From: an uncultured Bacteroidia bacterium
Lineage (GTDB): Bacteria; Bacteroidota; Bacteroidia; Bacteroidales; UBA932
Direction of reading: 5' to 3'
DNA: 44,103 nucleotides
NCBI GenBank assembly: GCA_902762655.1
Contig: CACWOZ010000017.1
Location: 1-44,103, forward strand
Part shown: one piece after another, positions 1 through 44,103 of the stretch
How positions within the stretch are numbered: position 1 is the stretch's first letter
How the letters are laid out: every line of letters starts with the position of its first letter
Position numbers and translations under genes: made by a program
The notes under the pieces: model-generated
Databases searched by the model: none
Seen by the model: the letters and a program-made list of their open reading frames with translations, nothing else
Told to the model about the DNA's origin: nothing

Positions 1-14
1 CTACGAAGCAATTG

Positions 15-43
15 AAAGTCAGCCAGTTACGGCTGACTTTTTT
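15..43 (+). terminator. Rho-independent terminator
   Basis: A 10-bp stem (15-24 with 31-40) closes a 6-base loop and is followed by a T run. It resembles the terminator just after tRNA-Ser at 39253, so the gene ending just left of the window may also be an RNA gene; that part is inference. Confidence 0.75.
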
Positions 44-596
44 GCTTCTCCGCTCCGGCAACGCTGCTTCGCAGCTGCCTTGTCTTATCAGGGGCTCTGC
101 CCCTAATGTACCCCGCCGCCTTATGTCCCTTGCGTCTTCGCTCCGCTCAGACCGGGACCGGCGGTTCGCCTGACGGCTCATGGATACATTACTTGCTTCT
201 TTTTGGAAAAGATCTTTGGAGGTTTCGGGCAAGGTCCAATTTCAGGGGCGACACCTTACCCACTGGAAGGGCCTGGGAGGCGGAAAACCGGGCAAGGTCC
301 CCAGCATAGAATTGGACCTTACCCGCCGCTGACCGGCCTCCGCCGTTCGCGCTGAGGCGCTCATTTGACTTTGCCCCTGCGACCCTGGCTATTTCCCCAT
401 GAACTTGCAGTTTGCCTGACGCGAATGAAAATTTGTTCCGAAATAAGGCCGAAAACGGGAACAAACGCTCCAAAATTATAGGTTTGTTCCGTCGTGCTCG
501 CCATCGTTCATCTATAACCCAAGCTCTTCTCCATCCAAGACCTCCTTCTGGCCCAGGGGACGATGATGTCTGGCCTTGTCGATGAAGCCGGGATTC
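44..596. repeat. Gene-free stretch with intergenic repeats and inverted repeats
   Basis: I see no credible gene here. A 32-base segment at 85-116 recurs exactly at 39318-39349. A motif around 343-364 (CGTTCGCGCTGAGGCGCTCA) recurs with small changes near 39383 and 39452 and in part near 5452. The segment near 50-77 recurs in altered form near 5408. There are also nested inverted repeats: 227-242 against 309-324, one mismatch apart from the ends, and TTTGTTCC near 431 against GGAACAAA near 456. Short open frames on both strands cross the repeats, have repetitive low-complexity translations and were not called as genes. The pattern suggests a dispersed non-coding repeat family, possibly tied to tRNA 3' flanks. 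Confidence 0.6.
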
Positions 597-1499
597 TTAC
601 TTTTTCCCGGGTTTTATAATCATGAATACAACGGCAGCTACGCATATAGAAATCCCTAAGGCCATCTTGGCGGTCAAAGCTTCTCCGAACAGAAGTGTAC
701 CAATCAAGATTGCCGTAAGCGGTTCAAACACGCCCAGGACAGCCGTCTTTGTAGGTCCTATATAGCGGGAAGAAATAGCAATGGTGAGCATAGAGACCAT
801 CGTAGGAATGATTGCCAGGCCAATGAGATTCCCCCAGTCGGCGAGCCTGTCGATACCCTCAAGCATACTTCCGCCCTGGACTGTGCGGATGGTGGCAAAC
901 AGGATAGCGCCTGTAATCAGCGAGTAAAGAGTAATCGTATGTTCCGAAACTTTCCTGATGCGCTTGCTCCTGTTTACGATAACAAGATAGAAAGAATAAC
1001 ACAGGGCCGATCCTATGGCAAGCAATACTCCCGGAACGCGAATCTGAACATCCCCGGAAGGGGTGGAAAGAAGCAGGATACCCCCGAAGGTCGCCGAAAT
1101 AGCCAGCCATGTCTGCCAGCTGGGATAGATTCGGAGAAACACCATTATCAGTGCGACAATTACCGGGTATAGGTAAATCAGCGTAGTTGCAAGTCCTGAC
1201 GGAATAAACTCGTATGAGCAAAAGAGGGTGATGCTGCTACCTGCAAAGAAGAGGCCCAATAGGATCAGAAGGACAAGTTCGCGCCGTTTTGCCAGAAAGG
1301 ATTCTTTCTTGAACATCATCAATACTGCCAGAAAGCCGGCAGCGAAGGCATAGCGGAAAAAGAGCATTACCATAATTGGTACGCCACTCTCCATCAAAGC
1401 CTTCCCGAAAAGTGGATTGGTCCCATAAGAAACACCGGCAATAATGCCGGCGATGTACCCTAGCAGGCGTCTTTTGTCCGTATGCAGGATCGTTTTCAT
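597..1499 (-). CDS. EamA/DMT-family transporter
   Basis: This is a 300-residue polytopic inner-membrane protein with about ten hydrophobic segments in two similar halves, as expected of two EamA repeats in the drug/metabolite transporter superfamily. Such proteins usually export or exchange amino acids or other small metabolites; the substrate cannot be read from sequence. The first half has the conserved GxxxGxNPLFGK stretch, and the second half has a LFGEALTAKMALG segment like the usual GE-containing end of the repeat. An ATG lies upstream at 1547, but the -7 promoter box at 1522-1529 sits between the two starts, so the ATG at 1499 (MKTILHT) is preferred. The gene stands alone on its strand; the IS110 element lies upstream. 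Confidence 0.8.
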   Translation of the reverse strand: MKTILHTDKRRLLGYIAGIIAGVSYGTNPLFGKALMESGVPIMVMLFFRYAFAAGFLAVLMMFKKESFLAKRRELVLLILLGLFFAGSSITLFCSYEFIPSGLATTLIYLYPVIVALIMVFLRIYPSWQTWLAISATFGGILLLSTPSGDVQIRVPGVLLAIGSALCYSFYLVIVNRSKRIRKVSEHTITLYSLITGAILFATIRTVQGGSMLEGIDRLADWGNLIGLAIIPTMVSMLTIAISSRYIGPTKTAVLGVFEPLTAILIGTLLFGEALTAKMALGISICVAAVVFMIIKPGKK

Positions 1500-1521
1500 A
1501 GCCTCTGGCGAATTCGGGACA

Positions 1522-1529
1522 CAAAGATA
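1522..1529 (-). promoter_or_regulatory. -7 promoter box (TATCTTTG) of the EamA gene
   Basis: This is a perfect match to the Bacteroidota TAnnTTTG box on the minus strand, 22 bases before the chosen ATG at 1499. It lies downstream of the alternative ATG at 1547, which decides the start. The -33 element is not clear. Confidence 0.6.
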
Positions 1530-1749
1530 CTCATTATTTATTTGCATTTGCTGCCAAAATACGGCCCGTTCAGGTAAGATTCAAGCAAATAAATTCCCTG
1601 TTCCCAGTTGAAATCCAAATAATAGGCTAATTATTTTTGACTTTTCTATTTAGGACACTCTAAATCAAGCATTTGCAAAATGATTGATTTTGGGCGCAAC
1701 AATAACAATCCATCGGTCTCATAGAGATCGAGGTATTAGAGACTCTAAA

Positions 1750-1917
1750 AAATCCTCGGTAAACAAACTTCCCAAAGCGGACAACTGAGTCCAGAGCCGC
1801 AAGTATCTGCATTAGGTTACGGAGGCAGGAGGTACACGCTTTAACAAGCGGACGTCAACGCCGCATTGGAATTTAAGTACTCTCTCCCAAGGGAAGTCTG
1901 TTTACCAGACAGGATTT
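1750..1917 (-). ncRNA. Candidate bridge (seeker) RNA downstream of the IS110 transposase
   Basis: On the minus strand this region begins 9 bases past the transposase stop and folds on itself. Arm 1891-1906 pairs with 1758-1773 over 16 positions, counting one G-U pair. After a small internal loop, 1911-1917 pairs with 1750-1756, giving a 23-pair closing stem. The enclosed 117 bases contain further stem-loops: 1777-1800, 1838-1852 and 1849-1865 (the last two are alternatives). IS110-family recombinases use an element-encoded RNA with donor- and target-pairing loops, found downstream of the gene in the IS1111 group. The structure is visible; the function is inferred. I could not assign guide segments by eye, and a T run after the stem means it could instead act as a terminator. 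Confidence 0.45.
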
Positions 1918-1925
1918 CAATTGCA

Positions 1926-3005
1926 TTATGAGACATAGCAGTTGACATAAGGCTGCTGATGTTTCATGACGAAATAAATACGATTGACCAGGCGTCTTGC
2001 AATCTTAATAATGGCCTTGCTCGGTTTCATTTTTCTGCAATATTCGACGTAAGCTGCGGAAAGGACCGGATCTTTTCGTGATGCTACCCATGCTGCTTCT
2101 ACAATCAACCACCTCAGTTTGGCGTGGCGCCGAACGGTGATATCACCAATCCCATCATGAGCACCACTGGAATGACACATCGGGACGATACCTATGTAAG
2201 AGGCAAAGCAAGAAGCATCCTTAAAACGGGTAATATCATCCACCTCAGATAAAATCGTCAAACCGGCTAACTGTCCAATTCCAGGAACACTCATCAAATA
2301 CTTAAGCGGCTCCTCAAACCGCTCTGTTCTTGACAGAACACGAAGTTCCTTCATCAGCTTGAGTTGCTGAGCACGAAGATCCTCATACTGTGCAATCAAT
2401 AAATCAAGGGTCTTCTTTCCGTAATCCGTCTCAAGTTCCAGTCCTTTCAACCACAAGACAAACTTGTTGGTCCAAGCGCATCCGGGGCGCTGAAACTCCT
2501 CCGGAATATCAATCCCCAGATATCTTAGATGGGACTTGATCCTGTTCTTGTGACGCGTCTGATCTTTTGTCAACGAGTCTCTCAATCTTATCAAAGAGCG
2601 TATCTCTGTTGCCACGCTATCCGGGACATAAATCCCTTTCAACTCTCCGGCACGTAAACTTCTCGCAAGCTTCCCGCTGTCAACGGCATCTGTCTTCCGC
2701 AGTCTCTCTCCAGCCATCGTAGGCACATCCGCAGGGTTCACAACAATGTTGTTTATCCCTAAATTACACAACTCCCAGTGTATCCAGAACCCGCAGAAAC
2801 CGGCCTCGTAGACCGAGTAATATTCCGCATCCGGATAAGTGTTGGTCAGAAACTTGTTCAAGGCAACAGGGCTTGGATCCTGTGTGAACTTCTTCAATAC
2901 TGCCTGTTCTGATAGAACAGTTACCGACCAACTTCTCAAATGGACATCAAGTCCGACAAAAATCCTTTGACCTTTGAAGGAAAATGGTTTACTTTGTGTA
3001 CTCAT
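1926..3005 (-). CDS. IS110-family transposase (DEDD recombinase)
   Basis: This 359-residue protein has both IS110 domains. The N-terminal RuvC-like DEDD domain starts with FVGLDVH (Asp20), has VYEAG (Glu67) and KTDAVDS (Asp106, Asp109). A helical linker follows, then the Transposase_20 domain with SVPGIGQLAGLTILSE (about 239-254), ASYIGIVP and the HSSG motif around Ser279/Ser280, where the family's catalytic serine lies. All expected acidic residues are present and the frame is intact, so it looks functional. The enzyme would catalyse RNA-guided excision and insertion. Its start is nearly covered by a hairpin, and its 3' end runs into a structured RNA region, both described separately. Confidence 0.95.
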   Translation of the reverse strand: MSTQSKPFSFKGQRIFVGLDVHLRSWSVTVLSEQAVLKKFTQDPSPVALNKFLTNTYPDAEYYSVYEAGFCGFWIHWELCNLGINNIVVNPADVPTMAGERLRKTDAVDSGKLARSLRAGELKGIYVPDSVATEIRSLIRLRDSLTKDQTRHKNRIKSHLRYLGIDIPEEFQRPGCAWTNKFVLWLKGLELETDYGKKTLDLLIAQYEDLRAQQLKLMKELRVLSRTERFEEPLKYLMSVPGIGQLAGLTILSEVDDITRFKDASCFASYIGIVPMCHSSGAHDGIGDITVRRHAKLRWLIVEAAWVASRKDPVLSAAYVEYCRKMKPSKAIIKIARRLVNRIYFVMKHQQPYVNCYVS

Positions 3006-3006
3006 A

Positions 3007-3065
3007 GCTACTGTATTTTTAGTTACATGTTCGGCTTTATAAATGTAGCCAAAAATATCAGTAGC
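3007..3065 (-). promoter_or_regulatory. Hairpin abutting the transposase start codon
   Basis: Arms 3007-3020 and 3051-3065 form a 14-bp stem with one bulged base, around a 30-base loop. The stem ends one base before the transposase ATG (3005), so in mRNA form it would cover the ribosome-binding region. Insertion sequences often limit transposase translation with such structures, especially against read-through mRNA. That role is inferred. Confidence 0.6.
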
Positions 3066-3079
3066 TTTTATTTCATATG

Positions 3080-3130
3080 AAAAACTTCTCGGGGGTCTGC
3101 CAAGCGGCAGGGGCCGACAAGCCCCTGAGA
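3080..3130 (-). terminator. Terminator-like alternative hairpins in the transposase leader
   Basis: On the minus strand, TCTC-A-GGGG (3122-3130) can pair with CCCC-C-GAGA (3087-3095), followed by a run of T at 3080-3084 with one interruption. The same bases can form two smaller hairpins instead: 3108-3114 with 3121-3127, and 3097-3101 with 3106-3110. This is the geometry of an intrinsic terminator with a competing fold, between the -7 box and the gene. Confidence 0.4.
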
Positions 3131-3150
3131 GCGTTCTTTCATTTGGATTA

Positions 3151-3158
3151 CAAACATA
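3151..3158 (-). promoter_or_regulatory. -7 promoter box (TATGTTTG) of the transposase
   Basis: This TAnnTTTG match on the minus strand predicts an mRNA start near 3148 and so a leader of about 140 bases. That leader contains the terminator-like hairpins and the start-covering hairpin. Confidence 0.4.
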
Positions 3159-3349
3159 GTTACTTTATCGATGTGAAGCACTATCACTTGGCAGCGAACC
3201 TTTGCTGAACAACTAAGTATAAGTGGCGATGACCGGCATAGATGAAACCGGGAAATACCGGTAACGGGTGGCTGCTACCCATTCTTTTAAGTTGAGTCAG
3301 ACATAGCTCGAAGATAGTCAGTTTAGAGGGATAATTGCCAAATATCTAT

Positions 3350-3357
3350 TATCTTTG
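3350..3357 (+). promoter_or_regulatory. -7 promoter box (TATCTTTG), near-leaderless
   Basis: The box ends 4 bases before the ATG at 3362. With the usual spacing, transcription would start at or within two or three bases of the start codon. Confidence 0.6.
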
Positions 3358-3361
3358 CGAC

Positions 3362-4108
3362 ATGAAGAAAAAACTATTGGCCATGCTGATCCTCGCCTTT
3401 GCGGGATCATTCGCTCTGGGCGCATTCGACAGGGGGCTGGGCAACCCCAATTCGGTATACACACCGAAAGGGACCTTCGCCACATCGTATTACATCACCT
3501 ATAACAACTGGAACGCCTCCGCCGGAGATGACCTCACGAAGGGAGTGTCCCTTTTCGGCCTGATTCCAGATGTGAACGGCAACCTCTCGAACCTTGGCTT
3601 CAGCGCCGGACTGTCCTGGTTCTTCAAGGATAACTGGAGCATAGGCGCCCTGGTAGGGTACGACAACCGCAAGATTGACAGCAACCATCTGTCGATGCTG
3701 AAAGGGATGGTAGACCTTTCCAACCAGCATAGCCGCACGGAAACTTATTCCGGATCCATAAGGGTCAGGCGATACATTCCTCTTTTCGGCACAAGGATCA
3801 TCGCTCTTCTGACAGAAGGACGGCTTGGAGGAAGTTTCGGCTACGATAAGACCTACGCAGAGACCGACCGTGGCAAGGAAGGTCTTTTCTCGGCCAATTA
3901 TTCCGTTTTCGGCAGGCTGTATGCCGGCGTTTCTGTCTTCTTTACCAACTTCACCGCTCTGGAAATCGCTTTCCCCGTCTTTGGGGCCAGCTACGACTGG
4001 AGCAACCAGATAGAAAAGCAGGAATATGAAAGCAAACTCACCGGATTCAGCTTCAGGGACCGCACCAATCCCCTTGGAGTGACATTAGGTATAGTTTATC
4101 ACTTCTAG
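3362..4108 (+). CDS. Outer-membrane beta-barrel protein
   Basis: This 248-residue protein has a clean signal peptide (MKKKLLAMLILAFAGSFALG) and then alternating hydrophobic/polar strands with many aromatic and glycine residues, such as FSAGLSWFFKDNWSIGALVGYD and YAGVSVFFTNFTALEIAFPVF. It ends in an aromatic (GIVYHF), the usual signal for insertion by the BAM machinery. It most resembles small OmpW/OmpA-like barrels of unknown function found widely in Bacteroidota. No plug, TonB box or periplasmic domain is visible. It is followed after 4 bases by a surface lipoprotein gene, so the two are probably co-transcribed. The start at 3362 is chosen because the -7 box lies immediately upstream and an earlier in-frame start would fall before the promoter. 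Confidence 0.75.
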   Translation: MKKKLLAMLILAFAGSFALGAFDRGLGNPNSVYTPKGTFATSYYITYNNWNASAGDDLTKGVSLFGLIPDVNGNLSNLGFSAGLSWFFKDNWSIGALVGYDNRKIDSNHLSMLKGMVDLSNQHSRTETYSGSIRVRRYIPLFGTRIIALLTEGRLGGSFGYDKTYAETDRGKEGLFSANYSVFGRLYAGVSVFFTNFTALEIAFPVFGASYDWSNQIEKQEYESKLTGFSFRDRTNPLGVTLGIVYHF

Positions 4109-4112
4109 CCCT

Positions 4113-5222
4113 ATGAAAAAAAGTATCATCCTGATAGCAGCAGCGTTACTGCTAGCTTCCTGCACCCAGCAGTGGAACGACCTCGTGCACGAAGAAGTCG
4201 TGGCAAGTATCAGTACGTTCGAAATCGAGGGCCAGGTATCCTGTTACATCAGTCTGGCAGACAAGTCCATAATGGTCAAGATGCCTGCCGACACCGACCT
4301 CAGGGAGCTGAAAGTCAGCAAGTTCGTTTATACCGAGGGGGCCACGCTCAGCATCGACATCAAAGTGGGAGATGTACTGGATCTTTCCCAACCGCTGGAA
4401 CTCACCCTCACAACCTACGATCCCTACGTCTGGACCATCACCGCGACATCTCCCCTGTCCCCCGGCGCCCCGGTTACCCAGAGCGGCCCGGATCCGGGCA
4501 AGGCCCTCACCAAAGACGGGCCTCAGGTTTACAACATGGGCTTCGACCTGTGGAGCAAGCACCCCGACAGCGATACCATAGATGTCCCTTACGGGGCAAG
4601 CGCCACGGATGAGCAGAAAGCTGTCTGGGGCACCACCGGTATCTTTATCACAGCAATGGGACTGACTCCTATGGTGGCTTGCCACGACACCCTGGCAGTC
4701 TCCGGGAGCGGGAAAGCGGCTCTCAGGCTCAAGACCGGAGAGTCAAGCGGTTTTCTTGCAAGCGGGCTGTTATACACAGGCGAATCCGCCCCTATGTGGC
4801 CTTTCTTCAAAGATTACAAGTACGGCACCCCGTTCACGGAACGTCCCCTCGCCCTTGAAGGTTATGCCCTCTACAAGCCGCAGACCATCACTATGGCCCA
4901 GGATCCTTACCTCAAGCGCGAGAACACACAGGACATCGGCCACATCCTGGTGGTGCTCTCCGACTGGGACCAGCCTTACAGCGTATCCCCTCCCGAAAAG
5001 GTGCTGAACTATATGGAAGATTCCGGAGTGATCGGCTACGGCAAGATGGTATTCAACAAGGATATGAACGCCTACGAGCGCTTCCAGATCAATATCATCT
5101 ACCTCAACGACCGCACTCCGAAGTACGTTACGATCGCAATTGCATCCAGCGCCCTCGGGGATTACTCCACCGGAGGCATAGGCTCCATCCTTTATATGGA
5201 TGAGCTTGCGTTCCTGTATTAA
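4113..5222 (+). CDS. PCMD-type surface lipoprotein
   Basis: The 369-residue product begins with a lipoprotein signal ending LLLASC, so it should be lipid-anchored at Cys16. Residues 30-115 form a beta-rich N-terminal module with EGQVSCYISLADKSIMVKMPADTD and ELTLTTYDPYVWTI, like the DUF5018/immunoglobulin-like modules of Bacteroidota lipoproteins. The rest (about 135-369) has the GFDLWSKHP start and YALYKP core that I associate with the PCMD domain (putative carbohydrate metabolism domain), a jelly-roll-like domain thought to bind glycans. The gene lies 4 bases after the barrel-protein gene and the pair may form a surface unit. Domain assignment is from memory of family patterns; the glycan role is inferred. 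Confidence 0.65.
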   Translation: MKKSIILIAAALLLASCTQQWNDLVHEEVVASISTFEIEGQVSCYISLADKSIMVKMPADTDLRELKVSKFVYTEGATLSIDIKVGDVLDLSQPLELTLTTYDPYVWTITATSPLSPGAPVTQSGPDPGKALTKDGPQVYNMGFDLWSKHPDSDTIDVPYGASATDEQKAVWGTTGIFITAMGLTPMVACHDTLAVSGSGKAALRLKTGESSGFLASGLLYTGESAPMWPFFKDYKYGTPFTERPLALEGYALYKPQTITMAQDPYLKRENTQDIGHILVVLSDWDQPYSVSPPEKVLNYMEDSGVIGYGKMVFNKDMNAYERFQINIIYLNDRTPKYVTIAIASSALGDYSTGGIGSILYMDELAFLY

Positions 5223-5394
5223 TGGGTTTATGCTACGGTGCCAAGTATCCCGATCCTCGGCCATACAAGGCAGCATCATAGTCATACAATATCTCCAATT
5301 GTTTGCCGGCCCTACCGGTGGCGCAAGCTCGGGCAACATATTGTCCGTCGCATGAAACCCATATGCCGAAATTTCCCTTTCTGGCATAGGTTGA

Positions 5395-5470
5395 CTTTCT
5401 TGTTTTTCCGCTCCGGCAGAGCTGCTTTGCTGCTGCAAATACCAGGCTCGGCCGTTCGCGCTGAATCTGA
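5395..5470. repeat. Intergenic repeat fragment
   Basis: Bases 5408-5435 echo 50-77 (CGCTCCGGCA plus GCTGCTT-type units), and 5452-5462 repeats the GCCGTTCGCGCTGA motif found near 343 and 39383. This is the second of three sites for the repeat family. The preceding 5223-5394 shows no gene or clear structure. Confidence 0.5.
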
Positions 5471-5580
5471 TTGATTATCTGAGCCAGAATCCTGAGACCA
5501 AAATCGTAGGTGCAGCGACTTACGGAAACCTCTACCTGGAAAGCCCGGCGGAGTTTATTAGCTTTAAACGGGGCAGGTAA
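5452..5580 (+). pseudogene. Decayed 3' coding fragment
   Basis: In one frame, bases 5470-5580 read as a plausible protein tail of about 36 residues (IDYLSQNPETKIVGAATYG and onward to a TAA at 5578). There is no start codon and the frame runs back into the repeat. The IVGxxTYGN pattern faintly resembles the C-terminal part of S41-type peptidases; this is a weak guess. It looks like the remains of a gene cut by repeat-associated rearrangement. Confidence 0.35.
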
Positions 5581-5605
5581 TATTGTTTAACTGATTCAAA
5601 AATCA

Positions 5606-5613
5606 TATATTTG
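5606..5613 (+). promoter_or_regulatory. -7 promoter box (TATATTTG) of kdgK, near-leaderless
   Basis: A perfect TAnnTTTG box ends 4 bases before the kdgK ATG at 5618. Confidence 0.6.
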
Positions 5614-5617
5614 TACT

Positions 5618-6697
5618 ATGGATATCAAACTCAAGCAGAATTGCAAATACGCCCTTCTGGTTCCTACCAGCATGGGGCTCAGGATTACGCCCGAGAGCGG
5701 ACAGCCCGTCCACTCCAGCGACCTCTTCCATCTTCAGGCTACCAGCGCCGAGACCAATGTCGCGAGCATCGCATCTTACCTCGGCCTGCCGGTGAAGGTG
5801 CTCACCGCTTTCGTAAAGGGCAGTCCTTTCGCTCATTTCATCAAGGGCAATCTCCGCAGCCGCGGAATGGACTTCGAAGGCCCTGAGGTAGAGCAGGGCG
5901 GTCCCTGGGGATATCGCCATCAGATCAATGTGGCCGACAGCGGATACGGCTCCCGCGGCCCGCGCGTTTGGAACGACCGTGCCGGTGAGGTTGGCCGCAC
6001 CCTGAACGTGAAGGACTTCGACCTCGAGCGCATCTTCGGGCAGGAAGGAGTGCAGATCATACATCTCTCCGGCCTCATCGGCGCCCTCAGCCCGGACACC
6101 AGCCGCTTCTGCCTCGAACTCGCCCGCGCCGCGAAGAAGCACGGCACCCGCATCAGTTTCGACCTCAACTACCGCGCATCCTTCTGGAAGGGCCGCGAGC
6201 AGGAACTGCACGAGATCTTCTCCGAAATCGCAAGTTACGCCGACATCCTCATAGGCAACGAGGAAGACTTCCAGCTCTGCCTTGGCATCGAAGGCCCTGA
6301 GGCCGGCGGAAAGGATATCGCTGCGAAGATCGACGGATTCAAGGAGATGATACGCCGCGTGCGTGAGCGCTATCCCAACGCTCAGGTTTACGGCACCACC
6401 CTCCGCCAGGTGAACAACACCAACAGCCACAACTGGGGTGCCATCCTTCTCGACGGAGAGGACTGGCACGTGATACAGCCCCGCGAAATCCACGTCCTCG
6501 ACCGCATCGGCGGCGGCGACGGCTTCGTGGGAGGCCTCCTCTACGGCATACTCCGCGGATGGAGCGGCGAGCAGTGCGCCCAGTTCGGGTGGGCCAGCGG
6601 CGCCCTTGCAACCACCTTCCTCACCGACTACGCCCAACCCGCCGACGAAGAGCAGGTATGGAGCGTCTGGCAGGGAAATGCACGTGTAAAGAGATAG
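5618..6697 (+). CDS. kdgK: 2-dehydro-3-deoxygluconokinase (PfkB-family sugar kinase)
   Basis: This 359-residue PfkB-fold kinase probably phosphorylates 2-keto-3-deoxygluconate to KDPG with ATP in the cytoplasm, the last step before aldol cleavage. Visible motifs are ATSAETNVASIASYLGLP (41-58, PfkB signature 1 region), the substrate-loop segment FDLNYRASFW (181-190), which matches the D-N-R--LW pattern of KDG kinases, and GGGD (298-301) with Asp301 as catalytic base in the anion hole. The length fits the Bacteroidota form. It is the first gene of a tight cluster, 3 bases before the LarA-like gene, which supports a sugar-acid role. Another PfkB specificity cannot be excluded. Confidence 0.85.
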   Translation: MDIKLKQNCKYALLVPTSMGLRITPESGQPVHSSDLFHLQATSAETNVASIASYLGLPVKVLTAFVKGSPFAHFIKGNLRSRGMDFEGPEVEQGGPWGYRHQINVADSGYGSRGPRVWNDRAGEVGRTLNVKDFDLERIFGQEGVQIIHLSGLIGALSPDTSRFCLELARAAKKHGTRISFDLNYRASFWKGREQELHEIFSEIASYADILIGNEEDFQLCLGIEGPEAGGKDIAAKIDGFKEMIRRVRERYPNAQVYGTTLRQVNNTNSHNWGAILLDGEDWHVIQPREIHVLDRIGGGDGFVGGLLYGILRGWSGEQCAQFGWASGALATTFLTDYAQPADEEQVWSVWQGNARVKR

Positions 6698-6700
6698 GAT

Positions 6701-7981
6701 ATGCTGTACTACGCAAGAGGATCCAGGACCGACGCCATCTCCCCAGAAGAGGTGCGCGCCGCGCTGAAACAGGTGTTCGACGCTATGGGGCCCAAGAAGA
6801 GGGTGCTGGCAATCCCGCCGGACTTCACCCGTTTCAACTCCTTCGCAGGGCCCATCACCGAGATGGTTTATGACTATTTCGGCGATACCCTCACCGATGT
6901 CATGCCGGCCCTCGGCACACATACCCCCATGACCGAGGAGCAGATAAAGACCATGTACGGCCACACTCCCCTGGACAAGTTCAGGGTGCACGACTGGCGC
7001 AACGACGTCGTGACCGTAGGCCGCGTGCCTGCCTCCTACATCGAAGAAATCTCCGAAGGGAAACTCCACTACGACTGGCCCGCACAGGTGAACAAACTCC
7101 TGCTGGACCCATCTTTCGACCTCATCCTTTCGATAGGGCAGGTAGTGCCCCACGAGGTAGTCGGCATGGCCAATTATACCAAGAACATCTTCGTGGGAGT
7201 CGGCGGCAGCGAAGGCATCAACAAGAGCCACTTCATCGGATCCTCCTATGGAATGGAGCGCCTGATGGGGCGCCCGGGAGGCCCTGTACGCCAGGTTTTC
7301 GAGTATGCCAGGCAGCACTTCATCCCGCAGCTCCCCATCGTTTATATACAGACCGTGCTCGCCAAGAACCCTGACACCGGGAAGATGGACCTCAAGGGCC
7401 TCTTCATAGGCGACGACGCGGAGTGCTTCCGCAAGGCCTGCGCCCTGTCGATGGAGACAAACTTCATCATGGTGGACCATCCCATCAAGAAGTGCATCGT
7501 CTATCTGGATCCGGAAGAGTTCAAGAGCACCTGGCTGGGCAACAAGAGCGTCTACCGCACCCGTATGGCACTGGCCGACGGTGGCGAGCTGATAGTGCTG
7601 GCGCCCGCCCTGAGGGAGTTCGGCGAAGACAAGACCATCGACGGCCTTATCCGCAAATACGGCTACAAGGGCACTCCGCACACCCTCAAGTGCACGGAGG
7701 AGAACCAGGATCTGCAGGACAATCTGGGCGCGTCCGCCCACCTCATCCACGGCTCGTCCGAAGGCAGGTTCAGCATTACTTACTGCCCCGGCCCGGGAAT
7801 GACGCGCGAAGAAATCGAGGGCGTGGGATTCAAGTACTGCAGTTACGACGAGATGGTGGCCCGATACCCCATCGACAAGTTGAAGGACGGATGGAACACC
7901 ATGCCGGACGGGGAGGAGGTTTACTACATCTCCAATCCAGCCCTCGGCCTCTGGGCGCATCCCGACAGATTCAAGGACTGA
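6701..7981 (+). CDS. LarA-like nickel-pincer racemase/epimerase (DUF2088)
   Basis: This 426-residue protein matches the lactate racemase LarA family, which uses a nickel-pincer nucleotide cofactor to invert 2-hydroxyacids. Key residues line up well. DFTR (41-44) matches the DxTR motif. THTP contains His74. His151, Lys161 and His177 (PHEVVG, TKNIF, NKSHFIG) keep the exact 10 and 16 residue spacing of His174, Lys184 and His200 in Lactobacillus LarA. So the active site looks complete. LarA relatives act on lactate, malate, hydroxyglutarate or gluconate. Next to kdgK and gnd, a gluconate 2-epimerase (gluconate to mannonate) is the best guess, but this is inference. The cofactor genes larB, larC and larE are not in the window. 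Confidence 0.75.
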   Translation: MLYYARGSRTDAISPEEVRAALKQVFDAMGPKKRVLAIPPDFTRFNSFAGPITEMVYDYFGDTLTDVMPALGTHTPMTEEQIKTMYGHTPLDKFRVHDWRNDVVTVGRVPASYIEEISEGKLHYDWPAQVNKLLLDPSFDLILSIGQVVPHEVVGMANYTKNIFVGVGGSEGINKSHFIGSSYGMERLMGRPGGPVRQVFEYARQHFIPQLPIVYIQTVLAKNPDTGKMDLKGLFIGDDAECFRKACALSMETNFIMVDHPIKKCIVYLDPEEFKSTWLGNKSVYRTRMALADGGELIVLAPALREFGEDKTIDGLIRKYGYKGTPHTLKCTEENQDLQDNLGASAHLIHGSSEGRFSITYCPGPGMTREEIEGVGFKYCSYDEMVARYPIDKLKDGWNTMPDGEEVYYISNPALGLWAHPDRFKD

Positions 7982-7982
7982 G

Positions 7983-9110
7983 ATGAAGATTATAGCGGAT
8001 AATAAGATTCCATTCCTGCGCGGGGCTCTTGAGCCTTATGCAGATGTGGTTTATCTTCCTGGAAAGGAAACTACTGCGGAGGTGGTGCGCGATGCCGATG
8101 CGCTGATCACACGTACCCGCACCCGCTGCGACGCCTCCCTGCTGGAAGGCTCTGCCGTGAAGGTGATTGCGACCGCGACCATAGGTTTCGACCACATCGA
8201 CACCGCCTGGTGCGAGGAGCACGGGATTATCTGGCGCAATGCCCCCGGCTGCAATTCCTGGAGCGTGAAGCAGTACATCACCGCCCTGCTCGTGACGCTG
8301 GCCCGCAACCGCGGCCTGAAGCTTTCGGAGATGACTCTCGGCGTAGTAGGCGTGGGCAACGTGGGAAGCAAGGTGGCCGAGGCGGCCTCCATCCTGGGGA
8401 TGAAGGTGCTTCTGAACGACCCTCCGCGCGAAAGGGCGGAAGGCGCCGGCGCTTTCGTGACACTGGACTACCTTATCGCGCACAGCGACATCATCACCCT
8501 GCATGTCCCCCTGCAGAAAGAAGGGCCGGACGCTACATGGCATCTTTTTGATGCTTCGCGCATTGCGCAGTTACGGCCTTCGCAGATACTCATCAACTCC
8601 TCGCGCGGCCCGGTAGTGGACAATAAGGCGTTGAAGGCCGCGCTGGAAGCCCGTTCCATCGCGGGAGCATGCCTCGACGTGTGGGAGGGAGAGCCGGATC
8701 TTGACCTTGAACTTGTCGGACTGCTGGATATCAGCACTCCCCACATCGCCGGTTACTCCGCCGACGGCAAGGCCAACGGGACTACGGCTGCCGTCAGGGT
8801 GGTTTCGGAGGTGTTGGGCATGCCTCTGGGTTCTTGGGAGGCCACGGGCATACCCGCGCCGGCACAGAGCCTCTCATTTGAGATTGACGCAGCCGGAAAA
8901 TCGCTTCAGGACGTGCTCACGGAGGCGGTCCTGCACACCTACGACATCTCCGCTGACAGTGCTGCCCTCCGCGCTGACCTTGACGCCTTCGAGCGCCTTC
9001 GCGGCGACTATCCCGTCCGCAGGGAATTCACATCTTTTACGGTCAGTTTGGATGGAGGAACCTCCGAAATGGCCGAACGTTTATCTAGATTAGGATTTAA
9101 AATAAAATAG
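7983..9110 (+). CDS. pdxB: Erythronate-4-phosphate dehydrogenase
   Basis: This 375-residue D-2-hydroxyacid dehydrogenase, close to the 378 residues of E. coli PdxB, oxidises 4-phosphoerythronate in the deoxyxylulose-dependent pyridoxal phosphate pathway. The NAD-binding motif GVVGVGNVG is at 120-128. The catalytic set is Arg208 (NSSRGPVV), Glu237 (VWEGEP) and His254 (TPHIAGYS). The sequence TATIGFDHID and the TPHIAGYSADGKANGT segment are typical of PdxB rather than SerA, and the C-terminal ~90 residues form the PdxB dimerisation domain. It starts one base after the LarA-like stop codon and ends one base before gnd, so all are likely one transcript. Confidence 0.9.
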   Translation: MKIIADNKIPFLRGALEPYADVVYLPGKETTAEVVRDADALITRTRTRCDASLLEGSAVKVIATATIGFDHIDTAWCEEHGIIWRNAPGCNSWSVKQYITALLVTLARNRGLKLSEMTLGVVGVGNVGSKVAEAASILGMKVLLNDPPRERAEGAGAFVTLDYLIAHSDIITLHVPLQKEGPDATWHLFDASRIAQLRPSQILINSSRGPVVDNKALKAALEARSIAGACLDVWEGEPDLDLELVGLLDISTPHIAGYSADGKANGTTAAVRVVSEVLGMPLGSWEATGIPAPAQSLSFEIDAAGKSLQDVLTEAVLHTYDISADSAALRADLDAFERLRGDYPVRREFTSFTVSLDGGTSEMAERLSRLGFKIK

Positions 9111-9111
9111 A

Positions 9112-10569
9112 ATGACTCAGAAATCAGACATCGGCCTCATCGGCTTGGCAGTCATGGGCGAAAACCTCGTCCTCAACATGGAAAGCAAGGGCTTCCGCGT
9201 TAGTGTTTTCAACCGCACGGTTGAGAAGGTGGACAAATTCATAAACGGCCGCGGAGCAGGCAAGAACTTCTACGGGGCCCATTCTCTGGAGGATCTGGTG
9301 CAGTCGCTCGCATCTCCCCGCAAGGTATTCCTCATGGTGAAAGCCGGGCAGGCTGTGGACGACTTCATCGAGAAACTCATCCCCCTGCTGGATCCGGGCG
9401 ACATCATCATCGATGGCGGAAACACCCACTTCCCCGATACTGCACGCCGCACCGCCTATGTGGAGAGCAAGGGTCTGCTATATATCGGCACCGGTGTCTC
9501 CGGAGGCGAGGAAGGCGCTCTCAAGGGCCCTTCGATGATGCCCGGCGGATCTCCGGCAGCCTGGCCTTACGTCAAGCCCATATTCCAGGGCATCTGCGCC
9601 AAGGTGGCCGACGGCACCCCCTGCTGCGACTGGGTAGGCGAAGGCGGTGCCGGCCACTTCGTGAAGATGGTGCACAACGGCATCGAGTACGGCGACATCC
9701 AGCTCATCTGCGAGTGCTATCAGATCATGAAGGACTATCTCGGCATGACCAACGAGGAGATGCACTCCGTGTTCGCGCAGTGGAACAAGGGCGACCTTGA
9801 CAGTTATCTTATCGAGATCACCCGCGATATCCTCGCAAAGAAGGATGACGACGGCAAGTATGTTCTCGATTACATTCTGGATACCGCCGGGCAGAAGGGA
9901 ACCGGCAAATGGACGGCCATCGCCGCTCTCGACCAGGGAGTTCCGCTGACGCTGATCGGCGAATCCGTGTTCGCACGCTGCCTTTCCGCACAGAAGGAGG
10001 AGCGCGTGGCCGCTTCCACAGTGCTTTCCGGACCTGCACATGAACGTTTCACCGGCGACCGTGCCGCCTTCCTGGAAGATATCCACAAGGCCCTGTTCGC
10101 AGCCAAGGTGGTTTCCTACGCCCAGGGTTACGCCCTGATGCGTTCCGCTGCCAAGGAATATGGATGGAATCTGAATTACGGCGGCATCGCCCTGATGTGG
10201 AGAGGCGGCTGCATCATCCGCAGCGTGTTCCTCGGCAAGATAAAGGAAGCCTTCGACAAGAATCCCGCCCTTGCCAATCTGCTGATGGACGATTACTTCT
10301 GCGGCAAGTTGGCAGAGGCTCAGCAGGGCTGGCGCAACGTGATCGCGGCAGCCGTGGTGAACGGCATTCCAGTGCCTTGCCTTTCCGCAGGTCTGGAGTA
10401 TTACGACGGATACCGCACCTCCCGCCTGCCTGCAAATCTTCTCCAGGCACAGCGCGACTACTTCGGAGCCCATACCTACGAGCGCACCGACAAGCCACGC
10501 GGCGAGTTCTTCCATACGAACTGGACCGGCGAAGGCGGAGATACCGTAGCAGGTACGTATATCGCCTAG
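9112..10569 (+). CDS. gnd: 6-phosphogluconate dehydrogenase, decarboxylating
   Basis: This 485-residue enzyme converts 6-phosphogluconate to ribulose 5-phosphate and CO2 with reduction of NAD(P), in the oxidative pentose phosphate pathway. The nucleotide motif GLIGLAVMGENL is at 8-19, the substrate motif GVSGGEEGALKGPSMMPGG at 128-146, and the catalytic lysine is Lys185 in FVKMVHNGIEYGD. The long helical C-terminal domain is complete, so this is the full-length (E. coli-like) type. It closes the kdgK-larA-pdxB-gnd cluster and is followed by a strong bidirectional terminator. Confidence 0.97.
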   Translation: MTQKSDIGLIGLAVMGENLVLNMESKGFRVSVFNRTVEKVDKFINGRGAGKNFYGAHSLEDLVQSLASPRKVFLMVKAGQAVDDFIEKLIPLLDPGDIIIDGGNTHFPDTARRTAYVESKGLLYIGTGVSGGEEGALKGPSMMPGGSPAAWPYVKPIFQGICAKVADGTPCCDWVGEGGAGHFVKMVHNGIEYGDIQLICECYQIMKDYLGMTNEEMHSVFAQWNKGDLDSYLIEITRDILAKKDDDGKYVLDYILDTAGQKGTGKWTAIAALDQGVPLTLIGESVFARCLSAQKEERVAASTVLSGPAHERFTGDRAAFLEDIHKALFAAKVVSYAQGYALMRSAAKEYGWNLNYGGIALMWRGGCIIRSVFLGKIKEAFDKNPALANLLMDDYFCGKLAEAQQGWRNVIAAAVVNGIPVPCLSAGLEYYDGYRTSRLPANLLQAQRDYFGAHTYERTDKPRGEFFHTNWTGEGGDTVAGTYIA

Positions 10570-10652
10570 CGCGATGGTATGGGCTTTCAGGGGCTCCCGA
10601 ACGAGGTCTCTCGAAAAATGCGAACAAAAATCGGCCGCTGAAGGCCAAAAGT

Positions 10653-10687
10653 GTAAAAAAGTTGCTCGTTTCGAGCAACTTTTTTAC
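10653..10687. terminator. Bidirectional terminator between gnd and the convergent membrane gene
   Basis: A perfect 16-bp stem (10653-10668 with 10672-10687) around a TTT loop, A-rich on the left and T-rich on the right. It can end transcription from both convergent genes. Confidence 0.9.
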
Positions 10688-10734
10688 AATAACAGCGCTG
10701 TAAGGCCGATTTGTGTTTAAACGTTTTCAAACGT

Positions 10735-11307
10735 TTACCTGGAAGCCTTCTTCCACCAGATGGCGAAGCCGAGGGAGAGCAACAGTGCGACGGCGAGCTG
10801 GACCCAGAGGGCGGTGGAGATGAGTTCCATCTGCATCAGGCCGGCGGAGAGTACCAGGGCTTTGAGGCCGTAGTACAGAACCTTGCTCAGCAGGATGGAG
10901 AGGAAGGCGGCGACGCCGACACCGGCACGGCTGGCGGCAGAATCGCCGGCGGAGTAGCCTGAGGGCACGCCTACCGGAGTCGAAGTACGAGGGCCAAAGG
11001 CGCGGGAGAGCCAGATGAAGAGCAGCACGTTGGCCGAGAGCTCTGCGGCGATCAACAGGCATTTCGGGAATACCGGATGGCCTGACACGGCGAATGAGAA
11101 CAACGGCAGTGCAACGGCCAGCACAAGTGCGTTCTTCCAGTTCCTGCTCAAAAGCAATGCGCCCAGCACGGCGACCCTCATTGGATCTATAAGATAGAAG
11201 GGCACAGCGAAGAGGTGGGAAAGGGCTGGGACCGCGAATATGAACATCAAAGCGACGGCATCGGTCAAACCGATGCCGACAGCCTTTTTAGTTAAAGATA
11301 CAGCCAT
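10735..11307 (-). CDS. Small polytopic membrane protein (ECF S-component-like)
   Basis: The 190-residue product has about six hydrophobic segments with short loops, one of which (about 105-130) is proline/glycine/serine rich. The pattern PALSHLFAVPFYLIDPMR followed by LLLSRNWKNAL and SGHP resembles substrate-binding S components of energy-coupling-factor transporters, for example vitamin uptake, but no ECF ATPase is in the window. The start codon overlaps the rubrerythrin stop (TAATG at 11305-11309), so translation is probably coupled. An upstream in-frame ATG at 11418 is rejected because it lies deep inside the rubrerythrin gene. Family call is tentative. Confidence 0.55.
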   Translation of the reverse strand: MAVSLTKKAVGIGLTDAVALMFIFAVPALSHLFAVPFYLIDPMRVAVLGALLLSRNWKNALVLAVALPLFSFAVSGHPVFPKCLLIAAELSANVLLFIWLSRAFGPRTSTPVGVPSGYSAGDSAASRAGVGVAAFLSILLSKVLYYGLKALVLSAGLMQMELISTALWVQLAVALLLSLGFAIWWKKASR

Positions 11308-11846
11308 TAGTAGTTCTCTTTGTGGACTTCGAAGTAAGACTGGGGATGAGCGCATACGGGGCACATCGCGGGAGCCTTGGTGCCCACTACGATGTGACCG
11401 CAGTTGCGGCATTCCCATACCTTGACTTCGCTCTTCTCGAACACCTGTGCGGTCTCGACATTCTTAAGAAGGGCGCGATAACGCTCCTCGTGGCGCTTCT
11501 CGATGGCGGCAACCAAGCGGAACTTGGCAGCGAGGGGCTTGAAACCCTCAGCCTCGGCGGTCTTGGCGAAACCTTCGTACATATCTGTCCATTCGTAGTT
11601 CTCCCCATCGGCTGCAGCGGCAAGGTTGGCAGCGGTGTCGCCAATGCCTTCGAGTTCCTTGAACCACATTTTGGCGTGCTCTTTTTCGTTTTCTGCTGTC
11701 TCAAGGAAAAGAGCAGCAATCTGCTCGTAGCCCTCTTTCTTTGCCGTAGATGCAAAGTAGGTGTATTTGTTGCGTGCTTGTGATTCTCCGGCGAATGCGG
11801 CCTGAAGATTCTTTTCGGTCTGGGTACCGGCGTACTTGTTAGCCAT
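11307..11846 (-). CDS. rbr: Rubrerythrin
   Basis: This 179-residue non-haem iron protein reduces hydrogen peroxide in the cytoplasm of anaerobes, using electrons passed through its rubredoxin domain. The N-terminal ferritin-like four-helix domain (about 1-140) shows the iron-ligand glutamates in [16 protein letters not shown] and [13 protein letters not shown], with a second pair near [11 protein letters not shown]. The C-terminal rubredoxin domain has two knuckles, ECRNCG and CPVCAHP, giving the Cys4 iron site. Length is normal. It is the first gene of a two-gene unit with the membrane protein downstream and has its own -7 box at 11878. Confidence 0.97.
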
Positions 11847-11877
11847 AATATTGTTTTATTTTAGTTATATCTCGTTA

Positions 11878-11885
11878 CAAAGATA
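11878..11885 (-). promoter_or_regulatory. -7 promoter box (TATCTTTG) of rubrerythrin
   Basis: A perfect TAnnTTTG box on the minus strand, 31 bases before the ATG at 11846. It is divergent from the sppA box 33 bases away. Confidence 0.6.
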
Positions 11886-11918
11886 AAAAATAATTCAAGC
11901 AAGCCGCCAAGAAAATGT

Positions 11919-11926
11919 TATATTTG
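11919..11926 (+). promoter_or_regulatory. -7 promoter box (TATATTTG) of sppA
   Basis: A perfect box whose end lies 21 bases before the sppA ATG at 11948. A longer reading frame starting at 11915 would begin upstream of this promoter, so it is rejected. Confidence 0.6.
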
Positions 11927-11947
11927 CGAGAATCAATCTCAATAAAG

Positions 11948-13681
11948 ATGAAACAGTTCTTCAAAATGCTTCTTGCCGTCATCTGCGGCATCATCCTGGC
12001 CAACATCCTGGTGTTCTTCATAATTGCGGGCATCGTGGGTGCGGCGGCCGGCAGCGCATCCGGTAAAGGCAGCACCGTGCTTCCCCGCAGCGGCGTACTC
12101 GCCATCGACCTTTCGGAAATCACCATCACCGAGCAGGATCAGCCCGAGGACCCCATCGCCATGATCCAGGGGAAGGGACAGATTACGGTCGGTCTCTGGA
12201 AAGCAGTCCAGGCTATCAATATGGCAGCGGCCGATCCAGGCGTGAAATATATCTACCTCAAGGCTGACGGCAATACCACAGGCATCGCCACCCTGGGCGA
12301 GGTGCGGAAAGCACTCGAGAACTTCCGCCTCAGCGGAAAGCCAGTCATCGCATGGACGGAGAACCCCGGCACGGGCGTGTTCTACATCAGTTCCGTGGCC
12401 GACAAAATATATATGTCTGAATATCAGGGCGCAAACGGCGGCCTGGTGGGCATTGCTTCCCAGTCTTTCTACCTGAAGGACCTGCTGGACAAAGCCGGCA
12501 TCAATGTGCAACTCATCCGCCACGGCAAATATAAATCCGCCGGGGAAATGTTCGTACGCAATTCGCCGAGCGAGGAGAACAAGGAACAGAACAACCGCAT
12601 GGTCGCTTCGCTCTGGGAGACCGTGGGCGGCACCATCGCCGAAGGACGCAATATTCCTCTGGAGAAGCTGGACAGCATGGTGGATAACATCGAACTCTGC
12701 CTGCCGGAAGATTATCTGGCCGCAGGCCTTGTGGACGGCATCTTCTCGCGCGATTCCCTCAAGCGGAGGCTGGCCTCGCTCGCGGTAGTGGACGACTTCA
12801 AGGACGTGCAGTTCATTCCCTTCGCAGATTATGCCAATGCGAAGGTGGTCCCCAATTTCCGCTCGAGGAACAAGATCGCCGTGCTATATGCCGACGGAGA
12901 GATTGTAGACGGGAAGGACCCTAAGAACGTAGCGGGCGACCGTTTTGCGAAGGAAATCGACAAGATACGCTCAGACAAGGGCATCAAGGCCGTGGTTCTG
13001 CGCGTGAACTCCCCCGGCGGCAGCGTGCTGGCATCCGAAAAGATCAAGCATGAACTCGACCTTCTTGCAGAGGAGGTGCCCGTGATTGCTTCTTACGGCG
13101 GAATGGCCGCTTCCGGCGGATACTGGATCTCCAATAAATGCAGCAAGATTTTCTCCGACGCCACCACCCTCACCGGTTCCATCGGCGTGTTCGGGATGAT
13201 TCCCGAGGCCAGCAAGACCCTGAAGGACAAACTGCATGTAGGCACCTACTCCGCGAAGAGCCACAAGCATGCCGATATGATGCAACTCACCCGTCCCTTC
13301 GATCAGGCGGAGTACAACTTCATGCTCCGCAGCATCGAGGCCATCTACGACAAGTTCACCTCGCTGGTGGCAGAAGGTCGTGGGCTGGAGAAGAACCGCG
13401 TGGACGAGATAGGCCAGGGACGCGTCTGGACAGGTGCGGATGCTCTTGAAATTGGTCTGGTTGATGAAATCGGCACGCTGGAGGACGCCATAAACTACGC
13501 CGCCTCCGCAATCGGAGCTCAGGACATGTGCGTCATGGAATATCCAAAGCCTCTAACCGGCATGGAACTCTTCCTGGAAAGCATCGGGCAGACTCCCGGA
13601 CACGACTATGTGAAGGCTTTCGAGAAGATTACCGAACCTCAGGTGGTTGCCAGGATGCCCTGGCAGATTGTAATCTGGTAG
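11948..13681 (+). CDS. sppA: Signal peptide peptidase SppA, 67K type
   Basis: This 577-residue membrane-anchored serine protease degrades leftover signal peptides at the inner membrane. An N-terminal transmembrane helix (about 8-30) is followed by two tandem SppA/Clp-fold domains, as in the E. coli 67K form. The Ser/Lys dyad is split between them: Lys196 in KYKSAGE of the first domain and Ser389 in MAASGGYW of the second. NSPGG (354-358) is the oxyanion region. The start is set by the promoter position; the next residues (MKQFFKMLLAVI) give a normal signal anchor. It is convergent with the MauE/DoxX gene, with 15 bases between. Confidence 0.95.
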   Translation: MKQFFKMLLAVICGIILANILVFFIIAGIVGAAAGSASGKGSTVLPRSGVLAIDLSEITITEQDQPEDPIAMIQGKGQITVGLWKAVQAINMAAADPGVKYIYLKADGNTTGIATLGEVRKALENFRLSGKPVIAWTENPGTGVFYISSVADKIYMSEYQGANGGLVGIASQSFYLKDLLDKAGINVQLIRHGKYKSAGEMFVRNSPSEENKEQNNRMVASLWETVGGTIAEGRNIPLEKLDSMVDNIELCLPEDYLAAGLVDGIFSRDSLKRRLASLAVVDDFKDVQFIPFADYANAKVVPNFRSRNKIAVLYADGEIVDGKDPKNVAGDRFAKEIDKIRSDKGIKAVVLRVNSPGGSVLASEKIKHELDLLAEEVPVIASYGGMAASGGYWISNKCSKIFSDATTLTGSIGVFGMIPEASKTLKDKLHVGTYSAKSHKHADMMQLTRPFDQAEYNFMLRSIEAIYDKFTSLVAEGRGLEKNRVDEIGQGRVWTGADALEIGLVDEIGTLEDAINYAASAIGAQDMCVMEYPKPLTGMELFLESIGQTPGHDYVKAFEKITEPQVVARMPWQIVIW

Positions 13682-13696
13682 GCCGCCTGCAACGGT

Positions 13697-14722
13697 TTAC
13701 ATCAGCAGGAGGACTGCGAACAAATAGAGGGTGAATCCCTGAAAAAGGGCCCTGGTGCGATTCTGCCGCGCAAGCAGAACATCCACCGGGGCTTTTTCGT
13801 CCATCTCCCGGAACCCGTCTGCATCCGGCAGGCTGGCCGCAGCCCACTTGCGAATGATCTGCCCGTCGGAGATGTAGCATGCTCCCCCATTGGAACGGTT
13901 GAGTGTCATAAGTTCCTTACGGTCGGCGAAATAAATACTGGAGAGAAGGGCCGGGTTGATGCCCTGCTCCGCGATTGCATCCGGGGTGGAAGCCATCAGG
14001 AAGAGCACGGTATATCCACTTTCTGAGGCCGTCCTGGCCATCTCCGAAATCCTGACCATCTTATCGTTATCCAAACGCGCAGGTTCATAAGCGGAAATCA
14101 ACATCACCTTCCCTTCCAGTGCCAGGGAGTCAACATAGACATAGTTTGCATCGTAAAAACTCAGTATTTCCTCTTCGAGTTCGGTGCCCGGCTTGAATTT
14201 CGTATAGTCCCGCAGGGGGATGGAGAGTGCGCTAAAGAGCAGGAAGAGCACCAGAGAAACCGCTGCAAGAGAGAAACTTACGTATTTGATGCGCTGGGGC
14301 TGGCCAAGGTTCCTGAATGGGATGAACGCAAGGCACCATAAGGCGTCCAGGATGAGGTTCTTGAGGAGTGTCTGGGCATGGTTCAGATGGATGGCTTCGC
14401 CGAAGCAGCCGCAGTCCATCGACGGGTTGGCCAGGAAGAGTATGATGGTTATGATGGTAAATACTATGAGGAGCATGCCGCTGGCGATTGCAAGGGCCTT
14501 GCGCCATACTCCGGCGACCAGGGCTGCGCCCAGCAGGGTTTCGAGGAGTGCCAGGACGGAGGCAATGATGCGGGATGCAGGTTTGAGGAAGGCAAGATGG
14601 AAGAAGTTGAAGTACTCATCCATCACCAGGCCGGCACCCACGGGATCCATCAGTTTGAGAAGGCCCGCTACGAGCAGGACCATCCCGAGAATCACCATGC
14701 ATATTCTCCTGAATCCGTTCAT
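13697..14722 (-). CDS. MauE/DoxX-type redox membrane protein (BT_3928-like)
   Basis: The 341-residue product has four transmembrane helices in residues 5-145 typical of the DoxX/MauE fold, with a CGCFG motif at Cys104/Cys106 after the third helix; such a Cys pair is thought to shuttle electrons to extracytoplasmic thiols. A further helix near 155-170 leads to a periplasmic region (about 175-320) with a thioredoxin-like feel (VMLISAYEP, YTVLFLMAST) but no CxxC, and a last hydrophobic segment at the C terminus. Bacteroidota usually carry this protein type next to tmk-like or folate genes; here it overlaps tmk by 4 bases (ATGA), so the two are translationally coupled. Function is unproven. Confidence 0.75.
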   Translation of the reverse strand: MNGFRRICMVILGMVLLVAGLLKLMDPVGAGLVMDEYFNFFHLAFLKPASRIIASVLALLETLLGAALVAGVWRKALAIASGMLLIVFTIITIILFLANPSMDCGCFGEAIHLNHAQTLLKNLILDALWCLAFIPFRNLGQPQRIKYVSFSLAAVSLVLFLLFSALSIPLRDYTKFKPGTELEEEILSFYDANYVYVDSLALEGKVMLISAYEPARLDNDKMVRISEMARTASESGYTVLFLMASTPDAIAEQGINPALLSSIYFADRKELMTLNRSNGGACYISDGQIIRKWAAASLPDADGFREMDEKAPVDVLLARQNRTRALFQGFTLYLFAVLLLM

Positions 14723-15396
14723 AACCGATTGTCTACCAACGTCCTGATTTTAGCGAATATATCGTCCGGAGGGAGCATTCCGCCCTCGGCGTTGGAACAG
14801 TCCACTACCTGCAGGCTCTTGTCGACCTCCGCCTGGCGGAGATACATGGAGCGGACCTTCTTCTGGAATTCTATGTCCGCTTCGTGGATGTCCTGGGCCT
14901 GATGCAGATATGCCCGGTCGGCGCCCTTTCGCTCTGAGTGGATGTTCTTTTCCACAAAGCCGATGGGCACGTTAAGGAAGATGTTGAGGTCCGGGCGGGG
15001 TTCGTCGAACTGCCCGAATTCGGTGTTTATTATCCATTCACGCAGTGCCTCCGCCTCGCCGGCGTCATGAAGCTTGGCGCACTGGTAGGCGATGTTGGAA
15101 TAGACGTATCGGTCCAGCAGGACAGTGGCTCCGTCGCTCAGCGCCTTGCGTATCTGCGGGGCTGCACCGTGGCGGTCTTCGGCAAAAAGAAGGGCCACAA
15201 GTTGGGGATGTACCTGGTCGATTGGGCCGAATTCTCCGCGAAGGAAGCGGCTGATGAGACCTCCGTAGACCGGGGCCTCATAGCGGGGGAAGTGGATATA
15301 TTCCAGTTTCGGGCATTTCTGTCCGAGGTAGTCGCGGAGTTTGCGTACCTGGGTGGATTTTCCAGCGCCGTCCAGGCCTTCTAGTACTATCAGCAT
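14719..15396 (-). CDS. tmk: Thymidylate kinase
   Basis: This 225-residue P-loop kinase phosphorylates dTMP to dTDP. GLDGAGKST (7-15) is the Walker A motif. The DR(Y) motif appears as LLDRYVYSN and the lid region as SERKGADRAY. The length fits the family. A longer in-frame extension exists upstream (to 15735), but it overlaps folP on the other strand and crosses the promoter. The start at 15396 fits the family and sits 7 bases after a -7 box, giving a very short leader. It overlaps the MauE/DoxX gene downstream by 4 bases. Confidence 0.95.
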   Translation of the reverse strand: MLIVLEGLDGAGKSTQVRKLRDYLGQKCPKLEYIHFPRYEAPVYGGLISRFLRGEFGPIDQVHPQLVALLFAEDRHGAAPQIRKALSDGATVLLDRYVYSNIAYQCAKLHDAGEAEALREWIINTEFGQFDEPRPDLNIFLNVPIGFVEKNIHSERKGADRAYLHQAQDIHEADIEFQKKVRSMYLRQAEVDKSLQVVDCSNAEGGMLPPDDIFAKIRTLVDNRL

Positions 15397-15403
15397 AACT
15401 GTA

Positions 15404-15411
15404 CAAAGATA
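15404..15411 (-). promoter_or_regulatory. -7 promoter box (TATCTTTG) of tmk, near-leaderless
   Basis: A perfect box on the minus strand, ending 7 bases before the tmk ATG. The folP box on the other strand is only 13 bases away, so the two polymerases cannot bind at the same time. Confidence 0.6.
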
Positions 15412-15424
15412 GCAAAATTGTTTA

Positions 15425-15432
15425 TACATTTG
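15425..15432 (+). promoter_or_regulatory. -7 promoter box (TACATTTG) of folP, near-leaderless
   Basis: The TAnnTTTG box ends 4 bases before the folP ATG at 15437, predicting an mRNA with almost no 5' leader. Confidence 0.6.
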
Positions 15433-15436
15433 CGCT

Positions 15437-16321
15437 ATGATACTGATGGGGGTTGTGAATCTGACGCCGGATTCTTTCCGGGAAGATACCAGGGCGATGT
15501 CGGCCGCGGCGGTGCGCCGGCGCGTGGAGTCGCTTCTGGCCCGGGGTTGCAGTATCATCGACTTCGGAGCGGTTTCTACGCGCCCCGGCGCTGCGGAGGT
15601 CTCCGTCGAAACCGAATGGCAGCGCCTGCAGCCTGCCCTGGACTTTATCAGCAATCCCACAGTCCCGGAAACGGCGGGTATACCCTCCTTGACCGCTGCG
15701 CTCCCGGCAAATGCCGACAGCTCCGCCCCTCCCATCGAGGCCGATGGGCCCCTCCCTCTAAGCCGAGGGTGGCGTAGGTCCTGGGAGGATATACCCGCCG
15801 TTTCAGTGGATACGACATCTGCTGAGATCGTCCAGCGGGTTTACGAAAGGATAGGGCGCTTCATCGTCAATGATATCTCCGCAGGGGAAGATGATCCGCA
15901 GATGCTGCCTGCCGTGGCGGAACTGGATCTGCCTTATGTCGCCATGCACAAACGCGGGAATCCCCGTTCCATGGACAGCCTGACCGATTATCCGCAGGGG
16001 GTGGTTGCCGCCGTAAATGATTATTTCCTGGATTTCGCGGCCCGGGCGGAAGGGCTGGGCATACGCGAATGGATCCTGGATCCGGGTTTCGGGTTTGCAA
16101 AGACCGCAGAGCAGAACTGGGAGTTGCTGGAGAATCTGGGTGCCTTCCGGCACTTCGGCCGCCCCATCCTTGTTGGCGTTGCCGACAAGCGCTTTACGCG
16201 GACGGTGAATCCCTTCGACACCAACGCTACCGGTATTCCGAGTTTCTCTGAGGCCACAGGTTCAGCATACGCAGAACGCCTCGCTGAGGAGCGAGGCGCC
16301 GATATTCTGCGTATACACTGA
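15437..16321 (+). CDS. folP: Dihydropteroate synthase, divergent and with an in-frame insert
   Basis: This 294-residue TIM-barrel protein should join 6-hydroxymethyl-dihydropterin pyrophosphate with p-aminobenzoate in folate synthesis. Conserved parts are VVNLTPDSF (6-14), DFGAVSTRPGA (42-52), SVDT (123-126), VNDISAG, AMHKRGNP, LDPGFGFAKT and the final RIH. Three oddities stand out. Residues about 72-117 are an extra segment encoded by a palindromic insert. The usual SRKS motif reads ADKRF, keeping only the Lys. The protein stops right after RIH, about 20-25 residues short of the usual end, the last codons forming a strong hairpin. The enzyme may be altered; whether it is active cannot be judged from sequence. 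Confidence 0.85.
   Translation: MILMGVVNLTPDSFREDTRAMSAAAVRRRVESLLARGCSIIDFGAVSTRPGAAEVSVETEWQRLQPALDFISNPTVPETAGIPSLTAALPANADSSAPPIEADGPLPLSRGWRRSWEDIPAVSVDTTSAEIVQRVYERIGRFIVNDISAGEDDPQMLPAVAELDLPYVAMHKRGNPRSMDSLTDYPQGVVAAVNDYFLDFAARAEGLGIREWILDPGFGFAKTAEQNWELLENLGAFRHFGRPILVGVADKRFTRTVNPFDTNATGIPSFSEATGSAYAERLAEERGADILRIH
15668..15804. repeat. Palindromic insert inside folP
   Basis: Arms 15668-15688 and 15784-15804 are inverted copies with 20 of 21 positions matching. Between them is another hairpin, 15731-15737 with 15742-15748 (CCCATCG/CGATGGG). The right arm encodes the conserved IPAVS of folP, so the left arm is an inverted copy of native coding sequence. The insert keeps the frame and adds about 46 residues including PLPLSRGWRRSWED, a low-complexity translation like that of intergenic repeats. 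Confidence 0.75.
16267..16314. repeat. Strong hairpin at the 3' end of folP
   Basis: Arms 16267-16285 and 16290-16298 plus 16305-16314 give a 19-bp stem, perfect except for a 6-base bulge, around a GAGG loop. It ends 4 bases before the folP stop codon and 7 bases before the end of the convergent CPBP gene. There is no T run, so an ordinary terminator is unlikely; mRNA stability or transcript blocking is possible. Confidence 0.65.
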
Positions 16322-17221
16322 TTATCCTTCGTCGAAGGCTGAAGGCAGCACCTCGAAGCCACCGGAGGGGCGCTCCAGAGGGATGCGGTGGAAGGCCATG
16401 ATCACCAGCACTATCAGCAGCACACTGGCGGCGAAGCAGTACCAGTATCCGGGGCCGAGGACGTCCATCCAGTTTTCAGCATCCTTCAGGGAATCTACAT
16501 GGCCGATGACCAGCGCGAAGGTATTGTTCGTGAAGTGCATCAGCATGGTAAGTTTCAGCGATCCAGTCTTGTAATACACATATCCGAAGAGGCAGCCCAG
16601 CAGGAATGCCGGTATAGCCTGCCAGGGGTTCAGATGGATAAATGCGAAGAAAACGGCGGAAAGCACTATGGCCCAGACGGGCTTGACGCCGCGCCCGAGG
16701 AGACCACGCTCTACCATACCGCGGCAGAGCCATTCCTCGAAGAAAGGAGCGAAGATGCTCACGCAGAGGAAGTTGACCCAGAAACTACCGGTAGTCAGCC
16801 CCTTTAAGGCCTCCTCCAGCCAGGAAGGCATGGGCGGAAGCCACGAGACAGAAAGATCTCCCACTATGCCGGCGGCGAGGGTTGCGGCCATCACCATGAC
16901 TGCGCAGAGCAGCCATCCGTGCGGAGCGACATTGGCGTTGTCCAGGGCGAGGCCTTTGAACTGCATGCGGTTCCTGCTGCTCTTGCCCGCTGCCCATATC
17001 ATTGGCGGGATGAACATGATGGGATAGGAAATCAGTGTGGTGTACTCGGCCGCGAATGCCGCGGAATTCTCCGCTCCCGCACACAGAGTGGCGATCAGCA
17101 CTACTCCGGACCCGATGAGGCTGCCCAGCAGAAGCATGAAGATGAGGATGAAGATGTCCGCAACGGACGGGATGCACCATGCATACTTACCCAGCACATC
17201 GAAATTACCTCGCCTGGCCAT
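16322..17221 (-). CDS. CPBP-family intramembrane glutamic protease
   Basis: The 299-residue product has about seven to eight transmembrane helices. The Abi/CPBP motifs are present in order: EEWLCRG (EExxxR, with catalytic glutamate), FFAFIHLN (FxxxH) and LMHFTNN (HxxxN). Members are CAAX-type proteases or bacteriocin self-protection proteins; the substrate is unknown. The ATG at 17221 follows the nucleotidyltransferase stop by one base (TGATATG), so the upstream in-frame ATG at 17284 is rejected. The stop directly abuts the folP stop on the other strand. Confidence 0.85.
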   Translation of the reverse strand: MARRGNFDVLGKYAWCIPSVADIFILIFMLLLGSLIGSGVVLIATLCAGAENSAAFAAEYTTLISYPIMFIPPMIWAAGKSSRNRMQFKGLALDNANVAPHGWLLCAVMVMAATLAAGIVGDLSVSWLPPMPSWLEEALKGLTTGSFWVNFLCVSIFAPFFEEWLCRGMVERGLLGRGVKPVWAIVLSAVFFAFIHLNPWQAIPAFLLGCLFGYVYYKTGSLKLTMLMHFTNNTFALVIGHVDSLKDAENWMDVLGPGYWYCFAASVLLIVLVIMAFHRIPLERPSGGFEVLPSAFDEG

Positions 17222-17222
17222 A

Positions 17223-18155
17223 TCAATACAGGGGTGAAGGATAAACTCCGTCGGCGACCAGTTTCGCAAACTTGGCAACGACACCGGGGCGGTCTTCCTT
17301 GTAAGTGACGCCGAACCAGCTGGATGGTGTGGAAAGGACCTCGCAGGAAGCGCTGCCGTCCTTGATCATGCAGTCGATTGCGTAGGGAATGTAGAATTCC
17401 TTCTTCAGTTCCGCGATATTAGCCTCGAGGAAAGAGTCGAAGATAACCTCGCTCTTTGCGAAATAGTCCGGGGTAAAGCCCCACATGTTCATGGAGCAGA
17501 GGGCCTTGCCGTTGAGCGCGATATGGTTCTCTCCGCTCACGGAATTGTCGCCGTACACAACTCCGTCGACTTCCTTCGCTATGTTCAGGTGTTCCTCAAC
17601 CTTGGTGAGATTGCCCTTGGCGTCGTAGTGGCAGATACCGCGGGAGACGCTCCCGCTCTCGGAGAGGGTCTTGTCCAGTTCGAAGCCGATTATGGCATAC
17701 TGTCCCTTGGTATTCTCGTGGGCATGGCACCAGTCGGCAGCCACTTTGAAGGAATCTTTTCCATAGTAGTCGTCGCCGTTGATAATGATGAACGGACCGT
17801 CGATGACATCCTTCGCCATCAGCACGGCATGTGCGGTACCCCATGGCTTCTGGCGCTCAGGATTCAGGGTGAAACGTGCAGGTATCTTGTTCAGTTCCTG
17901 GGTGACGAAGACGAACTCCAGAGGAGTGCCGTCGACGCACTTGACATTCGAATACTTTTTCGCCACAAGGGCTTTCATGTCTTCGAGGAAGTATTCGCGC
18001 ACGATGTACACGACCTTGCCGAAGCCAGCCTTGACGGCATCGTATATGGAATAATCAATAATGGTTTCACCGGAGGGGCCGAGGCCGTCCATCTGTTTGA
18101 GTCCGCCATAGCGGCTGCCCATACCGGCAGCGAGAACTAACAATGTAGGTTTCAT
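17223..18155 (-). CDS. Sugar-phosphate nucleotidyltransferase
   Basis: This 310-residue NTP-transferase-fold protein begins with LVLAAGMGSRYGGLKQ (6-21), the nucleotide-binding GxGxR signature with Lys20, and has the metal-binding aspartates in IINGDDYYGKD. The middle has the sugar-binding segments KPWGTAHAVL and NMWGFTPDYF. This type in Bacteroidota probably activates a hexose or amino-sugar phosphate with UTP or a related nucleotide for envelope synthesis or salvage; the substrate is not clear, so no symbol is given. It is first in a two-gene unit with the CPBP gene and has its own -7 box at 18178. Confidence 0.8.
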   Translation of the reverse strand: MKPTLLVLAAGMGSRYGGLKQMDGLGPSGETIIDYSIYDAVKAGFGKVVYIVREYFLEDMKALVAKKYSNVKCVDGTPLEFVFVTQELNKIPARFTLNPERQKPWGTAHAVLMAKDVIDGPFIIINGDDYYGKDSFKVAADWCHAHENTKGQYAIIGFELDKTLSESGSVSRGICHYDAKGNLTKVEEHLNIAKEVDGVVYGDNSVSGENHIALNGKALCSMNMWGFTPDYFAKSEVIFDSFLEANIAELKKEFYIPYAIDCMIKDGSASCEVLSTPSSWFGVTYKEDRPGVVAKFAKLVADGVYPSPLY

Positions 18156-18177
18156 AATTTCTTTTGGTTATTGTGCA

Positions 18178-18185
18178 CAAATTTA
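18178..18185 (-). promoter_or_regulatory. -7 promoter box (TAAATTTG) of the nucleotidyltransferase
   Basis: A perfect box on the minus strand, 22 bases before the ATG at 18155. Only 2 bases separate it from the divergent box of the DivIC gene. Confidence 0.55.
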
Positions 18186-18187
18186 AC

Positions 18188-18195
18188 TATTTTTG
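18188..18195 (+). promoter_or_regulatory. -7 promoter box (TATTTTTG) of the DivIC gene, near-leaderless
   Basis: A perfect box ending 5 bases before the ATG at 18201. An upstream in-frame ATG at 18171 would precede the promoter and is rejected. Confidence 0.55.
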
Positions 18196-18200
18196 CGATA

Positions 18201-18524
18201 ATGTCGAAGGTCAGCAAAGATATATGGAATAAAGAAAAGGACGGGAACAATAAGGAAAAACGTTCCTTCCTCCGCTATTTTATCATTTCCACCGCACTCT
18301 GCCTTGTTTTTCTTTTCATCAAGAAAGACAGTGTGGTGCGCCTGATCGGTGCCGGATTCACAATCCAGCGGCAGAACAGGGAGATGCGCTGGTACCAGAA
18401 GCAGATTTCCGACCTCGACCGGCAGATCCGCGTGCTCAGCAACGACCGCGACACACTTGAAACCCTGGCCCGTGAACAGTATCTGTTCGCCGAACCAGGG
18501 GATGATGTGTATCTGACCAAATAA
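18201..18524 (+). CDS. Septum formation initiator (DivIC/FtsB-like)
   Basis: This 107-residue bitopic membrane protein has a basic cytoplasmic N terminus, one transmembrane helix (about 26-40, RYFIISTALCLVFLF) and a periplasmic coiled coil (about 57-90, RQNREMRWYQKQISDLDRQI). It ends in the LAREQYLFAEPGDDVYL segment, which matches the family's conserved ELARexylFk-pgE-vf pattern. It would bridge FtsL and FtsQ-type partners at the division site. The gene is alone on its strand and ends one base before the convergent DUF5683-like gene. Confidence 0.9.
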   Translation: MSKVSKDIWNKEKDGNNKEKRSFLRYFIISTALCLVFLFIKKDSVVRLIGAGFTIQRQNREMRWYQKQISDLDRQIRVLSNDRDTLETLAREQYLFAEPGDDVYLTK

Positions 18525-18525
18525 T

Positions 18526-19116
18526 CTAGAAACTCAGCTTCATGCTCATTCCGGCTGCAGGCTGGAAGGCATTTCCGGTGACTGCACTTGACGAAGGTGC
18601 GAGAGTGAAGTACGGCTCGAAGTCCAGGTCTATAGAACTGCGGCGGCCGTTGAGATCCTGGAAATACATATTCTTCACCTTGGCTACCTTGACGGCATCG
18701 ACGATGGCCCATATTTCTGTGATAACCAAGCCTGCAACAGCCCCCGTAAGAATGTATGCGCCACTCTTTGCAGCCTTTTCATCTATATAACTGGTGACTT
18801 TGCCATTGTCGTCGACATTGACATTGTTCTTGAATTTGACGGCGCCGACATTTGCTACTACATAAAGGGCTATATCACCGCCGAAGAACGCCAGACCACG
18901 ACCGGTTTCACCGCAGACGACCTGTCCCAGACCAGGAATAAGCCATGATGCGGCACCGGACCAAAAACGGCTGTAGGGGTCGACAGACTGGGGAACATAC
19001 ATTTTGGGATTGTAAATATCCTTGAGGTCCTTGTACTTCATGCCGGGGACCACCTGAGCGTTTGCGGAAACCAGAGCCGCGACCGCCAGAACTGCAATAA
19101 GAATAAGTCGTTTCAT
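18526..19116 (-). CDS. DUF5683-like membrane/envelope protein
   Basis: The 196-residue product has a signal peptide ending SANAQ, then SRFWSGAASWLIPGLGQVVCGETGRGLAFFGGD, the SxxxPGxGQxYxG pattern of DUF5683 and TM2-like proteins, with hydrophobic segments near 54-75 and 80-95 and a third near 120-140. The C-terminal part is beta-rich and ends in F, and could lie in the periplasm. Function is unknown. Bacteroidota often carry such genes beside a lytic transglycosylase and ParB-like genes; here the transglycosylase is 26 bases upstream. Confidence 0.65.
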   Translation of the reverse strand: MKRLILIAVLAVAALVSANAQVVPGMKYKDLKDIYNPKMYVPQSVDPYSRFWSGAASWLIPGLGQVVCGETGRGLAFFGGDIALYVVANVGAVKFKNNVNVDDNGKVTSYIDEKAAKSGAYILTGAVAGLVITEIWAIVDAVKVAKVKNMYFQDLNGRRSSIDLDFEPYFTLAPSSSAVTGNAFQPAAGMSMKLSF

Positions 19117-19142
19117 GTTAAATGGATATAATTAATACTAAA

Positions 19143-19835
19143 TTATCTTGCAGCACGACGCTTGTACTGCTCGTATTTGGACATTACGTTGTCGACGTAG
19201 GCGATGGTTTCCACGCCCTTGAACTTGCCGAACTTGATGGTATCCAGTTCCAGGATGGCATCATCGCTCATATCGGGAATGATGGCCACGATGCTGTCCC
19301 ACGAGGAGGAATCCACGCCGCGTATCTTCGCATAATTGATGCAGTCCCGGATACGTCCCTGACCTGCATTATATGCGGCAAGGGCGAATTTCAGGCGTTC
19401 TTCCGGATCGGAAGTGTGGCCTCGGAAGGCATGGTGCAGTTGCTTCAGGTAGAGGGTCCCCACACGCACCCCTTCGATAGGGTCGGTGATGTCTTCGGCT
19501 CCTAGCCAGGCGGCGGTTTCCGGCATCATTTGCATGAGCCCTGCCGCTCCGCGGCGGGAGCGCACATCGTTATCGAATCCGGATTCGTGATAGATGACGG
19601 CGGCAACCAGCCTCCAATCCAGTCCGGCTGAGTCGGAATACACCTTTATGAGGGAATCGTAGGGGCTGATCACGTAATTGGCGCACATTCCCCTCGGAAG
19701 GGTGTCTACCTCCTCCGCTTCGGATTCCGGCAGTCGCATGCGCCGGGCAATGCCGTCAGCGAAAATCGAACCGGCAATCAGCGTCAGCACGAAGACGACC
19801 ATCAATCTGCTATGAGGTTCCCTGCGTCCTGTCAT
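19143..19835 (-). CDS. Lytic transglycosylase (SLT domain)
   Basis: This 230-residue enzyme should cleave peptidoglycan to 1,6-anhydro-muropeptides in the periplasm. A signal anchor lies at about 11-27. The SLT domain (about 58-190) has the catalytic Glu84 in VIYHESGF, the GLMQMMP motif and AAYNAG. The distal part (SDDAILELDTIKFGKF...ETIAYVDNVMSKY) carries the ETxxYVxxV end typical of MltF/SLT70-type domains. There is no separate substrate-binding or LysM domain. It overlaps the porin gene by 4 bases (ATGA), so both are likely translated together. Confidence 0.9.
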   Translation of the reverse strand: MTGRREPHSRLMVVFVLTLIAGSIFADGIARRMRLPESEAEEVDTLPRGMCANYVISPYDSLIKVYSDSAGLDWRLVAAVIYHESGFDNDVRSRRGAAGLMQMMPETAAWLGAEDITDPIEGVRVGTLYLKQLHHAFRGHTSDPEERLKFALAAYNAGQGRIRDCINYAKIRGVDSSSWDSIVAIIPDMSDDAILELDTIKFGKFKGVETIAYVDNVMSKYEQYKRRAAR

Positions 19836-22525
19836 CTCAAATTCCTGTTAGGCATCATCTCCGGGCCTCCGCCGCGTATTCCGCCTGGTTCAAAGCCGGA
19901 TGCGGCGCCTGTGCCCATTCCTCCCCTGCCCTTGCCGGGCTGGGTATAGAACGGCCAGTACATTCCGAGTTTAATGATGCGCTGGGTATTGATGAAGTGA
20001 TGTGCACTGAAGTAGTCGGCAGAATCGAACCAGCGCTGGGCGGCATTCTCTATCTTTATAAAGATGCAGGCCCTCTTCCACTGGGCGTTCACGAAAAGGT
20101 CGATGATGGGCCCGTTCTCGTAGCGTATCTCGTTCTGGTTGTGGAATACGCCGATGGCGGGATTCCATGCCGGGGCATACCAGGGCGTGTTGTAGAGCAC
20201 ATTCGCACCCGCCTGCATTTCCAGCACCTTCTCCCCTGCGTCGTTACGCTGCACAATGAACTGTATGTAATACTTTCCGTTCAGGGCCAGGCGCGGCAGG
20301 GGCAGCACATCTTCGTCCGAAGATATCTGGAAGAGCAGCGAATTGTCGAGATGCAAGAAATTCGCGATGACTATATCCTTGTGCAGGGTTGCGGAAAGCA
20401 CGCTCATCGCGGATGAGTTCTGCCTTACCACTCCCAGCGTGTCGTACCACACATGATTCGCCAGCAGGCCGTAATCGATGCCAGCAGACACCCTCCACCA
20501 TGGAATGTCGATGCGGCCGCCTATCCTGGTATCGGATATTTTGCCGAAATCGTTGTTCCATATATAATGGTTGGAGTACATGTTCTGCTGATAGTAATCG
20601 GGGTCGCGCAGGGAGGTCCTGAATGATGCACTCAGGGATACCGGACTCTTGCGGGCCTTACGGAAAGGATAGAAACGGTAGGCGGCTGATGCCCGCACGT
20701 CGAAGTCTCCCGCATGGTATCCCCCGAAATAAAGATTACCCCGGGCGTTCCATGTCATGTTGCGCAGCAGGCGACCGTTGGCTCCTGCATAGGCATAGAG
20801 GGAGTTTCCGCGGAAGCGCTGGCCAGTCGCGGAACTGTCCGCCCATGTCTGCACCTTGTCCCCTATTCCGACATCCAGTTTGGATACCGCCGCATCGGCC
20901 GACCATGGCTGCAGGCGGATGAACAGCTTGTTGTCTATCTCGTTCAGGCCAAGAGAATCGTCGGAGGCGGTGGGATTGTAATTGAAGGTGTCGCCGAAGA
21001 GGGCACGGCCTACCACGTCGGAAGTAGAAATCTGGTCGGTGTAGTGGCGGCCGTAGCGGGTCCATTCGGTGCTGTGGCCTATGAATGCTGTGGTTATCTC
21101 CCCGGCAGAATCCGGCACGAAGGTGGAGTCCCTCTTCTGCCTCCATTTATTGATGAAGGTGAAGGGAATGCGGTACTGCTGGTTCAGGAAGAAAGTCTTC
21201 TTCTTGATCTCGGATTCAGCCTTGGAGAGAGCCACGCGCATTTCCCTTGCATCGATGGAAGTATCCCTCACGTCCGCTATATCCACCAGGCCTCCGTTCT
21301 CTCCGCGGGTGATGCGGTTGGAGATGTAGCCGGCGTGCATCAGGTAGCGCTTGCCGATATAGTTGGTGCCGACCGAGAATGTCTTGTTGATGGTTTTCTC
21401 GTTATTCAGCATTCCTCCCCCGCCCCAGCGCTCGTAGAGGATGGAATAGTTCCATTCAGGAAGGATGTTCTGGGTGGTGAAGATATGGAGGTTGTCGGAT
21501 TCCTTCGCTTCGTCCGCCAGGAGCGTTCCCCAGTATGCAAGTTCCGTGTAAGGAGTCTTGGTGTTGTACATGGGGAGGTTCTTTGCGGAATAACTCCAGG
21601 GGGAGAAATATGAGTAGAACTCCGGTTCCTCACCGCTGCGGCGTTTGAAATAGTTGTATGGCTGGACGGCAGAACCTGCTACTCCCAGCCATGTGGAGTT
21701 CACGTCCTCGCGGCGGAACGCATAGTCGTAGAAATAGTGGTTGTAGGTTGTGTCCGGCACACGGGCATTTACATCGTGGAATTCCTGGTCGACAGGCCAG
21801 GTGATGATGCGCTTGTAATGCAGTGAATCCGGGATTGCGAAAGTCTGGAGTACGCGCGGGGTATTCTCGCGTATACTGTCGCGCACGGCCAGCTTCTCTT
21901 CCTTGATCGCCTTCAGGGAATCGGTCTTTGCCTGTTTGCGCTTCATTTTCTGGTCGAGGTCGTATTTCTTGCGTTCCTCCTTGCTGAGGCCGTTGTACCA
22001 GGCGAGGAAAGCCTCGCGGGCACGGATGGAGGAGTCCCTGTAGTACAGGGAGTCCAGCAGGTAGCGGTCGGCGGAATCGAGGCGGGCATGGAGTGTGTCC
22101 TCCGCCTCCATCAGCGTGAAATACGACTTGCGGAGGGAGTCGCTGACTATGCGGTGGGTCAGGGAATCGATCAAAGCCACATAATATTTATAGCGGAAAG
22201 GATCGGTCTCGCGGAGGGAGTCCGGCACGACCATGGTATCACGGGCCGTGATGCGGGGCATGGTGTCGTCGGGGTCTGCAAAGTCGATGGTGATACCCAG
22301 GGCGCGCAGGACACTGTCCGGCAGCGACTCGGCTGCAAAATCGCCCCTGCGGCGGAGTTTATAGGCCCCGAGAGGATATTTCACCGTGTCCTGGAGGGGA
22401 CTTGCTCCTTCGACAAACTCAGGATGACAGACGATGTAGCTGCTTTCCACCGGATCGGTCGTGGCAACGGCTGCTGCCATGGCGACAGACACCACGGCGG
22501 CGGGGAACCAGTATTTGGAAAGCAT
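19832..22525 (-). CDS. Porin_10-type outer-membrane protein
   Basis: This 897-residue protein has a signal peptide, a charged helical stretch rich in Lys/Glu/Asp (about 85-210, with SKEERKKYDLDQKMKRKQ, likely coiled coil) and a long beta-barrel region to the C terminus with alternating strands such as FSVGTNYIGKRYLMHAGYISNR and VSLSASFRTSLRD. This is the layout of putative porins of Bacteroidota (Porin_10). The TTG at 22540 lies within the promoter box, so the ATG at 22525 (MLSKYWF) is chosen. Residues 33-42 (CHPEFVEGAS) are the translation of a known dispersed repeat. It lies 31 bases after the permease gene and overlaps the transglycosylase gene. Confidence 0.8.
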   Translation of the reverse strand: MLSKYWFPAAVVSVAMAAAVATTDPVESSYIVCHPEFVEGASPLQDTVKYPLGAYKLRRRGDFAAESLPDSVLRALGITIDFADPDDTMPRITARDTMVVPDSLRETDPFRYKYYVALIDSLTHRIVSDSLRKSYFTLMEAEDTLHARLDSADRYLLDSLYYRDSSIRAREAFLAWYNGLSKEERKKYDLDQKMKRKQAKTDSLKAIKEEKLAVRDSIRENTPRVLQTFAIPDSLHYKRIITWPVDQEFHDVNARVPDTTYNHYFYDYAFRREDVNSTWLGVAGSAVQPYNYFKRRSGEEPEFYSYFSPWSYSAKNLPMYNTKTPYTELAYWGTLLADEAKESDNLHIFTTQNILPEWNYSILYERWGGGGMLNNEKTINKTFSVGTNYIGKRYLMHAGYISNRITRGENGGLVDIADVRDTSIDAREMRVALSKAESEIKKKTFFLNQQYRIPFTFINKWRQKRDSTFVPDSAGEITTAFIGHSTEWTRYGRHYTDQISTSDVVGRALFGDTFNYNPTASDDSLGLNEIDNKLFIRLQPWSADAAVSKLDVGIGDKVQTWADSSATGQRFRGNSLYAYAGANGRLLRNMTWNARGNLYFGGYHAGDFDVRASAAYRFYPFRKARKSPVSLSASFRTSLRDPDYYQQNMYSNHYIWNNDFGKISDTRIGGRIDIPWWRVSAGIDYGLLANHVWYDTLGVVRQNSSAMSVLSATLHKDIVIANFLHLDNSLLFQISSDEDVLPLPRLALNGKYYIQFIVQRNDAGEKVLEMQAGANVLYNTPWYAPAWNPAIGVFHNQNEIRYENGPIIDLFVNAQWKRACIFIKIENAAQRWFDSADYFSAHHFINTQRIIKLGMYWPFYTQPGKGRGGMGTGAASGFEPGGIRGGGPEMMPNRNLR
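22400..22429 (-). repeat. CHPEFVEG-type repeat inside the porin gene
   Basis: On the minus strand this reads TGTCATCCTGAGTTTGTCGA and continues with AGGAGC, the core of a dispersed repeat whose translation (CHPEFVEG, or DKLRMT on the other strand) shows up in unrelated genomes. Here it sits in frame, just past the signal peptide. Confidence 0.7.
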
Positions 22526-22537
22526 GGACACAGCCTG

Positions 22538-22545
22538 CAAATTTA
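22538..22545 (-). promoter_or_regulatory. -7 promoter box (TAAATTTG) before the porin gene
   Basis: A perfect box on the minus strand in the 31-base gap between permease and porin, 12 bases before the ATG at 22525. It gives the porin-transglycosylase pair its own short-leader promoter within the larger cluster. Confidence 0.5.
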
Positions 22546-22556
22546 CTAATTTTTAT

Positions 22557-23723
22557 TTACTTCACCCGGACGGTGTCGGCCGGATCCACTCTCGCGATGA
22601 AGAGTGAAGGCAGCAGCATGATAAGCAGGATAGCGGCGAAAGCCACGACATTTACCAGCAGCAACTGCAGCAGATCCACATGCACGGGCACATAGGAGAC
22701 GAAGTAGTTGTCCGGATTGAGATGCACGAAATGGGTGAGGTGCTGCACGAGGCAGAACAGCAGAGCCAGGGCATTCCCTATTGCCATCCCCTTCGCGACC
22801 ACTTTCGCAGCGACTCGCAGGAATACTCCCGCGATGCTCCTGTCATCCATTCCCACGGCCTTCAGGGTACCGATGGTGGAGATGTTGCGGAAAAGCAGGA
22901 TGAGCAGTCCGGACACCATGTTGAATCCGGCCACCAGTATCATCAGCAGCAGAATGGCCAGGACATTGAAGTCGATGAGGTCCAGCCAGTCGAAGATATT
23001 GTAGTATTTGTCGACGGCGGCAACCGCCATCACGGGATCGTCGTCATCGCTGCTGCTGCCATAGGCGTAGCCGGCGATGCTCACCGCCTTGTCCTTTTCG
23101 GCGCGGCGGCTGCGGTAGCGGTCCGCCAGGGTGATTTCCAATGCGGAAGCCTTGTCATCTTCCCAACCATTGACACGGCGGATATCGTCGATAGAGGCCA
23201 GCACCACGGGATTGCCGGCATTGTCGCTGATTCCCTCATAGATGCTGCCTACGGTGAATTTGCGCACCTGCACCCTCTCCCCTATGAAATACGCGCGGAG
23301 TTCATCCCCTTCCGCGAGCCGCAGGGTGCGCGCAAGGCTGCGGGGGATGCTGAGACGCAGGGGGATGGTGTCGGCAGAGGGTACAGCCTTGAACATCACG
23401 CCCTGCAGGTCGCCGCCGTTCTGCACGATGCCGGCGCGGTACACGGCGGGAGTCACGGCCTCAACCCCCTTCATTGTGAGTATGCCTTCCAGAAAAGATG
23501 GCTCCGCGTTGATGCTGACATCGCTGCCGAAGGCATTCGCCTGCGGGCTGGTGAGCTGGATGTCGCCCGAAAGCGACGAAATGCCCTCGCGTATTTCCCT
23601 GCGGAAACCCGAAGAGATGGCCAGGGACAGTATAATAACAAGGAAGGAGACAGCCACCGAGATGACTGCCATCCTTCCCTTGAAATTTATCCGGGAGGCT
23701 ATGAATCTACCAGATGTGGACAC
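22557..23723 (-). CDS. FtsX/LolC-type ABC transporter permease
   Basis: The 388-residue product is an FtsX-family permease. It has an N-terminal transmembrane helix (about 20-40), a large periplasmic MacB-like domain, and three helices at the end. This is the layout of LolC/E lipoprotein-release and MacB-type subunits. LFRNISTIGTLKAVGMDDRSI is the coupling-helix region. No ATG fits the conserved start. A GTG at 23723, preceded by GGAGG with 6-base spacing, keeps the usual FIASRINFKG leader, while the next ATG (23672) would remove it. The GTG start overlaps the M13 peptidase gene by 17 bases. No ABC ATPase gene is adjacent. Confidence 0.8.
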   Translation of the reverse strand: MSTSGRFIASRINFKGRMAVISVAVSFLVIILSLAISSGFRREIREGISSLSGDIQLTSPQANAFGSDVSINAEPSFLEGILTMKGVEAVTPAVYRAGIVQNGGDLQGVMFKAVPSADTIPLRLSIPRSLARTLRLAEGDELRAYFIGERVQVRKFTVGSIYEGISDNAGNPVVLASIDDIRRVNGWEDDKASALEITLADRYRSRRAEKDKAVSIAGYAYGSSSDDDDPVMAVAAVDKYYNIFDWLDLIDFNVLAILLLMILVAGFNMVSGLLILLFRNISTIGTLKAVGMDDRSIAGVFLRVAAKVVAKGMAIGNALALLFCLVQHLTHFVHLNPDNYFVSYVPVHVDLLQLLLVNVVAFAAILLIMLLPSLFIARVDPADTVRVK

Positions 23724-25725
23724 GTTCTTCCTCCGGACGGAACATTGGATCGCCCTCCTTGATGCCGAATGCGTCGAAGAAGGTGCCGAAGTTGCGAAGC
23801 GAAACATTCACGCGGTTCTCCGCAAGGGAGTGAGGGTCTGTGTTAGTCAGGCGCGCCTTCTCCTCATCGGTAATGTTCTGCGCCCATACGGTGGCATAGC
23901 CGATGTAGAAGCGCTGCTCAGGAGTGAATCCGTCGATAAGGCCGATGTTCTTGCCCTTGATGGCATTCTGCATCGCGGTGTAGGCAATGCTGAGTCCGCC
24001 GTGGTCGCCGATGTTCTCACCAAGAGTGAAGTGGCCGTTGGCATGTACGCCGGGGAGGATTTCTACCTCGTCGAACTGTGCGGCGAGTTTCTCGGCCTTT
24101 GCACGGAACCTGGCATCGTCCTCGTCGGTCCACCAGTTCGTCATGTTGCCGTTCTTGTCGAAGAGACGGCCCTGGTCGTCGAAGCCGTGGCTCATCTCGT
24201 GGCCTATCACGACACCGATTGCGCCATAGTTGACTGCATCGTCGGCATCAGGATTGAAGAACGGAGGCTGCAGGATAGCTGCAGGGAAGCAGATCTCGTT
24301 GGTGGTGGGATTGTAGTAGGCGTTCACGGTCTGGGGAGTCATGCCCCATTCGGTCTTGTCCGTGGGCTTGCCGAGTTTTGAGAGATTGTCGGCCACATAC
24401 CAGCGGCTTGCGGCGCGGAGGTTCTCGTAGTAACTCTTTTCGGGATCGACCTCGAGGGTGCTGTAGTCCTTCCACTTGTCGGGATAGCCGATCTTGACGG
24501 TGAAGTTGTCGAGTTTGTCGTGGGCTTTCGCCTTGGTCTCGTCTCCCATCCAGTCGAGTTCGTCGATGTGCTGGCCGAGGGCCACCTGGAGGTTCTTCAC
24601 AAGAGCGAGCATCTGCTTCTTGGAAGATTCGGGGAAGTAGCGGTCGACGTACATCTTTCCGACTGCCTCTCCAAGCACTCCGTTAGGGACAGCCATGGCC
24701 CTCTTCCAACGGGGCTTGTGTTCCTGGATGCCTGCCATCTGGCGGGAATAGAAATCGAACTGTGCAGCGTAGAAGTCATCGCTGAGGGCGCCGCAGCCAC
24801 CGCTCACGAGGTGTGCGAGGAGGTAGTCCTTGAGTACCTGGAGGTCGGCGGAGGCGACATAGTCGCTGAGGGCCTTGAAGAAGGATGGCTCACCTACGAT
24901 GATCTTTTCCTGTGCGGGCAGTCCGCCGGCCTCGAAGAAGGCTGCGAAATCGAAGCCGGGATAGGCCTTGATTATCTGCTCGGTAGACATGGGGTTGTAG
25001 AGTTTGGTGTAGTCGCGTTCCTGCTCCCTGGTCCAGGAGTTCACTGCGAGATAGTCCTCGACCGCGACGGTATTGTCGGCCACGGCCTGGGCATTCTCCA
25101 CTCCTGCGAGGGTCAGGACCTTGTTCAGGAAGATACGGTAACCTTCCTTGATAGCGGCGTTCTCGCTCTTGACATAGTAGTCACGGTCTCCGATTCCAAG
25201 ACCGCCCTGACTGATGTAGAGGATCTGGTTGTCGCTGTCCATCAGGTCGGCTTCGACAAAGGCCCCGAAAAGGCCGCCTTCTCCATCGAGATGGAGTTTC
25301 GCAAGGGCCTCGGCAAAGGCCTTCTTGTCGGAAATAGACTGGATCTCAGCTATATATTTCTGAAGAGGTGCGGCGCCCTCGGTATTGAGTCTGGTAGAAT
25401 CGAGGCCCTGCTTGTAGAGGTCCACGATTTTCTGCTCTATGCTGCCCTTCTTCGTTTCCATGTCGGCCATCGAAGCGAAGAGGTCGTTCAGACGGGTGAC
25501 ATTGTTCTCGCGGAGCTGGTCGAAGGTTCCGAAACGGCTGTATTCGGCACCGAGTGGATTGGCGACCTGCCATCCATGCGTCGCGTATTTGTAGAAATCA
25601 TCTCCCGGAGCTACCGAAGTGTCGAGGTTGCCGAGGTCGATGGCGGGGACTTTCTCCCCGGATTTGTTCTGGCAGGCTGCTGCCAGCATCATCATTGGAA
25701 GCATACACAAAATCAACTTTTTCAT
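23707..25725 (-). CDS. M13-family zinc metallopeptidase lipoprotein (PepO-like)
   Basis: This 672-residue neprilysin-like endopeptidase acts on short peptides. A lipoprotein signal ends LAAACQN (Cys18). The M13 N-terminal region starts at DDFYKYATHGW and the catalytic domain follows. HEMSH (509-513) gives two zinc ligands and the base, and Glu570 in ENIGDHGG gives the third. VNAYYNPTTNEICFPAAILQ (467-486) is the substrate-binding NAYY motif, and the C terminus is the conserved RPEEERVHIW. The enzyme appears complete and should face the periplasm or cell surface. It follows the TPR gene with one base between the stop and the ATG. Confidence 0.95.
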   Translation of the reverse strand: MKKLILCMLPMMMLAAACQNKSGEKVPAIDLGNLDTSVAPGDDFYKYATHGWQVANPLGAEYSRFGTFDQLRENNVTRLNDLFASMADMETKKGSIEQKIVDLYKQGLDSTRLNTEGAAPLQKYIAEIQSISDKKAFAEALAKLHLDGEGGLFGAFVEADLMDSDNQILYISQGGLGIGDRDYYVKSENAAIKEGYRIFLNKVLTLAGVENAQAVADNTVAVEDYLAVNSWTREQERDYTKLYNPMSTEQIIKAYPGFDFAAFFEAGGLPAQEKIIVGEPSFFKALSDYVASADLQVLKDYLLAHLVSGGCGALSDDFYAAQFDFYSRQMAGIQEHKPRWKRAMAVPNGVLGEAVGKMYVDRYFPESSKKQMLALVKNLQVALGQHIDELDWMGDETKAKAHDKLDNFTVKIGYPDKWKDYSTLEVDPEKSYYENLRAASRWYVADNLSKLGKPTDKTEWGMTPQTVNAYYNPTTNEICFPAAILQPPFFNPDADDAVNYGAIGVVIGHEMSHGFDDQGRLFDKNGNMTNWWTDEDDARFRAKAEKLAAQFDEVEILPGVHANGHFTLGENIGDHGGLSIAYTAMQNAIKGKNIGLIDGFTPEQRFYIGYATVWAQNITDEEKARLTNTDPHSLAENRVNVSLRNFGTFFDAFGIKEGDPMFRPEEERVHIW

Positions 25726-25726
25726 A

Positions 25727-26548
25727 TCACTTTTTCTTTTGCTTGTTTTTGTCTATCAATGCCATATTGGCCGTGGCCGTTTCGTCGCCAGGATTAAGTT
25801 TAAGTACTTTCCTGTAGTACTTCGCGGCCTTTTTGTCGTCTCTGCGGACAACCTGCCAGTAAGCGCCCAGATTGTTCAGGAAGAGGGTGGATCTGGGGTT
25901 TACCTTGAGCATCCGTTCCGACAGTATCCGGAAGGATTCGTATGAATTGGCGCTGCCGGTCTTGTAGAAGAGGTAGCAGTATTCCTGCACGGCGGCCTCG
26001 AAATCGGCGCGGCTCACCTCCTGCCCCTCGAACAGCCAGTGCGGATGCGACTTCGTATCATAGTCTATGAGGTCCAGCATGGCGGTAGCGGCCATGTCCG
26101 GGCTGTCCTTCTCGTAGGCGGCGAGGGCGCTTATCTTGTCGAAACGGTAGATAAGCATGTCCGGGGCCAGTTCGATAGCACGGTCTATGCACTTCTGGCT
26201 GATACGGAAGAGGGAATCGTTGAAAACAGGCACCGTGAAATAGTTCACCGGCCTGCCAAGCGTATCTTTCAGGGAAAGGACCGGCTTGTTGCCCAGATAC
26301 CTGGCGGCATCCACCTGCTGCACTTCCTCGGAACGGGATTTCGCGAAGAAGTAGTTATAGCGTCCTTCGAGCATGTCGGTATCGTCGGGGAAGGCCTCGG
26401 CCCACTTGTCTAGAATGTACTCCACGCCTACGCCGCCGGCTCCCACGCTGCGTACCTGCCTTTCGTATTTTTCCTTGAACCTGGCCGCATCCTGGGCAAA
26501 GGAGCCGCAGCACATGGCAAGCAGGAATATCGTCAATATCTTTTTCAT
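25727..26548 (-). CDS. Secreted TPR-like protein
   Basis: The 273-residue product has a signal peptide ending GSFAQ and then helical repeats. The last one (about 222-262, FLNNLGAYWQVVRRDDKKAAKYYRKVLKLNPGD) reads as a clear tetratricopeptide unit, with weaker ones before it (CIDRAIELAPDMLIYRFDKISALAAY). TPRs act as protein-protein interfaces. It overlaps the RsmF-like gene by 4 bases and precedes the M13 peptidase by one base, so it belongs to the envelope operon. No specific partner can be named. Confidence 0.7.
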   Translation of the reverse strand: MKKILTIFLLAMCCGSFAQDAARFKEKYERQVRSVGAGGVGVEYILDKWAEAFPDDTDMLEGRYNYFFAKSRSEEVQQVDAARYLGNKPVLSLKDTLGRPVNYFTVPVFNDSLFRISQKCIDRAIELAPDMLIYRFDKISALAAYEKDSPDMAATAMLDLIDYDTKSHPHWLFEGQEVSRADFEAAVQEYCYLFYKTGSANSYESFRILSERMLKVNPRSTLFLNNLGAYWQVVRRDDKKAAKYYRKVLKLNPGDETATANMALIDKNKQKKK

Positions 26549-27621
26549 ACGTCCATCTGGATCCGCCGGCTCTTGGGATACAGGTTATTGCATCTCGAGC
26601 CGAGATTCTTCACAAAACCGAGGGGATGCGAACGGTAGCATACCGTCAGCATTCCGCGGGGGGCATCCGGCAGGAACAGTGTGTCCCTGTGGAGATACCG
26701 GAGTGCTTGCTGCAAATCCAGTTCCACTTTTGGCACGGATTCATCAAAAATTTGCAAACGGCTCTCCAGAGGCCTCAGGTCGGTTATTTTGCATCGGGCC
26801 GACGGGGCTTCGGAGGTCTTGTGCAGGGCTCCGGCCCACTGGCCTTCTCCCGGGACCGTGCCGGCACGCAGGAGATTGCCGCAGCGCGTGAGCTCCACTC
26901 CGTACTGCGCGAATTCGTTCTCTGCGGGGATGATATCTCCTCCGAGTTCGCGGGCGGCCCATTCGAGATTGGAATCGTTCTCGCAGTCTTCGTAGGTGCA
27001 GGTGGAGTAGATGAGCAGGCCTCCTTCCCTGAGGGCGGGCCATACGTCGGCGAGGATACGGCGCTGGCGGGCGGCGCAGATTCCGGGGAGTTCCGGGGTC
27101 CACTCGGCGACGGCGCGGGGATCCTTCCGGAACATGCCTTCTCCGCTGCAGGGCACATCCGCCACTATCACGTCGTAATATCCCTTCATCGTGCGGCCGA
27201 TCACCGCAGGATCGACGCTGGTTACGGTTACATTGGGATCTCCCCAGACTGTGACGTTGTCGGCGAGCACCGAAACGCGGGCTTTCATGACTTCGTTGGC
27301 CGTGAGTTCGAAGGCGTCGCCGAGGGTTTCGCGGCAGGAGGTGGCGATGTCGGTGGTTTTTCCGCCGGGGGCAGCACACAAATCCAGGACCCGTAAGGTC
27401 CGGCTACGCTGTCCCAGAGCGAGTTTACGGAAGAGATGGCCGACGAACATGGCGCTGCTGTCCTGCACATAATAGCAGCCGGCGTGGAAAAGGGGGTCGA
27501 GGGTGAAGTTGGGGCGTTCGGAAAGGATGCGGCCATAGGCACTCCACGGCACCGGAGCGCCATCCGGACCGTCGCAACCTTTGAACGGGTTCAGCCTTAT
27601 GGACGTGGAAGCCCCGGCCAT
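26545..27621 (-). CDS. RsmF-like rRNA cytosine-C5 methyltransferase
   Basis: This 358-residue SAM-dependent enzyme of the NOL1/NOP2/sun group probably makes 5-methylcytosine in rRNA. The N-terminal segment (TSIRLNPFKG) is the substrate lead-in. The SAM motif DLCAAPGGKT is at 80-89, the PCS motif ADVPCSGEGM has Cys158, and the catalytic TC motif YSTCTYEDCEND has Cys208. The C-terminal segment with LGFVKNLGSRCNNLYPKSRRI has the NNLYP end of RsmF/YebU homologues. It is shorter than the ~480 residues of E. coli RsmF, mainly at the N terminus. It overlaps the SRPBCC gene by one base (TGATG) and the TPR gene by four. Confidence 0.85.
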   Translation of the reverse strand: MAGASTSIRLNPFKGCDGPDGAPVPWSAYGRILSERPNFTLDPLFHAGCYYVQDSSAMFVGHLFRKLALGQRSRTLRVLDLCAAPGGKTTDIATSCRETLGDAFELTANEVMKARVSVLADNVTVWGDPNVTVTSVDPAVIGRTMKGYYDVIVADVPCSGEGMFRKDPRAVAEWTPELPGICAARQRRILADVWPALREGGLLIYSTCTYEDCENDSNLEWAARELGGDIIPAENEFAQYGVELTRCGNLLRAGTVPGEGQWAGALHKTSEAPSARCKITDLRPLESRLQIFDESVPKVELDLQQALRYLHRDTLFLPDAPRGMLTVCYRSHPLGFVKNLGSRCNNLYPKSRRIQMDV

Positions 27622-28064
27622 CAGAATTTGAATCCTTCCGGCATGCCTTCTGGCACGCGACCTTCGGAAACGGCCACCAGGCCGTCCACCATCTTATCGA
27701 GAGCCTCCTTGAGTTTGTTCCCTATCATCATCTTCATCATGAGGTTGAGGTCGGCGAGGAGGTCGATGTGGAAGTCCGTCTTGCCGGGCTCTTCTGCCTC
27801 GTCGAAATGCAGGGAGACCATGAACTTGAAAGGAGCCCCGTTGTCCTGAAGCTCTATATACATGTAAGGTTCGCGGCGCGTGACCTTCACACCGATCGCG
27901 AAGCCCTGGACGGTCGTGGAGATAGTGTCGTAGTCGGCTGTGATGTCCTTACGCTTGTCTTCCGGCAACATTGAAACGAAGTTCCGCATGTCGGTGAAAG
28001 CCATATAGAGTTCGGCCTGCGTGCGGGAAACGATCCCGTGTTTGCTGCTGTATTGTGCGCTCAT
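27621..28064 (-). CDS. SRPBCC-fold protein
   Basis: The 147-residue product looks like a START/polyketide-cyclase-like (SRPBCC) lipid-binding protein: SKHGIVSRTQAELYMAFTDMRNFVSMLP is the usual N-terminal strand-helix part, and the C-terminal long helix (LMMKMMIGNKLKEALDKMVDGLV) closes the cavity. The ligand is unknown. An in-frame start at 28121 lies upstream of the -7 box, so MSAQYSS at 28064 is chosen. It heads the long minus-strand block, and its stop overlaps the methyltransferase start. Confidence 0.65.
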   Translation of the reverse strand: MSAQYSSKHGIVSRTQAELYMAFTDMRNFVSMLPEDKRKDITADYDTISTTVQGFAIGVKVTRREPYMYIELQDNGAPFKFMVSLHFDEAEEPGKTDFHIDLLADLNLMMKMMIGNKLKEALDKMVDGLVAVSEGRVPEGMPEGFKF

Positions 28065-28078
28065 AAGAGTAATTTTAC

Positions 28079-28086
28079 TAAATTTG
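28079..28086 (+). promoter_or_regulatory. -7 promoter box (TAAATTTG) of the NUDIX gene
   Basis: A perfect box ending 29 bases before the NUDIX ATG at 28116. Its transcript start falls within or near the opposing box at 28097. Confidence 0.5.
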
Positions 28087-28096
28087 CAATCTGTCG

Positions 28097-28104
28097 CAAA
28101 GATA
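28097..28104 (-). promoter_or_regulatory. -7 promoter box (TATCTTTG) of the SRPBCC gene
   Basis: A perfect box on the minus strand, 32 bases before the ATG at 28064. The two promoters face each other across overlapping initiation regions. Confidence 0.5.
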
Positions 28105-28115
28105 GCAATTTTTAT

Positions 28116-28727
28116 ATGCACCGGATATATTTCGAGAAACGCTCAATCATTATCTGCGAGCCGGGAGACCAGGCGCTTGCCGATCCGAACGCCGTGGAGT
28201 TCCATCTCGGAGAAAAAATCGACATCCATACCCTGGTACTGATGTTCGAATCGTCCAAGGAGCTTGCCAGAATTTATATTCCGGCCGTCAATACCGACAA
28301 GGTCTACCACCGCCTCTGCGCCGAATTCAAGGAGGTGAATGCCGCCGGAGGATTGGTGAGCAACCGGCGCGGGGACTATCTTCTCATCAAGCGTGGAGGC
28401 CTCTGGGACCTGCCCAAGGGGCATCAGGAGGACGGAGAGGACATACGGACCACCGCTCTCCGCGAGGTGCAGGAAGAGACGGGCGTGGACAAACTCGAGC
28501 TCCGGGACCTCATCTGTGTCACCGACCACTGCTACCTGCGTGACGGCATCTGGCACCTCAAGCACACCTGGTGGTACGACATGCTCTACACCGATCCCGT
28601 AAACCTCACTCCACAGCGAGAGGAGGACATCACAAAGGCGAGTTGGGTGGCAAAATCGAGCCTTCCTCCTTTCCTTGCAGATACATATCCTTCGATTCTT
28701 GAAGTGTTCCGCGAGGCGAGGGTGTAA
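28116..28727 (+). CDS. NUDIX hydrolase
   Basis: This 203-residue protein has a full NUDIX box at 102-124 (GHQEDGEDIRTTALREV then QEETGV), so it should hydrolyse a nucleoside diphosphate linked to another group with Mg2+. The first ~75 residues form an unusual N-terminal extension with no recognised domain, rich in strands. WHLKHTWWYDMLY lies in the substrate-side strand region. The substrate is unknown. The start follows the promoter box; a longer frame from 28038 would begin before the promoter. Confidence 0.85.
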   Translation: MHRIYFEKRSIIICEPGDQALADPNAVEFHLGEKIDIHTLVLMFESSKELARIYIPAVNTDKVYHRLCAEFKEVNAAGGLVSNRRGDYLLIKRGGLWDLPKGHQEDGEDIRTTALREVQEETGVDKLELRDLICVTDHCYLRDGIWHLKHTWWYDMLYTDPVNLTPQREEDITKASWVAKSSLPPFLADTYPSILEVFREARV

Positions 28728-28795
28728 AAAATCGTCTCTGACTGAAACTTTTGCGGGAGCTTTGCCGTATAATAAAAGTATCATCCCGCTGAAAA

Positions 28796-29848
28796 ATGAA
28801 ACTTTCACAATTCAAATTCGACCTTCCACAGGAGCGCATCGCGACCGAGCCTACCCGCTGGAGGGATGAGTGCAAACTCATGGTCCTCCACAAGAAAACC
28901 GGAGAAATCGAGCACCGTCTGTTCAAGGACATCATAGATTATTTCGGAAAAGGCGACCTCTTCGTGCTGAACGACACCAAGGTGTTCCCCGCCAAACTTC
29001 TCGGCAAGAAGGAGAAGACCGGCGCCGACATCATGGTTTTCCTCCTCCGCGAACTCAACAAGGAGCAGAAACTCTGGGACGTGATAGTCGAGCCTGCACG
29101 CAAGATACGCATCGGCAACAAACTCTACTTCGGCGAAGACGAGAGCATGGTGGCCGAGGTCATCGACAACACCACCTCGCGCGGCAGGACCCTGCGTTTC
29201 CTCTACGACGGACCTTACGATGAATTCAAGGCAAATCTTTTCGCCCTTGGCAAGACTCCTGTTCCCGAATGGGTAAAGGAGAATCCCGGTCCCGAAGATG
29301 TGGAGAACTTCCAGACCATCTTCGCTGCGCACGAAGGCGCAGTTTCAGCTCCCGCAGCCGGTCTGCACTTCAGCCGCGAGCTTTTCAACCGCATGATCCT
29401 CAGTGACATCGACAAGACCTTCATAACGGTTCACATGGGAATCGGCCACTTCCGCAGGGTAGATGTGGAAGACCTCTCGAAGCACCGCATGGACGGAGAG
29501 CGCATGATCATTTCGGAAGAAGCTGCGGCCAAGATCAACGCTACCAAGAAAGCCGGGCACAAGATTCTGGCTGTCGGCGTCACCGTCGCCCGCGCGCTGG
29601 AGACCTACGTGACCACCACCAACGAGGTGAAGGCCAACGACATCTGGACCAACAAATTCATCTTTCCTCCCTACACTTATTCCATCCCGGACGCGTTCGT
29701 ATCGAACTTCCACAGGCCCGAGTCGACCATGCTGATGTGCGTGGCCGCCTTCGGAGGATACCAGAATGTGATGAATGCATATGACGTCGCGCTCAAGGAA
29801 GACTACCGCTTCGGGCCTTATGGAGATGCCTTGCTGATAGTCGATTAG
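28796..29848 (+). CDS. queA: tRNA preQ1(34) S-adenosylmethionine ribosyltransferase-isomerase
   Basis: The 350-residue enzyme transfers and isomerises the ribosyl moiety of S-adenosylmethionine onto preQ1 in tRNA, giving epoxyqueuosine at position 34. It is full length (E. coli QueA is 356). Conserved parts are LPQERIATEP (10-19), VLNDTKVFPAKL, HEGAVSAPAAGLHFS, TVHMGIGHFRRV and NKFIFPPY, and the tail EDYRFGPYGDALLI. An inverted repeat (28753-28758 with 28784-28789) lies in the short leader. It is followed by a strong terminator at 29875. Confidence 0.96.
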   Translation: MKLSQFKFDLPQERIATEPTRWRDECKLMVLHKKTGEIEHRLFKDIIDYFGKGDLFVLNDTKVFPAKLLGKKEKTGADIMVFLLRELNKEQKLWDVIVEPARKIRIGNKLYFGEDESMVAEVIDNTTSRGRTLRFLYDGPYDEFKANLFALGKTPVPEWVKENPGPEDVENFQTIFAAHEGAVSAPAAGLHFSRELFNRMILSDIDKTFITVHMGIGHFRRVDVEDLSKHRMDGERMIISEEAAAKINATKKAGHKILAVGVTVARALETYVTTTNEVKANDIWTNKFIFPPYTYSIPDAFVSNFHRPESTMLMCVAAFGGYQNVMNAYDVALKEDYRFGPYGDALLIVD

Positions 29849-29874
29849 GCATAGGCAAACTTGAATTTCAGTTT

Positions 29875-29912
29875 TTACCCCCGGCCGTACCCCCGGGGGT
29901 AACTTGTTTTTT
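29875..29912 (+). terminator. Rho-independent terminator of queA
   Basis: A perfect 10-bp GC-rich stem (TTACCCCCGG at 29875-29884 with 29893-29902) and a T-rich tail. It is nested in a second inverted repeat, 29852-29859 with 29910-29917, whose right arm reaches the start of the dprA promoter. Confidence 0.8.
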
Positions 29913-29926
29913 GCCTAACTTGCGGC

Positions 29927-31096
29927 ATGGAAGATTTGGTAAAAGAAAGGGCTGGTGCCGCCGCGTTGGGAAGGATTTTCGGCTATGAGCCGCTTTATGT
30001 CTCTGGACTGGTTTCCAAACTTGGATCCGCCGCCGCTGTCTTCGACCTCTCCCCCAGGGAGGCCGATGCGTTGCTGGGACCCTACAGTAAATACAGGGGG
30101 AAGATATGCCCGGCCGCGCTGGATGCGGCCTGCAAAGAGCTGAAAGCGCTCTCCGCCCGAGGCTTCCACTACATAGCATGTACCGAAACGGACTTCCCCG
30201 CCCTGCTGCTGGACTGCCCGGACTGCCCTGCGGGGCTTTACTACATCAGCAAGTCGGAGCCGGCAGCTATTTTCTCCGGAAGGCCGGCGGTCGCCGTGGT
30301 AGGCACGAGGGATATCTCCCCGTACGGCCGGGAGTGGACGCGGAAGATAGTTCAGACGTGCGCGCAGGCGCCTTCTCGCCCTTGCATAATCAGCGGCCTG
30401 GCCTACGGGGTGGATATTACGGCGCATCTGACAGCCCTGGACTGCGGCATCCCGACGATAGCCGTGCTGCCCTGCGGCATCGACAGCATCTATCCGGCTG
30501 CACACAGGCAGGCGGCGGAGCGCATCGCGGAGGCTCCTGCGAGCGCCATTGTGACCGATTATCCACCAGAAACGTCGCCGGTAGCGTTTACATTCGTCCG
30601 GAGGAACAGGATCATAGCAGGGCTCGCGGGATGCACGGTGCTGGTGGAATCCAAACCCAAGGGCGGAGGGCTGATAACATGCAGGTTGGCAGAAAGTTAC
30701 GGAAGAGAGGTCTTCGCCCTTCCCGGGCGCGTGGACGACATCCGCTCCGCCGGCTGCAACGCCCTCATCCGCAGCGGCAGCGCCCAGGCCATCACCGGTC
30801 TGGAAGGGCTCGGGGAACAGCTCGGACTCGGAAAGTACGATATCCGCAGGAAGCCTGACTTCGCGGAGAGCGTCGCAGCCTTCTACGGGGCGCGTCATGG
30901 CACTGCCGGGCTGGACTCAATCACCCGCATCGCCTCGCTGATCGCGGGAAACCGGGGTATAGGCCTGGAGGATCTCTGCTTCCGCAGCGGAGAACCCTAC
31001 AACGAGGTGGCGCGCATCGCGATGATGCTCGAGGCAGACGGTTTCATCTGCATAGACCTTATGCAACGGTGTACCATCAATGCGAGAAAATCGTAA
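29927..31096 (+). CDS. dprA: DNA-processing protein DprA
   Basis: This 389-residue protein binds single-stranded DNA and loads RecA during natural transformation. The Rossmann-like DprA core (about 70-290) has VAVVGTRDISPYG (124-136), SGLAYGVDITAH, VLPCGIDSIYPAAHR, RRNRIIAGL and VESKPKGGGLIT. The short N-terminal segment resembles helix-hairpin-helix DNA-binding modules, and the C-terminal ~60 residues a winged-helix domain. The -7 region just before the ATG (TAACTTG at 29916) is one base short of the consensus, so the promoter is uncertain. It is the only competence gene in the window. Confidence 0.93.
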   Translation: MEDLVKERAGAAALGRIFGYEPLYVSGLVSKLGSAAAVFDLSPREADALLGPYSKYRGKICPAALDAACKELKALSARGFHYIACTETDFPALLLDCPDCPAGLYYISKSEPAAIFSGRPAVAVVGTRDISPYGREWTRKIVQTCAQAPSRPCIISGLAYGVDITAHLTALDCGIPTIAVLPCGIDSIYPAAHRQAAERIAEAPASAIVTDYPPETSPVAFTFVRRNRIIAGLAGCTVLVESKPKGGGLITCRLAESYGREVFALPGRVDDIRSAGCNALIRSGSAQAITGLEGLGEQLGLGKYDIRRKPDFAESVAAFYGARHGTAGLDSITRIASLIAGNRGIGLEDLCFRSGEPYNEVARIAMMLEADGFICIDLMQRCTINARKS

Positions 31097-31101
31097 CTTT
31101 G
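31094..31101 (+). promoter_or_regulatory. -7 promoter box (TAACTTTG) of tatD, near-leaderless
   Basis: A perfect box that overlaps the dprA stop codon and ends 6 bases before the ATG at 31108. A longer in-frame start at 31069 lies inside dprA and before the box, so it is rejected. Confidence 0.5.
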
Positions 31102-31107
31102 CGGAAT

Positions 31108-31878
31108 ATGACCTTCATCGACACGCATACCCACTGCACGGACGAGGCCTTTCCCGGGGCCGAACAGGATGCCTTCGTGGAACGCGCCCTCGCAGCTGGG
31201 GTGTCGAAGATGATTCTCGCAGACATCGACACCCGCGAAAGGGAGGAAATGTATGCCGCAGTGCAGAGGCATCCGGGCGTGCTGTATCCCATGCTTGGTC
31301 TTTATCCAGGTTCGGTGGACAAGAACTGGAGGGATGAAATCGATGCCCTGGAGGCCTGGAAGGACAAGGGGGCCGTGGCCATCGGGGAGATAGGCCTGGA
31401 CTACCACTACGGCTCGGAGTTCAAGGAGGAGCAGAAGGAGGCCCTGCGGGTGCAGTTCGAACTCGCCGCGGCCTGGGACCTGCCGGTGAACATACATCTG
31501 CGGGACGCTACGGAAGATTTTTTCAAGGTGCTGGACGACTGCAAGAGCCTGCACCTGAGAGGAAACCTGCATGCCTTCAGCGGCAGCATCGAGACTTTCC
31601 GCCGCATCCGGAAATACGGAGAATGGTCGGTGGGGATAGGCGGAGTCATAACCTTCAAGAAGGCCTCCCTGCCGGAAACGGTACGCCAGATTCCGCTGGA
31701 GTGCATACTACTGGAGACGGATGCGCCCTACATGGCTCCGACGCCCTTGCGCGGCACACGCAACGAAAGCGCCAACATCCCACTCGTAGCCGCCAAGGTT
31801 GCAGAAGTAAAAGGGATTGATATAGAGACGGTTGCGGCCGTCACGACTGATAATGCGATTAAACTCTTCGCTTTATGA
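31108..31878 (+). CDS. tatD: TatD-family metal-dependent hydrolase
   Basis: This 256-residue amidohydrolase-fold nuclease has the metal ligands His7 and His9 in FIDTHTH, Glu94 in GEIGLDYHYG, the His in NIHLRDA, the His in NLHAFSG and the Asp in LLETDAPYMAP. TatD proteins are 3'-5' deoxyribonucleases in oxidative damage repair and apoptosis-like DNA degradation in several organisms. One residue departs from the pattern: the family's GLHP motif reads GLYPG (Tyr66 in place of His). It overlaps ansA by 4 bases (ATGA). Confidence 0.88.
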   Translation: MTFIDTHTHCTDEAFPGAEQDAFVERALAAGVSKMILADIDTREREEMYAAVQRHPGVLYPMLGLYPGSVDKNWRDEIDALEAWKDKGAVAIGEIGLDYHYGSEFKEEQKEALRVQFELAAAWDLPVNIHLRDATEDFFKVLDDCKSLHLRGNLHAFSGSIETFRRIRKYGEWSVGIGGVITFKKASLPETVRQIPLECILLETDAPYMAPTPLRGTRNESANIPLVAAKVAEVKGIDIETVAAVTTDNAIKLFAL

Positions 31879-32912
31879 AAAAGACGGAAAAATCGGCCAT
31901 TCTCCTGATATACACTGGAGGCACGATAGGCATGAAGGAAAACGGGCACGGACTGGTGCCCTTCGACTTTTCGCAGATCCTGGACGAGGTGCCGGAACTG
32001 CAGAAATTCACTTTCAAGATTGATTCGTACACCTTCGATCCGCTGATAGACTCTTCGGACGTGGAGCCAGGGATGTGGAAGGACCTGGCATGCCTGATAA
32101 AGGAGAAATACGAGGACTACGACGGCTTCGTGGTGCTGCACGGCACCGACACCATGGCATATTCGGCTTCGGCCCTGAGTTTCATGTTGGACAATCTTGC
32201 AAAGCCGGTCATCTTCACCGGCAGCCAGCTGCCTGTCGGGAGCCTGCGCACCGACGGCAAGGAGAATCTGGTTTCGGCCATCGAAGTGGCCTCCGCCCGC
32301 GATTCCCGCGGAAGGGCGATGGTGCCGGAGGTGGCCATCTACTTCAATTCTCAGTTGATTCGCGGCAATCGCGCGACTAAAGTGAACGCCACAGCCTTCG
32401 ATGCTTTCCGGTCGCCGAACTGCCCCCCTCTCGCCGAGGCGGGCATCAAGATTCGCTACAACAAGGCGGTCATCCGCTATCCTTCCCCGGAGGCGGCCCA
32501 GCTGGTCATACACACAGACCTGGACACCCGCGTGGCTATCCTGAAAGTGCATCCCGGAATCACCGAGCAGGTAGCGCGCAACGTGCTGCTGGGCAGCGGG
32601 ATAAGAGCAGTGATCATAGAGACTTATGGTTCCGGTAACGCCATCTCAAAGCCCTGGTTTACCGATATCATCCGCGAGAGCGCCGCAGGCGGGAAGATCA
32701 TACTCAACATCACCCAGTGCCTGGCCGGAGACGTGAACATGAATCTCTATGCAACAGGGAAAGCCCTGAAGGAAGCCGGAGTGGTTTCCGGAGGGGATCT
32801 CACCACGGAAGGCGGGCTTGCAAAATTATTTTATCTCATGGGGGAATATGCTGATAATGAAAGAGTAAAACAACTCCTGGAGAAGAATCTGAAGGGGGAA
32901 ATCTCAAAATAA
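31875..32912 (+). CDS. ansA: Type I (cytoplasmic) asparaginase
   Basis: This 345-residue enzyme deamidates L-asparagine to aspartate and ammonia. The first active-site threonine is in IYTGGTIGM (12-20), and the second motif, LHGTDTMAYSASALSFML, holds the Thr-Asp pair. No signal peptide is present and the length fits the cytoplasmic (low-affinity) type. FTGSQLPVGSLRTDGKENL is the conserved central region. Translation is probably coupled to tatD through the ATGA overlap. Confidence 0.93.
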   Translation: MKKTEKSAILLIYTGGTIGMKENGHGLVPFDFSQILDEVPELQKFTFKIDSYTFDPLIDSSDVEPGMWKDLACLIKEKYEDYDGFVVLHGTDTMAYSASALSFMLDNLAKPVIFTGSQLPVGSLRTDGKENLVSAIEVASARDSRGRAMVPEVAIYFNSQLIRGNRATKVNATAFDAFRSPNCPPLAEAGIKIRYNKAVIRYPSPEAAQLVIHTDLDTRVAILKVHPGITEQVARNVLLGSGIRAVIIETYGSGNAISKPWFTDIIRESAAGGKIILNITQCLAGDVNMNLYATGKALKEAGVVSGGDLTTEGGLAKLFYLMGEYADNERVKQLLEKNLKGEISK

Positions 32913-32928
32913 GTATTGGCATATGAAA

Positions 32929-32936
32929 TATTTTTG
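32929..32936 (+). promoter_or_regulatory. -7 promoter box (TATTTTTG) of the exbB operon
   Basis: A perfect box 79 bases before the exbB ATG, giving a longer, AT-rich leader of about 75 bases, unlike the near-leaderless genes nearby. No clear -33 element. Confidence 0.5.
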
Positions 32937-33015
32937 CTAAATTGCGTTGATTTTATGTAACTGAAATAATTATCAATCAATAAAACATTATCAATTAAAT
33001 CACTAAAAAACAGTT

Positions 33016-33813
33016 ATGAAAAAGTTTTTCATGATTCTTGCAGCAACGGCTCTTATGGCTTTCACTGCTAACATTGCATCTGCACAGGACGCAGCCGCTC
33101 CCGAGCAGGCCGCAACGGAAGAAGTAGCACAGGCTCCCGCCAACGACCTGGCAGCCCTTACCGCAGGTGCTCCCGAGGTTCCGCTCACCCAGGCACTCAA
33201 GACCAAGTTCATCGAGGGTGGTGCAGGCTTCATGTCCCTCATCATCATCTGCCTCGTCATAGGTCTTGCACTCGCTATCGAGCGCATCCTTTATCTCTCC
33301 TTCTCCAAGACCAACACCAAGAAGCTCATCGCCGAAGTCGAGAAGGCTCTTGAGGAAGGTGGTATCGAGAAGGCCAAGGAAGTTTGCCGCAATACCCGCG
33401 GTCCTGTCGCCAGCATCTACTATCAGGGTCTCCTGCACTACGACCAGGGCATCGACGTGGTAGAGAAGAACATCGTTTCCTACGGCTCCGTGCAGAACAG
33501 TGAACTCGAAAGCGGTCTGAGCTGGATCAGCCTCTTCATCGCCATCGCTCCTTCACTCGGATTCCTCGGTACCGTTATCGGTATGATCCAGGCATTCGAT
33601 GCTATCCAGGCAGCAGGTGACATCAGCCCTAACGTTGTGGCTGGAGGTATGAAGGTCGCCCTTATCACCACTGTGGCAGGTCTCATCGTTGCAATGATTC
33701 TTCAGGTGTTCTACAACTACATCCTCGCCAAGATCGAAAGCATTACCATCGATATGGAGGACAGCACCATCAGCCTCGTTGATGTGCTCACCAAATACGG
33801 CCAGAAGAAATAA
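33016..33813 (+). CDS. exbB: ExbB/TolQ/MotA-family proton channel
   Basis: The 265-residue product has an N-terminal signal-like segment, an Ala/Glu/Pro-rich spacer (about 24-60), then the ExbB core with three transmembrane helices. The conserved LSWISLFIAIAPSLGFLGTVIGMIQAFD marks helix 2, and the helix 3 region is GGMKVALITTVAGLIVAMILQVFYNY. It should form the proton-conducting pentamer with ExbD and energise TonB. A cleavable N terminus is common in Bacteroidota ExbB. It leads a four-gene operon with a membrane protein and two ExbDs. Confidence 0.92.
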   Translation: MKKFFMILAATALMAFTANIASAQDAAAPEQAATEEVAQAPANDLAALTAGAPEVPLTQALKTKFIEGGAGFMSLIIICLVIGLALAIERILYLSFSKTNTKKLIAEVEKALEEGGIEKAKEVCRNTRGPVASIYYQGLLHYDQGIDVVEKNIVSYGSVQNSELESGLSWISLFIAIAPSLGFLGTVIGMIQAFDAIQAAGDISPNVVAGGMKVALITTVAGLIVAMILQVFYNYILAKIESITIDMEDSTISLVDVLTKYGQKK

Positions 33814-33834
33814 TCATACGCAAACTTGCAATCA

Positions 33835-34266
33835 ATGAAAAATCTCAATAAAATATTCAAGTGGGCGATGGTGCTCCTTATCGTCGTGAGCGTAGTCCTT
33901 CTCGTGTTGGGCTTCGCTGCAGGATGGAAGGAAGGCAACGTTGATACCCTGCTCACCTGGACCTACATCATGGTAGGCCTCGCTCTCGCAGCGGTAATCG
34001 TCGTAGGCCTGATCATCGGTGCCATGAACGATCCCAAGAGCCTGGTCAAGCTGGGCATAGGGCTCGTCGTTGTGGCAGCCGTGTGCTTCGCAGCCTATCT
34101 CATCGCCCCCGGCGCTCCTGCAATGGGAATGTTGCAGCAGCCCTCGGAAGCAACTCTTAAACTGACTGATACAATCCTGTACCTGACTTATTTCGCAGGC
34201 ATCGTCGCCGTACTGGCCATCGTTGTCGGTGAGATCCGTCTCGCAATCACGAATAAAAAAGGTTAA
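33835..34266 (+). CDS. Small membrane protein of the ExbB-ExbD operon
   Basis: The 143-residue product has four hydrophobic segments (about 9-30, 44-64, 73-92 and 112-135) and no recognised motif. Bacteroidota ExbB/ExbD operons commonly carry such a gene between exbB and exbD, so it is probably an accessory part of the same energy-transducing complex; this is inferred from position. A TTG nine bases upstream could extend it by three residues, but the ATG at 33835 is preferred. It follows exbB after 21 bases and precedes exbD by 5. Confidence 0.7.
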   Translation: MKNLNKIFKWAMVLLIVVSVVLLVLGFAAGWKEGNVDTLLTWTYIMVGLALAAVIVVGLIIGAMNDPKSLVKLGIGLVVVAAVCFAAYLIAPGAPAMGMLQQPSEATLKLTDTILYLTYFAGIVAVLAIVVGEIRLAITNKKG

Positions 34267-34271
34267 CGGCT

Positions 34272-34850
34272 ATGGCAAAGAAAACACCCGCGATTAATTC
34301 GAGTTCAACGGCCGACATCGCATTCCTCCTGCTCTGCTACTTCCTCATGACTACAACCATGGGAAGCCAGACCGGACTAAGCCGTCGTCTGCCTCCTATG
34401 CCCGACCCCAACCAGAAGGTAGAGGACCAGAAAGTTAACCGTCGCAATATCATCATTGTGAAGATTAACTCCGCCGACAGAATTTTGGCCGGTAGTGAAC
34501 CCATAGACGTAAGCCAGCTCAAGGACAAGATCAAGATCTTCCTCACCAACCCTACCGACGATCCCAACCTTCCTGTCATGGAAGCGACCGAGATCGAAGG
34601 CCTCGGCAACCGCAAGGTCAGCAAGGGCGTTATCTCCCTCCAGAACGACCGCGGTACCAGTTATCAGGCATACATCGCCGTTCAGAACGAACTCGTGAAG
34701 GCCGTGAACGAACTGCGTGACGAAGCTTCGATGAGGGAATTCGGAAAGAAGTTCATTGCTCTTGACGAAGATCAGCAGAAGATTATCAAGAACGTCGTTC
34801 CTCAGCAGATTTCTGAGGCCGAGCCTAAGGATGTAGGTAAAAGAAGATAG
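34272..34850 (+). CDS. exbD: ExbD-family protein, first copy
   Basis: This 192-residue bitopic protein has one transmembrane helix near the N terminus (about 16-30, STADIAFLLLCYFLMTTTM) with Asp15 at the position of the essential ExbD proton-path aspartate. The periplasmic domain (about 55-185) carries a longer insertion than E. coli ExbD, with NRRNIIIVKINSADRILAGSEPIDVSQL and YIAVQNELVKAVNELRDE. It is followed by a second ExbD after 12 bases. Bacteroidota often have two divergent ExbDs in one operon, which may form a heterodimer in the ExbB pore. Confidence 0.92.
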   Translation: MAKKTPAINSSSTADIAFLLLCYFLMTTTMGSQTGLSRRLPPMPDPNQKVEDQKVNRRNIIIVKINSADRILAGSEPIDVSQLKDKIKIFLTNPTDDPNLPVMEATEIEGLGNRKVSKGVISLQNDRGTSYQAYIAVQNELVKAVNELRDEASMREFGKKFIALDEDQQKIIKNVVPQQISEAEPKDVGKRR

Positions 34851-34862
34851 GAGGATATAGCT

Positions 34863-35327
34863 ATGTCAATGTTCAAGAAAGGCGAAAAGAAAGAAATGCC
34901 CGGTATTTCCTCGGGCTCTCTCTCCGATATCGTGTTCATGCTCCTGTTCTTCTTCATGGTGACAACCCAGATGAGGGAAACCGAAAACAAGGTTGTCGTC
35001 AAGATCCCCCAGGCATCGGAATCCGTGAAACTCGAGCGCAAGGACCTCTCTTCCTACATCAACATCGGAACCCCTATCCGCAGCCTCCAGGCTCAGTACG
35101 GTACCGATGCACGTATCCAGCTCAACGATTCTTTCAAGACCGTGGACGATATCCGCGACTTCGTTGCAGCAGAACGTGACTCCAAGAGTGAGGCCGACCG
35201 TTCCTTCATGACCATCTGCATCAGGGCCGACCAGGACGTACGTATGGGTATCATTACAGATGTTAAGCAGGAGCTGCGACGCTGCTCCGCACTTAAGATC
35301 ATGTACTCAGCAAGAAAGGGCGAATAA
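34863..35327 (+). CDS. exbD: ExbD-family protein, second copy
   Basis: This 154-residue protein has the same layout in a shorter form: one transmembrane helix (about 18-36) with the conserved Asp in SGSLSDIVFMLLFFFMVTTQM, and a periplasmic domain ending RCSALKIMYSARKGE. The residues after the helix (RETENKVVVKIPQASESVKLERKDLSSY) match ExbD better than TolR. It ends the operon, which closes with a terminator at 35347. Confidence 0.92.
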   Translation: MSMFKKGEKKEMPGISSGSLSDIVFMLLFFFMVTTQMRETENKVVVKIPQASESVKLERKDLSSYINIGTPIRSLQAQYGTDARIQLNDSFKTVDDIRDFVAAERDSKSEADRSFMTICIRADQDVRMGIITDVKQELRRCSALKIMYSARKGE

Positions 35328-35346
35328 TTTCGCCCCGGTACTATAG

Positions 35347-35375
35347 AGCAGCCCCCTTCATGAGGGCTGCTTTTT
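35347..35375 (+). terminator. Rho-independent terminator of the exbB operon
   Basis: An 8-bp stem (35347-35354 with 35364-35371) and a following T run. It separates the ExbB-ExbD genes from asnS. Confidence 0.85.
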
Positions 35376-35392
35376 AAAATACAATAACAAGA

Positions 35393-36802
35393 ATGTCACA
35401 GGAAATACTCAGAACGAAGGTCAAGGACCTTCTTGCCAAGGCGCCCGGAGAAGAAGTGTTAGCGAAAGGCTGGGTGCGCACCAAACGTGGAAACAAAGAA
35501 ATCGCGTTCATCGCCCTGAACGACGGTTCCACCATTAATAACATACAGATTGTAGTTGACAAGAATTCAACCGATCCCGCCCTGCTGGCGAAGGTCACCA
35601 CCGGTGCATGTATCGCCGTGCGCGGGAAGTTGGTCGAATCGATAGGCAGCGGCCAGGCCGTCGAGATCCAGGCATCCGGCATTGAACTCTACGGAGAATG
35701 CGACCCCGTCCGCTATCCCCTGCAGAAGAAGGATACCAGTTTCGAGTATCTTCGTACGGTCGCACACATGCGCCCTCGTACCAACACATTCGGTGCAGTG
35801 CTCCGCCTCCGCAGCCAGATGGCATACGCAATCCATGAGTATTTCCACTCAAAGGGCTTCGTCTACCTGCATACCCCGCTCATCACGGCATCCGATGCCG
35901 AAGGTGCGGGAAACATGTTCCAGGTGACTACCCTGGACCTTAACGCGCCCCTCCCCCGCGACAAGAAGGGAGGCATCGACTACGGCAAGGATTTCTTCGG
36001 CCGCAGGACTTCTCTCACCGTAAGCGGACAGCTCGAAGGAGAACTCGGAGCCACCGCCCTCGGCGAAATCTATACCTTCGGCCCCACCTTCCGCGCCGAG
36101 AATTCAAATACTCCCCGACATCTCGCGGAGTTCTGGATGATCGAGCCGGAAATGGCCTTCTACGACATCAAGGACAACATGGCCCTCGCGGAGGACTTCA
36201 TCAAGAGCCTGGTGCGCTATGCCCTTGACAACTGCCGCAGCGATCTCCAGTTCCTGAACGACCGCTACGATCCCGAACTTATCGCCCGCCTCGAGAGCGT
36301 CGTGAATACGGAGTTCAAGGTCCTCACCTACACCGAGGGTATCGAAATCCTGGAGAAGGCGGTTGCCGACGGACACAAGTTCGAGTATCCCGTCAGCTGG
36401 GGTGTCGACCTCCAGAGCGAGCATGAGAGGTATCTCGTGGAGAGCCACTTCGGCCGCCCCGTCATCCTCACCGACTATCCCAAGGACATCAAGGCCTTCT
36501 ACATGAAGCAGAACGAGGACGGAAAGACCGTGCGCGCCATGGACGTGCTCTTCCCCAAGATCGGAGAGATCATCGGCGGAAGCGAGCGTGAAGCCAGTTT
36601 CGAGAAACTGAACGCACGCATCGACGAACTGGGCATGAGCCACCGCACCCTCGAGTGGTATCTGGACACCCGCCGCTTCGGCAGTTGCCCCCACAGTGGT
36701 TTCGGGCTCGGGTTCGAGAGGCTGCTTCTCTTCGTCACCGGCATGCAGAACATCCGCGACGTCATTCCTTTCCCCAGAACTCCTAAAAACGCAGATTTCT
36801 AG
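35393..36802 (+). CDS. asnS: Asparaginyl-tRNA synthetase
   Basis: This 469-residue class IIb synthetase charges tRNA-Asn. The N-terminal OB-fold anticodon-binding domain (about 1-110) has [23 protein letters not shown] and the class II core follows. Motif 2 is [21 protein letters not shown] and motif 3 is [15 protein letters not shown] (about 440-454). [14 protein letters not shown] supports Asn over Asp specificity. It is 3 bases before udk and probably co-transcribed with it. No -7 box is evident before it, so expression may come from read-through or an undetected promoter. Confidence 0.96.
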
Positions 36803-36805
36803 AAC

Positions 36806-37435
36806 ATGTTGGTTATCGGCATAGCCGGCGGATCAGGATCCGGCAAAACGACGGTCGTAAAGGCCATCAAGGACAGGCTGAAAGAAGATGTAGTGGTCAT
36901 CCCGCAAGATGCTTACTACAAGGACTCCAGCAATCTCACCGACGAGCAGAAACGCAACCAGAACTTCGACCACCCGGACGCCATCGACTGGGAACTGCTC
37001 TGCAAGCAACTTTCCGAACTCAAGGAGGGCAAGACAGTGCATCAGCCGGTGTATTCCTACATCAGTTGCTCCAGGTCCAAGACAGAGACCGTCACGGTGA
37101 ATCCCGCCGATGTGATCATCATCGAAGGCATCCTCATCTTCACCTGCAAGAAACTGCGTGACCAGATGGACATCAAACTCTTCGTGGATGCTGACGATGA
37201 CGACCGCCTTATGCGCGTGATGGCCCGCGACATACGCGAGCGCGGCAAGAACGTGGAATGGGTAATAGAGCGCTACAGCAAAACGGTGAAACCAATGTAT
37301 CTGCAGTTCATCGAGCCAAGCAAGCGCTATGCCGATATCATCATTCCCCAGGGAGGCCATAACCGCGTCGCCATCAACATGATACTGAACACGGTCGAAA
37401 AGGCTCTCCGCAAGGAGAAGAGGAGCGATCAGTAA
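36806..37435 (+). CDS. udk: Uridine kinase
   Basis: This 209-residue P-loop kinase phosphorylates uridine and cytidine in pyrimidine salvage. Walker A is GIAGGSGSGKTTV (5-17); FDHPDAIDWELL marks the family, as do Y-S-Y-I in QPVYSYI and DVIIIEGIL. The lid region is RRDIRERGK-like (ARDIRERGKNVEWVIERY), and the C-terminal KRYADIIIPQGG matches the family. It follows asnS after 3 bases and precedes the TonB-like gene by one base. Confidence 0.95.
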   Translation: MLVIGIAGGSGSGKTTVVKAIKDRLKEDVVVIPQDAYYKDSSNLTDEQKRNQNFDHPDAIDWELLCKQLSELKEGKTVHQPVYSYISCSRSKTETVTVNPADVIIIEGILIFTCKKLRDQMDIKLFVDADDDDRLMRVMARDIRERGKNVEWVIERYSKTVKPMYLQFIEPSKRYADIIIPQGGHNRVAINMILNTVEKALRKEKRSDQ

Positions 37436-37436
37436 C

Positions 37437-38141
37437 ATGCGCATCTCCAGGGACGACCGTGCAGGATTGTACATCACAATAATCGTACACCTGCTGATAC
37501 TCATCATCCTGATGGGTGTCAAACTCGGTACCGTCCTGAAAAAGGAAAGTTCCTTCGTGCTGGATTTCACGAAGTTGGAGCAGATAGAAAAACTGAAGAA
37601 GGAACTTGATTTGAAGCAGGCCATCAACGAACGTCTGAACGAGATGCTCGCAGGCGGATACGAGCCCGTGCGCAACATTGCCGTAGACCGCTCTGCTCTT
37701 AAGGACGACCGGCATTCCTCCGAGGACGCAGAGCAATTGTACAAGGATGCCGAGAAGTTGAAGCACGACCTTCAGACTCCGGCGGAGATACCCGAAGTGA
37801 ACGAGGTGGTAGCCGCTCCGGAGCCCAAGAAGGAGAAGCCCCGCGAGGAGCCGAAATACAGCGGCCCCTCCGTGCTGTCTTATGAATTGGAAGGCCGCAA
37901 GGCCAGCCGTCTCCCCATCCCCGCATACCGATGCATAGGCGCTGGCGAGGTACGGGTGAATATCACCGTGGACCGTCAGGGAACGGTGGTGAACGCAAAG
38001 GTAGATGATGGAAGTTCGGCCTCGGACGGCTGCCTGCGCTCCTTTGCCGTGCGAGCCGCGAGAATGTCTAAGTTCTCGATGAGCACCACAGCCCCGGACC
38101 GTCAGCAGGGGTACATAATATACCAGTTTGTAGCACAATAA
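37437..38141 (+). CDS. TonB-like energy transducer
   Basis: The 234-residue product has one N-terminal transmembrane helix (about 12-30, LYITIIVHLLILIILMGVKLG), a helical Lys/Glu-rich segment (about 40-125), a short Pro/Glu/Lys-rich linker (EPKKEKPREEPK) and a TonB-type C-terminal domain (about 145-234) with SRLPIPAYRCIGAGEVRVNITVD and the usual end. It would span the periplasm and pull on TonB-dependent receptors. It is coded about 2 kb after the exbD genes rather than in the same operon. The C-terminal domain is clear but the middle is unlike classical TonB. Confidence 0.8.
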   Translation: MRISRDDRAGLYITIIVHLLILIILMGVKLGTVLKKESSFVLDFTKLEQIEKLKKELDLKQAINERLNEMLAGGYEPVRNIAVDRSALKDDRHSSEDAEQLYKDAEKLKHDLQTPAEIPEVNEVVAAPEPKKEKPREEPKYSGPSVLSYELEGRKASRLPIPAYRCIGAGEVRVNITVDRQGTVVNAKVDDGSSASDGCLRSFAVRAARMSKFSMSTTAPDRQQGYIIYQFVAQ

Positions 38142-38160
38142 TAACACTAAATAACTGTTT

Positions 38161-39120
38161 ATGAAACACTTTCGTACATGGTTACTATTGGCCATAATCC
38201 TTATGCCCTTGATGCAGTCCTGCCTTGCGGGCAAGTATATGTGCAATTACGCCCTGAAGCCCACGCCTCACGGAGTGGAAGATATCGAACGCACACGTCA
38301 CAAGGCTGATTCGCTTCTGCCAGGCAGTACGGCATGGTACGACAACCTGCAGGCACAAGGCATACTGAAAGACACAACCATTACCGGTTATAACGGCCGG
38401 AAGATATATGCCGCCTACGTACCTGCAGCAGATCCCGCAAAAGCCGCCGGCACCGCTATCGTGGTCCACGGTTACACCGACAACCATTTCGTATTCCTGT
38501 ATCTGGTGAGGATGTATCGCGACTCGTTCAATTACAATGTTCTCTTCCCGGATCTCCCCTATCACGGATATTCCGAGGGTGAGGCCGCCCAGATGGGATG
38601 GCTGGACCGGTATGACGTCGAAAAGTGGGCAGAAGTAGCCCACGGCATCTGGAATGACGACTTCATGGTAGTGCATGGGGTATCGATGGGTGCTGCCACC
38701 ACCATGATGATGAGCGGTGATGAGCTGCCTCCTTACGTTCGCGCATTCGTGGAAGATTGCGGATATTCTTCTGTATGGGACCAGTTCGCCCACAACCTCA
38801 AGGATTCATTCCATCTGCCTCCGTTCCCTATCCTCAACTCGGCCTCAATAGTATGCAAGCACCGTTACGGGTGGGGATTCAAGGAGGCATCCAGCGTGAA
38901 GCAACTTGCCAAATGCGAAAGGCCGATGCTCTTCATCCACGGCGATGCCGACGACTTCGTCCCCTTCAGCCACCTGCAGAAGAACTACGATGCCAAGATA
39001 CATGGCTACAAGGAAATGTGGGTGGCAGAAGGAGCGGTGCATGCCAATTCCTATGCCCGGCACCCCGAAGCATACGTCGAGCACGTCCGCAACTTCCTCG
39101 AGAAGGTGAAAAGGATGTAA
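38161..39120 (+). CDS. Alpha/beta hydrolase lipoprotein
   Basis: This 319-residue protein is probably membrane-anchored: a signal peptide ends LMPLMQSC with a lipobox-like Cys21. The alpha/beta-hydrolase core has HGYTDN (oxyanion), the nucleophile Ser175 in HGVSMGAAT, the acid Asp264 or Asp265 in HGDADDFVP, and His294 in GAVHANSY. It resembles bacterial serine aminopeptidase S33/BAAT-type or esterase members; the substrate is unknown. It follows the TonB-like gene after about 20 bases, so may share its transcript, and lies just before the tRNA-Ser. Confidence 0.85.
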   Translation: MKHFRTWLLLAIILMPLMQSCLAGKYMCNYALKPTPHGVEDIERTRHKADSLLPGSTAWYDNLQAQGILKDTTITGYNGRKIYAAYVPAADPAKAAGTAIVVHGYTDNHFVFLYLVRMYRDSFNYNVLFPDLPYHGYSEGEAAQMGWLDRYDVEKWAEVAHGIWNDDFMVVHGVSMGAATTMMMSGDELPPYVRAFVEDCGYSSVWDQFAHNLKDSFHLPPFPILNSASIVCKHRYGWGFKEASSVKQLAKCERPMLFIHGDADDFVPFSHLQKNYDAKIHGYKEMWVAEGAVHANSYARHPEAYVEHVRNFLEKVKRM

Positions 39121-39144
39121 ATTTCAGGATTGCAAATTAATTAC

Positions 39145-39152
39145 TATATTTG
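39145..39152 (+). promoter_or_regulatory. -7 promoter box (TATATTTG) of tRNA-Ser
   Basis: A perfect box 11 bases before the tRNA 5' end. Its position fits transcription starting near 39155 and a short leader to be trimmed by RNase P. Confidence 0.55.
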
Positions 39153-39163
39153 CAGTCCCTTAT

Positions 39164-39248
39164 GGTGAGATGTCCGAGTGGTTGAAGGAGCCTGCCTCGA
39201 AAACAGGTGTACGGCAACGTACCGGGGGTTCGAATCCCTCTCTCACCG
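39164..39248 (+). tRNA. tRNA-Ser (anticodon CGA)
   Basis: The 85-base gene folds with a perfect 7-bp acceptor stem (39164-39170 with 39241-39247), a G discriminator at 39248, a long variable arm (TGTACG-GCAA-CGTACC type, typical of class II tRNA-Ser) and the TTCGAATCC T-arm. The anticodon loop is CTCGAAA, reading CGA for UCG codons. The innermost anticodon-stem pair looks like a C-A mismatch. CCA is not encoded. A terminator follows at once. Confidence 0.95.
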
Positions 39249-39252
39249 CTTC

Positions 39253-39275
39253 AAAGCCAGCAAATGCTGGCTTTT
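39253..39275 (+). terminator. Terminator of tRNA-Ser
   Basis: A 9-bp stem (39253-39261 with 39266-39274) around AAAT and followed by a short T run. It is built like the terminator at 15-43. Confidence 0.8.
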
Positions 39276-39504
39276 CGCGTTTCGTTCGGGATTCGGCCCT
39301 TCGGGCAAATCCTTTTTTTATCAGGGGCTCTGCCCCTAATGTACCCCGCGGCTCCCGGGCTTAGTCCTGCGGACCGCCCTTCGCCGTTCGCGCTGATGCG
39401 CTCATCGCAGGAAATCGATGTTCGAGGGATTGTGCGCGAGCACACCTTCTCCGCCGTTCGCGCCGAGGCATCACAGGCGGGAGAGGCCAAACGTCATCAA
39501 ATAA
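39276..39504. repeat. Intergenic repeats after tRNA-Ser
   Basis: 39318-39349 repeats 85-116 exactly over 32 bases. Around 39383 and 39452 are copies of the CGTTCGCGCTGA motif also seen near 343 and 5452. No gene is visible. This is the third copy of the repeat neighbourhood and, like the first, it directly follows a hairpin terminator. Confidence 0.55.
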
Positions 39505-39669
39505 CCGCGTTCAAGCAAGCTTTACAATCCCTACGACAAATCCCACGTGAGACGAGAAGGGGTCGTGGAATTCATCGACAGCATGGATCAGATCCACGGA
39601 ACGTGGGGCGGCCTTGCTCTCATTCCCGGAGAGGACGACTTCATAGTCATCAAGCGGGCCGAGTCTTAG
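39505..39669 (+). pseudogene. Decayed 3' coding fragment
   Basis: One frame is open from a TAA at 39502 to a TAG at 39667, and reads as a credible protein tail of 54 residues (e.g. NPYDKSHVRREGVVEFIDSM and IHGTWGGLALIPGEDDF). There is no start codon. The spacing of D-x5-R-x(8-9)-ID resembles the C-terminal DUF4113 of UmuC-type polymerases, which is a weak guess. It looks like the end of a gene whose beginning was lost to the repeat region. Confidence 0.35.
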
Positions 39670-39708
39670 GCTCCGCTGGTTTTACTTGCTTATTCCTCCG
39701 GGAACGAC

Positions 39709-39733
39709 AAGGGCCGCAACGATTGCGGCCCTT
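39709..39733. terminator. Perfect 11-bp hairpin
   Basis: AAGGGCCGCAA (39709-39719) pairs with TTGCGGCCCTT (39723-39733) around CGA. It follows the fragment ending at 39669 and lies next to a second hairpin, so it may be one of two tandem terminators. Confidence 0.6.
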
Positions 39734-39743
39734 CATCTCATAA

Positions 39744-39767
39744 AAAGGAGCCTTCGACGGCTCCTTT
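39744..39767 (-). terminator. Terminator of the Big_2 lipoprotein gene
   Basis: AAAGGAGCC (39744-39752) pairs with GGCTCCTTT (39759-39767). The minus strand reads T-rich after the stem (39741-39746), as expected for the gene ending at 39782. Confidence 0.7.
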
Positions 39768-39781
39768 AAACATGGTTATAA

Positions 39782-41590
39782 TCAGTCGATTGTGATGCTT
39801 GCATCTTCATTGTTCCAATTCTCTACGGTAGCTGAAACGGATAACTTATTTATGTCACATGATATAAATAGTCTATATCTCTTCTGCGCATCGAAAGAAT
39901 TAAGGGATATTGCGTTTATTTTTTGGGAAATAACATTGGTGACTGTTGAGGCCCCTCCGTATATACTTGGATCCTCGACCATGACATCGTATGTCGCAAC
40001 CAGACTGATATCGCTGGAGAGATACTGAGGTATAATTGAAATTGTATTGTCATCATCGTCAGACGTTAGTTTTACATAAGAACCTGATGTGATTTCTTTT
40101 TCCCCCTCAAACAATACAACTTCTCTTTCATTGGAACAATCCTGCCAAGACATGGTTGTGTTTCCATATAAATAGCCAACGCAGAGTTTGGCGGAGGTCC
40201 GAAGATTCGTAATGCTGATTTTCTTTACCACTATTTTAGCGCCATTGATACTTGCAAGATCGGCCCCTGCATTGGCAGACAAAACAATTTGGGTCATCGG
40301 ATGACTGAATGACAGGTAGATAATATTGTCCGGGGTATTGCTCTTTTCCTTGTCGGCTACAATAGACGACATTTTGAGTGCCTTGGGATAATACCCTTTT
40401 GCGAGGTCTACTTTATAAGAAGCGAGATAGTTTTGTTTCCCATAATCATTAAGGCTAATCCCTTCTTCCAATTTCGAATGAGCCAGGAAATTATAAAAGA
40501 GTTGCTGCTGAAGACCGGAGCCCTCATATGTGGGCCAGTAAATCAGAGGGCCGTAATCGATCGATGGCTGGTTGTCAAGTAAATTAACATCAAACATTCC
40601 AGCAAACATGACATTTGTATATACCTGATCTTCCAATTTGTTTCCTTTTCCAACATAGAACTCTACAGATGGCGTCCATGTATATCCGACAGATGATTTA
40701 GTGACGACATTGTTTTTTTCTTGGAACGCTATGGGCTGAGGACGCTCGATAATTGATACATTACATGATGCAGAAATACCATCAGCCTTTGCAACGATTA
40801 CTGTTGTTCCTATGTTAACCGGGGTTATAACACCTTCGTTTACTGTGGCCACCTCCGGAGAAGAAGAAGACCATTCGATTGTCTTATAGGTAGCATTATC
40901 CGGAGTAACCTCTGCTGTCAGAGTATGTGTTTCATCCGGATATAGCTTGACCTCCGTTTCACTGATGACGACACTCGTCACGTGAATAACCTTGGGCACT
41001 ACAGTTACCTCACAACTTGCTTCGTGACCTGCAATCTTCGCACGGATTGTGGTCTTCCCTTCGGTAACGCCTTTTACAGTTCCATCGTCAGAGACATGCG
41101 CTGTAGATGGATTGTCGGAACTCCAGATAACAGCCCTATCTGAGGCATTTTCGGGGAACACCGTTGCAATAAGGGTATAGACTTCCTCCACCTCTAATTC
41201 TAAGCTATTTCGATCAAGAGAAATACTCTCGGCTTTGATAGCGGCTTTTGTTACTGTTACGGCACAAGTGTTCTGCTTGCCACCCGCTGTGGCGGTTATT
41301 GTGGCGCTTCCCTCAGCGATTCCCTTTACAAGGCCCGTCTCGGTGACCGTCACAACCTTGACATTGGAACTGCCCCATGTTACCTTTCTGTCAGACGCAT
41401 TTGAAGGAGACACAATGGCGGTCAGCTGGGATTCCTCGCCAATTTCTAACTCAAGAGTGGCGGTATTAAGGTTCACTGACGTTACTTCAATGGTAGATTC
41501 GCTGCCACCATTTTCCGGCTTACCGCATCCCAAAAACAGCAACAATGCACTAATCAAAAGACCCGATACTGCCAGAATATGATTCTTCAT
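39782..41590 (-). CDS. Surface lipoprotein with three Big_2 domains and a fimbrillin-like tail
   Basis: This 602-residue protein has a lipoprotein signal (Cys22 in LFLGCGK). Three bacterial Ig-like (Big_2) domains follow at about 36-115, 118-200 and 202-285; each has the WxSS-x-VATV and G-x-T-TITA pattern (e.g. VTWGSSNVKVVTV, GVTEGKTTIRAKI). The remaining ~310 residues resemble a fimbrillin-type module, with SFSHPMTQIVLSANAGAD and a C-terminal VENWNN end. Such proteins are surface-exposed and mediate adhesion or fimbria tip functions. The coding DNA is clearly richer in A and T than neighbouring genes, suggesting it was acquired. It lies beside tRNA-Ser and fragments of other genes. Confidence 0.85.
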   Translation of the reverse strand: MKNHILAVSGLLISALLLFLGCGKPENGGSESTIEVTSVNLNTATLELEIGEESQLTAIVSPSNASDRKVTWGSSNVKVVTVTETGLVKGIAEGSATITATAGGKQNTCAVTVTKAAIKAESISLDRNSLELEVEEVYTLIATVFPENASDRAVIWSSDNPSTAHVSDDGTVKGVTEGKTTIRAKIAGHEASCEVTVVPKVIHVTSVVISETEVKLYPDETHTLTAEVTPDNATYKTIEWSSSSPEVATVNEGVITPVNIGTTVIVAKADGISASCNVSIIERPQPIAFQEKNNVVTKSSVGYTWTPSVEFYVGKGNKLEDQVYTNVMFAGMFDVNLLDNQPSIDYGPLIYWPTYEGSGLQQQLFYNFLAHSKLEEGISLNDYGKQNYLASYKVDLAKGYYPKALKMSSIVADKEKSNTPDNIIYLSFSHPMTQIVLSANAGADLASINGAKIVVKKISITNLRTSAKLCVGYLYGNTTMSWQDCSNEREVVLFEGEKEITSGSYVKLTSDDDDNTISIIPQYLSSDISLVATYDVMVEDPSIYGGASTVTNVISQKINAISLNSFDAQKRYRLFISCDINKLSVSATVENWNNEDASITID

Positions 41591-41612
41591 AATGATTCCC
41601 AGTTTAGTCTTA

Positions 41613-41620
41613 CAAAGTTA
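41613..41620 (-). promoter_or_regulatory. -7 promoter box (TAACTTTG) of the Big_2 lipoprotein
   Basis: A perfect box on the minus strand, 22 bases before the ATG at 41590. Confidence 0.55.
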
Positions 41621-41701
41621 ATATTTTTCCAAGACTGCGACAATGTCTCACTTGGAAACTTGCCCTGCGTTCTACCTTTACACCCGCAAAAGGAATGTAC
41701 G

Positions 41702-41806
41702 ATGGCAGTGTTCGGACTCAAATATTGGGCGGAGATGCGCTCCAAGTACCAGGGGATTTATTGTGGACGACACACCGGCCGTGCCATGGAATGCGCTGAT
41801 TTATAA
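41702..41806 (+). pseudogene. Decayed short coding fragment
   Basis: A 34-codon frame starting at an ATG reads MAVFGLKYWAEMRSKYQGIY and then becomes unlike protein. Another frame carries on with TPAVPWNALIYNG. The change in mid-sequence looks like a frameshift. The YWAEMRSKYQGIY part recalls short phage-derived proteins, but this is only an impression. No gene is called in 41591-41966. Confidence 0.3.
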
Positions 41807-41816
41807 CGGATTATGC

Positions 41817-41850
41817 AAAGCAGGTTGCCTGATTTTAGGCAAGCTGCTTT
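41817..41850. terminator. Long hairpin in the 41.6-42.0 kb gap
   Basis: AAAGCAGGTTGCC (41817-41829) pairs with GGCAAGCTGCTTT (41838-41850), with one G-G mismatch, around an 8-base loop. It follows the decayed fragment and may be its old terminator. Confidence 0.5.
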
Positions 41851-41936
41851 AAGCATTTCATTGCGCCGCAGCAACTTACGTGGCACGGGTCAAATGGAGA
41901 TAGCAGGCAACTTTTGCGAAATCACCTGAATCATAG

Positions 41937-41944
41937 TATATTTG
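41937..41944 (+). promoter_or_regulatory. -7 promoter box (TATATTTG) of the DUF1349 operon
   Basis: A perfect box ending 22 bases before the ATG at 41967; the leader holds a short palindrome (GTATCTGCAGATAC, 41944-41957). Confidence 0.6.
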
Positions 41945-41966
41945 TATCTGCAGATACAACCACGGC

Positions 41967-42713
41967 ATGAAACACATCAAAACAATTCTGATTATCGCAG
42001 TCATTGCTCTACAGGCATGTGGCTGGCACAACGGACAAGGCAGCCGAAATGGCAATGGCGGCCAGGAAACCGACGATGTCAAGGTAGCCCTGGAAAATGG
42101 CGGGCAGGTGAATCTGGATAGTTTCCGCTGGACGCGGGAGCCGGCGGCTTTCACCGCAGGCGAAGACACAATAACCATCACTACCGCTCCCCACACCGAT
42201 CTTTGGCAGCGCACATACTATCATTTCTGCAACGACAATGCACCTGTCCTGCAGATGCAGACCAGGGAGCAGTATTTCAGTTTCACCGTTAAGACCGACT
42301 TCACTCAGAGCAACCGGCGTTTCGACCAGTGCGGCATAGTGATGTATCTTGACAGCGAAAACTGGCTGAAGGGCTCCGTCGAATACGAAAACGAACAGTT
42401 CCAGCATCTAGGCAGCGTGGCGACCAACAACGGCTATTCCGACTGGGCTACCACCGCTATCCCGGCTGACGTCAAGACAATGTGGTACCGCTTTTCACGC
42501 CGCGCCGACGACTACTGCATAGAATGCTCGACAGACGGCGTAGAGTTCAGTCAGATGCGCATCTGCCATATGTACGCAGGTGCGGATGCTATCTCTTTCG
42601 GCATCTACGCATGCTCGCCGGAGGAATCCTCCTTCACGGCGGTATTTACCGACATGAAGATAAGCGAGTGTATGTGGAAGGCTCATGACGGACAACAACC
42701 AGATGAATTATGA
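41967..42713 (+). CDS. DUF1349 lipoprotein
   Basis: This 248-residue protein is anchored by Cys18 (LQAC lipobox). Residues about 48-235 form a concanavalin-like beta-sandwich of DUF1349 type, with QYFSFTVKTDFTQSNRRFDQCGIVMY, NWLKGSVEYENEQF, DVKTMWYRFSRRADDYCIE and ISFGIYACSP. DUF1349 proteins are often annotated as regulators of enolase, but the fold suggests glycan binding or processing. It overlaps the next gene by 4 bases (ATGA) and is first in a three-gene unit ending with the dipeptide epimerase. Confidence 0.8.
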   Translation: MKHIKTILIIAVIALQACGWHNGQGSRNGNGGQETDDVKVALENGGQVNLDSFRWTREPAAFTAGEDTITITTAPHTDLWQRTYYHFCNDNAPVLQMQTREQYFSFTVKTDFTQSNRRFDQCGIVMYLDSENWLKGSVEYENEQFQHLGSVATNNGYSDWATTAIPADVKTMWYRFSRRADDYCIECSTDGVEFSQMRICHMYAGADAISFGIYACSPEESSFTAVFTDMKISECMWKAHDGQQPDEL

Positions 42714-42934
42714 AGACAGACACGCAGAAATTCAAGACAGTAGCCAAGTTCAATGACAGGCTGCAGGCGGAGATCACTGCAGGCATGCTCCGCGAGAACG
42801 GCATCCCAGCAGGGGTGTTCGGAGCAGATTCCTCTTATCCTTCGCTGGGGTACGCGAGCCCTGTGGAGGTCAAGGTGAATGAGGAAGATTTCGAGGCCGC
42901 GCAACAACTGCTGGACGAAAGCAAGGCAAAATGA
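42710..42934 (+). CDS. DUF2007 protein
   Basis: The 74-residue protein matches the small DUF2007 family (ferredoxin-like, putative signal-transducing). FNDRLQAEITAGMLRENGIPAGVFG and EVKVNEEDFEAAQQLLDE are the two conserved parts. Its role is unknown. It overlaps the genes on both sides by 4 bases (ATGA), so production is probably coupled to that of the DUF1349 lipoprotein and the epimerase. Confidence 0.85.
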   Translation: MKTDTQKFKTVAKFNDRLQAEITAGMLRENGIPAGVFGADSSYPSLGYASPVEVKVNEEDFEAAQQLLDESKAK

Positions 42935-44022
42935 AACGCAGGAGTTTTCTACGGACGGCAGGGCTTGCCGGAATCGCACTGACGGGAGGTCTCCAGGCCT
43001 GCGGCGGCGCGAAGGGAAGAAACGGCGCGGGGACAAACGGCGTTAAGGAAAGCGGCGCCCCCCAGCCATACAAGGTCGGTGGCAAGGCCCGTATGAAACT
43101 GAGTTTCGAGCCTTACGAACTCCAACTCCGCCACACCTTCACCGTGGCTAGCTATTCCCGCAAAACCACCCCAGGGGTACAGGTTCGAATAGACTATGAT
43201 GGCTTCATCGGATACGGCGAGGCCTCAATGCCGCCCTACCTCGGGCAGACCACCGACAGCGTCTGCAACTTCCTGAAGAGAGTCGATCTGGGCCAATTCT
43301 CCGACCCTTTCCAAATCGAAGACATCCTCTCTTATATAGATTCTCTCTCCGAGGGAGATTCGGCAGCGAAGGCGGCTGTGGACATTGCCCTGCACGACCT
43401 TGTGGGCAAACTCCTCGGCCAGCCCTGGTTCCGAATCTGGGGTCTCGACCCCGCCAAAGTCCCCTGTACCACATTCACGATAGGGATAGACACCCCGGAG
43501 GTAGTGCGGCAGAAAACGGAGGAATGCGCCGGGCGCTTCAAAATCCTCAAAGTCAAAGTCGGCCTCGATAATGACGAGCAGATGATACGCGCCATACGCA
43601 GCGTCACGGATCTCCCGCTGGCAGTAGATGCAAATCAAGGCTGGAAGGACAGGCAGAAGGCTCTGGACGAGATATTCTGGCTGAAAGAACAAGGTGTGGT
43701 GATGGTGGAGCAGCCCATGAGCAAGGAGCGCCTGGAAGACAATGCCTGGATTACCGAACACTCTCCCCTCCCCATCTACGCCGACGAAGCCATCCAGCGC
43801 CTTAAGGATCTCCCCGGAATCAAAGGTGCCTACAATGGAATCAACATAAAACTCATGAAGTGCACCGGCATGCGCGAAGCCCGGAAGATGGCGGATTACG
43901 CCCGTACAGAGGGGATGAGGGTGATGCTGGGATGCATGACAGAAACTTCCTGCGCCGTGACCCTGACAGACGGCAAACTCATACTGCCGGACCGCCCGGG
44001 GCTCGGACTGATAAAGCTTTAA
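42931..44022 (+). CDS. Dipeptide epimerase (enolase superfamily), exported
   Basis: This 363-residue enzyme belongs to the muconate-lactonising/mandelate-racemase group. The KVK pair in ILKVKVG, metal ligands in VDANQGW and VMVEQP, then YADEAI, and the catalytic Lys in GINIKLMKCTG indicate an L-Ala-D/L-Glu-type epimerase that recycles or degrades muropeptides. The N terminus MKRRSFLRTAG has the twin-arginine motif, and a lipobox-like LQACGG follows, so it may be exported folded by the Tat system and lipid-anchored. It is translationally coupled to the DUF2007 gene. The exact dipeptide cannot be told. Confidence 0.88.
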   Translation: MKRRSFLRTAGLAGIALTGGLQACGGAKGRNGAGTNGVKESGAPQPYKVGGKARMKLSFEPYELQLRHTFTVASYSRKTTPGVQVRIDYDGFIGYGEASMPPYLGQTTDSVCNFLKRVDLGQFSDPFQIEDILSYIDSLSEGDSAAKAAVDIALHDLVGKLLGQPWFRIWGLDPAKVPCTTFTIGIDTPEVVRQKTEECAGRFKILKVKVGLDNDEQMIRAIRSVTDLPLAVDANQGWKDRQKALDEIFWLKEQGVVMVEQPMSKERLEDNAWITEHSPLPIYADEAIQRLKDLPGIKGAYNGINIKLMKCTGMREARKMADYARTEGMRVMLGCMTETSCAVTLTDGKLILPDRPGLGLIKL

Positions 44023-44034
44023 GTACTTCAGACA

Positions 44035-44103
44035 ATGAAACTTCTCGCCATCATCCTCTGTTTCGGCATTATCGCCGGACGGAATGCCACGACCGACGGT
44101 TAT
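44035..44103 (+). CDS. Start of a gene with a signal peptide (cut by window end)
   Basis: An ATG 12 bases after the epimerase stop opens 23 codons (MKLLAIILCFGIIAGRN, and on), with a hydrophobic stretch like a signal peptide. The rest lies outside the window, so no function can be assigned. The position suggests it belongs to the epimerase operon. Confidence 0.5.
   Translation, partial: MKLLAIILCFGIIAGRNATTDGY

Follow-up and report, generated by a model that had tools for sequence, protein, structure and literature searches.

A predicted four-guide bridge RNA in a Bacteroidales insertion sequence of the IS110 family with an IS1111-like layout

In the window (as we call the whole stretch of 44,103 nucleotides analyzed here), a transposase gene is followed, on the minus strand, by a sequence that can close into a long folded RNA. 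The question raised by this locus is whether such an RNA tells the element where to insert. The first-pass annotation had proposed a candidate bridge RNA; covariation among related RNAs, together with complementarity at four places (in the target and in the element ends), supports this proposal. Judged from sequence comparisons, the region 1749–1918 (minus strand) can with high confidence be taken for the bridge RNA, or seekRNA, of an insertion sequence (IS) that belongs to the IS110 family and is laid out like IS1111 elements, and the folded RNA very probably steers the landing site of the element.

The open reading frame at 1926–3005 (minus strand) is intact and encodes an IS110-family transposase (recombinase) of 359 aa. 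Both domains that define the IS110 superfamily, PF01548 and PF02371, were identified in the protein, which also matches the NCBIfam model NF033542 "IS110 family RNA-guided transposase" (E 4e-63; 213.5 bits, cut-off 140). By eye, the C-terminal motif G--P----S(t)G, as given in PMC11187229, can be recognized as GIVPMCHSSG. The whole IS comprises 1561 bp without the AA core of both ends (1603–3163, minus strand), and these ends are common to copies inserted in different host sites. The core is present as a right copy (1601–1602) and a left copy (3164–3165, derived from the target TAAA), both on the minus strand, as are the right host flank CAGGGAATTTATTTGC (1585–1600), in which the right target guide finds a possible pairing partner, GGAATTTA, and the left host flank ending in CATCGATAAA (3164–3180). 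The ends contain subterminal inverted repeats, ATTTGGATTTCAA on the right (1608–1620, minus strand) and TTGTAATCCAAAT on the left (3141–3153, minus strand), identical in 12 of 13 positions. The non-coding DNA amounts to 323 bp 3′ of the gene versus 158 bp 5′ of it. With the boundaries set here, the terminal extensions are 10 and 5 nt, core excluded. A start of the element at TAAAGT and, later, the published 7/3 extensions were considered and dropped, because sites without GT put the boundary after TAAA; the left boundary is thus supported by related sites, from which the terminal bases of the element are absent.

Between the left end and the transposase gene lies a GC-rich hairpin block (3078–3140, minus strand) followed by a T run, a copy of which is present elsewhere in the same genome (G000:C2:158229-158291, L003). 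The block is nearly invariant among copies that show up to 15% difference in their proteins, and a similar block also occurs without any match to the remainder of the element. Its fold is unremarkable (14 of 200 shuffles as good); the block may shield the gene from read-through.

The start of the predicted RNA closely follows the transposase stop codon. The minus strand of 1740–1925 folds at −62.5 kcal/mol, compared with a mean of −46.7 for shuffled sequences (sd 4.3; z −3.7; none of 200 shuffles as stable). In the minimum-energy fold, the closing stem (1749–1773 with 1891–1918) consists of 25 pairs, formed between 1891–1907 and 1757–1773 and, past a 3-nt bulge (1908–1910), between 1911–1918 and 1749–1756; it encloses 117 nt (1774–1890). 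The initial description, a 23-pair stem (1750–1773 with 1891–1917) holding 117 bases directly after an IS110-family transposase gene, was therefore essentially right as to the fold, and as to the gene it is borne out by the PF02371, PF01548 and NCBIfam matches. Within the enclosed region there are two hairpins of the form GCGG...CCGC, namely hairpin 1 (1848–1864, minus strand), which separates two predicted target guides, and hairpin 2 (1777–1800, minus strand), which separates two predicted donor guides.

The plus strand folds about as well (z −3.9), as a long inverted repeat would, and the strand therefore cannot be chosen from folding energy alone. The minus strand was chosen on the basis of guide matches and of the scores of a covariance model over this region (180.5 bits for the minus strand versus 16.9 for the plus strand), and a plus-strand RNA was rejected. 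The RNA at 1749–1918 is the only strong match of the model in the genome to which the window belongs. A search of Rfam at the gathering threshold matched nothing but a tRNA at 39164.

The structure alignment comprised 14 RNAs (nine of subfamily A and five of subfamily B). The RNAs fold into six helices, in which 98.2% of 618 cells are paired. Changes on both sides were found in 10 pairs; shuffles gave 3.1, with none of 500 reaching the observed number, and controls in which the structure was slid gave 0–3. The gene is thus accompanied by a conserved structured RNA with covariation, as expected of a bridge RNA. A covariance model built from subfamilies A and B only was tested on 14 loci (L034–L047), and it recovered an RNA downstream of the transposase gene in subfamily C (L035, E 1.7e-7; L046, 8e-6; L040, 1.1e-4; L047, 1.3e-4), with a weak match in L036 (E 0.075). 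No match at E 1 was obtained for nine of the 14 loci, including the subfamily C members L034, L037 and L039, the RNAs of which were still used in the analysis of guides. As a separate observation, in L014 (946–1183) the half of the RNA that follows the right donor guide has been deleted and the right end is intact.

In order to compare guides with host DNA, 26 elements were parsed for RNA and flanks, 24 of which (all but L005 and L008) have a usable right flank. Nine of 15 diverged relatives were used (L033–L037, L039, L040, L046 and L047); those left out were L038 (internal stop), L042 (cut by a contig end), L041 (by eye, no such RNA), L044 and L045 (other hairpin sequences) and L043 (pattern matched outside its RNA). 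The flank of L013 and hairpin 2 of subfamily A were assigned separately from the pattern parse.

When every 10-nt window of each RNA was compared with the right flank, the one located just 5′ of hairpin 1 was the best or tied-best in all 24 elements (ties with windows elsewhere in the RNA: the element of the window studied here, L004 and L046). This segment, identified by best pairing and by permutations, is the predicted right target guide, UUAAAUUCCAAU (1865–1876, minus strand). Its mean number of Watson–Crick matches is 9.5 of 12 with the element's own flank versus 5.7 with the flanks of others, and none of 100,000 permutations was as good, either overall or when restricted to exchanges within subfamilies. 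Tested per subfamily, the numbers of equally good permutations per 100,000 were 4 for A (n=11), 838 for B (n=5) and 5 for C (n=8), 838 (about 1 in 120) being the minimum attainable with five elements. In subfamily A the variable guide bases TCC, TCG, TGG and CGG go with flank triplets GGA, CGA, CCA and CCG; the correspondence is exact in 7 of 11 elements, with a difference of the G-U type in three (L006, L009 and L014) and a mismatch in L004. In the window the right flank exceeds the other 24 by one base, and only 7 of 12 matches are obtained in the allowed registers; if the guide is shifted, eight contiguous pairs can be formed by eye, with GGAATTTA.

The flanks are host DNA at different sites, and common descent of the element therefore cannot explain this matching of a guide that changes with the site. 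The same result bears on the view that the structure is a transcription terminator, or a 3′ UTR stabilizer of the transposase mRNA, with no guide function. A run of six U directly after the closing stem speaks for this, but the stem encloses 117 nt, the terminator scan made no call there, and a hairpin that only ends transcription, the option named at the outset as refuting a bridge RNA, fails to explain a guide that changes with the host DNA around each copy. The matching contradicts a purely terminating role, and we consider it very improbable. The correspondence could also be thought to arise if the element copied or duplicated target bases at its ends, the RNA not reading the target at all; the flank does adjoin element sequence and has the core dinucleotide in common with it. 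The matching guide, however, lies approximately 260–275 bases into the element, on the inner side of the right subterminal repeat, and similar target sequences are present in host DNA without the element, which makes such copying extremely improbable. Reading of the target by the RNA is thus the preferred explanation.

The predicted left target guide, UUGUUAAAG (1839–1847, minus strand), has the same sense as the left host flank TAAA plus the G of the left end. The test covered the 22 elements for which at least 14 nt of left flank are present. The numbers of permutations as good per 100,000 were 0 overall, 838 in subfamily B (again the minimum) and 2 in subfamily C. In subfamily A, to which the element of the window belongs, the test is uninformative (72,060 of 100,000 as good), because the left flanks there are nearly all TAAA. 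An unbiased scan (n=21) gave a low peak just after hairpin 1 (6.0 of 10 with own flanks versus 4.9 with those of others), and left-flank matching is clearest in L039, with 10 nt, in L046, with 9 nt, and in both L035 and L160, with 8 nt. A left target guide that changes with the site is thus observed in subfamilies B and C.

The flanks themselves reveal the target. The 12 distinct left flanks of subfamily A end in TAAA (10), TAGA (1) or TACA (1), followed by GTAACTATG or GTACCTATG. All 25 distinct right flanks, which follow CAACTGGG, begin with AA; in 24 of them AA is followed by five bases and then ATTT (23) or ATTC (1), the exception being the window, with six bases. The target in this genus can thus be written as TAAA followed by N5-ATTTA, with the element bounded by the AA core (forms CGATAAATTCCGATTTA; the window's own, TAAACAGGGAATTTA). 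In 19 genomes of the genus the motif CGATAAA-N5..7-ATTTA was counted 21 times, versus 6 for a reversed control; in 12 genomes from other genera the counts were 89 and 84.

Related sites without the element were found in two cases. The G601 site (L112) is identical over 598 of 600 bases to the left of the L013 element, up to GCATAAA, and reads GCATAAA-TCCCGATTTATG where L013 has GCATAAA-GTACCTATG. It then continues as host sequence unlike the right flank of L013; this conflict on the right side possibly reflects a rearrangement (through the element) or a misassembly, the L013 contig being 4.7 kb long. L115 and L116 show 89–90% identity over 598 bases to the left of the L010 element and lack GTAAC; on the right side they share with L010 only a 20-base stretch, with 17 and 18 identical bases (equalled by 3 and 0 of 500 shuffles). 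The shared flank patterns, together with these related sites lacking the terminal bases of the element, define AA as the ambiguous core. Searches with the left flanks of the window, L012 and L006, with the right flanks of L009 and L014, and with six joined flank pieces revealed no site without the element matching both flanks at high identity. A repeated match to the left flank of L012 was rejected as an ordinary gene, with a paralogue at 41967–42713 of the window.

The bases TCG that follow ATTTA are conserved in the right flanks of subfamily A (T in 17, C in 19 and G in 15 of 24), although the RNA holds no code for them. They fit the near-palindrome CGATAAA-N5-ATTTATCG found in the genus, and their conservation reflects either a preference of the protein or the motif itself. 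Since the motif is nearly palindromic, guides with UCC and those with CGG/UGG would read it from opposite sides. We tentatively put forward, as an idea that is more probably wrong than right, that this Bacteroidales IS110 clade combines an IS1111-like layout and four guides with a transposase from outside the IS1111 cluster, and that a change of the right guide from UCC to CGG/UGG flips the orientation of insertion in the near-palindromic target. If true, this would be a natural reprogramming of the orientation of insertion, not of its place.

The segments on both sides of hairpin 2 match the element ends. The predicted right donor guide, AGAUACUU (1801–1808, minus strand), which occupies the 8 nt before hairpin 2, pairs in 7 of 8 positions with the core plus left end, AAGTAACT. 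Among 15 distinct guide/end pairs the mean is 5.27 of 8 (range 4–7; perfect in none). The predicted left donor guide, UUGGGAA (1769–1775, minus strand, overlapping the 3′ side of the closing stem), has UGGGAA in common with the right end CTGGGAA, and at least 6 nt are common to this guide and the right end in 24 of 24 elements (TGGGAA, TGGAAA or ATAGAA, according to subfamily).

Guides that pair with both element ends are thus present, with shared ancestry as a possible cause of the correlation: guides and ends are inherited together in one element, and ancestry could produce part of it. This leaves room for a target-only seekRNA, in which the half of the RNA around hairpin 1 would act as a processed species of 70–100 nt, the second half would be a precursor, and the ends would be recognized by the protein; for ISEc11, an RNA of 70–100 nt with target matches was sufficient for transposition (PMC11187229). 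On the other hand, changes on both sides occur in four of the eight pairs of hairpin 2. Pairing of the right donor guide is confined to one register (twelve shifted registers gave 1.1–3.1 of 8, and none of 100,000 permutations was as good as the true one), and this guide varies along with the left end, as in L046 (CCGT) versus L035 and L039 (CTGT). We therefore regard a target-only RNA as rather unlikely, and favor a bridge RNA with two donor and two target guides. The refuting conditions named in the first-pass annotation are not borne out: covariation is present in related copies, both target guides have been located (by permutation, the right one is specific to its flank in all three subfamilies and the left one in B and C), and the segments around hairpin 2 match the left and right ends.

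In seven of the eight elements of subfamily C (L034, L036, L037, L039, L040, L046 and L047, but not L035) we also observed that the match of the left donor guide extends past the core and G by one host base, as if the guide were reading the flank of the integrated element.

The structure with its covariation, the matching of guides to flanks in separate insertions and to the element ends, and the ends themselves are observed; transcription and processing of the RNA, its binding by protein, the circle and the strand exchange are inferred. The RNA would presumably be produced from the 3′ portion of the transposase mRNA and be bound by the transposase. The pair of guides around hairpin 1 would read the target, the 5′ guide pairing with the top strand to the right of the insertion point and the 3′ guide with the bottom strand to the left. 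The pair around hairpin 2 would read the donor, formed by the ends that are joined in the excised circle; its 5′ guide would pair with the left end, its 3′ guide with the right end, and the AA core would be included in the donor guides. The transposase would then join donor and target at AA, giving TAAA-[GTAACTATG...CAACTGGG]-AA-N5-ATTTA.

Bridge RNAs have been predicted for 93% of the IS1111 elements in ISfinder (Durrant et al. 2024, PMC11208160), and an RNA is therefore expected here. As in the IS110/IS1111 bridge RNAs of that study, there are pairs of target and donor guides with the core dinucleotide inside the pairings; as in IS1111 elements, the RNA is located in the right non-coding end, the donor nucleotides of many IS1111 elements lying in a multiloop (PMC11208160). 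The IS1111 elements ISEc11, ISPa11 and ISKpn4 (Siddiquee et al. 2024, PMC11187229) likewise have the non-coding region downstream of the gene and subterminal inverted repeats. The top-strand guide precedes the bottom-strand guide in IS1111 seekRNAs, the reverse of the IS110-type ISEc21, and their long form of 145–170 nt resembles the 163–170 nt found here (PMC11187229). The element thus shows a long 3′ non-coding region, subterminal repeats (12/13; usual length 11–13 bp) and the top-strand guide first, and, as far as sequence can tell, its RNA is a four-guide bridge RNA with the guide order reported for IS1111-type elements. In contrast, the terminal extensions (10 and 5 nt) are longer than the 7 (or 6) and 3 bp of IS1111, the transposase has 359 aa versus 330–350, and donor guides are evident here, unlike in the seekRNAs of ISEc11, ISPa11 and ISKpn4 (PMC11187229). 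The core of IS621 is CT (PMC11208160), whereas here it is AA.

The transposase of IS621 is also far from this clade (about 30% identity over the partial sequence used), although those of IS621 and ISCro4 (structures 8wt6 and 9t56) are homologous (E 1e-8 and 2e-10). In both of these elements the RNA is located upstream of the gene, and neither is known to have long subterminal repeats. IS5075/IS4321, which we take to belong to the IS1111 family, have an IS110-superfamily transposase and, by eye in L209, a longer intergenic stretch downstream, but the transposase identity is only 23–26%. The RNA covariance model R1 gave no significant match in IS5075/IS4321 or in eight plasmid relatives from other phyla. 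IS4321 is named together with work on IS1111 in PMC11187229. In a tree with one IS1111 reference and long branches to IS5075 and IS621, the Bacteroidales transposases included fall into a single clade (17 rows, 100/99) that is distant from both. The IS1111-type layout named at the outset (RNA 3′ of the gene, subterminal repeats, guide order) thus holds; with approx. 26% identity to IS5075 and these long branches, the placement of the transposase is unsure. We describe the element, on its predicted features, as a member of the IS110 superfamily with a bridge RNA and an IS1111-like layout, and make no claim on the IS1111 group.

Systems of this kind are known: a bridge RNA reads donor and target with two loops (PMC11208160), and a seekRNA is a shorter finder of the target (PMC11187229). 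The branch described here offers unusually clear natural evidence that supports both loops, here within an IS1111-like layout, and supplies four-guide RNAs whose targets are known from insertions in Bacteroidales, in which programmable insertion tools would be useful. Among the open-licence papers listed in searches on IS110/IS1111 bridge RNA and seekRNA, none describes the Bacteroidales clade in its title or the opening of its abstract.

A scan of the collection of species genomes revealed 13 loci of close relatives (the whole or part of the protein, 85–100% identity in the best segment). Further copies and partial copies are present in other genomes of the same genus, and relatives with 36–60% identity in the same order; no relatives were found in the IMG/VR viral contigs. 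One copy, 100% identical over the 1401 bases searched, occupies another site in another genome, which suggests recent movement of the element. In the window's own genome, a contig ends within a second copy (G000:C22:29723-29824, L002), of which the left end is present, in the same host site as L008.

Several minor observations concern the surroundings of the copies. On the minus strand of L009, near 927, the flank of the L009 copy contains another right end of this family, which has a flank of its own (AATTCCAATTTATCG). L015 contains an unoccupied target-like sequence, TTAAAGTATTCCAATTTATC (1665–1684), approximately 1.2 kb from the copy. In L101, repeats ending in CGTATGTTTGTT (982–1033, 3387–3438 and 5743–5794) are placed about 2.4 kb apart before different ORFs, and this repeat end resembles left ends found in subfamily C. 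Several target-like sites in L105, L127, L101 and L106 are accompanied by GC-rich hairpin repeats (CCCCGACAGTC...GCCGGGG), which are possibly terminators or a repeat family.
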